Assembly: GCA_017623155.1 (NCBI GenBank)
Contig: JAGAPR010000095.1
Location: forward strand, 1-53,419
Direction of reading: 5' to 3'
Source of the DNA: Prevotella sp.
Lineage (GTDB): Bacteria; Bacteroidota; Bacteroidia; Bacteroidales; Bacteroidaceae
DNA: 53,419 bases
Position numbers and translations under genes: made by a program. Shown piece by piece: positions 1-53,419 of the stretch; position 1 is the first letter of the stretch; every line of letters starts with the position of its first letter. The notes below the pieces were generated by a model. That model was not told the origin of the DNA and ran no database searches. It was given only the letters and a program-made list of their open reading frames with translations.

Positions 1-162
1 GCCACAATTTCCATCAAAGACATATATAATAATGTTATCCATGAAACAGTGGAAAACATTGGGAATGCCCCAAAACAAATTTCTCTTCCCGATGATGTGG
101 ACGAAGAAAAAGCTACAATCGAAATCATCACGGACGAAAAAACATTTAAAGGAAAGTTTTGA
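1..162 (+). CDS. C-terminal end of a DUF3244-like secreted protein (partial)
   Basis: An open frame enters from the left edge and stops at TGA 160-162, giving 53 residues. They alternate beta-strand and turn in the pattern SIKD..NNVIHETVENIG, then a Pro-Asp-Asp turn and a final strand ending KTFKGKF. This resembles the C-terminal half of DUF3244, small secreted beta-sandwich proteins of Bacteroidales, in which the last strands read as 'V.I.D..G.V.....' repeats. The gene lies 30 nt before the outer-membrane barrel gene on the same strand, so it is probably the upstream cistron of that operon. The N-terminus, with any signal peptide or leader, is outside the window. Family assignment is from pattern only and uncertain. 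Confidence 0.5.
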   Translation, partial: ATISIKDIYNNVIHETVENIGNAPKQISLPDDVDEEKATIEIITDEKTFKGKF

Positions 163-192
163 GATTGATAGAAATAAGAGGGCAACCTTTTA

Positions 193-2529
193 ATGCCGCA
201 AACGAAAGAATATCTTATGAAATTTATTCTATCCTTTTTTCTCATCTTTGTCGCTTACCCGTTGAAAGGTAACAACGTACAACTTATAACAGGTAATCTT
301 ACAGACAATGAAAAAAACATCCTTGTAAGTGTCACCATACGCTGTTTTGTTGATGACTCCACCTTTGTGAAAGGCACAACAACAAACTCTAAGGGTGAAT
401 TCAAACTGGAAGTACCACAAACGAACAAGGTACAACGACTCGTTTTCAGCTATCTCGGCTACAAAGAACTGGTGATGAGCATTCAACCGACCGAAGAGAC
501 ATCCATACGCTTGGGCGACGTTGTGATGAAGAAGGATATCATGCAGATACACGAAGTTGTTGTACTCGGTGAAAGCAGGGTACGAACAGAAGACAAATTG
601 ATGGTATATCCCACCAAAGAGGAACTTCGCCATGCCTATGATGGTTACAGCGCATTAGACGCATTGATGGTGCCGGAATTGAACGTGAATACTTCCGACC
701 ACTCCATCAGCTATATGAATCAGGCAGTGTTACTTTGCATCAACGGACGTGAAGCCACACAAGACGAGGTGCGCGATCTCGATGCCAAGTACATCAAACG
801 GGTTGACCTTTATCCTATGGGTAAGCCGGAGTACCCACAGGCAGGTACGATAATTGACTATATCATGAAAGAACGCGACTACGCCGGCACTGTGGGAATC
901 AATGCCAACCATTATTTTACACGCTTAGAGGGAGACAGCCGTGTAAACACACAATACTTTCAAGATAAGTCGGAATTCGCTTTGTCATTGTCCGGCCGCT
1001 ATAAAAACACAGACTTCCATAATAAGGGGCAGACCGTCACCACTTATAATTTCCCCAATGAGTCAGTAACAAGGATTGATCGTTTTATGCCTACCGATGA
1101 TAATTCGCATCGTTTGAATGGTTACTTAAATTACATCTATCGTAACAAATTACAAAGCTTTTATGTCTCATTACGTTTAAACCAAAGCGGCTCAGAGACA
1201 GACAGTTGGAACAGCTTGCAATACAACACGACCCCGTCTTTGCTTGTCAAGCAAGAGCAAATACAATCCAACAGCCTTAACCCTTGTTTGAAATTACAAT
1301 ACACCGGCACAATGCCCCATAACCAACGTTTGCGTATCGAACTTTATGGTAGTTATGGAGACAACGATTATGACCGATGGTATGAACATCGTGAAGATGA
1401 AGACATTACAGACACATATCGCAATAGAACCGATGAGAAAAGCTATTATGCCAGTGGAAAGATTAATTATACCAAAACATTCAAGAACAGATCTTCGCTG
1501 AATATAGACCTCGGGCAGGATTTGACGCATACAGACAATCTGAATCTACGTGGTGAGAACACCTATGATGTATCGCTTGACAAAAGCAATACCCGTTTGA
1601 ATGTGACCTATAACTACCGTATCAAAAATCGCTTTAACATACAAGCAAGGATTGCCGGCCATATATCATACGTAGAAACAGGGAATAATTCAACCACTAA
1701 TGTGTTCTTTACTCCTTCCGTTCGTTTTTCTTATACATACAAAAAGCATTCGTTCTCTTTGCGCGGACAAGCTACCAGTGTAGAAGCCAGCAATGCCAAT
1801 CGCACAGGAGACGAATACAGGTACAATGAATATGAAATCATACAAGGCAATCCGGAATTGAAAGATTATATGAATTACGACCTACTTTTCACACACACGT
1901 GGAACATCAACAAGCGGTTTACATGGATGACATATGCCACATTTTATCTGAACACAAACATGATTTACCGAAAATGTGAATACGACGAAATACGTAATTC
2001 ACTGCTCTGGAAAGTGCAGAACAGTGGAACTAACTGGCAACAGCATTACGAAGCTGCCATCCAATACAACATACTCCCCAAGCGTTTGTATATTCGCACC
2101 GGGTTGCTCTATAACTATGATAAAGTGAACGTATGGAAAACTCTATATCATCACTCGCTTTACGCTATGGGGCACGTTGTTTATCAGCATAAAGGCTGGA
2201 GAGCTCGCATTGGCTTTTTGACTCAACCCGAAACTATCAATAATCAAACCGGCCGAATATATCAAGCACAAGTCAATATCGACATGAGTGCATCATATAG
2301 CGTTGACAATTGGAATTTCCGAATTTCATATAACAATCCGTATAAAAGAGAATTGCGTGAGAATATTGATTTAGGAATATATAAACAGTCTGTGGTCACC
2401 CGCATACCTTATCTATATGATAATATAGGAAGAATAAGTATAAGCTACCGCTTCAACTACGGCAAGAAGAAACATAAGTTTGACAATACCGAAGTGATAG
2501 ACATCAACCAGACAACCATTTCAAAATAA
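193..2529 (+). CDS. Outer-membrane beta-barrel protein with carboxypeptidase-regulatory-like N-domain (TonB-receptor-like)
   Basis: A 778-residue protein predicted to sit in the outer membrane. A hydrophobic signal peptide begins at the internal Met at nt 217 (MKFILSFFLIFVAYPLKG), so 217 may be the true start; ATG 193 is preceded by AGAGGG about 11 nt upstream. Residues about 30-115 form a CarboxypepD_reg-like beta-sandwich ending in EVVVLGE, residues about 125-230 a short plug-like domain, and the rest is a long run of Tyr/Asn-rich amphipathic strands typical of the OMP_b-brl_3 group of large barrels. No SusD-like partner is adjacent, so it is not an ordinary glycan-uptake pair. Only 5 nt separate it from the M50 gene, which points to one transcript. 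Role inferred: export or uptake of the substrate handled by the rest of the locus. Confidence 0.75.
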   Translation: MPQTKEYLMKFILSFFLIFVAYPLKGNNVQLITGNLTDNEKNILVSVTIRCFVDDSTFVKGTTTNSKGEFKLEVPQTNKVQRLVFSYLGYKELVMSIQPTEETSIRLGDVVMKKDIMQIHEVVVLGESRVRTEDKLMVYPTKEELRHAYDGYSALDALMVPELNVNTSDHSISYMNQAVLLCINGREATQDEVRDLDAKYIKRVDLYPMGKPEYPQAGTIIDYIMKERDYAGTVGINANHYFTRLEGDSRVNTQYFQDKSEFALSLSGRYKNTDFHNKGQTVTTYNFPNESVTRIDRFMPTDDNSHRLNGYLNYIYRNKLQSFYVSLRLNQSGSETDSWNSLQYNTTPSLLVKQEQIQSNSLNPCLKLQYTGTMPHNQRLRIELYGSYGDNDYDRWYEHREDEDITDTYRNRTDEKSYYASGKINYTKTFKNRSSLNIDLGQDLTHTDNLNLRGENTYDVSLDKSNTRLNVTYNYRIKNRFNIQARIAGHISYVETGNNSTTNVFFTPSVRFSYTYKKHSFSLRGQATSVEASNANRTGDEYRYNEYEIIQGNPELKDYMNYDLLFTHTWNINKRFTWMTYATFYLNTNMIYRKCEYDEIRNSLLWKVQNSGTNWQQHYEAAIQYNILPKRLYIRTGLLYNYDKVNVWKTLYHHSLYAMGHVVYQHKGWRARIGFLTQPETINNQTGRIYQAQVNIDMSASYSVDNWNFRISYNNPYKRELRENIDLGIYKQSVVTRIPYLYDNIGRISISYRFNYGKKKHKFDNTEVIDINQTTISK

Positions 2530-2534
2530 AAATT

Positions 2535-3734
2535 ATGGACTTACAACAACTAACCGTTCACCCGTTTCCCACTGCTTCCAAACATGAGACTTTTTTATTG
2601 GAAGCGGATGGACGTTTTTTTGAAATAGGCAAAGATACGGCGGAACTCCTCAAATATCTACAAAAGAACGGTGTGGAGCAGGAGAATATTAGACGCTATG
2701 TTGAGGAACACGACGGAAAACCTAAAAAAGAAGAAATAGAAAACTTCTTGGTTACTTTTGAAAAACGACTCGATGCTAACGAAAATAGCAATGGCAACCG
2801 TAAAAAATCATTTCTCTATCACAAAGATTTCATTTCTGCAACAATGTTAGGGCGGTACTCAAACATACTGAAACATCTATTCTTTCCAGAGGTGATAGGA
2901 ATAGTAGTGAGCGTATTTGTGGGACTTGAAGCAGCTTACTTTCTTTATTTCCGCAATATATTGGAGCATACACCAATAAACGTTTATCTTATAGCTGGAC
3001 TATATCTTTTTTTAGCTTTTTCTTCTCTAATACATGAGTTCGGTCATGCAGCAGCATGTAAATACTATAATCTGCCGCATGGGAACATCGGATTTGGGTT
3101 GTATCTAAATCTCCCAGTGTTCTATACTGATGTTACACATGTGTGGAAACTCTCTTGTAAACAACGTTGTATTGTTAATTTTGGGGGTGTCTATTTCCAA
3201 ATGATTCTACTAATTCCACTAATTACAATTGCCATCATCGAAGAAAATGGTATATTAGATTATATGATTCTACTAATGAACTTCAATTTTGCTCTTACAT
3301 TTAACCCTTTCTTCAAATTCGACGGTTATTGGATGATGACAGACTTATTAGGCATCCCCAACTTACGCAAAAAAGGTAATGAATGGATGAAATATTTATT
3401 CGACAAAGTACGTGGTATAAAAAGAACGGAACATCCATACTTTCTTTCATTAGCACCTTGGGCAAAATGGGGATTGGTGGGCTATACTATAGTGGTGAAC
3501 CTTTTTTTCTTCTTCTACTTCTTCTATGTAATTCCACGGTTCTTCATTCATTTTTACCAAGCATTCCCCGAACGTTTCCAACAATTGATGACGGAATTAT
3601 CATACCAACAGATGCCATCGTGGGGCAATTTACAGCAGATTATCTTGCAATTGCTGTTCTTTTTTCTGTTTCTATATATGACCTATAAAATGGTATTACC
3701 CCTAATACGAAAATTGCGATGGGCAAAGGTTTGA
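2535..3734 (+). CDS. PqqD-like domain fused to an M50 (site-2-protease-like) membrane metallopeptidase
   Basis: 399 residues. Residues about 1-85 look like a PqqD/RRE-type winged-helix fold (GRFFEIGKDTAELLKYL, then a helix), a domain that binds leader peptides in RiPP pathways. A multi-spanning membrane region follows with the zinc motif HEFGH at 167-171 and the second M50 motif NPFFKFDGYW with N257, P258, D263 and G264. This layout matches the peptide zinc-metalloprotease-like proteins found in bacterial peptide-maturation clusters (YydH-like), rather than housekeeping RseP, which carries PDZ domains absent here. It starts 5 nt after the barrel gene and its last 16 nt overlap the O-antigen-ligase-like gene, so the two are probably translationally coupled. 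Substrate unknown; no modifying radical SAM enzyme or obvious precursor peptide is inside the window. Confidence 0.8.
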   Translation: MDLQQLTVHPFPTASKHETFLLEADGRFFEIGKDTAELLKYLQKNGVEQENIRRYVEEHDGKPKKEEIENFLVTFEKRLDANENSNGNRKKSFLYHKDFISATMLGRYSNILKHLFFPEVIGIVVSVFVGLEAAYFLYFRNILEHTPINVYLIAGLYLFLAFSSLIHEFGHAAACKYYNLPHGNIGFGLYLNLPVFYTDVTHVWKLSCKQRCIVNFGGVYFQMILLIPLITIAIIEENGILDYMILLMNFNFALTFNPFFKFDGYWMMTDLLGIPNLRKKGNEWMKYLFDKVRGIKRTEHPYFLSLAPWAKWGLVGYTIVVNLFFFFYFFYVIPRFFIHFYQAFPERFQQLMTELSYQQMPSWGNLQQIILQLLFFFLFLYMTYKMVLPLIRKLRWAKV

Positions 3735-5701
3735 ATACATGCATCTGTGTACTTTGGATTATAACTTACCTAATGCACTTCTTCCATGTACCAGATCCCA
3801 AACTGCTATTTGCTATCCCTTTAGCAGTTTGTCTGACAGTTTGTCTGTGGAAATCACCTATACGACTTACCTTTATCGACATTACTTTACTTATGCTTTG
3901 GGGATATGGCCTTTGCTCTCCCTCTGTCAATTGTACAAGTTCTTTGATAAATAACACCCATATGGCTGTCAGTCTGTTGTCATATTTTCTTGTAAGATAC
4001 CTCTTCTTACAAAAGAGTGAGGGAACAAACTGGTTATGTGGAGCACTGACAATGTGTATTGCTGTACTTTCTTTGTTAGCCCTCTATCAGTTTGCTATTT
4101 TCGATAGTCGTATGCATGAGGTTGGTTTTGCTTCACTTTACGATTTTAGATATCTATTTCGTCCTTTAGGAATTCCTTCCAATGAATGGAATGCCCTACA
4201 ATGGCTGTGGGGCGGGGTTGTGACGGTAACTTACATGCAAACTACAGAAAGAAGAATAAAGGGATTATGTTTGTTGTCCGGACTAATGGTATGGGCTACC
4301 ATCTTATTATCTTTCTCACGTGGAGGATATATAGCGATGTTAGTTTGTGGAATATTGCTTTGTAGCCATTGGTTTATAAAAAATAAATCCACATCATCTG
4401 TATCTGAGAATTCTTTATTGCAAAAATTGTTTATAGGAACTTGCTTTACAATAGTTACAGTGTTTCTTGGTTGGCAATATAGGGCAGAGATAATACAGAC
4501 GTTCCACACAAACGAAACAATTTCACAAAAGCGTAGTATTGCCGGACGGTTGGAAACTCTATACTTAGCCAAAGAAGTCTTAAATCACAATCCGTGGGGA
4601 GTCGGCACAGGAAACTATACCATCGCAAACGATTTTTATAGACATGGTGAAGCTCGAAACGATGGTTTTACATCTTATGCCGGTAATATTGTGGCAAAGA
4701 CTTTGATTGAGGGAGGGTATATCGGGATAATTATTTATGGATTGGTAGTTATTTCGGTGGGCGTGCGATTCGTCCGTAACAAAAGCCGGATACATAACTA
4801 TTGGGTGGTGTTCCCGTTCTTGCTTGGCTTCCTTATCAAGGAAACCACATTCCCAACTTTTTATGATTCTAACATCATCCAACTATCAATATTTATACTG
4901 TTAGCATTTATCCAACAAGATGGTGAAAGAGTAGAAAAATCAAAATATTGGAGAATTATGGCTTTCACACCGATATTTGTTTGGATAGGATTATTCTTTG
5001 GCAGGCAAAACCACAACAGTACAAACAGTACCCCCTCACTGATTCAGGAATATCAGAAAAATCATTCTATAAATGCTTTGGATAAAGCTTTGTTTAAAAG
5101 TCCTATGGATATACAACTACATTATTACAAAGCAATAGAAAAAAGTGACACAATTAAACTTGCAGAATTATCCTCTGATTATCCCGACAGGATCCAGTTC
5201 CGCTGGACCCTCTATGAATGGTATAGAAAAAGCGGACAGACTGACAAAGCAGTAAAAGAACTGGCACACTGTATCCTACGCTATCCGCGTCTGTTGGAAA
5301 CGACCTACTGGCAGGAACTATGGCTGAAAGATTACAAGATTGCAAGTAATGTTCAAAGGTTATTAAATATAGCTGTTCAAACAACACCGGACGATGTAAT
5401 GCAGTTTGCAAAAAATGGTAGCGTCGCTCTACAATTAGGTAATATTCAGTTGGCAGAGAAATATCTAATACAGGCAAAACTTATGCTCCCCAATCTCTCT
5501 CGTGTTTGGGGAAATCTCGCTGTCATCGAAGCAGACAAAGGTAATACGGAAAAAGCAAACCTATACCGTAAACGTATGCATATATTGGAGCAAGGAATAT
5601 TCATCAAAGATAGTTGTACTCCTAATGAAAAACAAGATATAAAGACGATATTGGAACAAAAATATCAATTCCTATTCATGATGTGGTATAAAACAAATTA
5701 A
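3719..5701 (+). CDS. O-antigen ligase/polymerase-like membrane protein with C-terminal TPR domain
   Basis: 660 residues. Residues 1-430 are polytopic (about 10-12 hydrophobic segments) and carry hallmarks of the Wzy_C/WaaL superfamily: SFSRGGYI around R201 and the periplasmic-loop pattern GRLETL...NPWGVGTGNY at 276-300. Residues about 440-650 are soluble and helical with TPR-like repeats (e.g. ALQLGNIQLAEKYLIQA and WGNLAVIEADKGNTEKA). The fold joins an undecaprenyl-linked glycan to another glycan, lipid or protein, and in protein O-oligosaccharyltransferases (PglL type) the acceptor is a protein. Its position between an M50 protease and a transglutaminase-like lipoprotein, with no glycosyltransferases nearby, favours a protein or peptide acceptor over LPS assembly; this is inference. 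It overlaps the preceding gene by 16 nt. Confidence 0.75.
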   Translation: MGKGLNTCICVLWIITYLMHFFHVPDPKLLFAIPLAVCLTVCLWKSPIRLTFIDITLLMLWGYGLCSPSVNCTSSLINNTHMAVSLLSYFLVRYLFLQKSEGTNWLCGALTMCIAVLSLLALYQFAIFDSRMHEVGFASLYDFRYLFRPLGIPSNEWNALQWLWGGVVTVTYMQTTERRIKGLCLLSGLMVWATILLSFSRGGYIAMLVCGILLCSHWFIKNKSTSSVSENSLLQKLFIGTCFTIVTVFLGWQYRAEIIQTFHTNETISQKRSIAGRLETLYLAKEVLNHNPWGVGTGNYTIANDFYRHGEARNDGFTSYAGNIVAKTLIEGGYIGIIIYGLVVISVGVRFVRNKSRIHNYWVVFPFLLGFLIKETTFPTFYDSNIIQLSIFILLAFIQQDGERVEKSKYWRIMAFTPIFVWIGLFFGRQNHNSTNSTPSLIQEYQKNHSINALDKALFKSPMDIQLHYYKAIEKSDTIKLAELSSDYPDRIQFRWTLYEWYRKSGQTDKAVKELAHCILRYPRLLETTYWQELWLKDYKIASNVQRLLNIAVQTTPDDVMQFAKNGSVALQLGNIQLAEKYLIQAKLMLPNLSRVWGNLAVIEADKGNTEKANLYRKRMHILEQGIFIKDSCTPNEKQDIKTILEQKYQFLFMMWYKTN

Positions 5702-5709
5702 ATATAACA

Positions 5710-7667
5710 ATGAGAAAGATACATTTCATTATTGCAACTACAGTCATACTGACAACTGTTTCGTGTGACGGACGTTTAGCCAACGTTTTGGAAGAATCAG
5801 GGAAAAACCGTGGAGAGCTTGTAGAAGTCCTCGAATATTACAAAAATGATACTCTAAAACGGGAAGCAGCAATGTTTCTGATAGAGAATATGAGTGGTAA
5901 GTATTTTTACACGGGAGAATTGATAGACAAGTACGATACATTGTTTAGTATTTACGATTCACTGCACAAAAGTGGTAATCATGCACACAATCCTCCTGTC
6001 ATTCGTCGAGCCATGAAAAAATTGCAGGAACAATACGGTTCATTGGAGCCGCATAGACTGACATTAAACAAAGATTGCCGTTATTTGTCAAGTGAATATT
6101 TGATACAGAATATTGATTGGGCTGTGAAAGCTTGGCAGACAAACCCTTTGTTGAGGCTATTAGATTTCTCTACATTCTGTGAATATATCCTCCCATATCG
6201 TGCAGGACGGGAATATCCCGATGTATATCGGGAGCGGTTCTATAACGAATTCCATGTCCTGCGCGTACTTGTGCAAACGACACTACCGCACTGTTAAAGG
6301 CTTTCCGACAGGCCATCTACACCGATCGATATTTTGGTCAGAGCCAGACTATGTGGCAATATAGCATCGATCCTTCTGTCAATCAGATGATACGTGGACG
6401 GAAAGGTTCGTGTGATCATACGTGTAACCTTTACACATGGATAATGCGCTCATGTGGTATACCAATAGCCATTGATTACGTTATGAATTGGGGCAACCGT
6501 GGTATGGGACATTCATGGAATGTATTGATTTTGGAGAATGGACGAACTTTTCCTTTCGACCCATTTACAGAGAAAAAGGCTACTCTTAAATACAAACCTG
6601 CCAAAATATTCAGACGGATGTATTCCACCAATTGGTTACCAGATGATGTACCTACCCATAAAGATGTGCCAGCCTATCTGATTTCTCCAAGCTCAAAAGA
6701 TGTAACTCATGAATATGTACCGACGTTTGATGTAAAGTTGAAATGTGACTATATACCAATTCAAAAAAGCATCCGATATGCAGTAATCTGTACATTTGGC
6801 GACAAAGCATGGCAACCAATATATTGGGGTACAATAAATAATGAAATAGTAAATTTCAAAAATATGGCTGCTGATGTTTGCTATATGGCTGCATATTACC
6901 ATCAAGGGGAACTTACCCCTTTGACTAAACCATTCATTCTAACAAAAGAAGGTGAAATTAAAAAAATTGGGGAAAATCTTTCTGTGAAAGGATCCATAAC
7001 TGTCAATCGTAAATATCCGAGATTTCAACGCATGGACATATTGGCACGCAAATTGATGAGAACAACTATAGAAGCAGCTAATAACAAAGAATTCAGAAAT
7101 GCTGACACATTGATGGAAATAAATAATGTACCTACAGATGTTAATGATTCTATGTTGTCGTGTTCAAGAAAATATCGCTATGTACGTTGCCATATTCCTA
7201 ATTATCGAACTGGCGATTTGGCAGAAATCATTTTCTACGGAAAACAGTCTATGGATTCTCCTGAAATAAGATTGGAAGGAAACATTATCGGTTTTCCTCT
7301 TCCTGACAAAAGAAATACTATGCCGTATTTCATGGCTATGGATGGAGACCCTAATACATATTTTGTCAAGACAAAAGGAAATGATGGATATGTGGGGCTC
7401 GACTTAGGAGTAGATAATAAACACTACATTACACGAGTACAGTTCTATCCACGAAGTGATGCTAACTACATCCTCATTGGCGATACATACGAACTCTGCT
7501 ATTGGCAGAATAAACAATGGATTAGCATAGGTAAACAAACGGCCGTTTCCCATAAACTAACTTTCGACAATGTTCCCCAAAAAGAATTGTACATTCTCCA
7601 TAACCTAACCAGAGGCACAGAAGAACGTCCATTCACTTATGAAAACGGTAAGCAAGTATGGTGGTGA
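5710..7667 (+). pseudogene. Transglutaminase-like lipoprotein with C-terminal discoidin-like domain, split by a frameshift
   Basis: Two frames make one protein. The first (5710-6297) starts with a lipoprotein signal (lipobox TTVSC, Cys at residue 19) and ends at TAA after VLVQTTLPHC. The second is open before its first ATG (6351) and its upstream translation continues naturally from about 6275 as ANDTTALLKAFRQAIY. The switch is to +2, equivalent to loss of one base near 6270-6276. The second part holds a transglutaminase-like core, with C21 (GSCDHTC), H54 (GMGHSW) and D70 (FPFDPF) counted from ATG 6351, then a linker and an F5/8-type galactose-binding-like domain over the last ~150 residues (DGDPNTYF, YVGLDLG, ITRVQFYP). 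Intact length would be about 652 residues. If re-initiated at 6351, a core without lipid anchor could still be made. A sequencing error is possible, although no homopolymer is at the site. Confidence 0.75.
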
Positions 7668-7785
7668 AATACGAGTGAGTGTAACAGTAGATGAGCAGAC
7701 AAAATAAATTCATCGAAAAGAAAGCACAACAATGGGCTTTAATTCGTTCACCAATACATTGTAAGCCAACGACTTACCCGCGTTT

Positions 7786-7833
7786 TGTCAGTTTTCTGTC
7801 AGTTTTTACGCACATCTGTCAGTTTTTTGTCAG
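7786..7833 (+). promoter_or_regulatory. Four direct TGTCAG repeats, likely operator
   Basis: TGTCAGTTTT-like hexamers start at 7786, 7797, 7817 and 7828, i.e. two pairs with 11-bp pitch, the pairs 31 bp apart. All lie on about the same helical face and end a few bases before the -33 box of the 7945 gene. This is the geometry of an activator or response-regulator site; the binding protein is unknown. Confidence 0.45.
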
Positions 7834-7838
7834 TTTAT

Positions 7839-7872
7839 TTTGCTGGTATTTTATTCCTTTTTTATAATTTTG
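7839..7872 (+). promoter_or_regulatory. Bacteroidota-type promoter for the DUF4377-like gene
   Basis: TTTG at 7839-7842 and TAATTTTG at 7865-7872 match the -33/-7 elements TTTG and TAnnTTTG. The spacing is 22 bp, slightly above the usual 19-21. Transcription would start near 7880, about 65 nt before the ATG at 7945. Confidence 0.5.
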
Positions 7873-7944
7873 TATCTAAAAGATAAAAACAACAATCTGG
7901 CACATAACATCACAACCACAACAATGAATTAATAATATATATGT

Positions 7945-8316
7945 ATGATGAAACAAACTGTTAATTATCTCCTGCTGATTTGCACTCTATTCGCTTTCAC
8001 CTGCGTGTGTGTTTCGTGCGATGACGACGAAGAAGAATATGTAGATTATGTATGGACGGTGGCTCCTCATAAAGTAGATTTCATTCCGCCTGTGTTAGGA
8101 GAACCATGCGGAAAAGGCTATCAAGTGACCGATGAAAAAGGCTTAACCTATGTGGTACAGACAATACATGGCTTTGAGGGTATCTATCAAGAAGGCTATG
8201 AATACGTGATTTGCGTGCGTTACTACAAGAAAAAAGAAATATGGGAAGACGATATTGCAGAGTATCACCTCGTGAAAGTGATTGAATGTCATAAGACAGA
8301 AGACAGCGAACAATAA
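7945..8316 (+). CDS. DUF4377-like lipoprotein
   Basis: 123 residues. The N-terminus MKQTVNYLLLICTLFAFTC is a signal peptide with a lipobox around VCVSC (Cys at residue 25), followed by a very acidic stretch, DDDEEEY, so the protein is probably lipidated and surface- or periplasm-anchored. The remainder fits the DUF4377 pattern: a conserved Cys, then 'I.GFEGIYQEGYEYVICVRYYKK' spread over strands, and a closing 'AEYHLVKVIEC'. DUF4377 is a small Bacteroidota domain of unknown function. The gene has its own promoter and lies 277 nt downstream of the transglutaminase-like gene, so it need not belong to that operon. The nearby ATG at 7948 would serve equally well as start. Confidence 0.6.
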   Translation: MMKQTVNYLLLICTLFAFTCVCVSCDDDEEEYVDYVWTVAPHKVDFIPPVLGEPCGKGYQVTDEKGLTYVVQTIHGFEGIYQEGYEYVICVRYYKKKEIWEDDIAEYHLVKVIECHKTEDSEQ

Positions 8317-8387
8317 TATATGACATATATCTAACGCGAGTTCCTCAAATTCAAGTTAACAATAGTAATGCAAATATATCAAACAAT

Positions 8388-8732
8388 ATGACAATATTCA
8401 AAGAAACAGTATGGTGCATGATGTTCATAATATGGACTGTACTGACCGTATGCACAGATGATGGCAGCAATATCGTGCTATGTTGCATCGGAGCAGGATT
8501 TGCCGCCAAAATCATTTATACGCTTGCAAAACCGCAAAAATTAGGAAAGGAGCAGTGCATAAACCCGTCTGACGCCAACTACGCAGCCATTTTAGCACTG
8601 CTCGGGATTGGCAATATCACAGCTTTCGACACTCCGGAATACATATTTTTAGCTGCCGTCGTGGTGTTATGGGTTGCATTTGACGTTTACGACAAATACC
8701 CAAAAGCAAAGTTCGATAACAGTCAACGATAA
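8388..8732 (+). CDS. Small integral membrane protein of unknown function
   Basis: 114 residues with three or four hydrophobic segments: about residues 5-24, 28-46, 65-79 and 84-99. Short polar loops lie between them (e.g. AKPQKLGKEQCINPSD) and the C-terminal tail is charged, YDKYPKAKFDNSQR. I do not recognise the family. It follows the DUF4377-like gene after 71 nt on the same strand and precedes the terminator at 8761-8840, so both are probably in one transcript. Composition is intermediate between the AT-rich block and the rest of the window. Confidence 0.55.
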   Translation: MTIFKETVWCMMFIIWTVLTVCTDDGSNIVLCCIGAGFAAKIIYTLAKPQKLGKEQCINPSDANYAAILALLGIGNITAFDTPEYIFLAAVVVLWVAFDVYDKYPKAKFDNSQR

Positions 8733-8760
8733 TCAAAACTATATAATACAAAATCACCAA

Positions 8761-8840
8761 GTGAAGCCCCGCATGTTGTTGCCATGACCTTTAAAAACGT
8801 TACTTCTGTTATAATGGCAATGTGGCGGCTTCACTTTTTT
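8761..8840 (+). terminator. Long hairpin terminator closing the accessory block
   Basis: GTGAAGCC at 8761-8768 pairs with GGCTTCAC at 8827-8834, with an inner TGCCAT/ATGGCA pairing, and a run of six T follows immediately. It ends transcription of the 7945-8732 genes. Confidence 0.7.
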
Positions 8841-8857
8841 ATCAACAACGCCATTAT

Positions 8858-8892
8858 TGCATATTTATACACTTGAAATGAATATTTATGCA
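8858..8892. promoter_or_regulatory. Paired ArgR-box-like palindromes
   Basis: TGCATATTTATACA (8858-8871) and TGAATATTTATGCA (8879-8892) each resemble the ARG-box core TGAATwwwwATTCA and start exactly 21 bp apart, the arrangement used by hexameric ArgR/AhrC in other bacteria. No arginine gene is adjacent on either strand. Assignment is by resemblance only. Confidence 0.35.
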
Positions 8893-8942
8893 AAACGAGA
8901 ATGCTTTTCACTTGATTTTCCTTTGATTTTTGATATATTTTT

Positions 8943-8979
8943 CGTTGTTGCAAAGCGAAATATCGGCTTTGCGGCAACG
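8943..8979. other. Stem-loop before the 22-bp array
   Basis: CGTTGTTGCAAAGC (8943-8956) pairs with GCTTTGCGGCAACG (8966-8979) with two mismatches and a 9-nt loop. There is no T-run beyond it in either direction, so it is unlikely to be a simple terminator. It sits 17 bp before the tandem array. Confidence 0.5.
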
Positions 8980-8996
8980 AAATATCCGTTATCTCT

Positions 8997-9172
8997 CAGT
9001 TAATATTTTGTTATCTCACAGTTAATATTTAATTGCGTCGCAGTTAATATTTAATTATGGCGAAGTTAATATTTAATTGCGACGCAGTTAATATTTAATT
9101 GTATTATAGTTAATATCTCGTTGTCGGGCAATTAATATTTAATTGTCGGATAATTAATAGTTTATTATCGGG
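8997..9172. repeat. Eight tandem 22-bp direct repeats (iteron-like array)
   Basis: Units begin at 8997, 9019, 9041, 9063, 9085, 9107, 9129 and 9151 with no change of pitch. The common core is AGTTAATATTTAATTG (AT-rich), followed by a variable 4-6 nt mostly G/C-containing tail (GCGTCG, ATGGCG, GCGACG, GTATTA, GTCGGG, GTCGGA). The first, sixth and last copies are the most diverged. Contiguity without spacers excludes CRISPR. The constant 22-bp period is about two helical turns. Function unknown; it lies in a non-coding gap between the AT-rich block and the DUF4834 operon. Confidence 0.85.
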
Positions 9173-9197
9173 CAAAATATGATATAGATAAACGCAA

Positions 9198-9230
9198 CGA
9201 GGCTCCCGACAGCATGTGTCGGGAGCCTCG
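9198..9230 (-). terminator. Perfect 14-bp hairpin, probable terminator of a short minus-strand transcript
   Basis: CGAGGCTCCCGACA and TGTCGGGAGCCTCG pair perfectly around a 5-nt loop. On the minus strand it is followed by TTGCGTTT, a weak T-tract. It lies about 250 nt downstream of the orphan minus-strand promoter at 9454-9484. Confidence 0.55.
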
Positions 9231-9307
9231 TGAAAAGACTGTGAGAAGCCCTTCCCGGCTTCCACAAAGGGAGGTGAAGTGCATATATTATGTGTGCAGC
9301 GTCACAT

Positions 9308-9424
9308 TCAGCGTTGTACGATTGATGAATTATCAAAATTTCGGGGTTCCAATTTTGCATAAATATGCAAGAATGTATGTGCTGCGGTGTTGATAAAAAC
9401 GTTTGTTTCGCGATGATTTTTCAT
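9308..9424 (-). CDS. Possible 38-residue small ORF in an orphan transcript
   Basis: An ATG at 9424 begins about 25 nt downstream of the predicted start from the promoter at 9454-9484 and is open for 38 codons to TGA 9308-9310. The peptide begins MKNHRETNVFINTAAHTF and is rich in His and Arg. Its codons for LHIYA coincide with the palindrome TGCATAAATATGCA, so the same DNA may be an ArgR-type operator. It may be a leader peptide of a lost operon, a real small protein, or chance. No homologue was searched for. Confidence 0.25.
   Translation of the reverse strand: MKNHRETNVFINTAAHTFLHIYAKLEPRNFDNSSIVQR
9356..9369. promoter_or_regulatory. Single perfect ArgR-box-like palindrome
   Basis: TGCATAAATATGCA is a perfect 14-bp palindrome of the same class as the pair at 8858-8892. 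It lies about 80 nt downstream of the start point expected from the orphan promoter, a position suited to blocking elongation or to an autoregulated leader. Confidence 0.3.
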
Positions 9425-9453
9425 GATTGCTGTGTTTGATTATTAAGTTTATG

Positions 9454-9484
9454 CAAAGATACAATATTTTGAAGCGGAATGCAA
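9454..9484 (-). promoter_or_regulatory. Orphan minus-strand promoter
   Basis: On the minus strand TTG (9484-9482), 20 bp, then TATCTTTG (9461-9454) match the phylum's -33/-7 consensus. It reads toward 9198 and away from DUF4834, which ends at 9513. No annotated gene lies downstream except the short ORF at 9308-9424. Confidence 0.6.
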
Positions 9485-9512
9485 GAGTTTTTACCTTTTT
9501 ACTTTTTTACCT

Positions 9513-9869
9513 TTAATTGCTTTCCTCGAAGTCAACATATTCACCGTCGTCATCGGCGAATATCTTTCTGTCTGCCGCCTCGGGATCACGGTTGTCGATA
9601 ATTGTCGTGCCGGAGGCTGTGGTGTGTGTACGTGAATTGGCCGCATCGCCTTTCTGTCGCGAATATCGGGATGAGGCTCCGCTGCCGGCTTGTTGCCCCG
9701 ACCGATGGCCGGCATTGCCGCGACGTGCGCCGGTAAATTCGTCGGCAGCCGCTTTCGCCGCGTCGCGAAACATGCCAAGTCCTTTTGCCACCATGCGTAT
9801 TACAATCATTGCCGCCACGGCAATAACAATGAAAACCAATAGCAATATGAACAACAGACTTTGCAACAT
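9513..9869 (-). CDS. DUF4834 family membrane-anchored protein
   Basis: 118 residues. One N-terminal membrane helix (residues about 3-26, LLFILLLVFIVIAVAAMIVI) is followed by a Gly/Ser/Arg-rich low-complexity linker and an acidic tail ending FADDDGEYVDFEESN. This shape, and the position directly downstream of psd and pssA, is that of DUF4834, a Bacteroidota family of unknown function that accompanies the phosphatidylserine synthesis genes. It starts 23 nt after the pssA stop codon on the same strand and is the last gene of that operon. A role in phospholipid synthesis is suggested only by location. Confidence 0.7.
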   Translation of the reverse strand: MLQSLLFILLLVFIVIAVAAMIVIRMVAKGLGMFRDAAKAAADEFTGARRGNAGHRSGQQAGSGASSRYSRQKGDAANSRTHTTASGTTIIDNRDPEAADRKIFADDDGEYVDFEESN

Positions 9870-9892
9870 GATGAATTATTAAAAGTTGAAAA

Positions 9893-10603
9893 TCATGCCT
9901 TGCAGCGCGATGTGAGCACCGACAGTAGCACGTACCATGCTATCACGGCGGCAAAACCGCTCATGCCGAGCAACAAGAGCATCGGCACACAGGTGATGAT
10001 GAATATGTATTTTATCTCGTTGCCGTGCCATCCCCATGTCTTGAATTTAAGGGCGAACATGGGTATCTCTGCCACAAGTATCCAACTGCTCACGATAGTC
10101 ATCAGCACAATGCCGGGCACTACCCACGACAACGAGGCGAGGTATGTTCCTCCGCCAACGATGAGCGATGCCCAGAAGAGGGCGTTTGCAGGCGTGGGCA
10201 GTCCGATGAACGATGTGGCCTGCCGCTCGTCGAGATTGAACTTGGCGAGTCTGAGTGCCGAGAACGCGGCCATTATGAATGCCACGTATGGTACGAAAGG
10301 CCGTATAAGAGCAACAGCTTGGGGGTAATCGAGCGTGTCGAGAAAGGTGAATATCATCGCCGAAGGCGCCACGCCGAACGTCACACAGTCGGCAAGAGAG
10401 TCGAGCTCTTTACCTATCGGCGACGAAACGCCGAGCAGTCGCGCACTCATTCCGTCGAAAAAGTCGAACACCGCACCTATTATAATAAAAAGAAACGCCA
10501 TCTCGTAACATCCGAGAAAGGCGTTATACACAGCCACGCAGCCCGACATGAGATTGCATGACGTTATTGAATTTGGAATATGTCGTGTAATACTGTTTGC
10601 CAT
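9893..10603 (-). CDS. pssA: CDP-diacylglycerol-serine O-phosphatidyltransferase
   Basis: 236 residues from ATG 10603; the open frame extends upstream to 10882 but lies over psd in another frame, and MANSITRHIPNSIT is the family's natural start. The CDP-alcohol phosphatidyltransferase signature D47..DG..AR(x8)G...D...D is complete: D47, D50, G51, A54, R55, G64, D68, D72. About seven membrane helices follow. The enzyme makes phosphatidylserine from CDP-diacylglycerol and serine, the substrate of the decarboxylase encoded just upstream; phosphatidylethanolamine is the end product. The start codon lies 2 nt beyond the psd stop, so the pair is certainly co-transcribed and probably coupled. Confidence 0.93.
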   Translation of the reverse strand: MANSITRHIPNSITSCNLMSGCVAVYNAFLGCYEMAFLFIIIGAVFDFFDGMSARLLGVSSPIGKELDSLADCVTFGVAPSAMIFTFLDTLDYPQAVALIRPFVPYVAFIMAAFSALRLAKFNLDERQATSFIGLPTPANALFWASLIVGGGTYLASLSWVVPGIVLMTIVSSWILVAEIPMFALKFKTWGWHGNEIKYIFIITCVPMLLLLGMSGFAAVIAWYVLLSVLTSRCKA

Positions 10604-10605
10604 TG

Positions 10606-11295
10606 TCACTTCATTTTCGCTATCACCGTGAGGTCGCCGGTGGTTTTCTGTCCCATTTTCACGCATACTTCCGTGCCCAACGGCAGGAACACATCTACGC
10701 GCGAGCCGAGCTTTATGAAGCCGAGATGCTCGTCGATGAAACACTCCTCGCCCGCCTTGGCGTATGTGACGATGCGCCGTGCCATCGCTCCTGCAATCTG
10801 GCGGCACAGCACCTGCTCGCCCTCCGGAGTCTCTATCATCACGTCGGCGCGCTCGTTTTCTTCGCTGGCTTTGGGCAACCATGCCTTGTGGTAGTTGCCG
10901 TTACGGTGGTTGACAAACTTAACCTTTCCGTCGACGGGGAACCAGTTGGCATGCACATTGAACAGGCTCATGAAGATGGATATCATCAATCGGCGGTCGT
11001 GAAAATACTCGTTTTCCTCCACTTCCTCGATTACCACTATCGTACCGTCTGCCGGAGCCACGACCGTGCGCTCGGTATCGCCCTCGAAAATACGCTTCGG
11101 GCAGCGGTAAAAATTGAGCACTATCATCCAGATAATACTGAAAATGCACACAAACGCGGCGAACGGCACCTTTGAATCAACATATCGCCACAGCACGAAA
11201 GCCACGGCCAAGAGTAAGACGAGGCTCACAGTCAGGGTGTTTGTTCCCTCACGGTGTATCCTTATCTTTTTCAGTTTCCGAAGTCTTTTATCCAT
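10606..11295 (-). CDS. psd: Phosphatidylserine decarboxylase proenzyme
   Basis: 229 residues, the short form typical of Bacteroidota. Two N-terminal membrane helices (about 20-37 and 45-61) anchor it. The PADG motif (81-84), [13 protein letters not shown] (108-120) and the autocleavage site LGS (G197-S198) are present; Ser198 would become the pyruvoyl group. It decarboxylates phosphatidylserine to phosphatidylethanolamine at the inner membrane. It is the first gene of the psd-pssA-DUF4834 operon and has a near-perfect promoter at 11328-11359, divergent from dnaE. Confidence 0.93.
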
Positions 11296-11327
11296 CAGTA
11301 AGTTTCAGGTTATATGTATATACGCTG

Positions 11328-11359
11328 CAAAGGTACGCTTTTTTTACTTACCCCGCAAA
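11328..11359 (-). promoter_or_regulatory. psd operon promoter
   Basis: On the minus strand TTTG (11359-11356), exactly 20 bp, then TACCTTTG (11335-11328), an excellent match to the housekeeping sigma factor consensus of Bacteroidota. The start point would be near 11321, giving a leader of about 25 nt. Confidence 0.8.
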
Positions 11360-11441
11360 CTTTTTATCCTTATTCTTTGGCTGTATCAGGTTTTAAGCGT
11401 AACTTTACGCCTCGATAATCAGAAACAGACCAAAATACAGC

Positions 11442-14400
11442 ATGCAAGATTTCGTACACTTACACGTTCACACATATTACTCAATCCTCGACGGACAGGC
11501 GAGCATCCCCAAGCTCGTCGACAAGGCTGTAGCCAACGGTATGCGCGGAATGGCCATCACCGACCATGGCAACATGATGGGCATCAAGGAGTTTTTCAAC
11601 TACTGCAAGGGTGTAAACGGCAAGCGGAAAGACAATGGCGAAGAGCCTTTCAAGCCAATTTTCGGTTGTGAAATGTATGTTACACGCAACGGGCGACGGC
11701 TCACCGACAAGGACAAGGCTGCGGGAGACTCTGGCGGAAATCACCTCGTGGTGCTCGCAAAGAACGAGCAAGGCTACCATAATCTTATCAAATTGGTGTC
11801 GAAAGCATGGACCGACGGCTTCTACGGACGGCCGAGAACCGACCACGTGGAACTGGAAAAGTATCACGAGGGACTCATCGTTTGCTCGGCGTGCATCGCC
11901 GGTGAAGTGCCTGCCAAAATTCTTAACGACGACATCAAGGGTGCCGAAGAGGCCGTGCTGTGGTTTAAAAGAGTGTTCGGCGACGACTATTATCTGGAAT
12001 TGCAGCGTCATGAAGTGAAGCGACCTGACATCAGAGCCAACCGCGAGACATTCCCTTTGCAGCAGAGAGCCAACAAGGCAATAATCGAACTGGCACACAA
12101 GCATGGCGTGAAATTGGTGTGCACGAACGACAGTCACTTCGTGGACGAGGAGAACGCCGAGGCCCACGACCGTCTTCTGTGTCTCTCGACGGGCAAGGAT
12201 CTCGACGACCCGACACGCATGTTGTATACCAAACAGGAATGGTTCAAGACCAAAGAAGAGATGAACGATGTGTTTGCCGACATCCCCGAGGCACTGGCAA
12301 ACACCTGCGAGATACTCGACAAGGTAGAGACATACTCGATAGACCACGACCCTATAATGCCGTTCTTCCCCATTCCAGAAGAATTCGGCACGGAAGAGGA
12401 GTACAGGAAGCGGTTTACCGAGCAGCAACTCTACGACGAATTCACATCGGACGAGAACGGACAAAACCAGCTTCCGCCCGAGGAAGGAGCGAAAAAAATC
12501 AAGAAGCTCGGCGGATACGACCGCATATATCGCATAAAATTTGAGGCCGACTACCTCAGTAAATTGGCCTACGACGGTGCATACAAACTATATGGCAACC
12601 CGCTTTCCGACGAGGTGAAAGAGCGGGTGAACTTCGAGTTGCACATAATGAAGACCATGGGATTTCCCGGTTACTTCCTCATTGTGCAAGACTTCATCAA
12701 CTCCGCACGCGAGGAACTTGGCGTGATGGTGGGTCCCGGGCGTGGCTCGGCTGCCGGAAGCGTGGTGGCCTACTGTCTCGGAATAACCAAAATAGACCCT
12801 ATAAAGTATGACCTTCTGTTCGAACGTTTCCTTAACCCCGACCGAATATCACTGCCGGATATCGATACCGACTTCGATGATGACGGCCGCGGGCGCGTGC
12901 TTGAATGGGTGGAAGACAAATACGGGCACGACAAGGTGGCGCATATCATCACATACGGAACGATGGCCACGAAGAACTCCATCAAGGATGTGGCGCGCGT
13001 TGAGAAACTTCCGCTCGAACGGAGCAAGCAACTCTGTAACTCGATACCGGACAAACTGCCAAACGGACTGAAGATGAATCTCAGCAATGCGATAAGCGTA
13101 ATACCGGAATTAAGGGATGCGGAAGCAAGTGCCAACAAGCTCGAAAGCGAGACAATACGTTATGCCAAGATGCTCGAAGGCACAGTGAGAAACACCGGTA
13201 TACACGCTTGCGGCACCATTATCTGCCGCGATGCCATCAGCGACTGGGTGCCCGTATCGACAGCCGAAGACAAGAGCAACCCCGGACACAAGCTGCTCTG
13301 CACTCAATACGACGGACACGTCATCGAGGAAACAGGCCTTATAAAGATGGACTTCCTCGGTCTTAAAACCTTGTCGCAGCTGAAAGAAGCCGTGGAAAAC
13401 GTGAGATTGACCCACGGTATTACCATAGACCTCGACAATATCCCGATAGACGACGAACTGACATACAAGTTATACTGCGAGGGAAGGACGATAGGAACAT
13501 TCCAATTCGAGTCGGCAGGCATGCAAAAATACCTCCGTGAGCTTCAACCGAGCGTCTTTGAAGACCTGATAGCGATGAATGCACTCTACCGTCCGGGACC
13601 GATGGACTACATTCCGTCGTTCATCGCGCGCAAGAACGGCCGCGAAGAGATTAAATACGATATTCCCTGCATGGAGAAATACCTCAAAGACACTTATGGA
13701 ATAACGGTTTATCAGGAGCAGGTCATGCTTCTTTCAAGGCAGCTTGCCAACTTCACCCGCGGCGAGAGCGACGCTCTGAGAAAGGCGATGGGTAAGAAAA
13801 AGAAAGCCATCGTAGACGCGATGAAGCCCAAATTCATCGAGGGCGGCAAGAAAAACGGCCACGACCCGAAAGTATTGGAGAAGATATGGAGCGACTGGGA
13901 GAAGTTCGCTTCATACGCATTCAACAAAAGTCACGCCACATGCTACTCGTGGGTGGCATACCAGACGGCTTATCTCAAAGCGCACTACCCCGCCGAGTTC
14001 ATGGCCGGAATAATGAGCCGAAGTCTCGACAACATCACCGACATAACCAAATTCATGGACGAATGCCGCGCGATGGGCATACCGACACTCGGCCCCGACG
14101 TGAACGAGAGCCGCCAAAAGTTCAGCGTCAACAAGAAAGGAGAGATAAGATTTGGCATCAGTGCAATCAAAGGCGTGGGCGGAACTGCCGCCGATGCCAT
14201 CATAGACGAACGCGAAAAGAACGGTCCTTACAAGAGTATCTTCGACTTCATACAGCGTGTCAACCTCAGTGCCGTGAACAAAAAAAGCGTCGAGTCGCTC
14301 GTGCTGAGCGGCGGCTTCGACAGCTTCGGTGTACGGCGCGAAGACTTTTTTGCCAAAAATCCGAAAGGCGAAATGTTCTTGGACACGTTTGTACGCTACG

Positions 14401-15158
14401 GACAAACGTACCAAATGGAGAAAGAACAGATACGCAACTCGCTCTTCGGAGGCGACAACGAGGTTGAGATTGCCACCCCGCCGATAATAAAAGGTGAGAC
14501 ATGGAGCGACATCGAGCGCCTCAACAGAGAGCGCGACCTCGTAGGCATTTACATATCGGCGCACCCGCTCGACGAATATAAGATTATTCTCGACAACCTT
14601 TGCAATTCCAAATGCAGCGAGTTATCGGATATTTCGCAGATGCAAAACCGTGACGACATCACCATGGGAGGCATCGTGACGGCGGTGACATCAAAGTTTA
14701 CCAAGACAGGAAAGCCGTGCGGTTTCGTGACGATAGAAGACTTTGAAGGCTCAGGCGAGCTTGCCCTCTTCGGTGAGGAATGGGGCAAATGGAGCGGAAT
14801 GTTCAAGGAAGGATGTGCCATTTACATGACGGCCAAATGCCAGCAACGGTTTCGCGACAGCAAATTTTTCGACCTTCGCATCCAAAACATCGAGTATTTG
14901 CAATCCATCAAGGATAAAGCCATCGACCGTATTACCATATCACTGCTCACCGACGAGCTGAACGAGCAAATCGTCACCGAGCTGAACGAGATAATAAACG
15001 ATAATCCCGGAAGCACAAAACTGTTCTTCCAACTGCACGATTCGAGCGGCAAGAACCATGTGTTGCTACGCAGCGGCAACCGAACGGTGGATGTAAGGCG
15101 CAGCCTCATCAACTATATCGAGCAGAACAATAATGTGCTCGACTACAAGATAAACTGA
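11442..15158 (+). CDS. dnaE: DNA polymerase III subunit alpha
   Basis: 1238 residues, the catalytic chain of the replicative polymerase. An N-terminal PHP domain starts with FVHLHVHTYYSILDG and the Asp/His set ITDHGNM. The polymerase core has GPGRGSAAGS at about 430 and the catalytic LPDIDTDFDDDGRG at about 470, followed by the thumb/fingers region with TVYQEQVM, then tandem helix-hairpin-helix (about 880-950) and an OB-fold (about 1055-1130, GGIVTAVTSKFTKTGKP). Length agrees with the DnaE1 type; there is no exonuclease domain, so it is not PolC. It is monocistronic, divergent from psd, and its stop codon lies inside the terminator stem. Confidence 0.96.
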   Translation: MQDFVHLHVHTYYSILDGQASIPKLVDKAVANGMRGMAITDHGNMMGIKEFFNYCKGVNGKRKDNGEEPFKPIFGCEMYVTRNGRRLTDKDKAAGDSGGNHLVVLAKNEQGYHNLIKLVSKAWTDGFYGRPRTDHVELEKYHEGLIVCSACIAGEVPAKILNDDIKGAEEAVLWFKRVFGDDYYLELQRHEVKRPDIRANRETFPLQQRANKAIIELAHKHGVKLVCTNDSHFVDEENAEAHDRLLCLSTGKDLDDPTRMLYTKQEWFKTKEEMNDVFADIPEALANTCEILDKVETYSIDHDPIMPFFPIPEEFGTEEEYRKRFTEQQLYDEFTSDENGQNQLPPEEGAKKIKKLGGYDRIYRIKFEADYLSKLAYDGAYKLYGNPLSDEVKERVNFELHIMKTMGFPGYFLIVQDFINSAREELGVMVGPGRGSAAGSVVAYCLGITKIDPIKYDLLFERFLNPDRISLPDIDTDFDDDGRGRVLEWVEDKYGHDKVAHIITYGTMATKNSIKDVARVEKLPLERSKQLCNSIPDKLPNGLKMNLSNAISVIPELRDAEASANKLESETIRYAKMLEGTVRNTGIHACGTIICRDAISDWVPVSTAEDKSNPGHKLLCTQYDGHVIEETGLIKMDFLGLKTLSQLKEAVENVRLTHGITIDLDNIPIDDELTYKLYCEGRTIGTFQFESAGMQKYLRELQPSVFEDLIAMNALYRPGPMDYIPSFIARKNGREEIKYDIPCMEKYLKDTYGITVYQEQVMLLSRQLANFTRGESDALRKAMGKKKKAIVDAMKPKFIEGGKKNGHDPKVLEKIWSDWEKFASYAFNKSHATCYSWVAYQTAYLKAHYPAEFMAGIMSRSLDNITDITKFMDECRAMGIPTLGPDVNESRQKFSVNKKGEIRFGISAIKGVGGTAADAIIDEREKNGPYKSIFDFIQRVNLSAVNKKSVESLVLSGGFDSFGVRREDFFAKNPKGEMFLDTFVRYGQTYQMEKEQIRNSLFGGDNEVEIATPPIIKGETWSDIERLNRERDLVGIYISAHPLDEYKIILDNLCNSKCSELSDISQMQNRDDITMGGIVTAVTSKFTKTGKPCGFVTIEDFEGSGELALFGEEWGKWSGMFKEGCAIYMTAKCQQRFRDSKFFDLRIQNIEYLQSIKDKAIDRITISLLTDELNEQIVTELNEIINDNPGSTKLFFQLHDSSGKNHVLLRSGNRTVDVRRSLINYIEQNNNVLDYKIN

Positions 15159-15188
15159 AAAAGGCGGCCCGAGTGCCGCCTTTTTCAG
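15155..15188. terminator. Bidirectional terminator between dnaE and the 15199 gene
   Basis: CTGAAAAAGGCGGC and GCCGCCTTTTTCAG pair perfectly over 14 bp around a 6-nt loop, and A/T runs inside the stem let it work in both directions. The dnaE TGA (15156-15158) is part of the 5' arm. Confidence 0.85.
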
Positions 15189-15198
15189 TGTCTTCCGC

Positions 15199-16062
15199 TT
15201 ATGCTTTTCGCTTTCTCGCCGCCTCTATCCACAGATAAGCGGCAAGCGACAGAAACGCCGCGAGAATGATAATCATCGGCACGGAATACCGTTCCGGTTC
15301 CACCCATATCTCATTGAAGAAGTCTATACGGCCCAATATCTCCACCGGAGTCCAGAAAACTATCACCGTGGCAATGGACATACGGATGTTGGCACCCCAC
15401 GAAGCGAGCCGCAACTGACGGCGGAACATCAATACGGCACCAACAAGACAGCCTGCGCCAACAATAAAAGTGACGGGATGGCGGTCGCCCAAGAATTGAC
15501 TGTCGTAGCAGAACATCAGCAGCAAATAGCTCGTCCAAAGTATCATGTTAAGCTCCATGAATGTCACGATGCTCGTATGCCGTGTCATCGGACGTGCCGC
15601 AATGTCGGCCTTACGACTGCGGAACAGCAGCCGTTGCCACCAGTTGATGAAGTCGCAACCGTTTTTCGTACAAAACACATACAGCATCATCACCATCATC
15701 CACAAACCGAACGTGGCGGGAAGAATGAGATACTCGGGCTTGGTGACTATCTCGCCGTCAACAATCTCGGGGCGTGTTCCCCAGCGACTGGCATAATACT
15801 GGAAGAGAAATTCTACCCATCCCGTCCAAAATAGCAGACCGCCGAACAGTCCGAAGAGAGTCTGCCGGGTGTCGCCGCGAGCGAAAACGCCGGCCACCAC
15901 CGTCAACAAGCCCGCGCCTCCCATGGCAAATGCCGCACGGTGCATGGCAGACGGCTCCATCGTGTGCTCCATCATTATCATCAGCGCATGGCCGAGCGGC
16001 ATCATGAGCAGTACCAATAGAAAACTCGATACGGTTTTCCACCAGTTATTTTTTCGTGTCAT
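15199..16062 (-). CDS. Polytopic inner-membrane protein of unknown function
   Basis: 287 residues with about eight hydrophobic segments: one at the N-terminus (SSFLLVLLMMPLGHALMIM) followed by a His/Met-rich loop EHTMEPSAMHRAAFAM, and further segments to the C-terminus, which ends WIEAARKRKA. I do not recognise a named family. It lies 80 nt downstream of the TonB receptor on the same strand and shares its presumed operon, so a supporting role in the same uptake route (for example moving the ligand across the inner membrane) is possible but not shown. No ABC, MFS or rhomboid motif was seen. Confidence 0.7.
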   Translation of the reverse strand: MTRKNNWWKTVSSFLLVLLMMPLGHALMIMMEHTMEPSAMHRAAFAMGGAGLLTVVAGVFARGDTRQTLFGLFGGLLFWTGWVEFLFQYYASRWGTRPEIVDGEIVTKPEYLILPATFGLWMMVMMLYVFCTKNGCDFINWWQRLLFRSRKADIAARPMTRHTSIVTFMELNMILWTSYLLLMFCYDSQFLGDRHPVTFIVGAGCLVGAVLMFRRQLRLASWGANIRMSIATVIVFWTPVEILGRIDFFNEIWVEPERYSVPMIIILAAFLSLAAYLWIEAARKRKA

Positions 16063-16142
16063 AAATCGTTGTTTATATTTTTATAAAAGTCTTATTTGCC
16101 GGCAACGGCTCAATCGCCCAATGCCAGACGCGCCCCGCAAGT

Positions 16143-18104
16143 CTAAAAAATTCTGTCAATATCCACAGATATGCCCACGCTGACGGTGGTTCCTGTGGTC
16201 ACGGGCGATTTGCAGTAATAATATTCGGGCACATAATCCAGCAGATTATCCACCGTCAATGAGAGACGGCAGGCATCGAAAAGGCGATGCGAGGCCGTCA
16301 GTTTCCAGATGGCATAGCCCGGATAATGGCGGTCGACGGTCTCCTCGAGCGATGCCAGCGAGTACTCCATGCAGTCGGCAGAAGAGAGCATTCTCCCCGA
16401 TAGAGAAACGTTCGTCACTTGCCCTGCACGCCATTTCCTGTCATAGTCTATCCTCACCGTGGCCGCATGGGGGCGCGTGGAAAGTCCCACCGGCAGCCCG
16501 TCTTTTACGCTTTCGTGCGTGTATGCGTAGCCCACGTGTGCGGAAATGCCGCACTGATAGCGTGCCGACACATCGGCTTCAACGCCCGATATGCGCATGG
16601 CCGACATATTTATATATGTCTGTCCGCCGAGTGCGGTGTTCCATGCCGTACTTATCCTGTTGTCGACAAAGTTGCAGAAGCCGGTGACGGTGACGTTATA
16701 TCGGCCGCGTGTGTACTCGGCCGAGAGTTGCAGGTTGTTGCTTGTCTCCGGACGCAGGTCCTTATTGCCGTAAATCATGAATATTCCGGCCATGTCGTAG
16801 TCCATAAACATCTCTTTGAGAGACGGTGCACGGAAGCCGTCGGAATAGGAAGCGCGCAACGAAAGACGCGGAAACCTGTACATCAATCCCACTTTCGGCG
16901 ACACGTGACGAACGTTCGAGGCCGAGTAATAGTCGAAGCGCAAACCGCCTATCACGCTAAACCGATTTGTCACCGCCCAATCCATCTGCGCGAAAGCATC
17001 GATGTTATACAGGCTCTTCGATCCGTTGCTCTCAAACTGGTATGTCATGAGATAGTCTGACAGCCAGTCGCCACCCACGGTCAGCGTTGTGTTTTCGGCA
17101 AACGAGTGGCTGAACAGTGCTCGCACGGCATGCCGGCGGTTGCTGTAATTACGGTCGTCTGCGCCCGTCTTCACCGTATACACGCTCTTGTCGTATTGGT
17201 CGTAGCCATAGCTCAGTTCGATATTGTCACCCGGCGAAACGCGCCATTCGGCTTTCACTCCGCCCGAATATCCCCGATAGCGGTCTTTAATGCTTTGCAG
17301 CGTGTTGCGCTCACGAAAGAAATATCCGCCGCGCATGGTGATTGTGATGTCTTCGGCCGGCGTGAGCGACAGGCGTTCCTTCACGTTCCATGTGGTGTTA
17401 CCCTCGATGGTATTGAAATCGCCGGCCGTGATTTGTCCCGGTTTCAAGAGGCTGATATCGTCTATTGCCGTGTGCTGTACGGTGGTGACGCTGCTCACCG
17501 TCCCGGCCTTCACCCCGAGCAGTCCGCCGAGCCGATATTCGCCGTGCGCTCCATATCGGCCGTTGACGTTTGCCTCCCACTTGCGGCGGCTGCTTTTGCT
17601 GATGATATTCACCACCCCGCCAACGGCGGCCGAGCCGTAAAGCGACGAAGCCGCACCCTTTACAATCTCTATCCGCTCGATGCTTTGCAGGTCGATGCGC
17701 GAGTAGTCGATGTTGTCTATCGTCTCGCCGGCCATTCGCTCGCCGTCTATCAGAAACAGCACTCCGTTGCCTCCGAAGCCCTGCATGTCGAGCGTTGTCT
17801 GCCTGTTCATGGAAAAAGAAAACTCCATGCCCGGCATTTCCTGTTGCAGAAGGTCCTGTATGTCGGCGGCATTGCGCTTCTCTATGTCGGCAGCCGTGAT
17901 AACGCGGGTGACGATGGGCACGTCTTTCAGTGTCTTCGGCGTGCGCGTTCCGGTGACAACCACCGTGCAGAGAGATACTGAATCGCTCACCACGACTTCC
18001 TGCGAACCGGCAACGGCATCACGAGGCACATTATCCGCCACAGAGACGCACGCCGCCGAGAGTGCCAAACATACGACAACCGCTATTCGCTTGCTTACGT
18101 ACAT
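16143..18104 (-). CDS. TonB-dependent outer-membrane receptor (BtuB/FepA-like class)
   Basis: 653 residues: signal peptide (residues 1-23), a TonB-box-like strand around SLCTVVVTGTRTPK, a plug domain (about 50-165) with DVPIVTRVITAADIEKRNA, FLIDGERM and IERIEIVKGAASSLYGSAA, and a 22-strand-type barrel ending in an aromatic residue (DIDRIF). It lacks the N-terminal carboxypeptidase-like extension of SusC proteins, so it belongs to the short siderophore/haem/cobalamin class. The start overlaps the stop of the upstream calycin-like lipoprotein by 1 nt (TAATG). No cobalamin riboswitch was seen. The ligand cannot be read from the sequence; haem, iron chelate or cobalamin are all possible. Confidence 0.88.
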   Translation of the reverse strand: MYVSKRIAVVVCLALSAACVSVADNVPRDAVAGSQEVVVSDSVSLCTVVVTGTRTPKTLKDVPIVTRVITAADIEKRNAADIQDLLQQEMPGMEFSFSMNRQTTLDMQGFGGNGVLFLIDGERMAGETIDNIDYSRIDLQSIERIEIVKGAASSLYGSAAVGGVVNIISKSSRRKWEANVNGRYGAHGEYRLGGLLGVKAGTVSSVTTVQHTAIDDISLLKPGQITAGDFNTIEGNTTWNVKERLSLTPAEDITITMRGGYFFRERNTLQSIKDRYRGYSGGVKAEWRVSPGDNIELSYGYDQYDKSVYTVKTGADDRNYSNRRHAVRALFSHSFAENTTLTVGGDWLSDYLMTYQFESNGSKSLYNIDAFAQMDWAVTNRFSVIGGLRFDYYSASNVRHVSPKVGLMYRFPRLSLRASYSDGFRAPSLKEMFMDYDMAGIFMIYGNKDLRPETSNNLQLSAEYTRGRYNVTVTGFCNFVDNRISTAWNTALGGQTYINMSAMRISGVEADVSARYQCGISAHVGYAYTHESVKDGLPVGLSTRPHAATVRIDYDRKWRAGQVTNVSLSGRMLSSADCMEYSLASLEETVDRHYPGYAIWKLTASHRLFDACRLSLTVDNLLDYVPEYYYCKSPVTTGTTVSVGISVDIDRIF

Positions 18105-18613
18105 TATTTTTCGCCGGCAAATTTAAATACGAGGTCGAAAGGCATCTTGCCCACTTTCATCGAGTATTCGAGCGAAAAACGTCCTCCCGATATCGTTCCC
18201 CCGAGCATGCCCTTGCATTCCAATCCGCCTACTTCGCGGTTTATCACCGCCGGGCCTACGACATACGCCCCGTATCCCGACTTCACCACGGGCACGTTTT
18301 CCAATTCAAAACCCGGTATCACCAACTCGCGACCATTCATTACATACGTTGCCTTGGGCAGCGAGATAACGGCCATACCGTTGTCCTGCGCCGATATTTT
18401 CACCGTCGTGTCAAACGGAGGTATCGCAATCGACGGTTGCGCGGGCACGCTCATGTTCATCACTCCGGCATATTCGCCCTGCACGTCGCCGGCTACATAG
18501 CTTACATCGCCGCCATTGTCATCGTCACTGCAAGCAGTCGTCATCACACTCATGGCCGTCATCATCACGACCATAGCCATCAAACTGAAAATCTTTTTCA
18601 TTGTCTTATTCAT
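18104..18613 (-). CDS. Calycin-like beta-barrel lipoprotein
   Basis: 169 residues. Signal peptide with lipobox MTTAC (Cys28), acid spacer SDDDNGGD, then a single ~130-residue beta domain (GEYAGVMNMSVPAQPS, VIPGFELENV, CKGMLGGTISGGRFSLEY) that matches the calycin-like Bacteroidota family. These are often encoded beside TonB receptors and thought to act as surface ligand-binding partners. It is the first gene of the operon; start codon ATG 18613 or the in-frame ATG at 18601 (MKKIFSLM). Its stop overlaps the receptor's start. Ligand capture for the receptor is inferred from context. Confidence 0.7.
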   Translation of the reverse strand: MNKTMKKIFSLMAMVVMMTAMSVMTTACSDDDNGGDVSYVAGDVQGEYAGVMNMSVPAQPSIAIPPFDTTVKISAQDNGMAVISLPKATYVMNGRELVIPGFELENVPVVKSGYGAYVVGPAVINREVGGLECKGMLGGTISGGRFSLEYSMKVGKMPFDLVFKFAGEK

Positions 18614-18644
18614 TTTATCATTCGCTTTTTTTATTTTCCGGGTG

Positions 18645-18675
18645 CAAAATTAAGGCAAATACCCGACCGCCGCAA
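18645..18675 (-). promoter_or_regulatory. Promoter of the calycin/TonB receptor operon
   Basis: On the minus strand TTG (18675-18673), 20 bp, then TAATTTTG (18652-18645), a good -33/-7 match. The start point would be about 18638, 25 nt before ATG 18613. Confidence 0.7.
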
Positions 18676-18743
18676 TACTTAAAAATTATGATTTTCGAGT
18701 GTCGGCGAACGTCATCTCACAATTTAGAATTGATATTCTAAAA

Positions 18744-18816
18744 ATGTTACGCGGCCGTAGTAACGATGTGACTCGAAGCAAGTCACAATGTTACGGCGGC
18801 TATGTAACGATGTGAC
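18744..18816. repeat. Two 29-bp direct repeats, each a GTTAC/GTAAC dyad, around a GTGACT/AGTCAC hairpin
   Basis: ATGTTAC...GTAACGATGTGAC occurs at 18744-18772 and 18788-18816, with mismatches only in the central G/C-rich spacer. Between and overlapping them GTGACT (18768-18773) faces AGTCAC (18781-18786). A further GTAACATTT follows at 18836. They lie between two divergent promoters (18645-18675 minus and 18972-19002 plus). Nothing else recognisable lies in the 18676-18971 gap. Confidence 0.6.
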
Positions 18817-18971
18817 AACGGCCGGGTAACATTTCACTTGCCCGGACAGCAATACGAGTAAACAGTTGAAATTCAGCCTGACTACTACCCCAAAGTATGC
18901 TTTGACCGCTCCGAGAAAGGTATGAATGGACTTGTTTTATTTTTTTATTAGGTTATTTAACCACTCGATGC

Positions 18972-19002
18972 TTGGTGACAAACAAATTATATCGTATCTT
19001 TG
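18972..19002 (+). promoter_or_regulatory. trxA promoter
   Basis: TTG (18972-18974), 20 bp, then TATCTTTG (18995-19002). The start point would be near 19009, about 34 nt before trxA. Confidence 0.75.
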
Positions 19003-19042
19003 CATCATTGACAAAAATAAGAAACACTAAAAAGATAAGATT

Positions 19043-19357
19043 ATGGAAGTAAAGATTACTAATGAAAATTTCGAGACATTGAAGAACGGCGAGCAACCGT
19101 TCGTAGTAGACTTCTGGGCAACATGGTGCGGACCGTGCCGAATGATTGCACCCATAGTATCCGAGTTGGCCGATGAATACGACGGCAAAATCACCGTGGG
19201 CAAATGCGACGTGGAAGAAAACGACGACGTGGCCGCCGAATTCGGCATTCGCAACATCCCCACACTGCTGTTCTTCAAGAACGGTCAGTTGGTGGACAAG
19301 CTCGTGGGAGCAGCCTCAAAAGAGAAGATTAACGAGAAAATGCAAGCACTGCTCTGA
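19043..19357 (+). CDS. trxA: Thioredoxin
   Basis: 104 residues, the normal size for thioredoxin. The redox motif WATWCGPCRM places the cysteines at 29 and 32, and the cis-proline lies in IRNIPTLLFF at about 75. No signal peptide, so the protein is cytoplasmic and reduces protein disulfides using thioredoxin reductase. It has its own promoter and is followed after 2 nt by a small acidic protein on the same transcript. Confidence 0.95.
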   Translation: MEVKITNENFETLKNGEQPFVVDFWATWCGPCRMIAPIVSELADEYDGKITVGKCDVEENDDVAAEFGIRNIPTLLFFKNGQLVDKLVGAASKEKINEKMQALL

Positions 19358-19359
19358 TT

Positions 19360-19689
19360 ATGGCCGATATTGAAGAAGAGTTGCGGATGGACGATGAGGA
19401 GAACGCACGCGAGGCGGAATTTATCCTCAACAACCTGCCGTCGGAGATAAAAGACAAGTTCTCTACCGACGATATTCTGTATATGATGGACGCCATCGTG
19501 GAGTATTACTACACCAGCGGAGTGCTCGACGGCAACGGCGACAGCGACGGATACATCGATATCGACCTGCAAAAAGTGGCGGAATACGTCTGCAAAAAAG
19601 CTGAAGAAGACAAGCGGGGAATATACGATCCGAACGAAATCTTCTTCGTGGCACAGGCTGACCTCGACTTTCAAGAGGCAGAAGAATGA
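19360..19689 (+). CDS. Small acidic conserved protein downstream of trxA
   Basis: 109 residues with no signal or membrane segment and a strongly acidic composition (MADIEEELRMDDEENAREAE at the N-terminus, DLDFQEAEE at the end). Predicted mainly helical; I do not recognise a named domain. It begins 2 nt after the trxA stop and ends before a terminator, so it is translated from the trxA mRNA. A soluble cytoplasmic role connected with thioredoxin is possible by context only. Use of codons matches neighbouring core genes. Confidence 0.7.
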   Translation: MADIEEELRMDDEENAREAEFILNNLPSEIKDKFSTDDILYMMDAIVEYYYTSGVLDGNGDSDGYIDIDLQKVAEYVCKKAEEDKRGIYDPNEIFFVAQADLDFQEAEE

Positions 19690-19707
19690 TTTGATGATAA
19701 TATCAGC

Positions 19708-19748
19708 AAAAACGGGAATGAGAGCAAGCAACTCACATTCCCGTTTTT
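19708..19748 (+). terminator. Terminator of the trxA transcript
   Basis: AAAACGGGAATG and CATTCCCGTTTT form the arms of a hairpin with a 16-nt loop, followed by TT. The symmetrical A/T ends may allow termination from the right as well. Confidence 0.75.
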
Positions 19749-19807
19749 AACAACACCTTGCGGGTGTATCATGCCGATAAATAAAAACCGCCTTTAAACG
19801 AACAGCT

Positions 19808-19900
19808 ATGGACAAAAATATAACTTAACCGAGTGCGACGCGCTGAAAGACAAACTCGCGGGCCTGCGGCCTTTACCCAAAGAGGCTATGAGAAAAGATG
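19808..19900 (+). pseudogene. Relic of a Fic-family N-terminus (tentative)
   Basis: ATG 19808 opens MDKNIT and stops at TAA 19826; skipping one base restores TECDALKDKLAGLRPLPKEA and then MRKD up to about 19900, where the sequence runs into the 3' end of the convergent tsaE. The pattern 'L..LR(P)LP.EA...' is like the segment preceding the inhibitory helix in Fic AMPylator proteins of Bacteroidota. The rest of such a gene is absent. It appears to be a frameshifted, 3'-deleted remnant, but the family call rests on about 25 residues and may be wrong. Confidence 0.35.
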
Positions 19901-19925
19901 TAATCTCCACCTTTTTTATGGCAGA

Positions 19926-20342
19926 TTATCTCCTTACTTTCACTACTCTTCCGTCGTCATGCTCTTCGATATCCACTCTGAGAGCATCGTCGGGCAACAG
20001 TTCTTCTATCAGTTCGGGCCACTCGATGAAACAAAGGGCACCACTGTAAAAGTAGTCTTCATAGCCCATGTCATACACTTCGTCGAGCTTCTTGATGCGA
20101 TAGAAATCGAAATGATATATCAGTTCGTCGGTAGTGTCGCTGCGGTATTCGTTTACGATGGCAAAAGTGGGCGACGTTATCACGTCGCTTACGCCGAGTT
20201 CCTCGCACACGGCCTTGACGAATGTCGTCTTGCCGGCACCCATCTTTCCGTATAAAGCAATCACGGTACTGTCGCCGAGTGCGGCAATAAACTCGCGAGC
20301 CGCCTCACGGATATGTTCCAAATCGTTTATTCTTATTTCCAT
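19926..20342 (-). CDS. tsaE: tRNA threonylcarbamoyladenosine biosynthesis ATPase TsaE
   Basis: 138 residues. Walker A is [11 protein letters not shown] (32-41), followed by [10 protein letters not shown] (switch region) and a Walker-B-like region; [13 protein letters not shown] near the C-terminus is the family's conserved tail. TsaE hydrolyses ATP to reset the TsaB-TsaD-TsaE complex, which adds threonylcarbamoyl to A37 of tRNAs reading ANN codons. It is the last gene of the aroA-porW-porX run, 32 nt after the porX stop. Confidence 0.92.
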
Positions 20343-20374
20343 TTGAGTATTTTATAAGTTCAGGTTTTCACATC

Positions 20375-21943
20375 TCACCGTTTTCTACCCGTCATCGTCA
20401 CCACCGGAATAATCATCTCTTCCATGGATATTCCGCCGTGCTGGAACGTGTTTTTATAGTAAGACACGTAGTAATTATAGTTATTGGGATACGCGAAAAA
20501 TGAGTCGCCCGTGGCAAAAACATAGCTCGTGCTCAGATTGGGAGCGGGCAACAAGGCACGCTTCGGGTCTTTTATGACAAACAAGTCCTTGTTGTCGTAT
20601 GCAAGGTTTTTGCCGAGTTTGTAGCGCAAATTGGTGTTTGTGTTGCGGTCGCCCACTATCTTCACAGGCTTGTCGGTGCGTATCGAGCCGTGGTCGGTGG
20701 TGACAATAACCTTATAATCGGTCTGCGACAGCAATCGGAAGAGTTCGGAAATGACCGAATGCCGGAACCAGCTGAGTGTTATACTGCGATATGCCGACTC
20801 GTTGTTTGCCAACTCTCTCACCATCTTCGACTCTGTGCGGGCATGGCTGAGCATGTCAATGAAGTTGAACACCACTACATTCAAGTCGTTGCGTTCCAAA
20901 TTTTTGAACTGCTGCATGAACTTTTCCGCACCCGCGGAGTCATTTATTTTATGATAAGAATAGGTGTTATGACGACGATAACGCTCCAATTGCGTACCGA
21001 TAAGCGGGTCTTCATTGAGGTTCTTCCCCTCCTCTTCATCCTCGTCGACCCACAGTTCGGGGAACATTTCAGCTATCTTGTTCGGCATGAGTCCGCTGAA
21101 AATGGCGTTGCGGGCATACTGTGTCGCAGTGGGCAGAATGCTGAAATACAGTTCTTCGTCTATATCGAACGCGTCGCCTATCTCGCCGGCTATCATCCGC
21201 CATTGGTCGTAACGGAAATTGTCGAGCACCAAAAGAAAAACCTTTTCGCCCGCATCGAGCAAGGGGAATATCTTGTTTTTAAACAGTTCGGGACTCATCA
21301 TGGGATGCTCTGCACCCTTTGCCGATGGGTTGAGAGCGTCTATCCAGTCGAGATAATTCTTCTTGATAAACTTGGCGAAGCCGTTGTTGGCGTCTTCTTT
21401 CTGCATACAGAGCATCTCTGTCATGTTGCTCGACGTGCCGCTGAGTTCCAATTCCCAATGCACGAGCCTGCGATACAGTTCGATCCAATCGGTATACGTG
21501 CGGCAATCGCCTATCTGCATGGCTATCTGCTGGAAGTTTTGCTGATAGCTGGTTTGCGTCACTTCGGTAACAATTTCCTTGCGGTGGATGTTCTTTTTGA
21601 GTGCGAGCAATATCTGATTTGGGTTCACCGGCTTTATCAGATAGTCGGCAATCTTCGACCCTATGGCCTGATTCATGATATTCTCTTCCTCGCTTTTTGT
21701 TACCATCACCACCGGAACAGTGGGCGATATTTCCTTTATTCGCTGCAATGTTTCCAGTCCGCTGAGTCCGGGCATCATCTCGTCGAGCAGCACGAGGTCG
21801 AAACTGTGCTGCCGACATTGCTCCACCGCGTCGAGACCGTTTGTCACCGTCACTACTTCATAGCCTTTCTTTTCAAGAAAAAGCAAATGTGCCCGCAGCA
21901 ATTCTATCTCATCGTCTGCCCAAAGTAATAATCCGTTGCTCAT
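20375..21943 (-). CDS. porX: PorX: response regulator with PglZ (alkaline-phosphatase-fold) effector domain
   Basis: 522 residues. Receiver domain 1-120 with acidic pair D10/D11, phosphoacceptor D54 (LVLLDEMMPG) and K105 (LIKPVN). A helical linker leads to a PglZ domain (about 225-515) of the alkaline phosphatase superfamily: LLVLDNFRYDQW around D242, LPTATQYARN with the expected nucleophilic Thr around 273-275, FIDMLSHARTES, and TTDHGSI. This is the architecture of PorX (515 residues in Porphyromonas gingivalis), which controls the type IX secretion system and has been reported to hydrolyse oligonucleotides. It overlaps porW by 4 nt (ATGA), an arrangement consistent with joint control of secretion. 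No PorY kinase or SigP is in the window. Confidence 0.9.
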   Translation of the reverse strand: MSNGLLLWADDEIELLRAHLLFLEKKGYEVVTVTNGLDAVEQCRQHSFDLVLLDEMMPGLSGLETLQRIKEISPTVPVVMVTKSEEENIMNQAIGSKIADYLIKPVNPNQILLALKKNIHRKEIVTEVTQTSYQQNFQQIAMQIGDCRTYTDWIELYRRLVHWELELSGTSSNMTEMLCMQKEDANNGFAKFIKKNYLDWIDALNPSAKGAEHPMMSPELFKNKIFPLLDAGEKVFLLVLDNFRYDQWRMIAGEIGDAFDIDEELYFSILPTATQYARNAIFSGLMPNKIAEMFPELWVDEDEEEGKNLNEDPLIGTQLERYRRHNTYSYHKINDSAGAEKFMQQFKNLERNDLNVVVFNFIDMLSHARTESKMVRELANNESAYRSITLSWFRHSVISELFRLLSQTDYKVIVTTDHGSIRTDKPVKIVGDRNTNTNLRYKLGKNLAYDNKDLFVIKDPKRALLPAPNLSTSYVFATGDSFFAYPNNYNYYVSYYKNTFQHGGISMEEMIIPVVTMTGRKR

Positions 21944-24939
21944 CTGTAAAAGTCCTCATCAAAATCGAAACCGCCCGTTTGCGGCTCTTTGTTAGTATTG
22001 TTGTTTGGCGGAAGTCCCATGTCATCGAACGGCATTTCGCCACCCGTGGCGTTCGTGTCTCCGCCGTTTTCATTGTCGGTTGCGGCTCCGCCCGGCTCTT
22101 CTTCCGGTTGTTCTATCTCCTCGGGGATTTCGAGCAGCGACTCGTTGCTGATGGTTAACGGGGCAAACGAACGCTCAAAGAACTGCTCATATTCCACATA
22201 ACTATATTTGGAACCGAGCATTTTCAGGTTTTCTTCGCTTATTATTATGCGCCGACAACCTTTCAATCGTGCTGCCATATCGGCATCGGAATATAGCCGC
22301 CGGGCATATTGCAGGGCCTCGTCATAGTTCAGGAAACCGCTGATTTGCATGCGACTTATCACTCCGTCATCATCCAATACTATATCAAAATTGCGCACAA
22401 GGAAGTTTGAGAAGTTGTATTTCGCCATCTCGTACAACAGTTGGTTGGAATCGATGGAGTCTGGACGGAAAGCGAGAAGGAACACAAATCCGGTGTTTCG
22501 CTCCAAGCTAAGGGTATCAGTGGTTATCGAATCGCTTTCAAGAACAATGCCGCGGCGAGACCAAATATCGCCTATATCAAACTTACCACCATGCAAACGG
22601 CGGCCGGCCTGCACGCCTTTGATAATCATTCCGGCCAGTTCGGTGACTTCACTGTCGGGATACTTCTCAACGACTTCTTTCATTTCGGTCACGCAAGCGG
22701 TGGCATCTCCGTCGTTGAGAAGGCTCAGTCCGTTGATGAAAATAAACTTGGGGCGATTTATCCCGAGCGGGAAACGCTCGGCAGACAGTCTGGCATTGGC
22801 TTTAACCTCGCCATACCTGTCGGCCTTGAAAGCATCATACGTGGCGGCATATAGCGAGTCTTCGATTTTAACACCGAAGCGTGCGTTCTCGGCAAAGTAT
22901 GGGTCGTTGAGCAATACGGTCCACTTGCTTTCGGGATACGTATCGCGCAACATTGCCAGACAGCGCTCAGCCATGACAGAGTCGCCACGTCTTGAATAAA
23001 GAAGAAACAGGTGATACCACGCCTCATCGTTCTTTTCATAGTCGGAATACTGTCCTGTGAGGCGCGTAAGTGCTTTCTCACTGAGTGTGAGATTGTCGAG
23101 TTTGTCCTTGAAAATGACTCCCGAATTGAACAGTCCGTCTTTTATTATGTTGTCGCTTTCAGCCTTTTGCTCGTCAGTAAAAGGTATTTGCGCCATGTAA
23201 TACTCACGGGTATGCGGGTCGGCTGTGGCCGTATCTGCCTCTTGTTCGCCGGCAGTTGTAGTCTGACTGTCGGTGGAAAGCGAGTCTGTTGCTGCCGTTT
23301 CGCCGGTTTCTCCGCTTTCGCCGTCATCCGCTTCCGAGCCAGTCGTCGGTGCAAGACTTACCACCGTGCGGTTTATTCGTTGCCAGTCGTCGGTGTTCTC
23401 ACGCTTTCCCCACAACCGTTGGAAAGCTGTTTTACCTTGATTTACCACCATTGGATTGTAGAAATACCACTGTCCCGACTTGTCGGTAGGTGCCGTCGGC
23501 GTTCGGCCCGGAACATTATTGTTTCCCATCGCGCCCTGTTGCTGCATCTGTTTTTCGGCTTCCGCCTCCTGTGCGGTGCGCTTTTCCTCGCGTTCTTTCT
23601 TCTTCAACGCCTCTATTACGCGGTCGATGGCGGCATTACGCTCGCTCTCCGGCATCTTGGCCAACAGCTGGAGAGAGTCTTGCAGATGCACGGCCTCGGT
23701 GTAAGGCACAAGTTCATCGAGAACTTTCGAACGTTGCGAGAGTTGCTCGTAGTCGTCTCTTTCCTTGTCGAGCAGTCCTATCGCCTCGCCATAACAACGC
23801 TGAGCGTCGGCATATCGCTCCTTTGCCCAATAAATATTTCCGAGTTTCAGCAGCAGAACACCTTTCTCTATACCGCTCCGTGTCGACTTCTCGTTACCTT
23901 TTTCGTAGGCAGAGATTGCGTTGGCCGTATCACGCTCGGCGAGATATATGTTTCCTATCGCATAGTAAACCTGATCGAGATAGTCCTTGTTGTTGTCCGA
24001 AGCGGCCATGCGGCGCAGCCGTCTTATCATCTGTTTCGAACGTCCCGATGCCATTACTTCCGTCTGGGCGATGCGCGCATTGAACTCCAACTCATACGGC
24101 GGGTGCTGTCTCACCACCTTGCGATAAGCCTTATAGGCCGCTTCACGGTTACCGAGTGCTGTTTGCATCTGCCCCATGAGATACCATTGACGGGCACGTT
24201 GCTTGCGGCGGCGCTCGTGTTTTATCACCCGCGAAAGATATTTCACGGCCTCGTCGTACTGCTTGGCGTGGATGTAATAGTCGGCATAGGCATAGTCCCA
24301 ATCCTTTACCGCCCGATAGTGCATCGTGTCGCGCCGCATCTTTGTAATCACGTCTTCGGCATCATAGAGCCAATCCAGCTCGGCATAACTCTTTGCCAGC
24401 CACGCACGGGCAATGCCGTTTATGGCCGGTTGGGTGGAATACAGGCGCGACATGTATGAGAATGTGGCTGCGGCCTCATCGAACTCGCCTTTCTGAAACT
24501 GCGACTTGCCGAGCAGCAGCCATGCTTTCCACAAGAAAGGATTATACTCACGACGGTTGAGCCACTCTATATCTTTGGCTGTCTTGCGGCGGTTTTTGGT
24601 CCATTCCGGCCGCCGTTTGATACTGTGTTGCTTAATTGCTTTCTCCGACTTCTCTATCGCGCGGTCGAATTCGGTCTTGCCGAGGTCGCGACTGGCCTTG
24701 TTCCCCACTGTATAGAGGGGTATCATCTCTGTGAAGTTGTCTTTGTTGCCGTTTTCTTTTGCCAATGCTCCGTCGATGAAAGCCTGACTTCCGTTGTAGT
24801 AAGTGTTGTATCGTGCGTTGAACGAATGCCACCACCGACTCTTGCCGGTGTTTTTCTGCGTGGAACATCCTGCCGCCAACAGCAAGGCCGCGGCGGAAAA
24901 AAGGATGATTATATATCTCGTTCTCAGATGCGTCATCAT
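21940..24939 (-). CDS. porW: PorW/SprE-type TPR lipoprotein of the type IX secretion system
   Basis: 999 residues. Lipoprotein signal with lipobox LLLAAGC (Cys25), then SFNARYNTYYNG, which is characteristic of the PorW/SprE family. TPR-like repeats occupy about residues 130-450 (WLLLGKSQFQKGEFDEAAAT, WYLMGQMQTALGNREAAYKA) and again 620-760, separated by a low-complexity Gln/Gly/Ser/Thr segment (about 470-600). The C-terminus is acidic and disordered, ending GGFDFDEDFYR. PorW is an outer-membrane lipoprotein needed for type IX secretion. The gene precedes porX with a 4-nt overlap and follows a small membrane-protein gene by 56 nt. Confidence 0.87.
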   Translation of the reverse strand: MMTHLRTRYIIILFSAAALLLAAGCSTQKNTGKSRWWHSFNARYNTYYNGSQAFIDGALAKENGNKDNFTEMIPLYTVGNKASRDLGKTEFDRAIEKSEKAIKQHSIKRRPEWTKNRRKTAKDIEWLNRREYNPFLWKAWLLLGKSQFQKGEFDEAAATFSYMSRLYSTQPAINGIARAWLAKSYAELDWLYDAEDVITKMRRDTMHYRAVKDWDYAYADYYIHAKQYDEAVKYLSRVIKHERRRKQRARQWYLMGQMQTALGNREAAYKAYRKVVRQHPPYELEFNARIAQTEVMASGRSKQMIRRLRRMAASDNNKDYLDQVYYAIGNIYLAERDTANAISAYEKGNEKSTRSGIEKGVLLLKLGNIYWAKERYADAQRCYGEAIGLLDKERDDYEQLSQRSKVLDELVPYTEAVHLQDSLQLLAKMPESERNAAIDRVIEALKKKEREEKRTAQEAEAEKQMQQQGAMGNNNVPGRTPTAPTDKSGQWYFYNPMVVNQGKTAFQRLWGKRENTDDWQRINRTVVSLAPTTGSEADDGESGETGETAATDSLSTDSQTTTAGEQEADTATADPHTREYYMAQIPFTDEQKAESDNIIKDGLFNSGVIFKDKLDNLTLSEKALTRLTGQYSDYEKNDEAWYHLFLLYSRRGDSVMAERCLAMLRDTYPESKWTVLLNDPYFAENARFGVKIEDSLYAATYDAFKADRYGEVKANARLSAERFPLGINRPKFIFINGLSLLNDGDATACVTEMKEVVEKYPDSEVTELAGMIIKGVQAGRRLHGGKFDIGDIWSRRGIVLESDSITTDTLSLERNTGFVFLLAFRPDSIDSNQLLYEMAKYNFSNFLVRNFDIVLDDDGVISRMQISGFLNYDEALQYARRLYSDADMAARLKGCRRIIISEENLKMLGSKYSYVEYEQFFERSFAPLTISNESLLEIPEEIEQPEEEPGGAATDNENGGDTNATGGEMPFDDMGLPPNNNTNKEPQTGGFDFDEDFYR

Positions 24940-24995
24940 TATATTAAAACTTCCGATACGCCGTTTTATTGTCTCGCGCGCGGCTTTTCTTCACG

Positions 24996-25385
24996 TCAGC
25001 CACCTATCAGGAGCATCATTTCTTCTTTTATCTGATTGGGCACATTGATGCCCCGCAGCGATAGACTGCGGCTCCAGTCGGCCACTTCGTCCTGCCGCAT
25101 GGTGAGCATAACGTCACTGAATTCTCCTGCCTCTTCATCAGTATATGCATCGGATGGTCGCCCCACGTATGCATCAAGCTCCTCGTCATCGAAATATTCC
25201 GGTCCGCTCACGGCTGCTTCAAGCATGCAATCCATTCCGCATTTAGTGCCGGAGCCTGAACATGATGAGCAATCAGCCGCAGCAGCCACAACTTTTCCAC
25301 CATCGCTTTTACGGTAGAACAGCTTGGCCGTTACAGCCGTCACCACTCCGAGCACCACTATCGCTGACAATAAAACGAGCATCAT
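24996..25385 (-). CDS. Small membrane protein with Cys-rich segment, unknown
   Basis: About 129 residues from ATG 25385, chosen because it is the first Met before the membrane helix MMLVLLSAIVVLGVVTAV and lies 8 nt after the aroA stop; an ATG at 25439 would overlap aroA. After the helix and a basic patch (KLFYRKSDGGK) comes CSSCSGSGTKCGMDCM, a four-Cys segment that could bind a metal or be an export-side disulfide cluster, then an acidic region and a helical tail ending NQIKEEMMLLIGG. I do not recognise the family. Position between aroA and porW suggests membership of that operon. Confidence 0.65.
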   Translation of the reverse strand: MMLVLLSAIVVLGVVTAVTAKLFYRKSDGGKVVAAAADCSSCSGSGTKCGMDCMLEAAVSGPEYFDDEELDAYVGRPSDAYTDEEAGEFSDVMLTMRQDEVADWSRSLSLRGINVPNQIKEEMMLLIGG

Positions 25386-25393
25386 CACAATAT

Positions 25394-26641
25394 TTACAGT
25401 TGGCGAATATCGAATCCCACACTCCGCAAATCGTCCCAATAGTGCGGATATGATTTTGTCACCACGCCGGGATTATTTATCCTAAGTCCGGCAATTTTAA
25501 TGGAAAGCGGGGCGAAAGCGAGCGCCATGCGGTGGTCTTCGTATGTATCTATCACCGGTATCGGCATCTGCTCGCAACGTTCTCCCGTCCACTTGAGCTC
25601 CCGCCCGTCAATGTCTTCAATCACAAAACCGAGTTTGTGCATCTCCGCTTTCAACGCTTCGATGCGGTCGGTCTCTTTTATTTTCAGCGTTTGCAAACCT
25701 TTGAAATGAAATGGAACGCCGAGCGCGGCACAGCAAGTGACAAATGTTTGTGCAAGGTCGGGCGCGTTGATGAAATCGTATTCGAGACGCGGCACCATGC
25801 GCCCGCTGTTTTCTATCGTCACCGTGCGCGGCACGTCAGAGCCGGCTGACTCGAATACTGTCTTCACTCCGAGCAGACTGAAAAGATATCTCACCGACGA
25901 ATCGCCTTGCCGGCTGCTGTCGGTAAGACCGGTAAGGGTTACCTTGCAGCCCTTTCCGCCAAGGGCGACAGCCTCATACCAATACGAGGCCGCACTCCAA
26001 TCATTTTCTATGTCGTAGCAAAGCGGCGTATAAGGCCGCGGTCTCACTTCTATCGTCTTGTTGTCTTTCCACACGGCATCGGCACCAAAATCGTTCATCA
26101 TGCAAAGCGTAAGGTCGATGTAAGGGCGCGATATCACATCACCGATGAGATTAAGCGTCAACCCGTTGCGCATCGCGGGGCCAATCATCAGCAGGGCCGA
26201 TATGTACTGTGAGCTTACGTTTCCCTGTATCTCGAGCATTCCGCCGTCTATCGTTCCGCCCGTAACGCGCAATGGCGGGTAGCCTTCCTCGTCAACATAC
26301 TCGACAGTTGCACCCAGACGGCGCAGCGCATTCACGAGCACACTTATCGGCCGATGGCGCATGCGTTCGGTACCTGTGATTACATGCGTGCCACTGTGCA
26401 CGGAGAGAAAAGCCGTCATGAAGCGCATTGCCGTGCCGGCGGCCTTGATGTCGATAACTTCCGGCATATCTCTCAACGCTTTTATCATCACGTCGGTATC
26501 GTCGCAGTCGGACAGGTTGCGTGGTATCATTCCTCCGCCGGCCAACGCACTGATGACAAGGGCGCGGTTGCTGATACTTTTCGATGACGGTAAATCGATA
26601 TGCCCCGTTATATCTTTGGGGGCAGTAAGTTCATATTGCAT
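25394..26641 (-). CDS. aroA: 3-phosphoshikimate 1-carboxyvinyltransferase (EPSP synthase)
   Basis: 415 residues from ATG 26641 (MQYELTAPK). Upstream in-frame sequence to 26758 overlaps the promoter and is not translated. Family motifs are present: LPSSKSISNRALV (18-30 region, phosphate binding), GTAMRFMTAF, the QGNVSSQYISALLM segment, and KETDRIEALKAEMHKLG towards the end. It condenses shikimate-3-phosphate with PEP in aromatic amino-acid synthesis. First gene of the minus-strand run that includes porW, porX and tsaE. Confidence 0.95.
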   Translation of the reverse strand: MQYELTAPKDITGHIDLPSSKSISNRALVISALAGGGMIPRNLSDCDDTDVMIKALRDMPEVIDIKAAGTAMRFMTAFLSVHSGTHVITGTERMRHRPISVLVNALRRLGATVEYVDEEGYPPLRVTGGTIDGGMLEIQGNVSSQYISALLMIGPAMRNGLTLNLIGDVISRPYIDLTLCMMNDFGADAVWKDNKTIEVRPRPYTPLCYDIENDWSAASYWYEAVALGGKGCKVTLTGLTDSSRQGDSSVRYLFSLLGVKTVFESAGSDVPRTVTIENSGRMVPRLEYDFINAPDLAQTFVTCCAALGVPFHFKGLQTLKIKETDRIEALKAEMHKLGFVIEDIDGRELKWTGERCEQMPIPVIDTYEDHRMALAFAPLSIKIAGLRINNPGVVTKSYPHYWDDLRSVGFDIRQL

Positions 26642-26666
26642 GGTACTTTTGCTTTTCTTGTTTATG

Positions 26667-26697
26667 CAAAGATAACCCAAATAGAATATACAACAAA
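26667..26697 (-). promoter_or_regulatory. aroA operon promoter
   Basis: On the minus strand TTTG (26697-26694), 19 bp, TATCTTTG (26674-26667). The expected start near 26660 leaves a leader of about 20 nt and confirms ATG 26641 as the aroA start. Confidence 0.8.
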
Positions 26698-26764
26698 GGA
26701 AATAACAATAATTAATTAAAATCCATGACTTCGGATAAGCATCATCGGATGGTTGCATACTTAA

Positions 26765-26803
26765 AAAAAGAAAAAGAGGAAAATCCTTGCGGAAATTCCT
26801 CCT
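26765..26803 (-). terminator. Terminator of tRNA-Leu
   Basis: GAGGAA/TTCCTC arms (26776-26781 and 26796-26801) with a partly paired 14-nt interior, followed on the minus strand by a T-rich tract (CTTTTTCTTTTTTT). Confidence 0.65.
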
Positions 26804-26814
26804 CAGTCAATTTG

Positions 26815-26896
26815 TGCGCCTGATAGGACTCGAACCTACACGTCGCAAAACACCAGATCCTAAGTCTGGCGCGTCTACCAATTTCGCCACAGGCGC
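26815..26896 (-). tRNA. tRNA-Leu (anticodon UAG)
   Basis: The minus strand reads GCGCCTG (5' acceptor arm, from 26896) and ends CAGGCGC plus discriminator A at 26815. The anticodon stem CCAGA/TCTGG encloses loop CTTAGGA, anticodon TAG, which reads CUA codons. A variable arm (TGTTTTGCGACGT) and a T arm with GGTTCGAGTCC are present, as in class II tRNA-Leu. CCA is not fully encoded. Confidence 0.93.
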
Positions 26897-26997
26897 GTTG
26901 TCATCACCGCTGCGAGGCGGATAAACAGCCGTTATTTGGCGTTTGCGGATGCAAAGATACGGAGAATTTGGGTATCGGCCAAATAAAAACGGGACTT

Positions 26998-28032
26998 TTA
27001 TTGTGCCAATATCATGCGCGCATATTCTATTATTGTGTCGCGACCGCGCGCGAAGTCTTCATCGGTGAGTGATATATTGTGGTCCGGGGCGATGCCGAAT
27101 TCTGTCGATTGCTTGTTGCTGTCATACATCGGACATGCCGAGAAGCGCACTCCCCAGCCGTTAGGCAACATGCTGCTGAACGGCATGCCTGCTCCGCCGC
27201 CCGTCTTGTCGCCCACGATAACGGCTTTCGGGGCGCATTTCATGTACTTCACGAATTCATTGGCAGCGCTGTAAACCTTGCGGTTTGTGAGCACACATAC
27301 CCGCTTTTGCCATCTTACGTTGGACGAAGGCTCAAGGCGTTGCTCTTTCATTTCCGAAAAATCGTTGTGCCCCGTACCTGTTTTGTGCCTGATGTATCCC
27401 ACTGTTGTCGGCTTGTTGAAAAATCGCGCGGCGAAGCGTTCGGCTGTTGTCAGCGTGCCGCCGCCGTTGCCTCTGATGTCGATGATAAGCCCGCGGCATG
27501 TCATAAGGTGCATGAGCACTTCATCGAGATTGCCTTCTCCTATTCCGTCGGTGAAACTCTCGTATCGCACGTAACCGATGTTATCGTCGAGAACGCGGTA
27601 TTTCAGTCCGGCGGCAATCTTGTAGTCTGTGCCGAGATAGCGTCTCAGCAATGTGTCGCTGACGTTCGCCGGGAAATCTTCGTGCCATTTCCAATAGCGT
27701 GCGAAATCGTGCGAAGTGGATAAGTTCACATGTCCGTCGCGCAGTTCGGCGAGCATGTCGGCCATCACCTCGAACAGTTGGTTGCCCGTCATGCGGCTGT
27801 TTATCCTCACCTTATATTTATTATACACCTCATTCCAGTCGAGTCCGTACTCCGTGTGCTTATAGTCGAAGAAACAATAGTGCTCATCCATTATCTTCCA
27901 AAGGGCTTCGAAGTTGCCTTGCGGCGAGTCGTCGTATTCCGTTTCGTCCACGCATGAGGCCGCGGTCATGCCGACAATGAGCGCGACAATCATCATGCTC
28001 CATGCGTGCAAAGTGTTTTTTAACATGTTCAT
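26998..28032 (-). CDS. S41-family tail-specific peptidase, lipoprotein
   Basis: 344 residues from ATG 28032, chosen because it overlaps the preceding stop codon as ATGA and begins a lipoprotein signal ending TAAS-C27. The S41 core has [10 protein letters not shown] (185-194), the nucleophile S255 in [11 protein letters not shown] and the general base K276 in VGDKTGGG. No PDZ domain was seen; a short N-terminal helical bundle (35-110) replaces it, as in Bacteroidota 'S41_N' proteins. Probably a periplasmic or surface-anchored peptidase of unknown substrate. Translationally coupled to the DUF3316 gene. Confidence 0.85.
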
Positions 28033-28844
28033 GGCCTGTAATGAATTAGTTTGAACTGCCTTACAAATCCAATCATAAACCGATGTGAGTAGACATGCGA
28101 TTTCAAATTGTTCACCTGTGCCTGCCGATAATCGCCGAGATAACCGGCTCGCAAAGTCGTGCGGCGGCCTATGTTTATGTCGAATGAGATTATTTGCCGG
28201 AAATTCGGCATGGCAACAAACGTTGTCGGGACGATGTTGTGGTCGTAGTCTCCGCGTGAGAATATCTCGTAGTATGACTGCCCGTAGTTCGGACTGAACA
28301 TTATTCCTGCCAGCGGGACATCGAGTTCGTAGCGCACGGCCATTGCTTTGCCGCATGCCTTAAACCTGTATGTGGCGATGCCCGACGGCATAATGCCGAT
28401 GCTCAGCCGTGCTTGCGCGGGGTTGTTGCCGTTTGCCGTGTTGTATACAAATCCCACTTCGGCGTTTGCCAATGCTCCGGCTTGCAGCGTAAGGCGGTCG
28501 TCGAGCAGGCTCCACCGGCGATATCTACCCCAGAAAAAGTTGTATGCGCCTTCCAGTTCGTCGGCCGTATCGCTGCGATCGTGCGAAAACGACATTCCGG
28601 CCTGATGCTGCATGATTGTGCTCCACCGCTTTCCCGGCCGCCGGCGTTCGGTTATGGAAAGGAAAGTAATGCCCGTCCCGCTGAAATGTTCTTGCGAAAG
28701 ATACGTGTCGAGCAGTTTTGTTGGGCCGATGCCTGCCATGTATGCCGACGTGGTAATCCTGCCGTCGGCCACAGAGTCGGTCTGTGCCGCTGCCGGAGCG
28801 AGGCCCGACAACAGTGCGGCAAACACTGCTTTAAATCGTCTCAT
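28029..28844 (-). CDS. DUF3316 family outer-membrane barrel-like protein
   Basis: 271 residues with signal peptide ([20 protein letters not shown]) and no membrane helices afterwards. Sequence is dominated by short amphipathic strands with aromatic ends ([42 protein letters not shown]-type closing strand), consistent with a small outer-membrane barrel of the DUF3316 family of Bacteroidota. Its start lies 14 nt inside the end of parC and its stop overlaps the S41 start. Function not known; context offers no substrate. Confidence 0.65.
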
Positions 28845-31584
28845 CGGAGAAAAGGCTCAGCTGCCCGGTTATTTCGTCTATTACCTGCTGTTCCGATTTG
28901 CCTGCATCCGGGTCGAGATTTTCTTCTTCCGCAGCCGGCGCGGGAGCGTTGCCGCCATTGTTTTGTGGCTCGTCGCTGTTTTTGTCGTCGTTGTCGTCAG
29001 CCTCATCAGCGCCGGTTTCCTCCTTTTCCGTCTCAGGGAAGCGTATCGGTTCAAGCTCTTCTACGCTCTCCACCTGCCATGTGGCGACGCGCTTGCCCTT
29101 GGCCTTGAATGTCTTTGAGCCGACAAATTCCTCGGCGTCTATCTCCATAGGCTCGCGGCGTGCGTCGGCACCGCCGAAAGTAACTTTTATTCTCGGGAAC
29201 GGAATGTCGGAGAGCAGAACCTCGCGAGTGTGGGGGTTATCGCCCAGATAGCTCTGTTTGCGCCGTGTGGCCTCCATCTGGAAGCGCTTGATATACAGGT
29301 AGCCGTCGTTGTCGGCGTCGAACACCACGGCCGTCCACACTTTTTCGGGGTCAAACTTCTCTATTATTCTGATGTTGTCCTCGTAGTGGTTGTTGGCGTC
29401 GAAGTCGGTGACATAGAACTCGCCGTTGGTCAGTACCACGAGTATCAGGTCGTCATCGTAAAACTCGCCGAGCAGTTTGCCGTGCTCATCATAGTTCAGG
29501 CGCTTCACATCGTTGTCGAACCACACTTTCCTTCCGCCGAGTGTAGAGTGGCCGTGGCTCTTCAATCCTATCTTGTTTACCTGTCGTTTTGTGAGCAAGT
29601 TGCCTTTTGCCGAGCGTCCTTTTATCAGCACTTCGGAGAAATCTTTTTCGAGGAATATGCTCGAGATGCGGCTGGGAATAGGTTCAAGCGTGACTTTGAT
29701 TTTTTCGGCTTCGCCGTTAGGGTTGGCCGTGAAATACATTATTTTCGAGTTGGGCGTGCCCCAAGTGAGGTCGTGTTCGCGGTCGCGCGTGATGCCCGTG
29801 ATATTGAAACGCTTGATGTAGCACGGGCCCTTGCGGCCGTCGCGATATACCACGTTGTATATCGTGCGCCTGTCGTTTTTCTTGAACACGCCGATATGCA
29901 GTATGTTCTTGCCGACGAATATTTTGTCGGCCACGCGCACAACCTTGTATTTTCCGTCTCTGTAGAATATGATGATGTCGTCGATATCCGAGCAGTTGCA
30001 CACGAACTCGTCTTTTTTCAGTCCCGTGCCGATAAATCCGTCCTGCCTGTTGATATACAGTTTCTCGTTGGCTTCGACCACTTTCGATGCCTCGATAGTG
30101 TCGAAATTCCTTATTTCGGTGAGTCTCGGGTGATCTTTTCCATACTTGTCTTTGAGGAAAGTAAACCAGTCTGCCGTCACCTCCACCATGTTGGCGAGTT
30201 TTTGGTCGATTTCTTCTATCTCGGCTTTGATGCGTGCCATGAGTTCCTCTGCCTTTTCCTTGTTGAACTTCAATATGCGCTGCATCTTTATCTCGAGCAG
30301 TTTAAGTATGTCGTCTTTCGTCACCTCGCGCACCATCTGCGGGTAGTATGGTGTCAGTCGGTTGTCGATATGCTCGCAAACGGCATCCACTGTGGGGGCC
30401 TGCTCAAACTTTCTGTCTTTGTAGATGCGCTCCTCGATGAAAATCTTTTCGAGCGAGCAGAAGTGATATTGGTCGAGCAGTTCGCCTTTGCGTATTTCCA
30501 ATTCCTGCCTTATAAGGTCTTTTGTGCGGTCTACCGAGGCGCGCAGCACATCGCTCACGGTGAGGAATTTCGGTTTGTTGTCCTCTATGACACAGCAGTT
30601 TGACGATAAGTTCACCTCGCAGTCGGAGAAAGCGTAGAGTGCATCGAGCGTCTTGTCGCTCGACACTCCCGGTGTCAGGTGCACGAGAATTTCCACCTGT
30701 GCCGCCGTGTTGTCTTCCACCTTGCGCACCTTTATCTTGCCTTTGTCTATCGCCCTGATAATGGATTCGATGAGCGTTGCTGTGGTTTTGCCGTATGGGA
30801 TTTCGCGTATTACGAGCGTCTTGTTATCGCGTTTCTCTATCTTGGCCCTCACTTTGAGTCCACCTCCGCGCTGTCCGTCGTTGTATTTCGACACGTCGAT
30901 GCTTCCGCCCGTGGGGAAATCGGGATACAGACTGAACTCCTGCCCGTGCAGATAGCTCACTGCCGCATCGCATATCTCGCAAAAATTGTGCGGCAATATC
31001 TTTGACGACAGTCCCACGGCGATACCCTCGGCTCCCTGTGCCAGCAGCAACGGGAATTTTACCGGCAGGGTGATAGGTTCCTTGTTGCGTCCGTCATACG
31101 ACAGCTGCCACTCGGTTGTCTTCGGATTGAACACCGTGTCGAGCGCGAATTTCGACAGTCGGGCTTCGATATATCGCGGAGCGGCGGCCCGGTCGCCCGT
31201 AAGAATGTTACCCCAGTTACCTTGCGTGTCTACGAGCAGGTCTTTCTGACCTATCTGCACAAGTGCATCACCGATGGAGGCATCGCCGTGCGGGTGAAAT
31301 TGCATCGTGTGTCCCACGATGTTAGCCACTTTGTTGTATCGCCCGTCGTCCATTCTCTTCATCGAGTGCAGTATTCTTCGCTGCACGGGTTTGAGCCCGT
31401 CGCCGATGTGCGGCACGGCTCTTTCGAGTATGACGTACGATGCGTAGTCGAGAAACCAGCTTTGATACATGCCGCTAAGATGATGCACCGCCGAAGCGTC
31501 AAATCTGTTTGTCGGTTTGTAGTCTGAGTGTTCCTCGTTAACACCCTCTTCGATTATCTCGTTGTCTGTAATTTCGTCGCTCAT
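28831..31584 (-). CDS. parC: DNA topoisomerase IV subunit A (GyrA/ParC family)
   Basis: 917 residues. The winged-helix/tower breakage-reunion core contains the QRDR segment [14 protein letters not shown] (98-110) and the active-site Tyr138 in [13 protein letters not shown] coiled-coil tower follows (about 370-470) and then a beta-pinwheel-like C-terminal domain (about 530-830), ending in an acidic Asp/Glu/Asn-rich tail. The canonical GyrA box QRRGGKG was not seen, which favours ParC over GyrA. The partner ParE is not in the window. It resolves linked chromosomes and relaxes supercoils. First gene of parC-DUF3316-S41, with its own strong promoter. Confidence 0.88.
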
Positions 31585-31610
31585 AAAAATGTCTTATCTC
31601 AAATTTGGCT

Positions 31611-31641
31611 CAAAGTTAATGATTTTTTTTTATTTATCAAA
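31611..31641 (-). promoter_or_regulatory. parC promoter
   Basis: On the minus strand TTTG (31641-31638), 19 bp, then TAACTTTG (31618-31611); an excellent match. The start near 31604 gives a 20-nt leader. Confidence 0.8.
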
Positions 31642-32337
31642 GTTTTGTGCCAAAAGCCTTTACTTGCGGCCGCATTGTATAATATTCAGTATATGGACAT
31701 TGTGTTCGCTTGTTCGGCGGCCGCGAGAACTTGTTTTAACACTCCAACCTTGGATTTAACTAAAAATATGTAAACAAAAAGTAAAAACCCATGACAAAAG
31801 ATTTTCGCGAAGTAGGTTTTGTTAACTTAAAATATTTAACCAAAAGGGTGGTTATTTAATATTCATAAACAATCTTATGTCGATATTTTCTCCTTTTTGT
31901 ACATTTTTGCCTTGCAATAAGGCCGTAATTGCACTGCATTTACGGCCTAACGGGAGTGCAATTAGGCCGTAATTGGAATGCAATTACGGCCTAATTGGAA
32001 AACAAGACGGTTTTTGAGGTAATGAAAAACGGTGCAAATCTTTATAAGTGGTTTATGTACAGATATTTATGTAAAGTGCTCCATAATTCGCGTATTTGCG
32101 CAAAAAAAACTTTTCTTGGAAAAGAATCGATTCTCAGCGACGTTAACATATTAAATCTTTACAAGTTATTTATACTTGTTTAACCAAAAGGAATGGTAAA
32201 TGTTAAATAAAAGATATTAGATATTAAATGGAAGATATCACAAAAACAGGTTTGTCCGACATTTCGATTACCGTCTGACATCTGACATCTTTATAATATT
32301 TTATCATGAAAAATCCCTTACTCTCATGAAAAAGCGG
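31642..32337. other. Intergenic region parC-glyS, overview
   Basis: Apart from repeat copy A I see no gene. 31642-31808 is low-complexity and AT-rich; 32138-32337 contains ATTAGATATTAAATGGAAGATATC-like near-direct repeats at about 32213-32240 but no convincing ORF or RNA. Confidence 0.6.
31809..32137 (+). repeat. Dispersed ~329-bp repeat element, copy A
   Basis: Matches the reverse complement of 42557-42885 over its whole length. Landmarks in order are GAAGTAGGTTTTGTTAAC, then a less conserved stretch, a first palindrome with arms AGGCCGTAA/TTACGGCCT (31920-31928 and 31940-31948), and a second, perfect one with 17-bp arms (31959-31975 and 31981-31997) and spacer GAATG. The distal part contains TGTACAGATATTTA, CTCCATAATTCGCGTATTTG and GAAAAGAATCGATTCTCAG. 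It lies between the parC and glyS promoters. An open frame at 31995-32183 is inside it, but conservation is not confined to that frame. Confidence 0.85.
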
Positions 32338-32345
32338 TATCTTTG
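32338..32345 (+). promoter_or_regulatory. glyS -7 element
   Basis: TATCTTTG, with no clear TTTG at the expected -33 distance. The predicted start near 32352 lies downstream of the possible ATG at 32326, which excludes that codon and supports 32377. Confidence 0.55.
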
Positions 32346-32376
32346 CAGAACGAATTTAAATAATACAAAATATATT

Positions 32377-33918
32377 ATGGCACAAGAAGACGTTTTCAAG
32401 AAAATTGTTTCCCACTGCAAGGAATACGGTTTTGTGTTCCCCAGCAGCGACATCTATGACGGATTGGGAGCCGTGTATGACTACGGTCAGAACGGTGTGG
32501 AACTGAAAAACAACATCAAACAATACTGGTGGAAGAGCATGGTGCTGCTGCACGAGAACATCGTGGGCATCGACTCGGCCATCTTCATGCACCCCACGAT
32601 ATGGAAGGCCAGCGGCCACGTGGACGCTTTCAACGACCCGCTTATCGACAACCGCGACTCGAAGAAGCGCTATCGTGCCGACGTGCTAATTGAAGACCAG
32701 ATAGCAAAGTATGACGAAAAGATAGAGAAAGAGGTGGCAAAGGCACGCAAGCGCTTCGGCGAATCGTTTGACGAAGAGCAGTATCTGGCCACAAGTCCCC
32801 GCGTGCTCGAGACCAAGCAGAAGCGCGACGCGCTCCACGAGCGCTATGCCGCCGCAATGCAAGGCCCGGACCTCGAAGCACTCAAACAGATAATCGTCGA
32901 CGAGGAGATTGTAGACCCGATATCGGGCACGAAGAACTGGACCGACGTGCGCCAGTTCAACCTGATGTTCTCCACCGAGATGGGAGCGTCGGCAGACGGC
33001 TCGATGAAGGTTTACCTGCGCCCGGAGACGGCTCAGGGCATCTTCGTGAACTACCTCAACGTGCAGAAGACCGGCCGCATGAAGATACCGTTCGGCATCG
33101 CGCAGATAGGAAAGGCATTCCGCAACGAAATCGTTGCCCGCCAGTTCATCTTCCGCATGCGCGAGTTTGAGCAGATGGAGATGCAGTTCTTCGTGAAGCC
33201 CGGCACCGAGCTCGACTGGTTCCCGAAGTGGAAGCAGACCCGCATGGCATGGCATCAGGCTCTCGGCTTCGGCGCAGAGAACTACCGCTTCCACGACCAC
33301 GACAAGCTGGCCCACTACGCCAACGCAGCCACGGACATCGAGTTCCGCATGCCGTTCGGCTTCAAGGAGGTTGAGGGCATCCACAGCCGCACCAACTTCG
33401 ACCTGTCGCAGCACGAGAAGTTCTCGGGCAAGAACATCAAGTATTTCGACCCGCAGACAAACGAGAGCTACACCCCGTATGTCATCGAGACTTCCATCGG
33501 CGTTGACCGCATGTTCCTTTCGATAATGTGTCACTCGTTCACCGAGGAGAAACTCGAGAACGGCGAGACACGCACCGTGCTGAAGCTGCCCGCAGCCCTC
33601 GCTCCGGTGAAGCTGGCCGTGATGCCCCTCGTGAAGAAGGACGGACTGCCCGAGAAAGCCCGCGAGATTATAAACGACCTACGTTTCCACTTCAACTGCC
33701 AGTATGACGAGAAGGATACGATAGGCAAGCGCTACCGCCGTCAGGACGCGATAGGCACGCCCTACTGCGTCACCGTAGACTACGACACGCTGAAAGACAA
33801 CACCGTGACACTGCGTTTCCGCGACACGATGGAACAAGAGAGAGTGAACATAGCAGACCTGAACGGCATCATCGAGGACAAGGTGAGCATAGCAAGCCTG
33901 CTGAAAAAACTGCAATAA
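32377..33918 (+). CDS. glyS: Glycine-tRNA ligase (single-chain alpha2 type)
   Basis: 513 residues from ATG 32377 (MAQEDVFKKIVSHC). Class II signature elements are present: FPSSDIYDGLGAVYDYG and the motif-2 region GKAFRNEIVARQFIFRMREF, followed by EMQFF. Motif 3 is IGVDRMFLSIM. The C-terminal ~110 residues form the anticodon-binding domain (LPAALAPVKLAVMPL). This is the eukaryote/Bacteroidota-like homodimeric enzyme, not the GlyQ/GlyS tetramer. It charges tRNA-Gly. The next gene starts directly after the stop codon. Confidence 0.95.
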   Translation: MAQEDVFKKIVSHCKEYGFVFPSSDIYDGLGAVYDYGQNGVELKNNIKQYWWKSMVLLHENIVGIDSAIFMHPTIWKASGHVDAFNDPLIDNRDSKKRYRADVLIEDQIAKYDEKIEKEVAKARKRFGESFDEEQYLATSPRVLETKQKRDALHERYAAAMQGPDLEALKQIIVDEEIVDPISGTKNWTDVRQFNLMFSTEMGASADGSMKVYLRPETAQGIFVNYLNVQKTGRMKIPFGIAQIGKAFRNEIVARQFIFRMREFEQMEMQFFVKPGTELDWFPKWKQTRMAWHQALGFGAENYRFHDHDKLAHYANAATDIEFRMPFGFKEVEGIHSRTNFDLSQHEKFSGKNIKYFDPQTNESYTPYVIETSIGVDRMFLSIMCHSFTEEKLENGETRTVLKLPAALAPVKLAVMPLVKKDGLPEKAREIINDLRFHFNCQYDEKDTIGKRYRRQDAIGTPYCVTVDYDTLKDNTVTLRFRDTMEQERVNIADLNGIIEDKVSIASLLKKLQ

Positions 33919-34554
33919 ATGAAGATTTACCAAATAATTCCGCTCGCCATGATGCTGTTCTCGATAGTTTTGGGAACGGCATCATGCAGCGAGGAAGACG
34001 ACACGGTGGCGGAATATCCCAACTGGAAAGCACGAAACACAGCCTACTTCGACCACCTCAGCGACTCGGTGGGCGCACTGCTTGCCGCCGACCCCGCACG
34101 CACCGACTGGAAAAAGATAAAAAGCTGGACGAAGCCCGTGGAGTTGGCTGGCGAGAAAACCGATTATATCATCGTACATGTAGAGCAGGCCGCGGCTCCG
34201 GAAGTGACAGGCTCGCCGATATATACGGATACGGTGGAAGTGAGCTATACGGGCAAATTGCTACCGTCGGTGTCCTACCCCACCGGCTATGTGTTTGACA
34301 GGACATTCTACGGAGAGTATGACAAGGACCTGAGCGCGCACGTGAAATTCGCCATCGGCAATCAAACCGGCTCATCATTGATAGACGGTTTCGCCACGGC
34401 ATTGCAGAGCATGCGTCGCGGCGACCACTGGACGGTATACATCCCTTATCAACTCGGTTATAAAAACACGGCCAACGGAAATATTCCGGCATACAGCACG
34501 CTAATATTCGAGATTGTGCTCGAAGACTATTGGAGCGCGAAAGGAGTGGATTGA
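33919..34554 (+). CDS. FKBP-type peptidyl-prolyl isomerase lipoprotein
   Basis: 211 residues. Lipoprotein signal with lipobox GTASC (Cys23) and an acidic spacer SEEDDT. The C-terminal 110 residues carry the FKBP fold marks VEVSYTGKLL, a FDRTF strand, LIDGFATALQSMRRGDHWTVYIP and the end PAYSTLIFEIVLEDY. It likely assists folding of exported proteins at the periplasmic face. The ATG follows the glyS stop with no gap, so it is co-transcribed with glyS. It is the last gene before a large inverted repeat. Confidence 0.88.
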   Translation: MKIYQIIPLAMMLFSIVLGTASCSEEDDTVAEYPNWKARNTAYFDHLSDSVGALLAADPARTDWKKIKSWTKPVELAGEKTDYIIVHVEQAAAPEVTGSPIYTDTVEVSYTGKLLPSVSYPTGYVFDRTFYGEYDKDLSAHVKFAIGNQTGSSLIDGFATALQSMRRGDHWTVYIPYQLGYKNTANGNIPAYSTLIFEIVLEDYWSAKGVD

Positions 34555-34569
34555 GGAGCTTTTTAAAAG

Positions 34570-34679
34570 AAGTTAATAAGTTAAGGAGTTAAGCCAAATG
34601 CTTTAATAACGGAATATTTTATTCCTGTCAATAATCTTTGCATATAAGCACTTGGCCTAACTCCTTAACTTATTAACTT
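34570..34679. terminator. 33-bp imperfect inverted repeat between convergent genes
   Basis: 34570-34602 (AAGTTAATAAGTTAAGGAGT and on) is the reverse complement of 34647-34679 with only two mismatches; a 44-nt loop contains GGAAT/ATTCC. Further direct copies of CTTAACTTATTAACTT follow to 34715. Likely a bidirectional terminator for the FKBP and DMT genes, though unusually long and without a G/C-rich stem. Confidence 0.65.
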
Positions 34680-34704
34680 ATTAACCCCTTAACTTATTAA
34701 CTTC

Positions 34705-35625
34705 TTAACTCCTTAACTTCTTCTCCATATCCTCCCTGCTTCTCGACTTTGTTACAAGCCACACACCGGAAAACACGAAAATCACCGCGATGGCGTGGGC
34801 CGGAAGAAACACGCCGAGGCCGGTAATGACGCTCACCAATACCGATACCAAAGGCTGAACATAATTGTATATGCTCACCACCGTGGGGCGCAGGGTGCGC
34901 TGTCCGACCATTGTAAGTATATAGCTGAGATATGTTGCCACGAAAACGACATACCCCGCTTCGAGCCATGTCTTGACGGGCACGGACGTGTAGTCTATCA
35001 ACGATACGCTGTCGAAAGACCACGGCAAAATCATGAGCGTGGCAAATGTGAACATCCATTTGTTTATCGTGAACACGGAGTAGCGTTTTATCAGCGGACT
35101 GAACAGCGAAAGATACAGCGCAAACGAGAATTGTGCAAAAAGACACAGCAAATCTCCGCGTATGTCGCCCACCCGCGAGTTTACGGCCGAGGCACTTGTG
35201 AGAATGAGAATAAGAGCTCCGCTGCATCCCAAAAGCACGCCGCCGGCTTTCTTCCCCGTAATAGGCTCTTTGAGAATGAGCGCCGATAAAATCATGGCAA
35301 ATATGGGCATGGACGTGGTTACGATGCTGGCATTTATCGGAGATGTGATACTCAGACCGATAGTATAACAACACTGGTTGAAAACAAGTCCCAAAAGGGC
35401 GGCAAAGAAAAACTTAAATATATCCTTGCCGGGCACATGCTCACGCTTGACAAAGAACGAAGTAAGCCAGAAAAGTATCGCCGCGCCGCACACGCGAAAC
35501 GTAACCAAGTCGATACCGGTGATACCGTGGGTCATGGCATCCTTGCCCAACGGAGCCATCAAACCCCAAAACGCGCAAGCAAAAAACATGCTTAAATGAG
35601 CCATTAATGCTCTTTTGTTATCCAT
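34705..35625 (-). CDS. DMT-superfamily transporter (EamA)
   Basis: 306 residues with ten hydrophobic helices in two repeated halves, each an EamA domain (about 8-138 and 158-295). MSFFACAFWGLMAPLGKDAM at the start and ADPLVSV-like YNYVQPLVSVLVSV in the second half are typical. Exports metabolites or drugs by proton exchange; substrate unknown. Its -7 box (35654-35661, minus) is 23 bp from the -7 box of the divergent ATPase gene, so the two promoters share about 60 bp. Confidence 0.88.
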   Translation of the reverse strand: MDNKRALMAHLSMFFACAFWGLMAPLGKDAMTHGITGIDLVTFRVCGAAILFWLTSFFVKREHVPGKDIFKFFFAALLGLVFNQCCYTIGLSITSPINASIVTTSMPIFAMILSALILKEPITGKKAGGVLLGCSGALILILTSASAVNSRVGDIRGDLLCLFAQFSFALYLSLFSPLIKRYSVFTINKWMFTFATLMILPWSFDSVSLIDYTSVPVKTWLEAGYVVFVATYLSYILTMVGQRTLRPTVVSIYNYVQPLVSVLVSVITGLGVFLPAHAIAVIFVFSGVWLVTKSRSREDMEKKLRS

Positions 35626-35653
35626 CTTTTCCTATTTTATTGAAAAACCGCTG

Positions 35654-35691
35654 CAAAATTACATATTTATTGATAATAATCGCTATATTTG
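35654..35691. promoter_or_regulatory. Divergent promoter pair for the DMT transporter and the AAA ATPase
   Basis: Minus strand TAATTTTG at 35661-35654 and plus strand TATATTTG at 35684-35691, each without a clear -33 box. The plus start near 35698 rules out ATG 35689 and supports 35719 for the ATPase. Confidence 0.5.
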
Positions 35692-35718
35692 CGGAAAGGA
35701 TTTTCATATTTAATAGCT

Positions 35719-36537
35719 ATGCAGAAATACGCAGATTACATCGCCCAGATAGAGATAGAATCACTTTGGAGCGGCAAAAAACATATCGTATGGAATCTCG
35801 ATCCGAAAGTAAACATACTCAGCGGAATAAACGGTGTGGGCAAAAGCACCATCCTTAACAGAGTGATAAAGGGACTCGTGCATGGCGGAGAGTTTCCAAG
35901 CAACATGGTGGCGGGAGTGAAAATGAAAGTCTTCCCCAATGATGCGCGTTGGATAAGATACGATGTGATAAGAAGCTTCGACCGCCCGCTGATGGCAAGT
36001 GAGCTGGTAAACAAGATTGTGGATGCCTCCGTGACAACCGAACTCGACTGGCAACTGTATCAATTGCAACGCAAATACCTCGACTATCAGGTGAATATCG
36101 GCAACAGGATAATAGAGGTGTTGCAGTCGGGCGAAGCCGACTGCGCCACACAGGCACAGGTTATTTCCGAGCCCAAAAAGAAGTTTCAAGACATGATAGA
36201 CAGTTTGTTCGCAGAGACGGGAAAACGGTTGATACGCGCGAAAAACGACATATCATTCTCACAGATGGGCGAAGTGCTCACGCCATACCAGCTGTCGAGC
36301 GGCGAGAAACAGATGCTCGTCATACTACTCACGGTGCTGATAGAAGACAACCAGCCATACGTGCTGTTCATGGACGAGCCGGAAGTGAGCCTGCACATTG
36401 ACTGGCAGCAGCGACTTATCGACATGATCATCGATCTGAACCCCAATGTACAGATAATATTGACAACACATTCACCCGCCGTTATCATGAACGGATGGAT
36501 GGATAAGGTAACGGAAGTAAGCGACATAACAATCTGA
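35719..36537 (+). CDS. AAA (ABC-type) ATPase, AriA-like component of a PARIS-like pair
   Basis: 272 residues from ATG 35719. Walker A LSGINGVGKST (34-44), an insertion with helices (about 90-185), signature QLSSGEKQM (191-199), Walker B YVLFMDEPEVSLHIDWQ with D219/E220, and switch His251 in TTHSPAVI. This is the AAA_15/AAA_21 class of soluble SMC-like ATPases. Immediately downstream, 16 nt away, is a DUF4435 protein; that two-gene combination defines PARIS, where the ATPase AriA senses phage anti-restriction proteins and holds the effector AriB. The chain is shorter than I would expect for a typical AriA, so the assignment to that system is tentative. Confidence 0.8.
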   Translation: MQKYADYIAQIEIESLWSGKKHIVWNLDPKVNILSGINGVGKSTILNRVIKGLVHGGEFPSNMVAGVKMKVFPNDARWIRYDVIRSFDRPLMASELVNKIVDASVTTELDWQLYQLQRKYLDYQVNIGNRIIEVLQSGEADCATQAQVISEPKKKFQDMIDSLFAETGKRLIRAKNDISFSQMGEVLTPYQLSSGEKQMLVILLTVLIEDNQPYVLFMDEPEVSLHIDWQQRLIDMIIDLNPNVQIILTTHSPAVIMNGWMDKVTEVSDITI

Positions 36538-36553
36538 CATATATCACTTTATC

Positions 36554-37561
36554 ATGGGGCGACGACTGAAAGAAAGTATCACATCAAGATATTTTGAGGC
36601 GGCAAACAGACTGACTTCAAAAGACGCACGGCGGCGGATAATAGCCTACGTGGAGAGCTACGACGATGTGTTCTTTTGGCGAACAGTACTCGGCGGACTT
36701 GAAGACGATACTTGTTATTTCGAAATAATGCTGCCGTCAAAGGGCACATTGCAACGTGGGAAGAAGTCGGTGTTGATGAGTGTGATAGCCGATAACGCCG
36801 GAAAAGACATGATTGCATGCGTGGATGCAGACTATGATTATCTAATGCAAGGGCATACCATATCGTCGCAAAAGGTATTGGAAAATCCATTTGTATTTCA
36901 CACGTATGTCTATTCGATAGAGAATTTTCAGTGCTATGCTCCCGCTCTGCGCAATGTATGCGTAATGGTGACACTCAACGATCACGCCATATTCGATTTT
37001 TACGACTATATGCGACAGTTTTCCGAGACATGCTATCCGTTGTTTGTTTGGTCGGTGTGGGCTTACCGAACGGGAAACTACAACTATTTCTCATTGACAG
37101 ATTTCACAAAAGTGATAGAACCGGGCAAGTTCAATATCTTCACGCCACAAGTATCAATAGACAATTTGCGGCATAAAGTAACACGCCGGGTAAACATTTT
37201 AAAGCAACACTTCCCGAAAGCGAAAGAGTCTTATCTCGCTCTGAAAGCCGAATTGGCAAGCATCGGAGTGACACCTCAGAACACATATTTATATATACAG
37301 GGGCATCATATATTCGATGCCGTAGTCGTACCGATAATGACCAAGGTGTGCAATTACCTGCGAATGGAGCGTGAAAAAGAGATACATGTGACCTCTACAC
37401 ACAGGACACAGATGCGAAACGAGTTGTCTTGCTATGAAAACAGCATAGAGGATGTTCGCTCAATGCTGAAGAAGAACGTGGGGTACATGAGCAGTCAGCA
37501 ATTCAAAAAGCTACAGTCTGACGTAGATGCATTTGTGAAAAAGTTGAAGAGCGAGATGTAG
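36554..37561 (+). CDS. DUF4435 (TOPRIM-like) protein, AriB-like effector candidate
   Basis: 335 residues. The TOPRIM-like core has IIAYVESYDDVFFW with E34 and IACVDADYDYL with D91 and D93, the acidic set that binds metal in such nucleases. The middle part (FHTYVYSIENFQCYAP) and the helical C-terminus are characteristic of DUF4435. In PARIS, AriB released from AriA cuts host tRNA and stops growth. No transposase or integrase flanks the pair; a tRNA-Pro gene lies 142 nt downstream. It starts 16 nt after the ATPase stop. Confidence 0.8.
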   Translation: MGRRLKESITSRYFEAANRLTSKDARRRIIAYVESYDDVFFWRTVLGGLEDDTCYFEIMLPSKGTLQRGKKSVLMSVIADNAGKDMIACVDADYDYLMQGHTISSQKVLENPFVFHTYVYSIENFQCYAPALRNVCVMVTLNDHAIFDFYDYMRQFSETCYPLFVWSVWAYRTGNYNYFSLTDFTKVIEPGKFNIFTPQVSIDNLRHKVTRRVNILKQHFPKAKESYLALKAELASIGVTPQNTYLYIQGHHIFDAVVVPIMTKVCNYLRMEREKEIHVTSTHRTQMRNELSCYENSIEDVRSMLKKNVGYMSSQQFKKLQSDVDAFVKKLKSEM

Positions 37562-37563
37562 CC

Positions 37564-37613
37564 ATTCCCATTATATTCCCTTTATATTCCCTTTATATTC
37601 CCTTTATATTCCC
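37564..37613. repeat. Five tandem copies of an 11-bp unit
   Basis: ATTCCCTTTAT recurs at 37564 (with one change), 37575, 37586, 37597 and 37608 (last copy partial), in exact 11-bp register. It starts 2 nt after the DUF4435 stop and ends 26 bp before the tRNA-Pro -33 element. Confidence 0.85.
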
Positions 37614-37639
37614 AAGCAAAGAAAAAAACGTCTTCAAAA

Positions 37640-37671
37640 TTTGCATCTTTCGGCTTTTTTGACTAACTTTG
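37640..37671 (+). promoter_or_regulatory. tRNA-Pro promoter
   Basis: TTTG (37640-37643), 20 bp, TAACTTTG (37664-37671), a consensus match about 33 nt before the tRNA. Confidence 0.8.
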
Positions 37672-37703
37672 CACCCGCAATTGAAAAACATTGCACATAT
37701 TAT

Positions 37704-37777
37704 CGGGATGTAGCGCAGTTGGTTAGCGCACGCGTCTGGGGGGCGTGAGGTCGCAAGTTCGAGTCTTGTCATCCCGA
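37704..37777 (+). tRNA. tRNA-Pro (anticodon GGG)
   Basis: CGGGATG at the 5' end pairs with CATCCCG before discriminator A37777. The D arm GCGC...GCGC encloses AGTTGGTTA, the anticodon loop CTGGGGG gives GGG with G37, and the T arm is GTTCGAGTC. It reads CCC and CCU. Confidence 0.93.
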
Positions 37778-37780
37778 CAG

Positions 37781-37829
37781 AAAAGCCGCATAAAAGTTGT
37801 ATTTACAACTGTTTATGCGGCTTTTTCTT
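37781..37829 (+). terminator. Terminator after tRNA-Pro
   Basis: AAAAGCCGCATAAA (37781-37794) pairs with TTTATGCGGCTTTT (37812-37825), followed by T-rich TCTT; inner GTTGTA/TACAAC extends the stem. Confidence 0.85.
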
Positions 37830-37928
37830 GTATTCAGGCGTTAAGAGACGCGGATACTTCTTTCGACCCACCAGATATTTTTTTCTTTTCACGCTCGCAT
37901 TTACGCGCCATACTGGAAAAGCATGCGT

Positions 37929-38672
37929 TCAAAATTTGTTGAATTGCTCAATGAAACGGCGGCGGAAAAAGCTTCCAACCTTTACATATCTGATATTTTC
38001 AAACGGCGGATAGAAACAACAGACATTGTCTTTCACCTCGAACAAGTAGTTTATGTTGATGATAAATTTCTGATTTACCTGTCTGAAACAGGTGTCGATA
38101 GCCAGAATTTTGTCGTTTGTCATGTTCCGCTTGAGTCTTATCGGCGTTTTACTTCCCGCCACAATCATCTCCCACGAGCGCATTTCGTGGTTATACTGAA
38201 ATATTCCTATATCTTTTATCTTCACCATTCTGAAGTCCATCGAGTTGGTGTAGAAAATAAAAGTATCCTCTTCCGGTTTTCTGATACAGTTGTTTTGCTT
38301 TGTCGCGGCGTTTTCTCTTTTCTCCGTCAATCGTTGCATCACGATTTCAAGTTCGTCGTTATCCACCGGTTTCAGCAGAAAGTCGAAAGCCTTTTGCCTG
38401 AAAGCGGAAAGCATGTAATTATCAAAAGCCGTGCAAATAACCACATAGCAGTCGGTGCATTCGCTGTTCATCATGGCAAGAAAGTCCAGTCCCGACATGT
38501 CCGGCATTTCCACATCAAGAAATAGTACATCCGGATTTTCCTTTTCAACCAGTCGCAAGCCTTCTTCTCCCGTCAGTGCCATGCCCACAATCTCCACGCC
38601 GGGAAAATTGACAAGTGCGTCTGACAGTGCTTCTATTGCAGGTTTGTCATCGTCAACAATTATTATTCTCAT
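37929..38672 (-). CDS. LytTR-type response regulator
   Basis: 247 residues. Receiver 1-120 with D7/D8, phosphoacceptor D53 (FLDVEMPDMSG) and K101 (LLKPVD). The LytTR DNA-binding domain (about 140-245) contains FRQVNQKFIININYLFEV and ends with a basic FFRRRFIEQF tail. It is the partner of the sensor kinase encoded 34 nt upstream on the same strand. LytTR proteins usually bind two direct repeats near the -33 region of target promoters. Targets are unknown; the S1 sulfatase gene upstream of the operon is a candidate only by location. Confidence 0.92.
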   Translation of the reverse strand: MRIIIVDDDKPAIEALSDALVNFPGVEIVGMALTGEEGLRLVEKENPDVLFLDVEMPDMSGLDFLAMMNSECTDCYVVICTAFDNYMLSAFRQKAFDFLLKPVDNDELEIVMQRLTEKRENAATKQNNCIRKPEEDTFIFYTNSMDFRMVKIKDIGIFQYNHEMRSWEMIVAGSKTPIRLKRNMTNDKILAIDTCFRQVNQKFIININYLFEVKDNVCCFYPPFENIRYVKVGSFFRRRFIEQFNKF

Positions 38673-38706
38673 AATTCATATATAGGTTTCTTTTATTTTG
38701 CTTTAG

Positions 38707-40695
38707 TCATATCCGTATGTCGGCAGGTATGGTAACGGTTGCCTTGCAGCCGATAGTATTGCCGTCATCATCCGTCAGGTTTGATATATTGAACCTCATA
38801 AGGTTTTTCTTTCTCTTCTCGTTTATTATCCAAATGGTATGGCGTATGATATCAAGTCCCGTCTTTGTTCTCGCGCTGCCCACCCTGCTCATGTCGAAAC
38901 CGTTTCCGTTGTCGGTCACGGTTATCGTCGTTTCTTCTTGTTCCACATCCACTTTCACGCTCAGCCGCTTGTCTCCTTTCTTTCCTTTCAGAGCGTGCTT
39001 GATGGCGTTTTCCACAAGTATCTGCACAAACATCGACGGTACTTCTATTGTCGAGAGCACGTCATCTTCGGGCGCATCCACGGTAAATGTGAATGTGTCG
39101 CCCAGTATCGGTTTTTCTATGTCTACGTAATACCTCACAAAAGTTATCTCGTCGGCAAGACTGATAAACATGCTTCTCGACATGTCGAGGTTGGCCCGTA
39201 GCAGTTTCACGAGTTTCATCAGTTTTTCCCTTTCCTCTTCCGGCATCGTGTTCATGTGCGAATTGAGCACGTTAAACATGAAATGCGGCGATATTCTGTT
39301 TCTCACGCAGGCCAGTCGGAGCTGTATTATGTCCATCTCTATGCGCAGTTTACGCTTGTATATATACGTGCCCCACATCAGGATTACCGCCAGCAGCAAC
39401 ACGGCAATGGCCGTCACGGCCGTCCACGTGACTTTCAACTCCATTTTTTTCTCGTTCATTTGTATCGTGTGATGCAGCGACAGCGTGTCTTCTTTTAGCC
39501 TTTGCATTATCTCCGACGCCCTCATGTGTCTGCGTGCATGCTCGACCGAGTCGTTTGCGCGCATTTCGTTTTCAAGGTTTTTCATTGCCGATTTCCAGTC
39601 GCCTACGCTCTCATAATATTGCCTTATGTACTTATTGCGTATATTGACGAGCGCATAATCGCCCGGAGCGGCAAATGTTTCGGAGTCGACAATCCTTTTA
39701 ACATCTTCCGGCCGACCTGCTTTCATGGCCAGCCCGATACGTACTGAGTTTGCGTAATACACTCCAACTGTCACGTTTTGCTCGCGAAAGAAACGTTCGG
39801 CCGGTGCCACATATCGCTCGGCCTCGGCCGTATTTCCGATGTTCAGGTACACGTCGGCGATGTTCACCCGGCAAGTTGCCATCGCCATGCCGTTGTTGCC
39901 GTATTTCGTCAACAGGCGTTCCAGTTTGAGAAATACTTTCAGTGCCTCGTCATAGTCCTCGTTGAAATAATGGTAATTGCCGAAGTTGTTGAGATAATAA
40001 GCCTGCATGTTCGGAGTCATGAGGTTGTAGTATCGGTCTGTCTCGCGATAATATTTCAGCGAAGAGTCGTAGTCTTTGAGTTGCATGTATATGTTGGCAA
40101 GTCCCAGATACAGCGTGATGTTTTTCGTGTCGGGCATGTTCAGCGAGTCCACGAGAAACAAGGCGCGCCGATACCACGCTGCCGCCCGCGCCATGTCGCT
40201 GCCTTGCGCGTAGGCATCGGCAAGGTTTGCGCATATTTCCGGCAGACAGTCCTTGTTGTCGCTGCGCATCATCAGTTCGTAAGCCTTGGTGTGCAGCCCT
40301 ATTACTTCGTCCCGTTTCTTGCGAAACAGATGATAGTAATCGGCTTTCAGTTCAAGTGCGAAAGCCCGTATTCCGTTTATTGCGGGTGTCGGTTTGTGCT
40401 TGTCTGTGAAGTCCAGTGTGCGCCTGATATATGGCAACATGGAGTCGGGTGTCTGCGACAGGTAGTAATATCTTGCGTATCTGAGGTAGAACTCATACCA
40501 TACGATACTGTCTTCTGCCGATTTCAAGCCGCCGGCAATCATAGTCAGTGATTGCGGCGACATGGCGTTTATGGAATCGTCGACGGCTTTCAACTGTGTT
40601 CTTGTCTCTTCGTCCACATGCCCATACCCGTCGTTTCTCCCGCAACTTACCGTGAGAATGATTGTTATTACCGTTATATATAATAGTAGTCGCAT
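38707..40695 (-). CDS. TPR-containing sensor histidine kinase of the LytS/His_kinase family, possible lipoprotein
   Basis: 662 residues from ATG 40695. The ATG at 40743 is upstream of the predicted start of transcription. MRLLLYITVITIILTVSC is a lipobox-like signal (Cys18). Residues about 35-380 are periplasmic TPR-like repeats (e.g. YLGLANIYMQLKDYDSSLKY), then a coiled segment, one membrane helix (about 420-445, WTAVTAIAVLLLAVILMWG), the H-box RISPHFMFNVLNS (His near 468) and an HATPase domain (VENAIKHALKGKKG; TVTDNGNGFDM). It would sense something outside the inner membrane and phosphorylate the LytTR regulator. A lipid anchor together with a membrane helix would be odd; the Cys may simply sit in the signal anchor. 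Confidence 0.88.
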   Translation of the reverse strand: MRLLLYITVITIILTVSCGRNDGYGHVDEETRTQLKAVDDSINAMSPQSLTMIAGGLKSAEDSIVWYEFYLRYARYYYLSQTPDSMLPYIRRTLDFTDKHKPTPAINGIRAFALELKADYYHLFRKKRDEVIGLHTKAYELMMRSDNKDCLPEICANLADAYAQGSDMARAAAWYRRALFLVDSLNMPDTKNITLYLGLANIYMQLKDYDSSLKYYRETDRYYNLMTPNMQAYYLNNFGNYHYFNEDYDEALKVFLKLERLLTKYGNNGMAMATCRVNIADVYLNIGNTAEAERYVAPAERFFREQNVTVGVYYANSVRIGLAMKAGRPEDVKRIVDSETFAAPGDYALVNIRNKYIRQYYESVGDWKSAMKNLENEMRANDSVEHARRHMRASEIMQRLKEDTLSLHHTIQMNEKKMELKVTWTAVTAIAVLLLAVILMWGTYIYKRKLRIEMDIIQLRLACVRNRISPHFMFNVLNSHMNTMPEEEREKLMKLVKLLRANLDMSRSMFISLADEITFVRYYVDIEKPILGDTFTFTVDAPEDDVLSTIEVPSMFVQILVENAIKHALKGKKGDKRLSVKVDVEQEETTITVTDNGNGFDMSRVGSARTKTGLDIIRHTIWIINEKRKKNLMRFNISNLTDDDGNTIGCKATVTIPADIRI

Positions 40696-40718
40696 CTTAT
40701 CTTTTCGTAAATTGCGGG

Positions 40719-40726
40719 CAAAGATA
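40719..40726 (-). promoter_or_regulatory. -7 element of the two-component operon
   Basis: TATCTTTG on the minus strand; no clean -33 box. It places the transcript start near 40712, downstream of the upstream in-frame ATG. Confidence 0.55.
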
Positions 40727-40818
40727 CTGAAATTTATTGACAATTATATCTCACATGGAATACTTGACCGTAAATAGTGCTTAAACGATTGCCTTAATAT
40801 TAATATTGTATCGAATTC

Positions 40819-42237
40819 TCAGAATGTTTCGCCTTTCAGCGGCCAGTTTGGCGACGGGGTGCGTATAGCTTTCATCTCCTCGTCAAACTGTTTTACCATT
40901 TCAGGATATTTGTCGGCCAGATTTACGCGCTCTTCCGGGTCGTCTTTCAGATTGTACAGTTCGAGCGGTTGTCCGCGCTTTATCGTCACGCATTTCCAGT
41001 CGCCCCGTCGTGCTGCCCGTTGTTTTCCGGGGAATTCCCAATACAGCAGTCGGTTGTCCGTATCCACCTGCCCGCCATAGAACAGCGGCAGGATGTTGAT
41101 GCCGTTGATGCGTTGCGGCAGACAGTCGTCAGCTCCTGTAAGAGCGGCGAACGTCGGCATGATGTCGGGGAAATAGACAAGGTTTTTGAGCTTTTGCACC
41201 GGCACCCGTCCCGGCTGATTGACAATCATCGGCACTCTGATACCACCCTCGTACAACTGTGCCTTGCGTCCGCGGAAGCCCGCGTTGCAGTTGAGCTCGG
41301 CTATCGGGGCCTGCACGGCGGCACCGTTGTCCGATGCGAATATCACGAGTGTGTTTTCGCGGAGTCCCATTTTGTCAAGTTCGGCCATCAGTCGTCCTAT
41401 CGCTTCGTCCATGTGCGTGATGAGCGATGCGTATCGCTTGGTGTTGGCCGACCAGTCGTCGCGCTCGTCATACCACACCGTGTTGTCTATGATATACGGC
41501 TCATGCGGAGCGTCATAGGCCAAGTACAGGAAAAACGGATTGTTCTTGTTGCGCCGTATGAATTTTATCGCGTCGTCGGTAGACAGGTCGGTGTTGTGCT
41601 TCACATGCGCGTCGTGCGCGTTTTCGTCTATCGTTATCAGACTGTCGCCCGCAAATCTGTAGTACGGATAGTAATATGGCGAGTTGGAGTGCACCGTGCT
41701 TATCGTCCATCCGTAGAACTCGTCGAAGCCGCGATGGTTCGGGGCGGCCTGCGGGTCATATCCGTCGAGATGCCATTTGTTCACCAAGCACGTGCGATAT
41801 CCGGCCGAGCCCACGACCGTAGCGAGCGTGGTGTCGGTGGGTAGCAGGTTTGCCCGCCTGACATAAGTGGTGTCTCCATTCGGCGAAATCTTCATTCCCT
41901 TTATTCCGCCGGCGGTGCAAGTATTGTCGCGTATGGTGGTGTTTCCCGTGTTTTTACCCGTCATCAGTGCGCAGCGCGATGGCGACGAGATGCCGCTGCC
42001 GGCATAACACTGTGTGAACGTGGTGCCCGTGGCCGACAGTTTGTCGATGTTCGGCGTTTTCACGTGTTTGCTTCCGAAACACGACAGGTCGCCATAGCCC
42101 ATGTCATCGGCAAGGATGAAAATGATGTTCGGTCTGTCGGGAGTTGCTTTCTTGTTGTTGTCTGCCGCCCGCGAGCCTGCCGGCACGAGCGATAGTGCGG
42201 CCATCATGCCGCCGAGGCGTATGTTTTTTTTGTTCAT
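40819..42237 (-). CDS. S1-family sulfatase with Ser-type FGly motif
   Basis: 472 residues with a signal peptide (residues 1-24). The sulfatase N-terminal metal site NIIFILADDMGYGDLSCFG (37-55) is followed by SGISSPSRCALMTG, in which S84-S85-P86-S87-R88 is the Ser-type sulfatase signature. The Ser would be converted to formylglycine by an anaerobic sulfatase-maturating radical SAM enzyme that is not in the window. Later motifs are VNKWHLDGYDP, FLYLAYDAPHEPYI and FASDNGA. It removes sulfate from a sulfated glycan or aryl sulfate in the periplasm. No SusC/SusD pair is adjacent, so the substrate is unknown. Confidence 0.92.
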   Translation of the reverse strand: MNKKNIRLGGMMAALSLVPAGSRAADNNKKATPDRPNIIFILADDMGYGDLSCFGSKHVKTPNIDKLSATGTTFTQCYAGSGISSPSRCALMTGKNTGNTTIRDNTCTAGGIKGMKISPNGDTTYVRRANLLPTDTTLATVVGSAGYRTCLVNKWHLDGYDPQAAPNHRGFDEFYGWTISTVHSNSPYYYPYYRFAGDSLITIDENAHDAHVKHNTDLSTDDAIKFIRRNKNNPFFLYLAYDAPHEPYIIDNTVWYDERDDWSANTKRYASLITHMDEAIGRLMAELDKMGLRENTLVIFASDNGAAVQAPIAELNCNAGFRGRKAQLYEGGIRVPMIVNQPGRVPVQKLKNLVYFPDIMPTFAALTGADDCLPQRINGINILPLFYGGQVDTDNRLLYWEFPGKQRAARRGDWKCVTIKRGQPLELYNLKDDPEERVNLADKYPEMVKQFDEEMKAIRTPSPNWPLKGETF

Positions 42238-42276
42238 GCGTATGCTTTTTTATTCGTGTAGTAGTTGTTATCATAG

Positions 42277-42353
42277 GCAAAGATAGTGCAAACCGAGCGC
42301 AATGAAACTCGTTTCAAATTGCCGAGGCGCAGCCTATCTTATGCAAAGATAGT
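42277..42353 (-). promoter_or_regulatory. Two copies of a promoter-bearing direct repeat upstream of the sulfatase
   Basis: GCAAAGATAGT occurs at 42277-42287 and 42343-42353; on the minus strand each contains TATCTTTG (-7 consensus). The proximal box would start transcription near 42271, 34 nt before the ATG. A small dyad GAAAC/GTTTC (42304-42315) lies between. Part of this stretch looks like an intergenic sequence that recurs in Prevotella-like genomes, from memory. Confidence 0.5.
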
Positions 42354-42556
42354 AAAAAAAACGAAACTTCCTACCGCTAAAATATAAAATTTTATTATCG
42401 TAAACAGATTTATATTGATGAATTTGTTATTAAAACCTGCATTATTTATCATTATAGTTCTTTCGTAACAAAATACCATGAATAATGCCGGTTAGAAATC
42501 GTTATTTAGAATTTAACACCTTAATACATTTGTTAAATTCTTCGGAAAAACAGGCT

Positions 42557-42885
42557 CTGAGAATCGATTCTTTTCCACGAAAAATTTTTTTGGCGCAAAT
42601 ACGCGAATTATGGAGCATTTTATGTAAATATCTGTACACAAGGATATTACGATGATTTTCGCCGTTTTTCGATGCCTTGAAAATCGTCTTGTTTTCCAAT
42701 TAGGCCGTAATTGCATTCCAATTACGGCCTAATTGGACGCTCGTTAGGCCGTAAATGCAATGCAATTACGGCCTTATTGCAGCATGAAAACAGTCAAAAA
42801 GTAAAAAAAACGGGGTGTAATTGTTATCGGAAGTTAAACAAACCGCCTTGATGGTTAAATATTTTAAGTTAACAAAACCTACTTC
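42557..42885 (-). repeat. Dispersed ~329-bp repeat element, copy B
   Basis: Inverted relative to copy A at 31809-32137. Its perfect palindrome has 17-bp arms at 42697-42713 and 42719-42735 with spacer CATTC, the complement of the spacer in copy A. The ends AGTAGGTTTTGTTAAC (complement, near 42885) and GAATCGATTC (42561-42570) are also kept. It lies between the divergent sulfatase and AraC genes. The small frame at 42502-42699 (minus) corresponds to the one in copy A. Confidence 0.85.
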
Positions 42886-43034
42886 AGCAAAAAACAAAGT
42901 GTTAATTTTTGACTTTGTTCTTACAAAAAAGCAGCAAAAACTGCAATAATTACAAAATATGCCCGAACGCCATAAATGTAATATCGTTACATTTTTCCGT
43001 AATGCGGGTTATGCCTGTATCGGTTTTTATTTCG
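42886..43034. promoter_or_regulatory. AraC upstream region with perfect 8-bp inverted repeat
   Basis: AAATGTAA (42974-42981) and TTACATTT (42987-42994) form an 8-bp dyad around TATCG, about 40 bp upstream of the -7 box of the AraC gene. It could be an operator. The rest of the interval shows nothing clear. Confidence 0.45.
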
Positions 43035-43042
43035 TATCTTTG
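43035..43042 (+). promoter_or_regulatory. -7 element of the AraC pair
   Basis: TATCTTTG at 43035-43042, no clear -33 TTTG. Start near 43049, about 50 nt before ATG 43100. Confidence 0.55.
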
Positions 43043-43099
43043 CATCCGACAGCCGACGCATGATAAAGGCGGTAGAAAATAACAATAAAAATCTGAACG

Positions 43100-43999
43100 A
43101 TGGACAACATTATGACGATAAACTCGATAGACGAGTACAACAAATGTTACGGCTTTGAGACACGCCACCCGCTTGTCACTGTGGTAGACCTTAACAACAC
43201 CGCTCCCGGACCGTTGGAGATGACATACAGATATGAGGTTTACGCGCTGTTTCTCAAACAGACGTTCTGCGGAGACATCACATACGGTCGCCGGCCCTAC
43301 GACTATCAGGAGGGCACGGTGACGAGTTTCGCTCCCGGACAGGTGGTGCACGTGAAGCATTTGCCCGACTTCAAGCCCAACGCGATAGGCCTGTTGTTTC
43401 ATCCCGACATCATCCGCGGCACGTCACTCGGCCGTGAGATAAAACAATACTCGTTTTTCGACTATTCCTCGCGCGAGGCTCTCCATCTCTCGGAAGAAGA
43501 AAAAAGAATATTCAAAGACTGTCTCGGCAAGATAAGCGATGAGCTGAACCGCCCCACCGACAAGCACAGCCGCAAACTCATTTGCCGTAACATCGAACTT
43601 CTGCTCGATTACTGCATGCGCTTTTACGAGCGACAATTCATCACCCGCAACGAGGCCAACAAAGACATTCTCACACGATTTGAAGACGAGCTGAACCGTT
43701 ATTTCCGCGACAACACGGCACGCCGCGAGGGACTTCCGTCGGTGAAATATTTTGCAGAGCGATGCTTCCTGTCACCCAATTACTTCGGCGATGTGGTGAA
43801 AAGAGCCACCGGCAGCACGCCTCAGGAATTCATACAGACAAAGATAATCGAACAGGCAAAAGACGAATTGCTCGGCACCAAGAAGTCTGTAAACGAGATT
43901 TCATACGACCTCGGCTTCCAGTATTCACAGCACTTCACGAGATATTTCAAGCGCGAAGTGGGCAAGACTCCGAGCGAATACAGAAAGGAGACAGTCTGA
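43100..43999 (+). CDS. AraC-family transcriptional regulator, first of a tandem pair
   Basis: 299 residues. Residues about 20-170 are the effector-sensing region, with GLLFHPDIIRGTSLG and a helical part LSEEEKRIFKDCLGKISDEL. Residues about 195-299 are the AraC DNA-binding domain with two helix-turn-helix units: KYFAERCFLSPNYFGDVVKR and SVNEISYDLGFQYSQHFTRY, closing with FKREVGKTPSEYRKE. This organisation is typical of Bacteroidota AraC activators. It is followed after 11 nt by a related gene and preceded by its own promoter and an inverted repeat. Ligand and targets unknown. Confidence 0.92.
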   Translation: MDNIMTINSIDEYNKCYGFETRHPLVTVVDLNNTAPGPLEMTYRYEVYALFLKQTFCGDITYGRRPYDYQEGTVTSFAPGQVVHVKHLPDFKPNAIGLLFHPDIIRGTSLGREIKQYSFFDYSSREALHLSEEEKRIFKDCLGKISDELNRPTDKHSRKLICRNIELLLDYCMRFYERQFITRNEANKDILTRFEDELNRYFRDNTARREGLPSVKYFAERCFLSPNYFGDVVKRATGSTPQEFIQTKIIEQAKDELLGTKKSVNEISYDLGFQYSQHFTRYFKREVGKTPSEYRKETV

Positions 44000-44010
44000 G
44001 AGTGTGCCGG

Positions 44011-44883
44011 ATGGAACGCATCGCAGATACATCTACAATATGCGGGTGCAACCGTCTTTTCGCCGAAGAGACCCTGCACCCACTTGTCAGCGTGATAGAT
44101 GCCGGCGGACGGACAGAAAAATTCGTATGCGACAACTGTTATTCTGCGGTGCTGTCACCGCTCACTGATGCCGGGTGCGCATCGGGGCACACGACATGCG
44201 ACTTCTCGCATGCCACAATGACATTCCGGCGTCCGGGAAAGACCGTGTCTATACCGTGCGCCACAGATGCCGTCGTTGTCGTTTTCCACCCCGACATCAT
44301 CCGCTGCACGCCACTCGGACAGGCTATCGGCGAATACACTTTTTTCGATTATGCCGACAATGAGGCCTTGTTCATGTCTTTACGCGAGGCCCAAACGGCA
44401 AAAAGGTGTTTCGAAGGCATAAAAAATGAGCTGCGACACGGCATCGACAAATATAGCAAAAGACTGATATGCAATCACATAGAACTGTTGCTAAACTATT
44501 CAAAACGGTTTTACACACGGCAATTTATCACCCGTCACGACAGCAACATCGAGCTGATAGCACGCATTGATACGGCAATACGCCGTTATTTCGAGGCGGG
44601 ACGTGCAGCAGGCGGCATCATGCCCGCGGCACAACATATAGCGCGCGAACTGGGCGTGTCGACTGCCTATCTCGACGACACACTGCATCACGAGACAGGC
44701 AAGCACACCGCCGACTACGTAAGTCTGTGGCGCATAAAGACAGCCAAGGTCATGCTGATGAATAAAAATCTGTCCGCAGCCGGTATCTCGGCATCGCTCG
44801 GTTTCTGTTCCGAAGCGTGTTTCCGCACGATTTTCAAAAAAATCACCGGTTGTGAGCCCGATGAGTATAGAAAATGCGAGTGA
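44011..44883 (+). CDS. Diverged AraC-family paralogue, second of a tandem pair
   Basis: 290 residues from ATG 44011 (MERIADTSTICGCN), 11 nt after the stop of the first; the frame is open far upstream but that part lies over the first gene. It aligns with the first along its whole length, for instance FHPDIIRCTPLGQAIGEYTF against FHPDIIRGTSLGREIKQYSF and RLICNHIELLLNYSKRF against RLICRNIELLLDYCMRF. The first HTH is weaker (AARQHIARELGVSTAYLDDT-like) and the N-terminal part carries extra Cys residues. Both were probably made by a local duplication and then diverged. It may form a heterodimer with, or bind a different signal from, its neighbour. Confidence 0.88.
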   Translation: MERIADTSTICGCNRLFAEETLHPLVSVIDAGGRTEKFVCDNCYSAVLSPLTDAGCASGHTTCDFSHATMTFRRPGKTVSIPCATDAVVVVFHPDIIRCTPLGQAIGEYTFFDYADNEALFMSLREAQTAKRCFEGIKNELRHGIDKYSKRLICNHIELLLNYSKRFYTRQFITRHDSNIELIARIDTAIRRYFEAGRAAGGIMPAAQHIARELGVSTAYLDDTLHHETGKHTADYVSLWRIKTAKVMLMNKNLSAAGISASLGFCSEACFRTIFKKITGCEPDEYRKCE

Positions 44884-44930
44884 GAACATTTTTTAATACA
44901 CTTTGCAATCCGGTTGCATCAATGATTTAT

Positions 44931-44938
44931 TACCTTTG
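44931..44938 (+). promoter_or_regulatory. -7 element of the CDF exporter gene
   Basis: TACCTTTG 20 nt upstream of ATG 44957; the in-frame ATG at 44903 is upstream of it and so cannot be the start. Confidence 0.55.
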
Positions 44939-44956
44939 CACAAAAACAGCAAAGGC

Positions 44957-45934
44957 ATGGAACATCAAGACAACCATCACACACACGGCCATGCTCACGG
45001 TGCCCATACGCACGTGCATGCCCCCGAGTCAATAAACAATATTTTTATATTCTGCATAGCCCTCAACATTCTTTTCGTGGCTATCGAGGCTGTGGTGGGA
45101 CTCGCGGAAAACTCACTGTCGCTACTCTCCGATGCCGGCCACAACCTCAGCGACGTTTTTTCGCTCGTGCTCGTGCTCGTGGCTTTCAGACTGTCGAAAG
45201 TGCAATCGACGAAAACGTTTACCTACGGACTTAAAAAGAGCACCGTGCTCATATCGCTGCTCAACGCCATAATACTGCTCGCGGCCGTGGGAGCGATAAC
45301 GATAGAGAGTGTGCACAAGTTTTACGAACCGGCCGAAGTGAACGGCGCCGCAATATCATGGACGGCCGCCGCGGGAATAATAATCAACGGACTGACCGTG
45401 CTATTGCTCATGCGGGGACAGAAGAACGACATCAACGTGCGCGGAGCATTCCTGCACATGGTGGCCGACACACTGGTATCGGCAGGCGTTGTGGTCTCCG
45501 GCGTGGCGATAAGCATGACGGGCTGGAACGTGATAGACCCCATCGTGTCAATTGTCATAGCCATAGTGATACTGATATCCACTTGGCGACTGCTGTCGGA
45601 GAGTCTTAAACTGTCGCTCGACGGCACGCCGGAAGGCATCGACATCGACAAGATAGAAAAGATGATAAGCGAACGACGCAACGTGAAAGACGTGCATCAT
45701 ATACACGTATGGGCGATAAGCACCACGACAAACGCGCTGACGGCACATGTGGTCATCGGAGATATCAACGCCATGGAAGACACAAAACGAGACATTAAAA
45801 AGACACTCACCGCCGCCGGCATAGCCCACTCCACACTCGAATTCGAGACAGAAGCCAATCAGTGCCCGACCACACGGAGATACGCTTACGACGCAGAAAT
45901 ATACGACCGGGAATTGACGCACGGCAATAATTGA
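44957..45934 (+). CDS. Cation diffusion facilitator (CzcD/ZitB-type) metal exporter
   Basis: 325 residues from ATG 44957. The N-terminus is a His-rich tract ([20 protein letters not shown]). Six membrane helices follow with the CDF metal site [16 protein letters not shown] (H..D in helix 2) and [15 protein letters not shown] (H..D in helix 5), then a cytoplasmic ferredoxin-like domain ([21 protein letters not shown]). It exports Zn2+, Co2+ or Cd2+ by proton antiport; residue identity does not settle the metal. It is monocistronic with its own -7 box. Confidence 0.92.
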
Positions 45935-46004
45935 CTTATGTGGAATATCATTACAAAAGCCGTTATTTTCTCATGACATAAATGTTTATTTAAAAATAAA
46001 AACG

Positions 46005-46012
46005 TATCTTTG
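46005..46012 (+). promoter_or_regulatory. -7 element of the dxs-trkA-trkH operon
   Basis: TATCTTTG at 46005-46012. The start near 46019 leaves GTG 46038 as the only start codon in frame within the transcript. The -33 box is weak. Confidence 0.55.
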
Positions 46013-46037
46013 CACATATTATACATGGAAGATAGTA

Positions 46038-47930
46038 GTGAAACAAGATGATTTGGGCCTTTTGAGCCATATTAAATACCCGGAAGACCTGCGAAAACTG
46101 AGCGTCGGACAACTTCCGGAAATATGCGAAAAGCTGCGCAAGGATATAGTAGAAGAACTTTCGGTAAACCCGGGGCATCTTGCTTCGAGTCTCGGTGTGG
46201 TAGAAATAACGGTGGCACTGCACTATGTGTTCGACACTCCGGACGACCGCATCGTATGGGATGTGGGGCATCAGGCCTACGGACACAAGATCCTTACCGG
46301 CCGACGAGAGCAATTCTGCACCAACCGCAAGCTCCACGGCATCAGGCCGTTCCCCTCGCCGGAAGAAAGCGAGTACGACTCGTTTGTATGCGGACACGCA
46401 AGCAACTCCATTTCCGCCGCACTCGGAATGGCGGTAGCCGCCAAGAACCGGTCGGGACACAGGCACGTGGTGGCCGTAATAGGTGACGGAGCCATGAGCG
46501 GAGGACTGGCTTTCGAGGGACTGAACAACGTATCGTCTACCCCCAACGACATGCTCATCGTGCTGAACGACAACAACATGAGTATCGACAGAAGCGTGGG
46601 AGGAATGAAACAATATCTTCTCGAGCTGAATACCAACGAGACTTACAACGCATTACGCTTCAAGGCCGGCAACTGGTTGCGCTCGAAAGGATTTCTGAAA
46701 GACGACAGACGCAACGGACTCATACGCCTCGGAAACGCATTGAAATCGGCCATCAGCCATCAACAAAACATTTTCGAGGGACTGAACATAAGATATTTCG
46801 GACCGTTCGACGGGCACAACGTGATTGAACTCGTGCGCATAATGAAGCAGTTGAAAGACATGAAAGGACCCAAACTGTTACACCTGCACACCACAAAAGG
46901 CAAGGGATACGAACCGGCCGAGAAAGCAGCCACGATATGGCATGCGCCGGGAAAATTTGACGTTGACACGGGAGAACGCATAGAAAGTTGTTCGGAAGAC
47001 AGTCCGATGAAATATCAAGACGTGTTCGGACACACACTGATCGAACTCGCCGAGCGCAATCCCAATATCGTGGGAGTTACTCCCGCAATGCCCACAGGAT
47101 GCTCGATGAATATAATGATGGACGCAATGCCCGACAGAACATTCGATGTGGGTATCGCCGAAGGGCATGCCGTGACATTCTCGGGAGGCATGGCAAAAGA
47201 AGGACTACTACCGTTTTGCAACATATACAGCGCTTTCGCACAACGCGCTTACGACAATATAATACACGACGTGGCCATACTGAACCTGCCGGTTGTGCTC
47301 TGTCTCGACCGTGCCGGATTGGTGGGCGAAGACGGACCGACACATCACGGAGCATTTGACATGGTCGCATTGCGAGCCGTTCCCAACCTCACGATAGCCT
47401 CGCCGATGAACGAACACGAACTGCGACGGCTGATGTATACGGCCCAACTGCCGGGAAAAGGTTCGTTCGTGATACGCTATCCGCGCGGAAAAGGGGTGCT
47501 GAAAGACTGGAAATGCCCGTTGGAAGAAATAGAAGTGGGCACGGGGCGAAAACTGAAAGATGGTAAAGATGTGGCCGTGCTAACCATCGGCCCGATAGGA
47601 AACGTGGCCGCGCAAGCTATCGCGGAAGCGGAAGAAGAAAATAAAAATCTGTCTGTGGCACATTATGACATGCGCTTCCTGAAACCGCTCGACGAGAAAA
47701 TACTTACCGAAGTGGCGGCGAACTTCTCACGGATAATCACAGTTGAAGATGGAGCAAGAGCAGGAGGATTTGGCTCGGCGGTGCAGGAATGGATGGCTGA
47801 CCACGGCCGGTATCCGAAAATAGAGCGCATAGGACTGCCCGACAGCTTCGTGGAACATGGCACGGTAGACCAGTTGCGCCAAATAACAGGCTTGGATAAA
47901 GATAGTATTAAGAAAAAATTTGCACAATGA
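46038..47930 (+). CDS. dxs: 1-deoxy-D-xylulose-5-phosphate synthase
   Basis: 630 residues, starting at GTG 46038 (ATG 46025 is out of frame). Thiamine diphosphate motif [16 protein letters not shown]...LNDNNMSI (about 152-180), [15 protein letters not shown] near the N-terminus (His for substrate), [15 protein letters not shown], and transketolase pyrimidine domain [12 protein letters not shown]...[15 protein letters not shown]. It condenses pyruvate and glyceraldehyde-3-phosphate for the MEP isoprenoid pathway. It overlaps trkA by 4 nt (ATGA), so isoprenoid synthesis and potassium uptake genes share a transcript here. Confidence 0.96.
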
Positions 47931-49285
47931 AAATAGTCATTGCCGGCGCGGGAGCCGTAGGAACACATCTATCGGGACTGATGTCTAAGGACCATCAAGA
48001 CTGTACTCTGATTGACGAAGACGAGGCCCGATTTGACAATCTCGACAGCGAATGCGATATAATGACGCTGCAAGGCTCGCCGACAAGCATCAAAACGCAG
48101 AAAGAGGCGGGCGTGCATGACGCCGACCTTTTTATCGGTGTCACTCCGGAAGAGAGCGTCAACATCAACGCGTGCATAATAGCGCACTCTCTCGGGGCCC
48201 GGAAAACGGTGGCAAGGATAGACAACTATGAGTATCTGGCACCACATCTTGAAACGTTTTTCAAGAAAATGGGACTCAACTCGCTTATTTATCCCGAGGC
48301 ACTGGCCGCCGTCGACATCGCGAACGGACTAAAACTAAGCTGGGTCAGACACCATTGGAATGTGCATGACAGCAATCTCGTGATGCTGGGAATAAAACTG
48401 CACGAGAATTGCGAAATTCTAAATAAACCGCTGCGCATACTTTGCGGCCCCGACGACCCGTATCATATAGTGGCGATAAAGCGCGGGACGGAAGCCGTAA
48501 TTCCGAGCGGTAATGATGAACTGCACGATCGCGACTTGGCGTTTTTCATGACAACAAAAGAGTATTTGCCATATATCCGCAAGATTGTGGGCAAGGAACA
48601 CTACGAAGATGTAAGGAACGTGATAATCATGGGAGGCGGAAAAACGGCAGTAAGAACAGCTCTTTTGGCATCGGAGAACATGAACGTGAAGATAATCGAG
48701 AAAAGTGAGAAGCGTTGTGAACAGTTGAACCAATTACTCGACACATCGAATACAATGGTGATACATGGCGACGGGCGCGACATCAGTCTGCTCGAAGAGG
48801 AAGGAATAAGAAACACTCAGGCATTCGTAGCACTCACGGGAAACGCCGAAACGAATATTCTCGCCTGTCTGACGGCAAAGAGACTGGGCGTGCACAAGAC
48901 CATCGCGACCGTCGAGAACCTTGATTACGTGAGCATGGCGGAAGAACTTGACATCGGAACAATCATCAACAAGAAGACAATTGCCGCAAACCATATTCAC
49001 CAGATGATGCTCGATGCTGACGTGAGCAACATGCGCTCGCTGATGATGATGGAGTCGGATGTGGCCGAATTTACCGCCGCAAAAGGCTCACCGGTGACTC
49101 AAAAGCCCGTGAAATCGCTCGGGCTGCCATTCGGAGTGACCATCGGCGGACTGGTAAGACAAGGAGTCGGCATGCTCGTGAACGGTAATTCGCAGATTGA
49201 AGAGGGCGACTCTGTCATGGTGTTTTTCCATGAGCACAATCTGAAAAAGGTGGAAAAGTATTTTAAGTCAGGCTCTATATGGTAA
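47927..49285 (+). CDS. trkA: Trk potassium uptake regulatory subunit TrkA
   Basis: 452 residues with two RCK units: Rossmann motif [15 protein letters not shown] (4-18) with an acidic end of strand 2 (IDEDEARFD), TrkA_C (about 145-220), a second Rossmann domain [19 protein letters not shown] (about 232) and a final TrkA_C (about 370-450). It binds NAD(H)/ATP on the cytoplasmic face and gates TrkH. Starts within the dxs stop (ATGA) and overlaps trkH by 7 nt. Confidence 0.94.
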
Positions 49286-50736
49286 ATTTCAGAACCGTAT
49301 CAAAAATCATCGGGCAACTTCTTTTCCTCGAATGCGGATTCATGTTATGTTGCTTAATGGTGGCTTTATATTACATGGAAGACGACACCATGACCTTTCT
49401 TATATCCATTACAGCGACGGTCGGGATGGCTTTCGTCTTCAAGTATTTCGGTCGCGGGGCTTCAAACAACATGAGTCGGCGCGACGCTTACCTCGTTGTC
49501 ACAGCCACATGGATTATATTCAGTTTCTTCGGAATGCTACCGTTTCTCATAGGCGGATACATAACCGATGTTGCAGATGCCTATTTTGAGACGATGTCGG
49601 GATTTACAACGACGGGGGCCACAATACTCGACAGCGTGGAGCGGCTGCCGCATGGAATACTGTTCTGGCGCTCGCTGACGCAGTGGATAGGCGGACTCGG
49701 TATCGTTTTCTTCACAATAGCCATTCTGCCCTCGATGGTAGGCGGAAGCGTAAAGGTGTTTGCGGCGGAAGCCACAGGCCCCATACGCTCAAAGATGCAC
49801 CCCCGACTGAGCACTAACGCCAAGTGGATATGGTCTATTTATTTTGCTCTTACGGTGGCTTGCGCATGTGCTTTTTGGGTCGCAGGCATGAATTTGTTCG
49901 ACAGCCTGAACTATTCAATGACGACAACAGCCACCGGCGGATTCTCAACACACGATGAAAGCACCGCCTATTTCGGCTCACCGGTGATAGAATATATCGG
50001 TATTCTATTTCAATTCCTTGCCGGACTCAATTTCACATTGTTATATATGATGATTTTCAAAGGCCGGTTTGACACTATGTTCAAGAATGCCGAGTTCAGA
50101 TTATTCATCGGAATAATCGTCACAGCCACGGCTTTCATCATGATTTTGCTCATCACCCGCATGGACTACGGTGTTGAGCGGGCGTTCAGAAGTGCCCTGT
50201 TTCAAGTGATTTCATTCATAACAACCACCGGATTGTTTAACGACGATGCCGGTCAATGGCCGCATATCACGTGGGTAGTATTGGGGTGTTGCATGTTTAT
50301 CGGTGCTTGCGCCGGGTCAACGAGCGGGGGATTTAAGTGCATTCGCGGTGTAATCATACTGAAAGTGATACGCAACGAGTTCAAGCAGATACTGCACCCG
50401 AACGCCGTTTTGCCGGTAAAGATAAACGGAACCACCATATCACAATCAAAGATTACCACACTTATGGCGTTTTTTGCGGCCTATGTGTTGATGTGCCTCA
50501 TTGCCGCCACCATCATGATATCCGTGGGGATTGACAACACCAACGCCATAACAATAGCATTGAGTTGCATGAGCAATGTTGGACCGACACTCGGAACGCA
50601 AATCGGTCCGGAAATGTCGTGGAGCGTTTTACCCGACGGTATCAAGTGGATATGCTCCCTGATGATGCTCATGGGACGTATCGAGATAATGTCGGTGCTC
50701 GTGCTTTTCACTCCCGGATATTGGAAAGACAACTGA
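49279..50736 (+). CDS. trkH: Trk-type potassium channel TrkH
   Basis: 485 residues with about ten membrane helices in four M1-P-M2 repeats. The pore/selectivity segments are FETMSGFTTTGATIL, YSMTTTATGGFSTHDES, VISFITTTGLFNDDAG and ALSCMSNVGPTLGTQIG; the first Gly in each is conserved. It forms the K+ pore gated by TrkA, whose gene overlaps it by 7 nt. Last gene of the operon. Confidence 0.94.
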   Translation: MVNFRTVSKIIGQLLFLECGFMLCCLMVALYYMEDDTMTFLISITATVGMAFVFKYFGRGASNNMSRRDAYLVVTATWIIFSFFGMLPFLIGGYITDVADAYFETMSGFTTTGATILDSVERLPHGILFWRSLTQWIGGLGIVFFTIAILPSMVGGSVKVFAAEATGPIRSKMHPRLSTNAKWIWSIYFALTVACACAFWVAGMNLFDSLNYSMTTTATGGFSTHDESTAYFGSPVIEYIGILFQFLAGLNFTLLYMMIFKGRFDTMFKNAEFRLFIGIIVTATAFIMILLITRMDYGVERAFRSALFQVISFITTTGLFNDDAGQWPHITWVVLGCCMFIGACAGSTSGGFKCIRGVIILKVIRNEFKQILHPNAVLPVKINGTTISQSKITTLMAFFAAYVLMCLIAATIMISVGIDNTNAITIALSCMSNVGPTLGTQIGPEMSWSVLPDGIKWICSLMMLMGRIEIMSVLVLFTPGYWKDN

Positions 50737-50861
50737 AAACATAAAAACGGAAAACAACAAAAAAAAGAAAAAATGATGCCGTAACAATGCCGGCGTACCA
50801 CAAAAACGGGTATAACGCTCTGATACAACGGCCGAAATGAACTTTTAAAAGATAAAAACAG

Positions 50862-51824
50862 ATGGAAATATTGACTTTTATACCACTATTCAAACAGACA
50901 TTATGGGGCGGCGACAAGATACTGCCGTTCAAACATTCCGCTCTCAATATCGAGCGGGTGGGCGAATCGTGGGAAATATCGGGCCTTGAAAACAATGAGA
51001 CTATTGTAGCCGAAGGCAAATACAAGGGATGCAAGCTGAATGAAGTTGTAGCCGAAATGAAAGATAAACTCATGGGAAAAGACAACTACAAACGGTTTGG
51101 CAACAGGTTCCCACTGCTCATAAAGTTTATAGATGCCTGTCAAGACCTGTCGATACAAGTACATCCCAATGATGAAACAGCAAGACGGCACGGCCTCGCC
51201 AACGGTAAAACCGAAATGTGGTATATAATGGACTCCGAGCCCGGAGCAAAGATTTTGCTCGGCCTTAAAAAGAAAATCACGCCGGAAGAATACAAGAAAA
51301 TGGTAGACGAAAACACTATTTGCGATGCCATCAGGGAGTATGAAGTAAGCGAAGGCGATTGCTTCTTTATCCCCGCAGGACGTATTCACAGCACGGGAAA
51401 AGGCTGTTTCTTTGCCGAAATACAGCAAACAAGCAATGCGACATACCGTATTTACGACTTCAATAGAAAAGACAAAGACGGCAAATGCAGGGAACTGCAC
51501 ACCGAGAAAGCGGCAGAATCTATTGATTATGAGGTGAAAGACTCTTACAAGACTCACTATACACTCGCCAAGAACGAATGCGCTCAGATTGTGGAAAGTC
51601 CCTTGTTCTGCACCGCCGTATACGATATCGACGAGCCAATGACACTCGATTATTCAGAGCTCGACAGTTTCGTAATACTGATAGGCTTGAAAGGCGAGGG
51701 ATATTTGACTGACGAGGAAGGTAGAGAAACACCGTTCAGCAAAGGCAACACAGTGCTGATACCGGCCGACATGAATACCGTAAGCGTTCACGGGAGCGTG
51801 AAGTTTCTCGAAACATACATCTGA
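50862..51824 (+). CDS. manA: Type I mannose-6-phosphate isomerase
   Basis: 320 residues, the short bacterial form. LFKQTLWGGDKILPF at the start, the zinc-binding set LSIQVHPNDETA (Q/H around 104-106) with KTEMWYIM (E about 121), and FIPAGRIHSTGKG (His about 180) are all present, giving a cupin-type metal site. It interconverts fructose-6-phosphate and mannose-6-phosphate for GDP-mannose and cell-surface glycans. It is 125 nt after trkH with no clear promoter in between and 13 nt before the M50 gene. Confidence 0.92.
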   Translation: MEILTFIPLFKQTLWGGDKILPFKHSALNIERVGESWEISGLENNETIVAEGKYKGCKLNEVVAEMKDKLMGKDNYKRFGNRFPLLIKFIDACQDLSIQVHPNDETARRHGLANGKTEMWYIMDSEPGAKILLGLKKKITPEEYKKMVDENTICDAIREYEVSEGDCFFIPAGRIHSTGKGCFFAEIQQTSNATYRIYDFNRKDKDGKCRELHTEKAAESIDYEVKDSYKTHYTLAKNECAQIVESPLFCTAVYDIDEPMTLDYSELDSFVILIGLKGEGYLTDEEGRETPFSKGNTVLIPADMNTVSVHGSVKFLETYI

Positions 51825-51837
51825 GCAAAAAAACAGA

Positions 51838-53052
51838 ATGATTAAGCAAGCAATAAAGATTGTCACCTCTCTCTTCTGCGGCATGCTGATAGGCACAGGC
51901 ATAGTTTTTCTGGTTGTCATGGCAATGACGGGGAAGAGCCCGGAGACTATCGCCAACATCCTCGCAAAGGCGGATATCGCAGACATTGCGGTCAGTTGTA
52001 CAATGTCAATGGCCGCATTCATCATCACCACGATGTTACAGATTGTCATCCACGAAAGCGGACATCTTGTAGGAGGTCTCCTTACGGGCTACCGTTTCGT
52101 GTCGTTCCGTATATGCAACATCGCCCTGATACGCCACGATGGCAGCTTCGCACTGCGCCGTTACAGCGTTGCCGGCACGGGAGGCCAATGTCTTATGACA
52201 CCGCCCGACACCACGCCAGAAGCCATGCCATACGCGGTATACAACGCCGGAGGCATCGTCGCCAATATCGTGGTAGCCACGGCAGCCACAGCGGCATTAT
52301 TGCTGTACAACGAAATTCCTCTATTCGCCTTTCATTTGCTCATATTCACAGCCATCACCGGCGTTTTCTTCGCTACCCTCAACGGCATTCCGATGAAAAT
52401 GAACGGCGTAACCAACGACGGATACAACATCATGATGTTCCGCCACAACGTGGCAAACCGCAAGCTGTTCGCCAACCAACTGCGCATCAACGGCATGATT
52501 CAGGACGGCACGCGGCCGAAAGATATCCCCAAAGAACTGTTCGAAATACCATCGCCCACCGACTATTCCGAAGCCATGCACGCATCAGCCGTCATCATGG
52601 CGGCAAGCCGTAAACTCGACACCGGAGACATGACAGACGCCCACGCTATGCTGTGCGAGGCCGAGAACCACCGTAATGAGATGATAGGCCTGCTCGTCAA
52701 GGAAACAGAATGCGAACTGATTTTCACCTCGCTCGTAATCGGCGATATTGCCGAGGCGCGCCGCCTCTATACCGACGAACTGAAGAAATACATCACGGCA
52801 TACCGCAACACCATGTCGTCTAAACAACGCATACTATGCGCCATAGCCATACTGATGGACGGCGACGAGACCAAGGCACGCCGCATATACGACGAAATGG
52901 AAGCCGGTCGCGGCAAATACATGATGCAAGGCGAGGTTAAGATGGATCTCGCCCTGACTCACGCCCTCATCGACGGAAATACGGGAATGGCTGCAACTAA
53001 TGAAAAAACAGGTATAGGAAATGAATGTGTACACACATTAACACTAAATTAA
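51838..53052 (+). CDS. M50-family membrane metallopeptidase with helical C-terminal domain
   Basis: 404 residues. N-terminal membrane helices, zinc motif IVIHESGHLVGG (H72, E73, H76), the conserved AGTGGQCLM segment, a second motif LNGIPMKMNGVTNDGYN (N182, P185, D194, G195), and a cytoplasmic helical part (about 215-380) with repeat-like units. It is a distant relative of the M50 protein at 2535, without a PqqD domain. It lies 13 nt after manA. The last ~20 residues (TNEKTGIGNECVHTLTLN) look unlike family sequence; another frame from about 52978 reads REWLQLMKKQV then stops at 53015-53017, so the 3' end may be altered by a frameshift. Substrate unknown. Confidence 0.75.
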   Translation: MIKQAIKIVTSLFCGMLIGTGIVFLVVMAMTGKSPETIANILAKADIADIAVSCTMSMAAFIITTMLQIVIHESGHLVGGLLTGYRFVSFRICNIALIRHDGSFALRRYSVAGTGGQCLMTPPDTTPEAMPYAVYNAGGIVANIVVATAATAALLLYNEIPLFAFHLLIFTAITGVFFATLNGIPMKMNGVTNDGYNIMMFRHNVANRKLFANQLRINGMIQDGTRPKDIPKELFEIPSPTDYSEAMHASAVIMAASRKLDTGDMTDAHAMLCEAENHRNEMIGLLVKETECELIFTSLVIGDIAEARRLYTDELKKYITAYRNTMSSKQRILCAIAILMDGDETKARRIYDEMEAGRGKYMMQGEVKMDLALTHALIDGNTGMAATNEKTGIGNECVHTLTLN

Positions 53053-53130
53053 ACATCGCGTTTCTACACCCGGACAATAGAAAAAGGGTGTATCAAAATT
53101 CTAATGCTTTTCATAACATTCAGTAAAATA

Positions 53131-53283
53131 ACGTGAGTTCGACGAATTTACAGTAATATAGATATCAACGTACAGGAAATAGGCAAAGAAAGTGTCAACG
53201 TGAACGGCAAACAATCGAGTGTATACTATCAGTTAGCTTTCACAATAACCCCCGACGGAAAAATAGAAATGGAAGAAAAATAG
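53131..53283 (+). pseudogene. 3' fragment of an unrecognised gene
   Basis: An open frame running to TAG 53281-53283 encodes NIDINVQEIGKESVNVNGKQ, then SSVYYQLAFTITPDGKIEME and EK. No start codon precedes it. In the adjacent frame the upstream codons read REFDEFTV (53130-53153), continuous in sense if one A is restored near 53154. It appears to be a decayed C-terminal fragment of a beta-rich protein. Nothing recognisable lies in 53053-53129. Confidence 0.4.
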
Positions 53284-53304
53284 TATACATACTATATCAT
53301 GACA

Positions 53305-53349
53305 CAAAAAGAGGCTACACTTCGTTTTTTGAAGTGCAGCCTCTTTTGT
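53305..53349. terminator. Bidirectional terminator near the right edge
   Basis: AAAAGAGGCT..CACTTC and GAAGTG..AGCCTCTTTT pair with one mismatch around a T-rich loop. A and T runs on both sides would terminate from left and right. Confidence 0.8.
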
Positions 53350-53354
53350 TTTCC

Positions 53355-53419
53355 CTAATCGGTCATCAGAGATTGTCTTCCTCCCATCCCCATCTTCACC
53401 GCTTTCTCAATTTCCCACA
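53355..53419 (-). CDS. C-terminal end of an unidentified minus-strand gene (partial)
   Basis: From the right edge the minus strand is open in the frame WEIEKAVKMGMGGRQSLMTD ending in TAG (53357-53355), 6 nt before the terminator hairpin. The tail is too short for identification. Position against a terminator supports a genuine gene end. Confidence 0.5.
   Translation of the reverse strand, partial: WEIEKAVKMGMGGRQSLMTD

Follow-up and report, generated by a model that had tools for sequence, protein, structure and literature searches.

A site-2 protease, an O-antigen-ligase-like protein and a transglutaminase-like lipoprotein in the probable downstream part of a radical SAM peptide locus of Prevotella sp.

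Results

Gene content at the contig edge

The window, i.e. the whole 53,419-nucleotide stretch of Prevotella sp. DNA that was analysed, starts at base 1 of its contig, in an assembly which is 84% complete. Five coding stretches lie on the plus strand at this edge, separated by 30, 5, -16 and 8 nt (the M50 and Wzy_C genes share the 16 nt 3719-3734). They were annotated as follows:

1..162, plus strand: C-terminal stub of 53 aa, from a small protein which is perhaps DUF3244-like; frame read, contig edge, weak profile match
193..2529, plus strand: outer-membrane barrel (778 aa) with a CarbopepD_reg_2 N-domain and a TonB-dependent-receptor-like fold; Pfam, structure model, Foldseek
2535..3734, plus strand: RRE (PqqD-like) domain and site-2 protease (M50), 399 aa, likely leader peptidase
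3719..5701, plus strand: Wzy_C (O-antigen-ligase-like) membrane protein, 660 aa, with a C-terminal TPR-like part; Pfam, tree
5710..6297, plus strand: N-terminal piece (195 aa) of a frameshift-broken transglutaminase-like lipoprotein; profile match of 204 bits
6351..7667, plus strand: C-terminal piece (438 aa) of the same lipoprotein, with the core (Cys, His) and an F5/8 type C-like domain; Pfam

An earlier, sequence-only reading had taken these genes as a five-gene operon. The common strand and the four spacings stand, but the first gene retains only 53 C-terminal residues, as the window starts at base 1 of the contig, and the transglutaminase gene is split into two pieces in different frames. 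The block was also said to be richer in A/T than the genes beyond 9.5 kb, and the GC content is indeed 37-41% across 1-10 kb versus 44-55% further on. When a mobile element was considered on the grounds of base composition, the GC of the locus was below that of the rest of the fetched region in 10 of 12 cases (exceptions L018 and L021), the gap being at most 2 points in L019, L048 and L064.

The barrel carries a CarbopepD_reg_2 domain (Pfam 1.1e-10), and its structure model (pLDDT 82) matched Cir in Foldseek with an E of 1.2e-17 and a probability of 1.00. SusD was not matched among the eight window proteins scanned with Pfam, in agreement with the previous description of a barrel without SusD. 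A defence island was considered and discarded, since the PADLOC models gave no match for the four window proteins scanned; the viperin models matched the radical SAM enzyme of the related locus L063 (65 bits), which we read as shared superfamily.

The M50 protein

Alignment of the modelled M50 protein by VIA-align matched both an RRE and a site-2 protease. As the Z scores were middling (Foldseek alone returned nothing at E<=0.001), the fold assignment leans also on motifs and on an NCBIfam match: His167, Glu168, His171 and Asp263 are invariant in an alignment of 17 rows, and the daptide_HExxH model (NF041824) was matched with 93.7 bits, i.e. below its cut-off of 300. The daptide protein MpaP has an RRE N-terminally fused to an intramembrane site-2 protease and cleaves the leader (PMC10036551). 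As judged from its modelled fold, the M50 protein is the same kind of fusion of a leader-binding domain with a site-2 protease, in line with what the sequence-only reading had seen in it. By analogy it is predicted, with good confidence, to be the leader protease.

Recurrence of the locus in related genomes

In the closest complete locus (L063), whose M50 and barrel proteins are 79% and 81% identical to those of the window, the barrel, M50, ligase and transglutaminase genes come after a radical SAM/SPASM gene (5832-7175) and the gene of a precursor of 85 residues (7200-7457), in which Cys recurs at every seventh residue. Since L063 has the radical SAM enzyme and the precursor upstream of the same genes, the window is most likely the 3' part of a RiPP locus. 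At the place where L063 carries the precursor, the window has the stub of another gene.

Full-length M50 proteins define 14 core loci, window included, which contain the ligase in 13, the transglutaminase in 12, the barrel in 12, the precursor in 10 and the radical SAM gene in 10 cases; the ligase stands directly downstream of M50 in 13 of them. The gene set recurs more often than by chance; the genes are kept together in other genomes, a point on which the sequence-only reading is supported. There are exceptions: L023 has the radical SAM, precursor, barrel and M50 genes and lacks the ligase and the transglutaminase, in L068 M50 and barrel are fused and a ligase is lacking, and broken copies of the core type were found in G109 (L028) and G772 (L066). 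L025 duplicates L003. A locus of this type is present in the commensal Paraprevotella clara YIT 11840. Because some of the tallied loci had served to build the LIG2, S26, NV, DUF and REG profiles, the tallies made with them are partly circular.

Among 301 genomes of the bacterial family, the radical SAM enzyme of this clade (E<=1e-40) occurred in five, all within the eight genomes with a strong M50 match (E<1e-60, a threshold set after viewing the list), and in none of the other 293 (Fisher 2.8e-9; 6.5e-8 when all 13 genomes with an M50 match are taken). The five weak ones (G270, G009, G055, G060 and G109) were excluded from the core loci. Among 393 genomes of the order, a strong M50 match beyond that of the window was found only in G556 (418 bits, the next being 209), and the same genome has the sole clade-like radical SAM enzyme (547 bits, next 231); here 53 of the 393 genomes reached E<=1e-40, and G556 alone was counted as clade by a score cut chosen post hoc.

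Precursor peptides and radical SAM enzymes

The precursors have 62-96 residues, with one of 51. Alignment of 13 peptides revealed a conserved leader motif, S-[LIV]-N ... LExR[LM]ETDP, and 2-7 Cys residues follow ETDP in 12 of them. Their spacing is exactly 7 in L063 and L064 and 4 in L065, which was matched by 2, 44 and 5 of 100,000 shuffles, respectively; these three of the 13 precursors had been picked for their visible regularity. None of seven precursors matched an NCBIfam model and none of four was above cut-off in Pfam. In 10 of the 14 core loci such a short peptide, with conserved leader and variable core, adjoins the maturase. The radical SAM enzymes share the CX3CX2C motif (Cys109, Cys113, Cys116) and the SPASM cysteines, seven more Cys being invariant in nine rows, and TIGR04085 (SPASM) was above its cut-off in both enzymes scanned. 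Short ORFs with leaders, radical SAM genes and ABC exporters, which the sequence-only reading had proposed to seek upstream, are accordingly present in relatives, the ABC exporter genes in two loci. Taken together, the locus type is very probably a RiPP locus.

In the window itself no precursor was found among the ORFs, and the contig ends on that side. A location elsewhere in the same assembly was discarded for both missing genes, as no precursor was detected at E<=1, and the radical SAM search gave only scraps on contig C8 (E 0.02 and 0.2). Together with the frameshift of the transglutaminase, the broken relatives L028 and L066 and the stub of another gene at the precursor position of L063, this absence would fit a decaying remnant, in which the radical SAM and precursor genes were lost and the transglutaminase is dead. 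Nevertheless the barrel, M50 protein and ligase are complete and retain conserved motifs, the contig stops where the missing genes could lie in an incomplete assembly, and single-base errors are common in assemblies of this kind, therefore we regard decay as rather unlikely.

The sequence-only reading had proposed that the DUF3244-like protein might be the substrate of the pathway. The stub of gene 1 had no match in the Pfam scan and, taken alone, scored 8.2 bits against a profile of the DUF3244-like proteins of the neighbours, a profile which gave no match at E<=0.01 in all 670 window ORFs; the DUF3244 likeness of the stub is weak. Such genes stand upstream in 5 of the 14 core loci (the profile was built from these five), perhaps also before the barrel of the window, and this could be expected if the locus served a general protein maturation acting on a DUF3244-like secreted protein. 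However, no such gene was found in the other eight relatives, both ABC-type loci included (on this side the contigs of L020, L065 and L067 run out), the proteins appear by eye to start with an ordinary signal peptide and to lack the leader motif, and the RRE with the co-occurring precursor points to a RiPP. We consider this explanation highly improbable; the substrate claim was not borne out, a stronger candidate being the precursor of the RiPP.

The Wzy_C protein

The Wzy_C domain was recognised by Pfam at 1.4e-13 (51.4 bits, cut-off 31.7); TPRs, which had also been noted earlier, do give matches, but below their cut-offs. In E. coli WaaL, Arg215, Arg288 and His338 are important (PMC3643930). 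Equivalents of both Arg residues are present in 13 of 13 M50-type proteins, that of the window included, and the His of WaaL and PglL is missing in 29 of 29 sequences, its place being taken by Gly or Pro in all 13 M50-type proteins (Gly in the window). Since hhalign of the M50-type ligases against E. coli WaaL was weak (probability 0.5, E 0.12), this comparison was based on MAFFT, aligned in the region of the Wzy_C motifs. The protein thus has the Wzy_C domain and two Arg equivalents in common with WaaL and PglL, and differs from them by the absent His and the added C-terminal TPR-like part. Because the His338 equivalent is missing in all 29 relatives, ordinary O-antigen ligation is unlikely; of the earlier view of a ligase transferring lipid-linked glycans, the domain assignment stands and the reaction is weakened.

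The Wzy_C match above cut-off and the two retained Arg residues might still suggest a surface-glycan or LPS maturation operon, in which a glycan would be ligated or polymerised by the Wzy_C protein, with accessory roles for the other genes. The loss of the His alone does not exclude this, since the second Wzy_C protein of the same genome, on contig C89, is also devoid of it, as well as of the Arg288 equivalent; its gene adjoins, by eye, a glycosyltransferase-like gene. On the other hand, that gene is the likelier glycan polymerase, the His is missing in every relative, and the genes of the locus are repeatedly accompanied by precursors and radical SAM enzymes, which makes the glycan operon very unlikely. 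In the tree the ligases split by system, the M50-type ones forming their own clade with a support of 100/100.

The transglutaminase-like lipoprotein and the NVEALA loci

The transglutaminase, which is a single 652-aa frame in L063 (13019-14977), matched Transglut_core in the window with 8.1e-6; the domain was above the Pfam cut-off in the window and L063 and was not listed for L003. F5_F8_type_C remained below cut-off (3.1e-4, 21.3 bits versus 28.2). Cys235 and His268 are invariant across 11 rows, and no invariant Asp is listed within 30 residues past the His in this alignment. The N-terminus is lipobox-like by eye and ends in TVSC, so that the transglutaminase fold on a lipid anchor could be maintained as first described.

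The family is present in 110 of the 301 genomes. Its members were not split by system (M50 versus NVEALA) in the trees, from which L105, L106 and L107 were left out; in the first tree L092, L093, L101, L102, L108 and L110 were labelled NVEALA-type though unclear, and the count was repeated without them. The ligase/transglutaminase pair also adjoins NVEALA peptides, with a signal peptidase in place of M50: in 20 further transglutaminase loci, hand-picked outside the M50 loci from the family list and mostly high-scoring (the fetched regions of L092, L106 and L108 being short), the ligase was found in 17 and an NVEALA-type peptide in 13. Given this NVEALA association, pairs of this kind accompany two different types of small Cys-containing peptide. 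These loci (PF14055) resemble the M50 loci also by a membrane protease, present in 10 of 20; they differ by an S26 peptidase and a signal-peptide-like N-terminus (by eye) instead of RRE-M50, by having no radical SAM enzyme of the M50-locus clade, and by ligases of a separate clade. The NVEALA-type peptide and S26 profiles had no match in the 670 window ORFs, the upstream part of the locus lying outside the window.

RiPPs are often antimicrobial, and the peptide could be an ordinary secreted antimicrobial whose leader is cut by M50, with the ligase and transglutaminase serving producer immunity or envelope protection. L023, which has everything up to M50 without the pair, would be compatible with this, and so would the resemblance of the barrel to TonB-dependent receptors, a bacteriocin entry route (Cir). 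The association of the pair with NVEALA peptides, the monophyly of the ligase with the M50 system and its position immediately after M50 in nearly all core loci argue against it, hence we take it as unlikely.

Discussion

Our preferred explanation, that the window is the downstream part of a radical SAM RiPP locus with an envelope module, is probable as a whole, its parts being of unequal strength. The SPASM radical SAM enzyme would modify the usually Cys-bearing core of the precursor, probably by Cys thioether cross-links. Fold, motifs and the daptide precedent suggest that the RRE domain binds the leader and the site-2 protease domain cuts it off in the inner membrane. The outer membrane may be crossed through the TonB-receptor-like barrel in most loci and, in the two others with exporter genes, by means of a MacB-type ABC/MFP/TolC set. 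The exported peptide would then be the substrate of two enzymes, a Wzy_C/TPR transferase specific to the M50 peptide system and a transglutaminase-like lipoprotein exchangeable between systems; that they act on the peptide appears somewhat more likely than not. In the simplest reading the transferase might join a polyprenyl-phosphate-borne or other envelope moiety to the mature peptide, which the transglutaminase-like protein might trim or couple at the cell surface; covalent attachment as such is a tentative proposal. Of the cleave, glycosylate and display pathway first suggested, peptide maturation with a leader-binding protease persists, the glycan ligation is weakened, and the substrate is probably a RiPP.

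A wider and rather speculative generalisation is an envelope module of Bacteroidota, in which a membrane protease of the M50 or S26 type, a His-less Wzy_C/TPR transferase and a transglutaminase-like lipoprotein would display small, Cys-rich peptides on the cell surface by coupling them covalently to a carrier, either polyprenyl-phosphate-linked or lipid/glycan. The window would hold part of the RiPP form, where the protease binds the leader, and the NVEALA loci would be the form exported by signal peptide.

With these results an orphan operon becomes a testable peptide pathway, and two little-described kinds of loci, those of gut Bacteroidales for Cys-bearing radical SAM peptides and those for NVEALA peptides, are connected. 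Action of the ligase-like enzyme on peptides, if real, would put the O-antigen-ligase fold to a new use and would be a new route by which Gram-negative commensals display or tailor ribosomal peptides. We could not find a description of the combination of leader cleavage, peptide-specific ligase-like enzyme and exchangeable transglutaminase-like lipoprotein. In the literature searched, outside which most subscription journals lie, neither an account of the gene set nor the word NVEALA was found, consistent with the earlier statement that no such system had been described.

Among known systems, daptides share the RRE-site-2 protease fusion; their leader motif is ELExMEAP versus LExR[LM]ETDP here, and their C-terminal Thr, reported as invariant, occurs in none of 13 precursors here (PMC10036551). 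In addition, a Cys-bearing core, a radical SAM enzyme and Gram-negative envelope genes distinguish the present loci from them. Radical SAM/SPASM maturases of Cys-rich RiPPs (TIGR04463, CefB NF038107, PapB NF047865) scored among the best when the L018 and L003 enzymes were scanned against NCBIfam, and their substrates have Cys-bearing, sometimes regularly spaced cores as here. All these matches were far under the equivalog cut-offs, those of L018 being 149.6 versus 525 for TIGR04463, 125.4 versus 600 for CefB and 101.4 versus 340 for PapB. The PCAT/GG-type clusters are, similarly, radical SAM RiPPs of Bacteroidales; seven of the nine described have a C39 peptidase transporter, and the words O-antigen, M50 and transglutaminase are absent from the main text of that report (PMC10352776). 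In L003, the one locus scanned for C39, the ATPase is ABC_tran and the single permease scanned is MacB_PCD/FtsX.

The operon and its closest relatives

Re-reading of the open reading frames confirmed the five plus-strand coding stretches of the sequence-only reading together with their four spacings, and the A/T-rich block it had described was recovered as well (GC of 37-41% in the first 10 kb versus 44-55% further on). At 8997-9171 a 22-base unit rich in A and T (CAGTTAATATTTAATTG...) is repeated about eight times in tandem, the copies being 71% alike. The first gene bears the proposed likeness to DUF3244, though weakly, but it is only a 53-residue stub. The transglutaminase had been taken as a single gene; in the window it lies in two different frames:

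5710-6297, plus strand, transglutaminase, first piece
6351-7667, plus strand, transglutaminase, second piece

In the closest relative, locus L063, it is one 652-residue frame, and intact copies of the split gene thus exist. That the window's particular copy of the locus is decaying is a real possibility, though we hold it to be the less likely one.

The M50 protein found matches in 13 of 301 family genomes (own genome included), 9 of 299 genus genomes and, as a profile, 8 of 393 order genomes, while the GTDB contig collection gave two loci, one from Paraprevotella clara YIT 11840. Short leader-bearing frames and radical SAM genes had been suggested as things to look for upstream, and 5' of the barrel most relatives indeed carry two genes, one for a SPASM radical SAM enzyme and one for a peptide of 62-96 residues. 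The complete arrangement is seen in L063:

L063, in gene order: TPR protein (weak HTH match), secreted DUF3244-like protein, radical SAM (447 aa), precursor (85 aa), barrel, M50, ligase, transglutaminase

Identity between L063 and the window is 81% for the barrel, 79% for M50, 72% for the ligase and 82-84% for the transglutaminase. Near the 5' end of four loci stands a TPR protein, perhaps a regulator, that has a membrane segment and weakly matches a LuxR-type HTH:

L018, 3249-4949
L024, 1587-3308
L063, 3256-4878 (540 aa)
L064, 14867-16609

Gene content of the core loci

Tabulated by profile search over the 14 core loci with full-length M50 (window, L063, L064, L065, L018, L022, L023, L024, L003, L048, L067, L019, L020, L021), the gene neighbours of the M50 homologues recur together. 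The ligase is present in 13 (in two pieces in L048), the transglutaminase in 12 (the window's split copy among them), the barrel in 12, and the precursor and the radical SAM in 10 each, the latter being in two pieces in L048 and reduced to 3' pieces at a contig end in L067. Both are missing from the window, L020, L021 and L019. The first two start at a contig edge; in the genome of L021 both genes sit on another contig (L047, precursor at 1056-1211, with the conserved leader and a short, Cys-free core), and L019 is a true exception. Assemblies break near this part of the locus at window 1, L020 1, L067 15567 and L065 14406, and since L067 has precursor and barrel as a tandem copy, repeats may be what breaks them.

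ABC exporter genes, also suggested earlier, were found in L003 and L048, the latter from a different taxonomic family than the window: both lack the barrel and carry an ABC ATPase, two permeases, a TolC-like and a membrane-fusion protein (Pfam scan of four of the five L003 proteins). The modelled fold of the barrel (pLDDT 82) is like that of TonB-dependent receptors (Cir at E 1.2e-17, TM 0.46-0.55), and the barrel may serve export, uptake or self-protection.

Precursors and radical SAM enzyme

The clade's radical SAM occurs in 5 of the 301 family genomes, all among the 8 with strong M50 and in 0 of the 293 others (Fisher p 2.8e-9; 6.5e-8 if all 13 M50 genomes are counted), both searches being taken, on agreeing handles and sizes, as covering the same genomes. 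In the order sample only genome G556 has a strong M50 besides the window's (418 bits, next 209). G556 is also the sole genome whose radical SAM comes close to the clade (547 bits; the next scores 231), although with other SPASM enzymes included 53 genomes pass E<=1e-40.

The 13 aligned precursors share S10, N12, L23, E24, R26, E28, T29, D30 and P31 (L063 numbering). After the ETDP motif 12 of them have 2-7 Cys and that of L047 none; a C-terminal Thr is found in 0 of 13. In three precursors picked for visible regularity, exact Cys spacings of 7 (L063), 7 (L064) and 4 (L065) were equalled by 2, 44 and 5 of 100,000 shuffles, respectively. No Pfam or NCBIfam model exceeded its cut-off for the precursors scanned.

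Neither radical SAM nor precursor gene was found in the window, which begins at base 1 of contig C76, or in its assembly (2.74 Mb, 84% complete); the RiPP reading therefore rests on the relatives and would not have been revealed by the window alone. The data show which genes are present, how they are conserved, their folds and motifs, and the phylogenetic pattern; beyond that, a pathway may be proposed in which thioethers would form in the precursor and the leader would be cleaved; the order of steps and every activity assigned to the ligase and transglutaminase are likewise putative. A survey of Bacteroidales RiPPs (PMC10352776) describes nine clusters, with C39 transporters in seven, and the words O-antigen, M50 and transglutaminase are absent from its main text. 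Our literature search found no published account of this gene set, an absence that is not proof, most subscription journals being outside its coverage.

Ligase and transglutaminase

The ligase stands directly 3' of M50 in 13 of the 14 core loci; by ORF coordinates the two frames overlap by 4-29 nt in eight loci, and are separated by 7 and 14 nt in two, while in three the start of the ligase is ambiguous. Of the 301 family genomes, 110 have a member of the transglutaminase family at E<=1e-20. Twenty further transglutaminase loci, hand-picked and with ten of their proteins checked against Pfam, contained a Wzy_C-type ligase (17/20), signal peptidase S26 (10/20) and an NVEALA-type peptide (13/20, one weak), and, at the thresholds used, M50 or an M50-type precursor in none. 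In the ligase tree a fully supported split (0 of 500 shuffles) sets the M50-type apart from the NVEALA-type. The transglutaminase tree mixes the systems: well-supported branches require no fewer than 6 changes of system (4 under stricter labels), and a single M50-type clade is rejected (p-AU 8.7e-31, to be read with caution owing to long branches). Because one tree splits by system and the other does not, we read the ligase as staying with its peptide system and the transglutaminase as traded between systems. A further transglutaminase of the same family in the own genome (L106, contig C52, 8030-9995) consists of two overlapping frames.

Arg215, Arg288 and His338 are given in PMC3643930 as important in WaaL and retained in PglL. 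Compared with E. coli WaaL, Arg288 is found in 29/29, Arg215 in 28/29 and His338 in 0/29 relatives; these ligases keep both Arg nearly throughout but, unlike WaaL and PglL, have no His338 equivalent. The own genome's other Wzy_C protein has an equivalent of neither His338 nor R288, so that the His loss is a departure from WaaL/PglL and not by itself new chemistry. This shared lack of His makes very slightly more likely the alternative that the Wzy_C protein of the operon works on surface glycan or LPS, which we still regard as very improbable. For the operon's ligase, we infer that the fold may have kept its binding of a polyprenyl-pyrophosphate donor, the acceptor being activated by other means.

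Wider M50 and peptide systems

Short LEDRLE peptides adjoin M50 genes and large barrel-like genes (by eye) in three further loci, one of which has a different radical SAM gene:

L049, 9120-15338
L069, 8715-9980
L070, 8563-14337

These pairings suggest that, in Bacteroidota, RRE-protease peptide systems extend beyond the window's M50 clade. More distant M50 relatives, and one fused protein, were noted as well:

L004, 9022-11290, distant M50 relative
L027, 8986-10669, distant M50 relative
L051, 7055-10879, distant M50 relative
L068, 7110-10394, minus strand, M50 protease and outer-membrane barrel in one frame of 1094 residues, separated by a stretch resembling a signal peptide (by eye)

The M50 relatives of L004 and L027 are adjoined by short peptides bearing a [VI]ELE[DE]RFE motif, and the regions of L004, L027 and L051 all hold genes which we take to be ketoacyl synthase-like.
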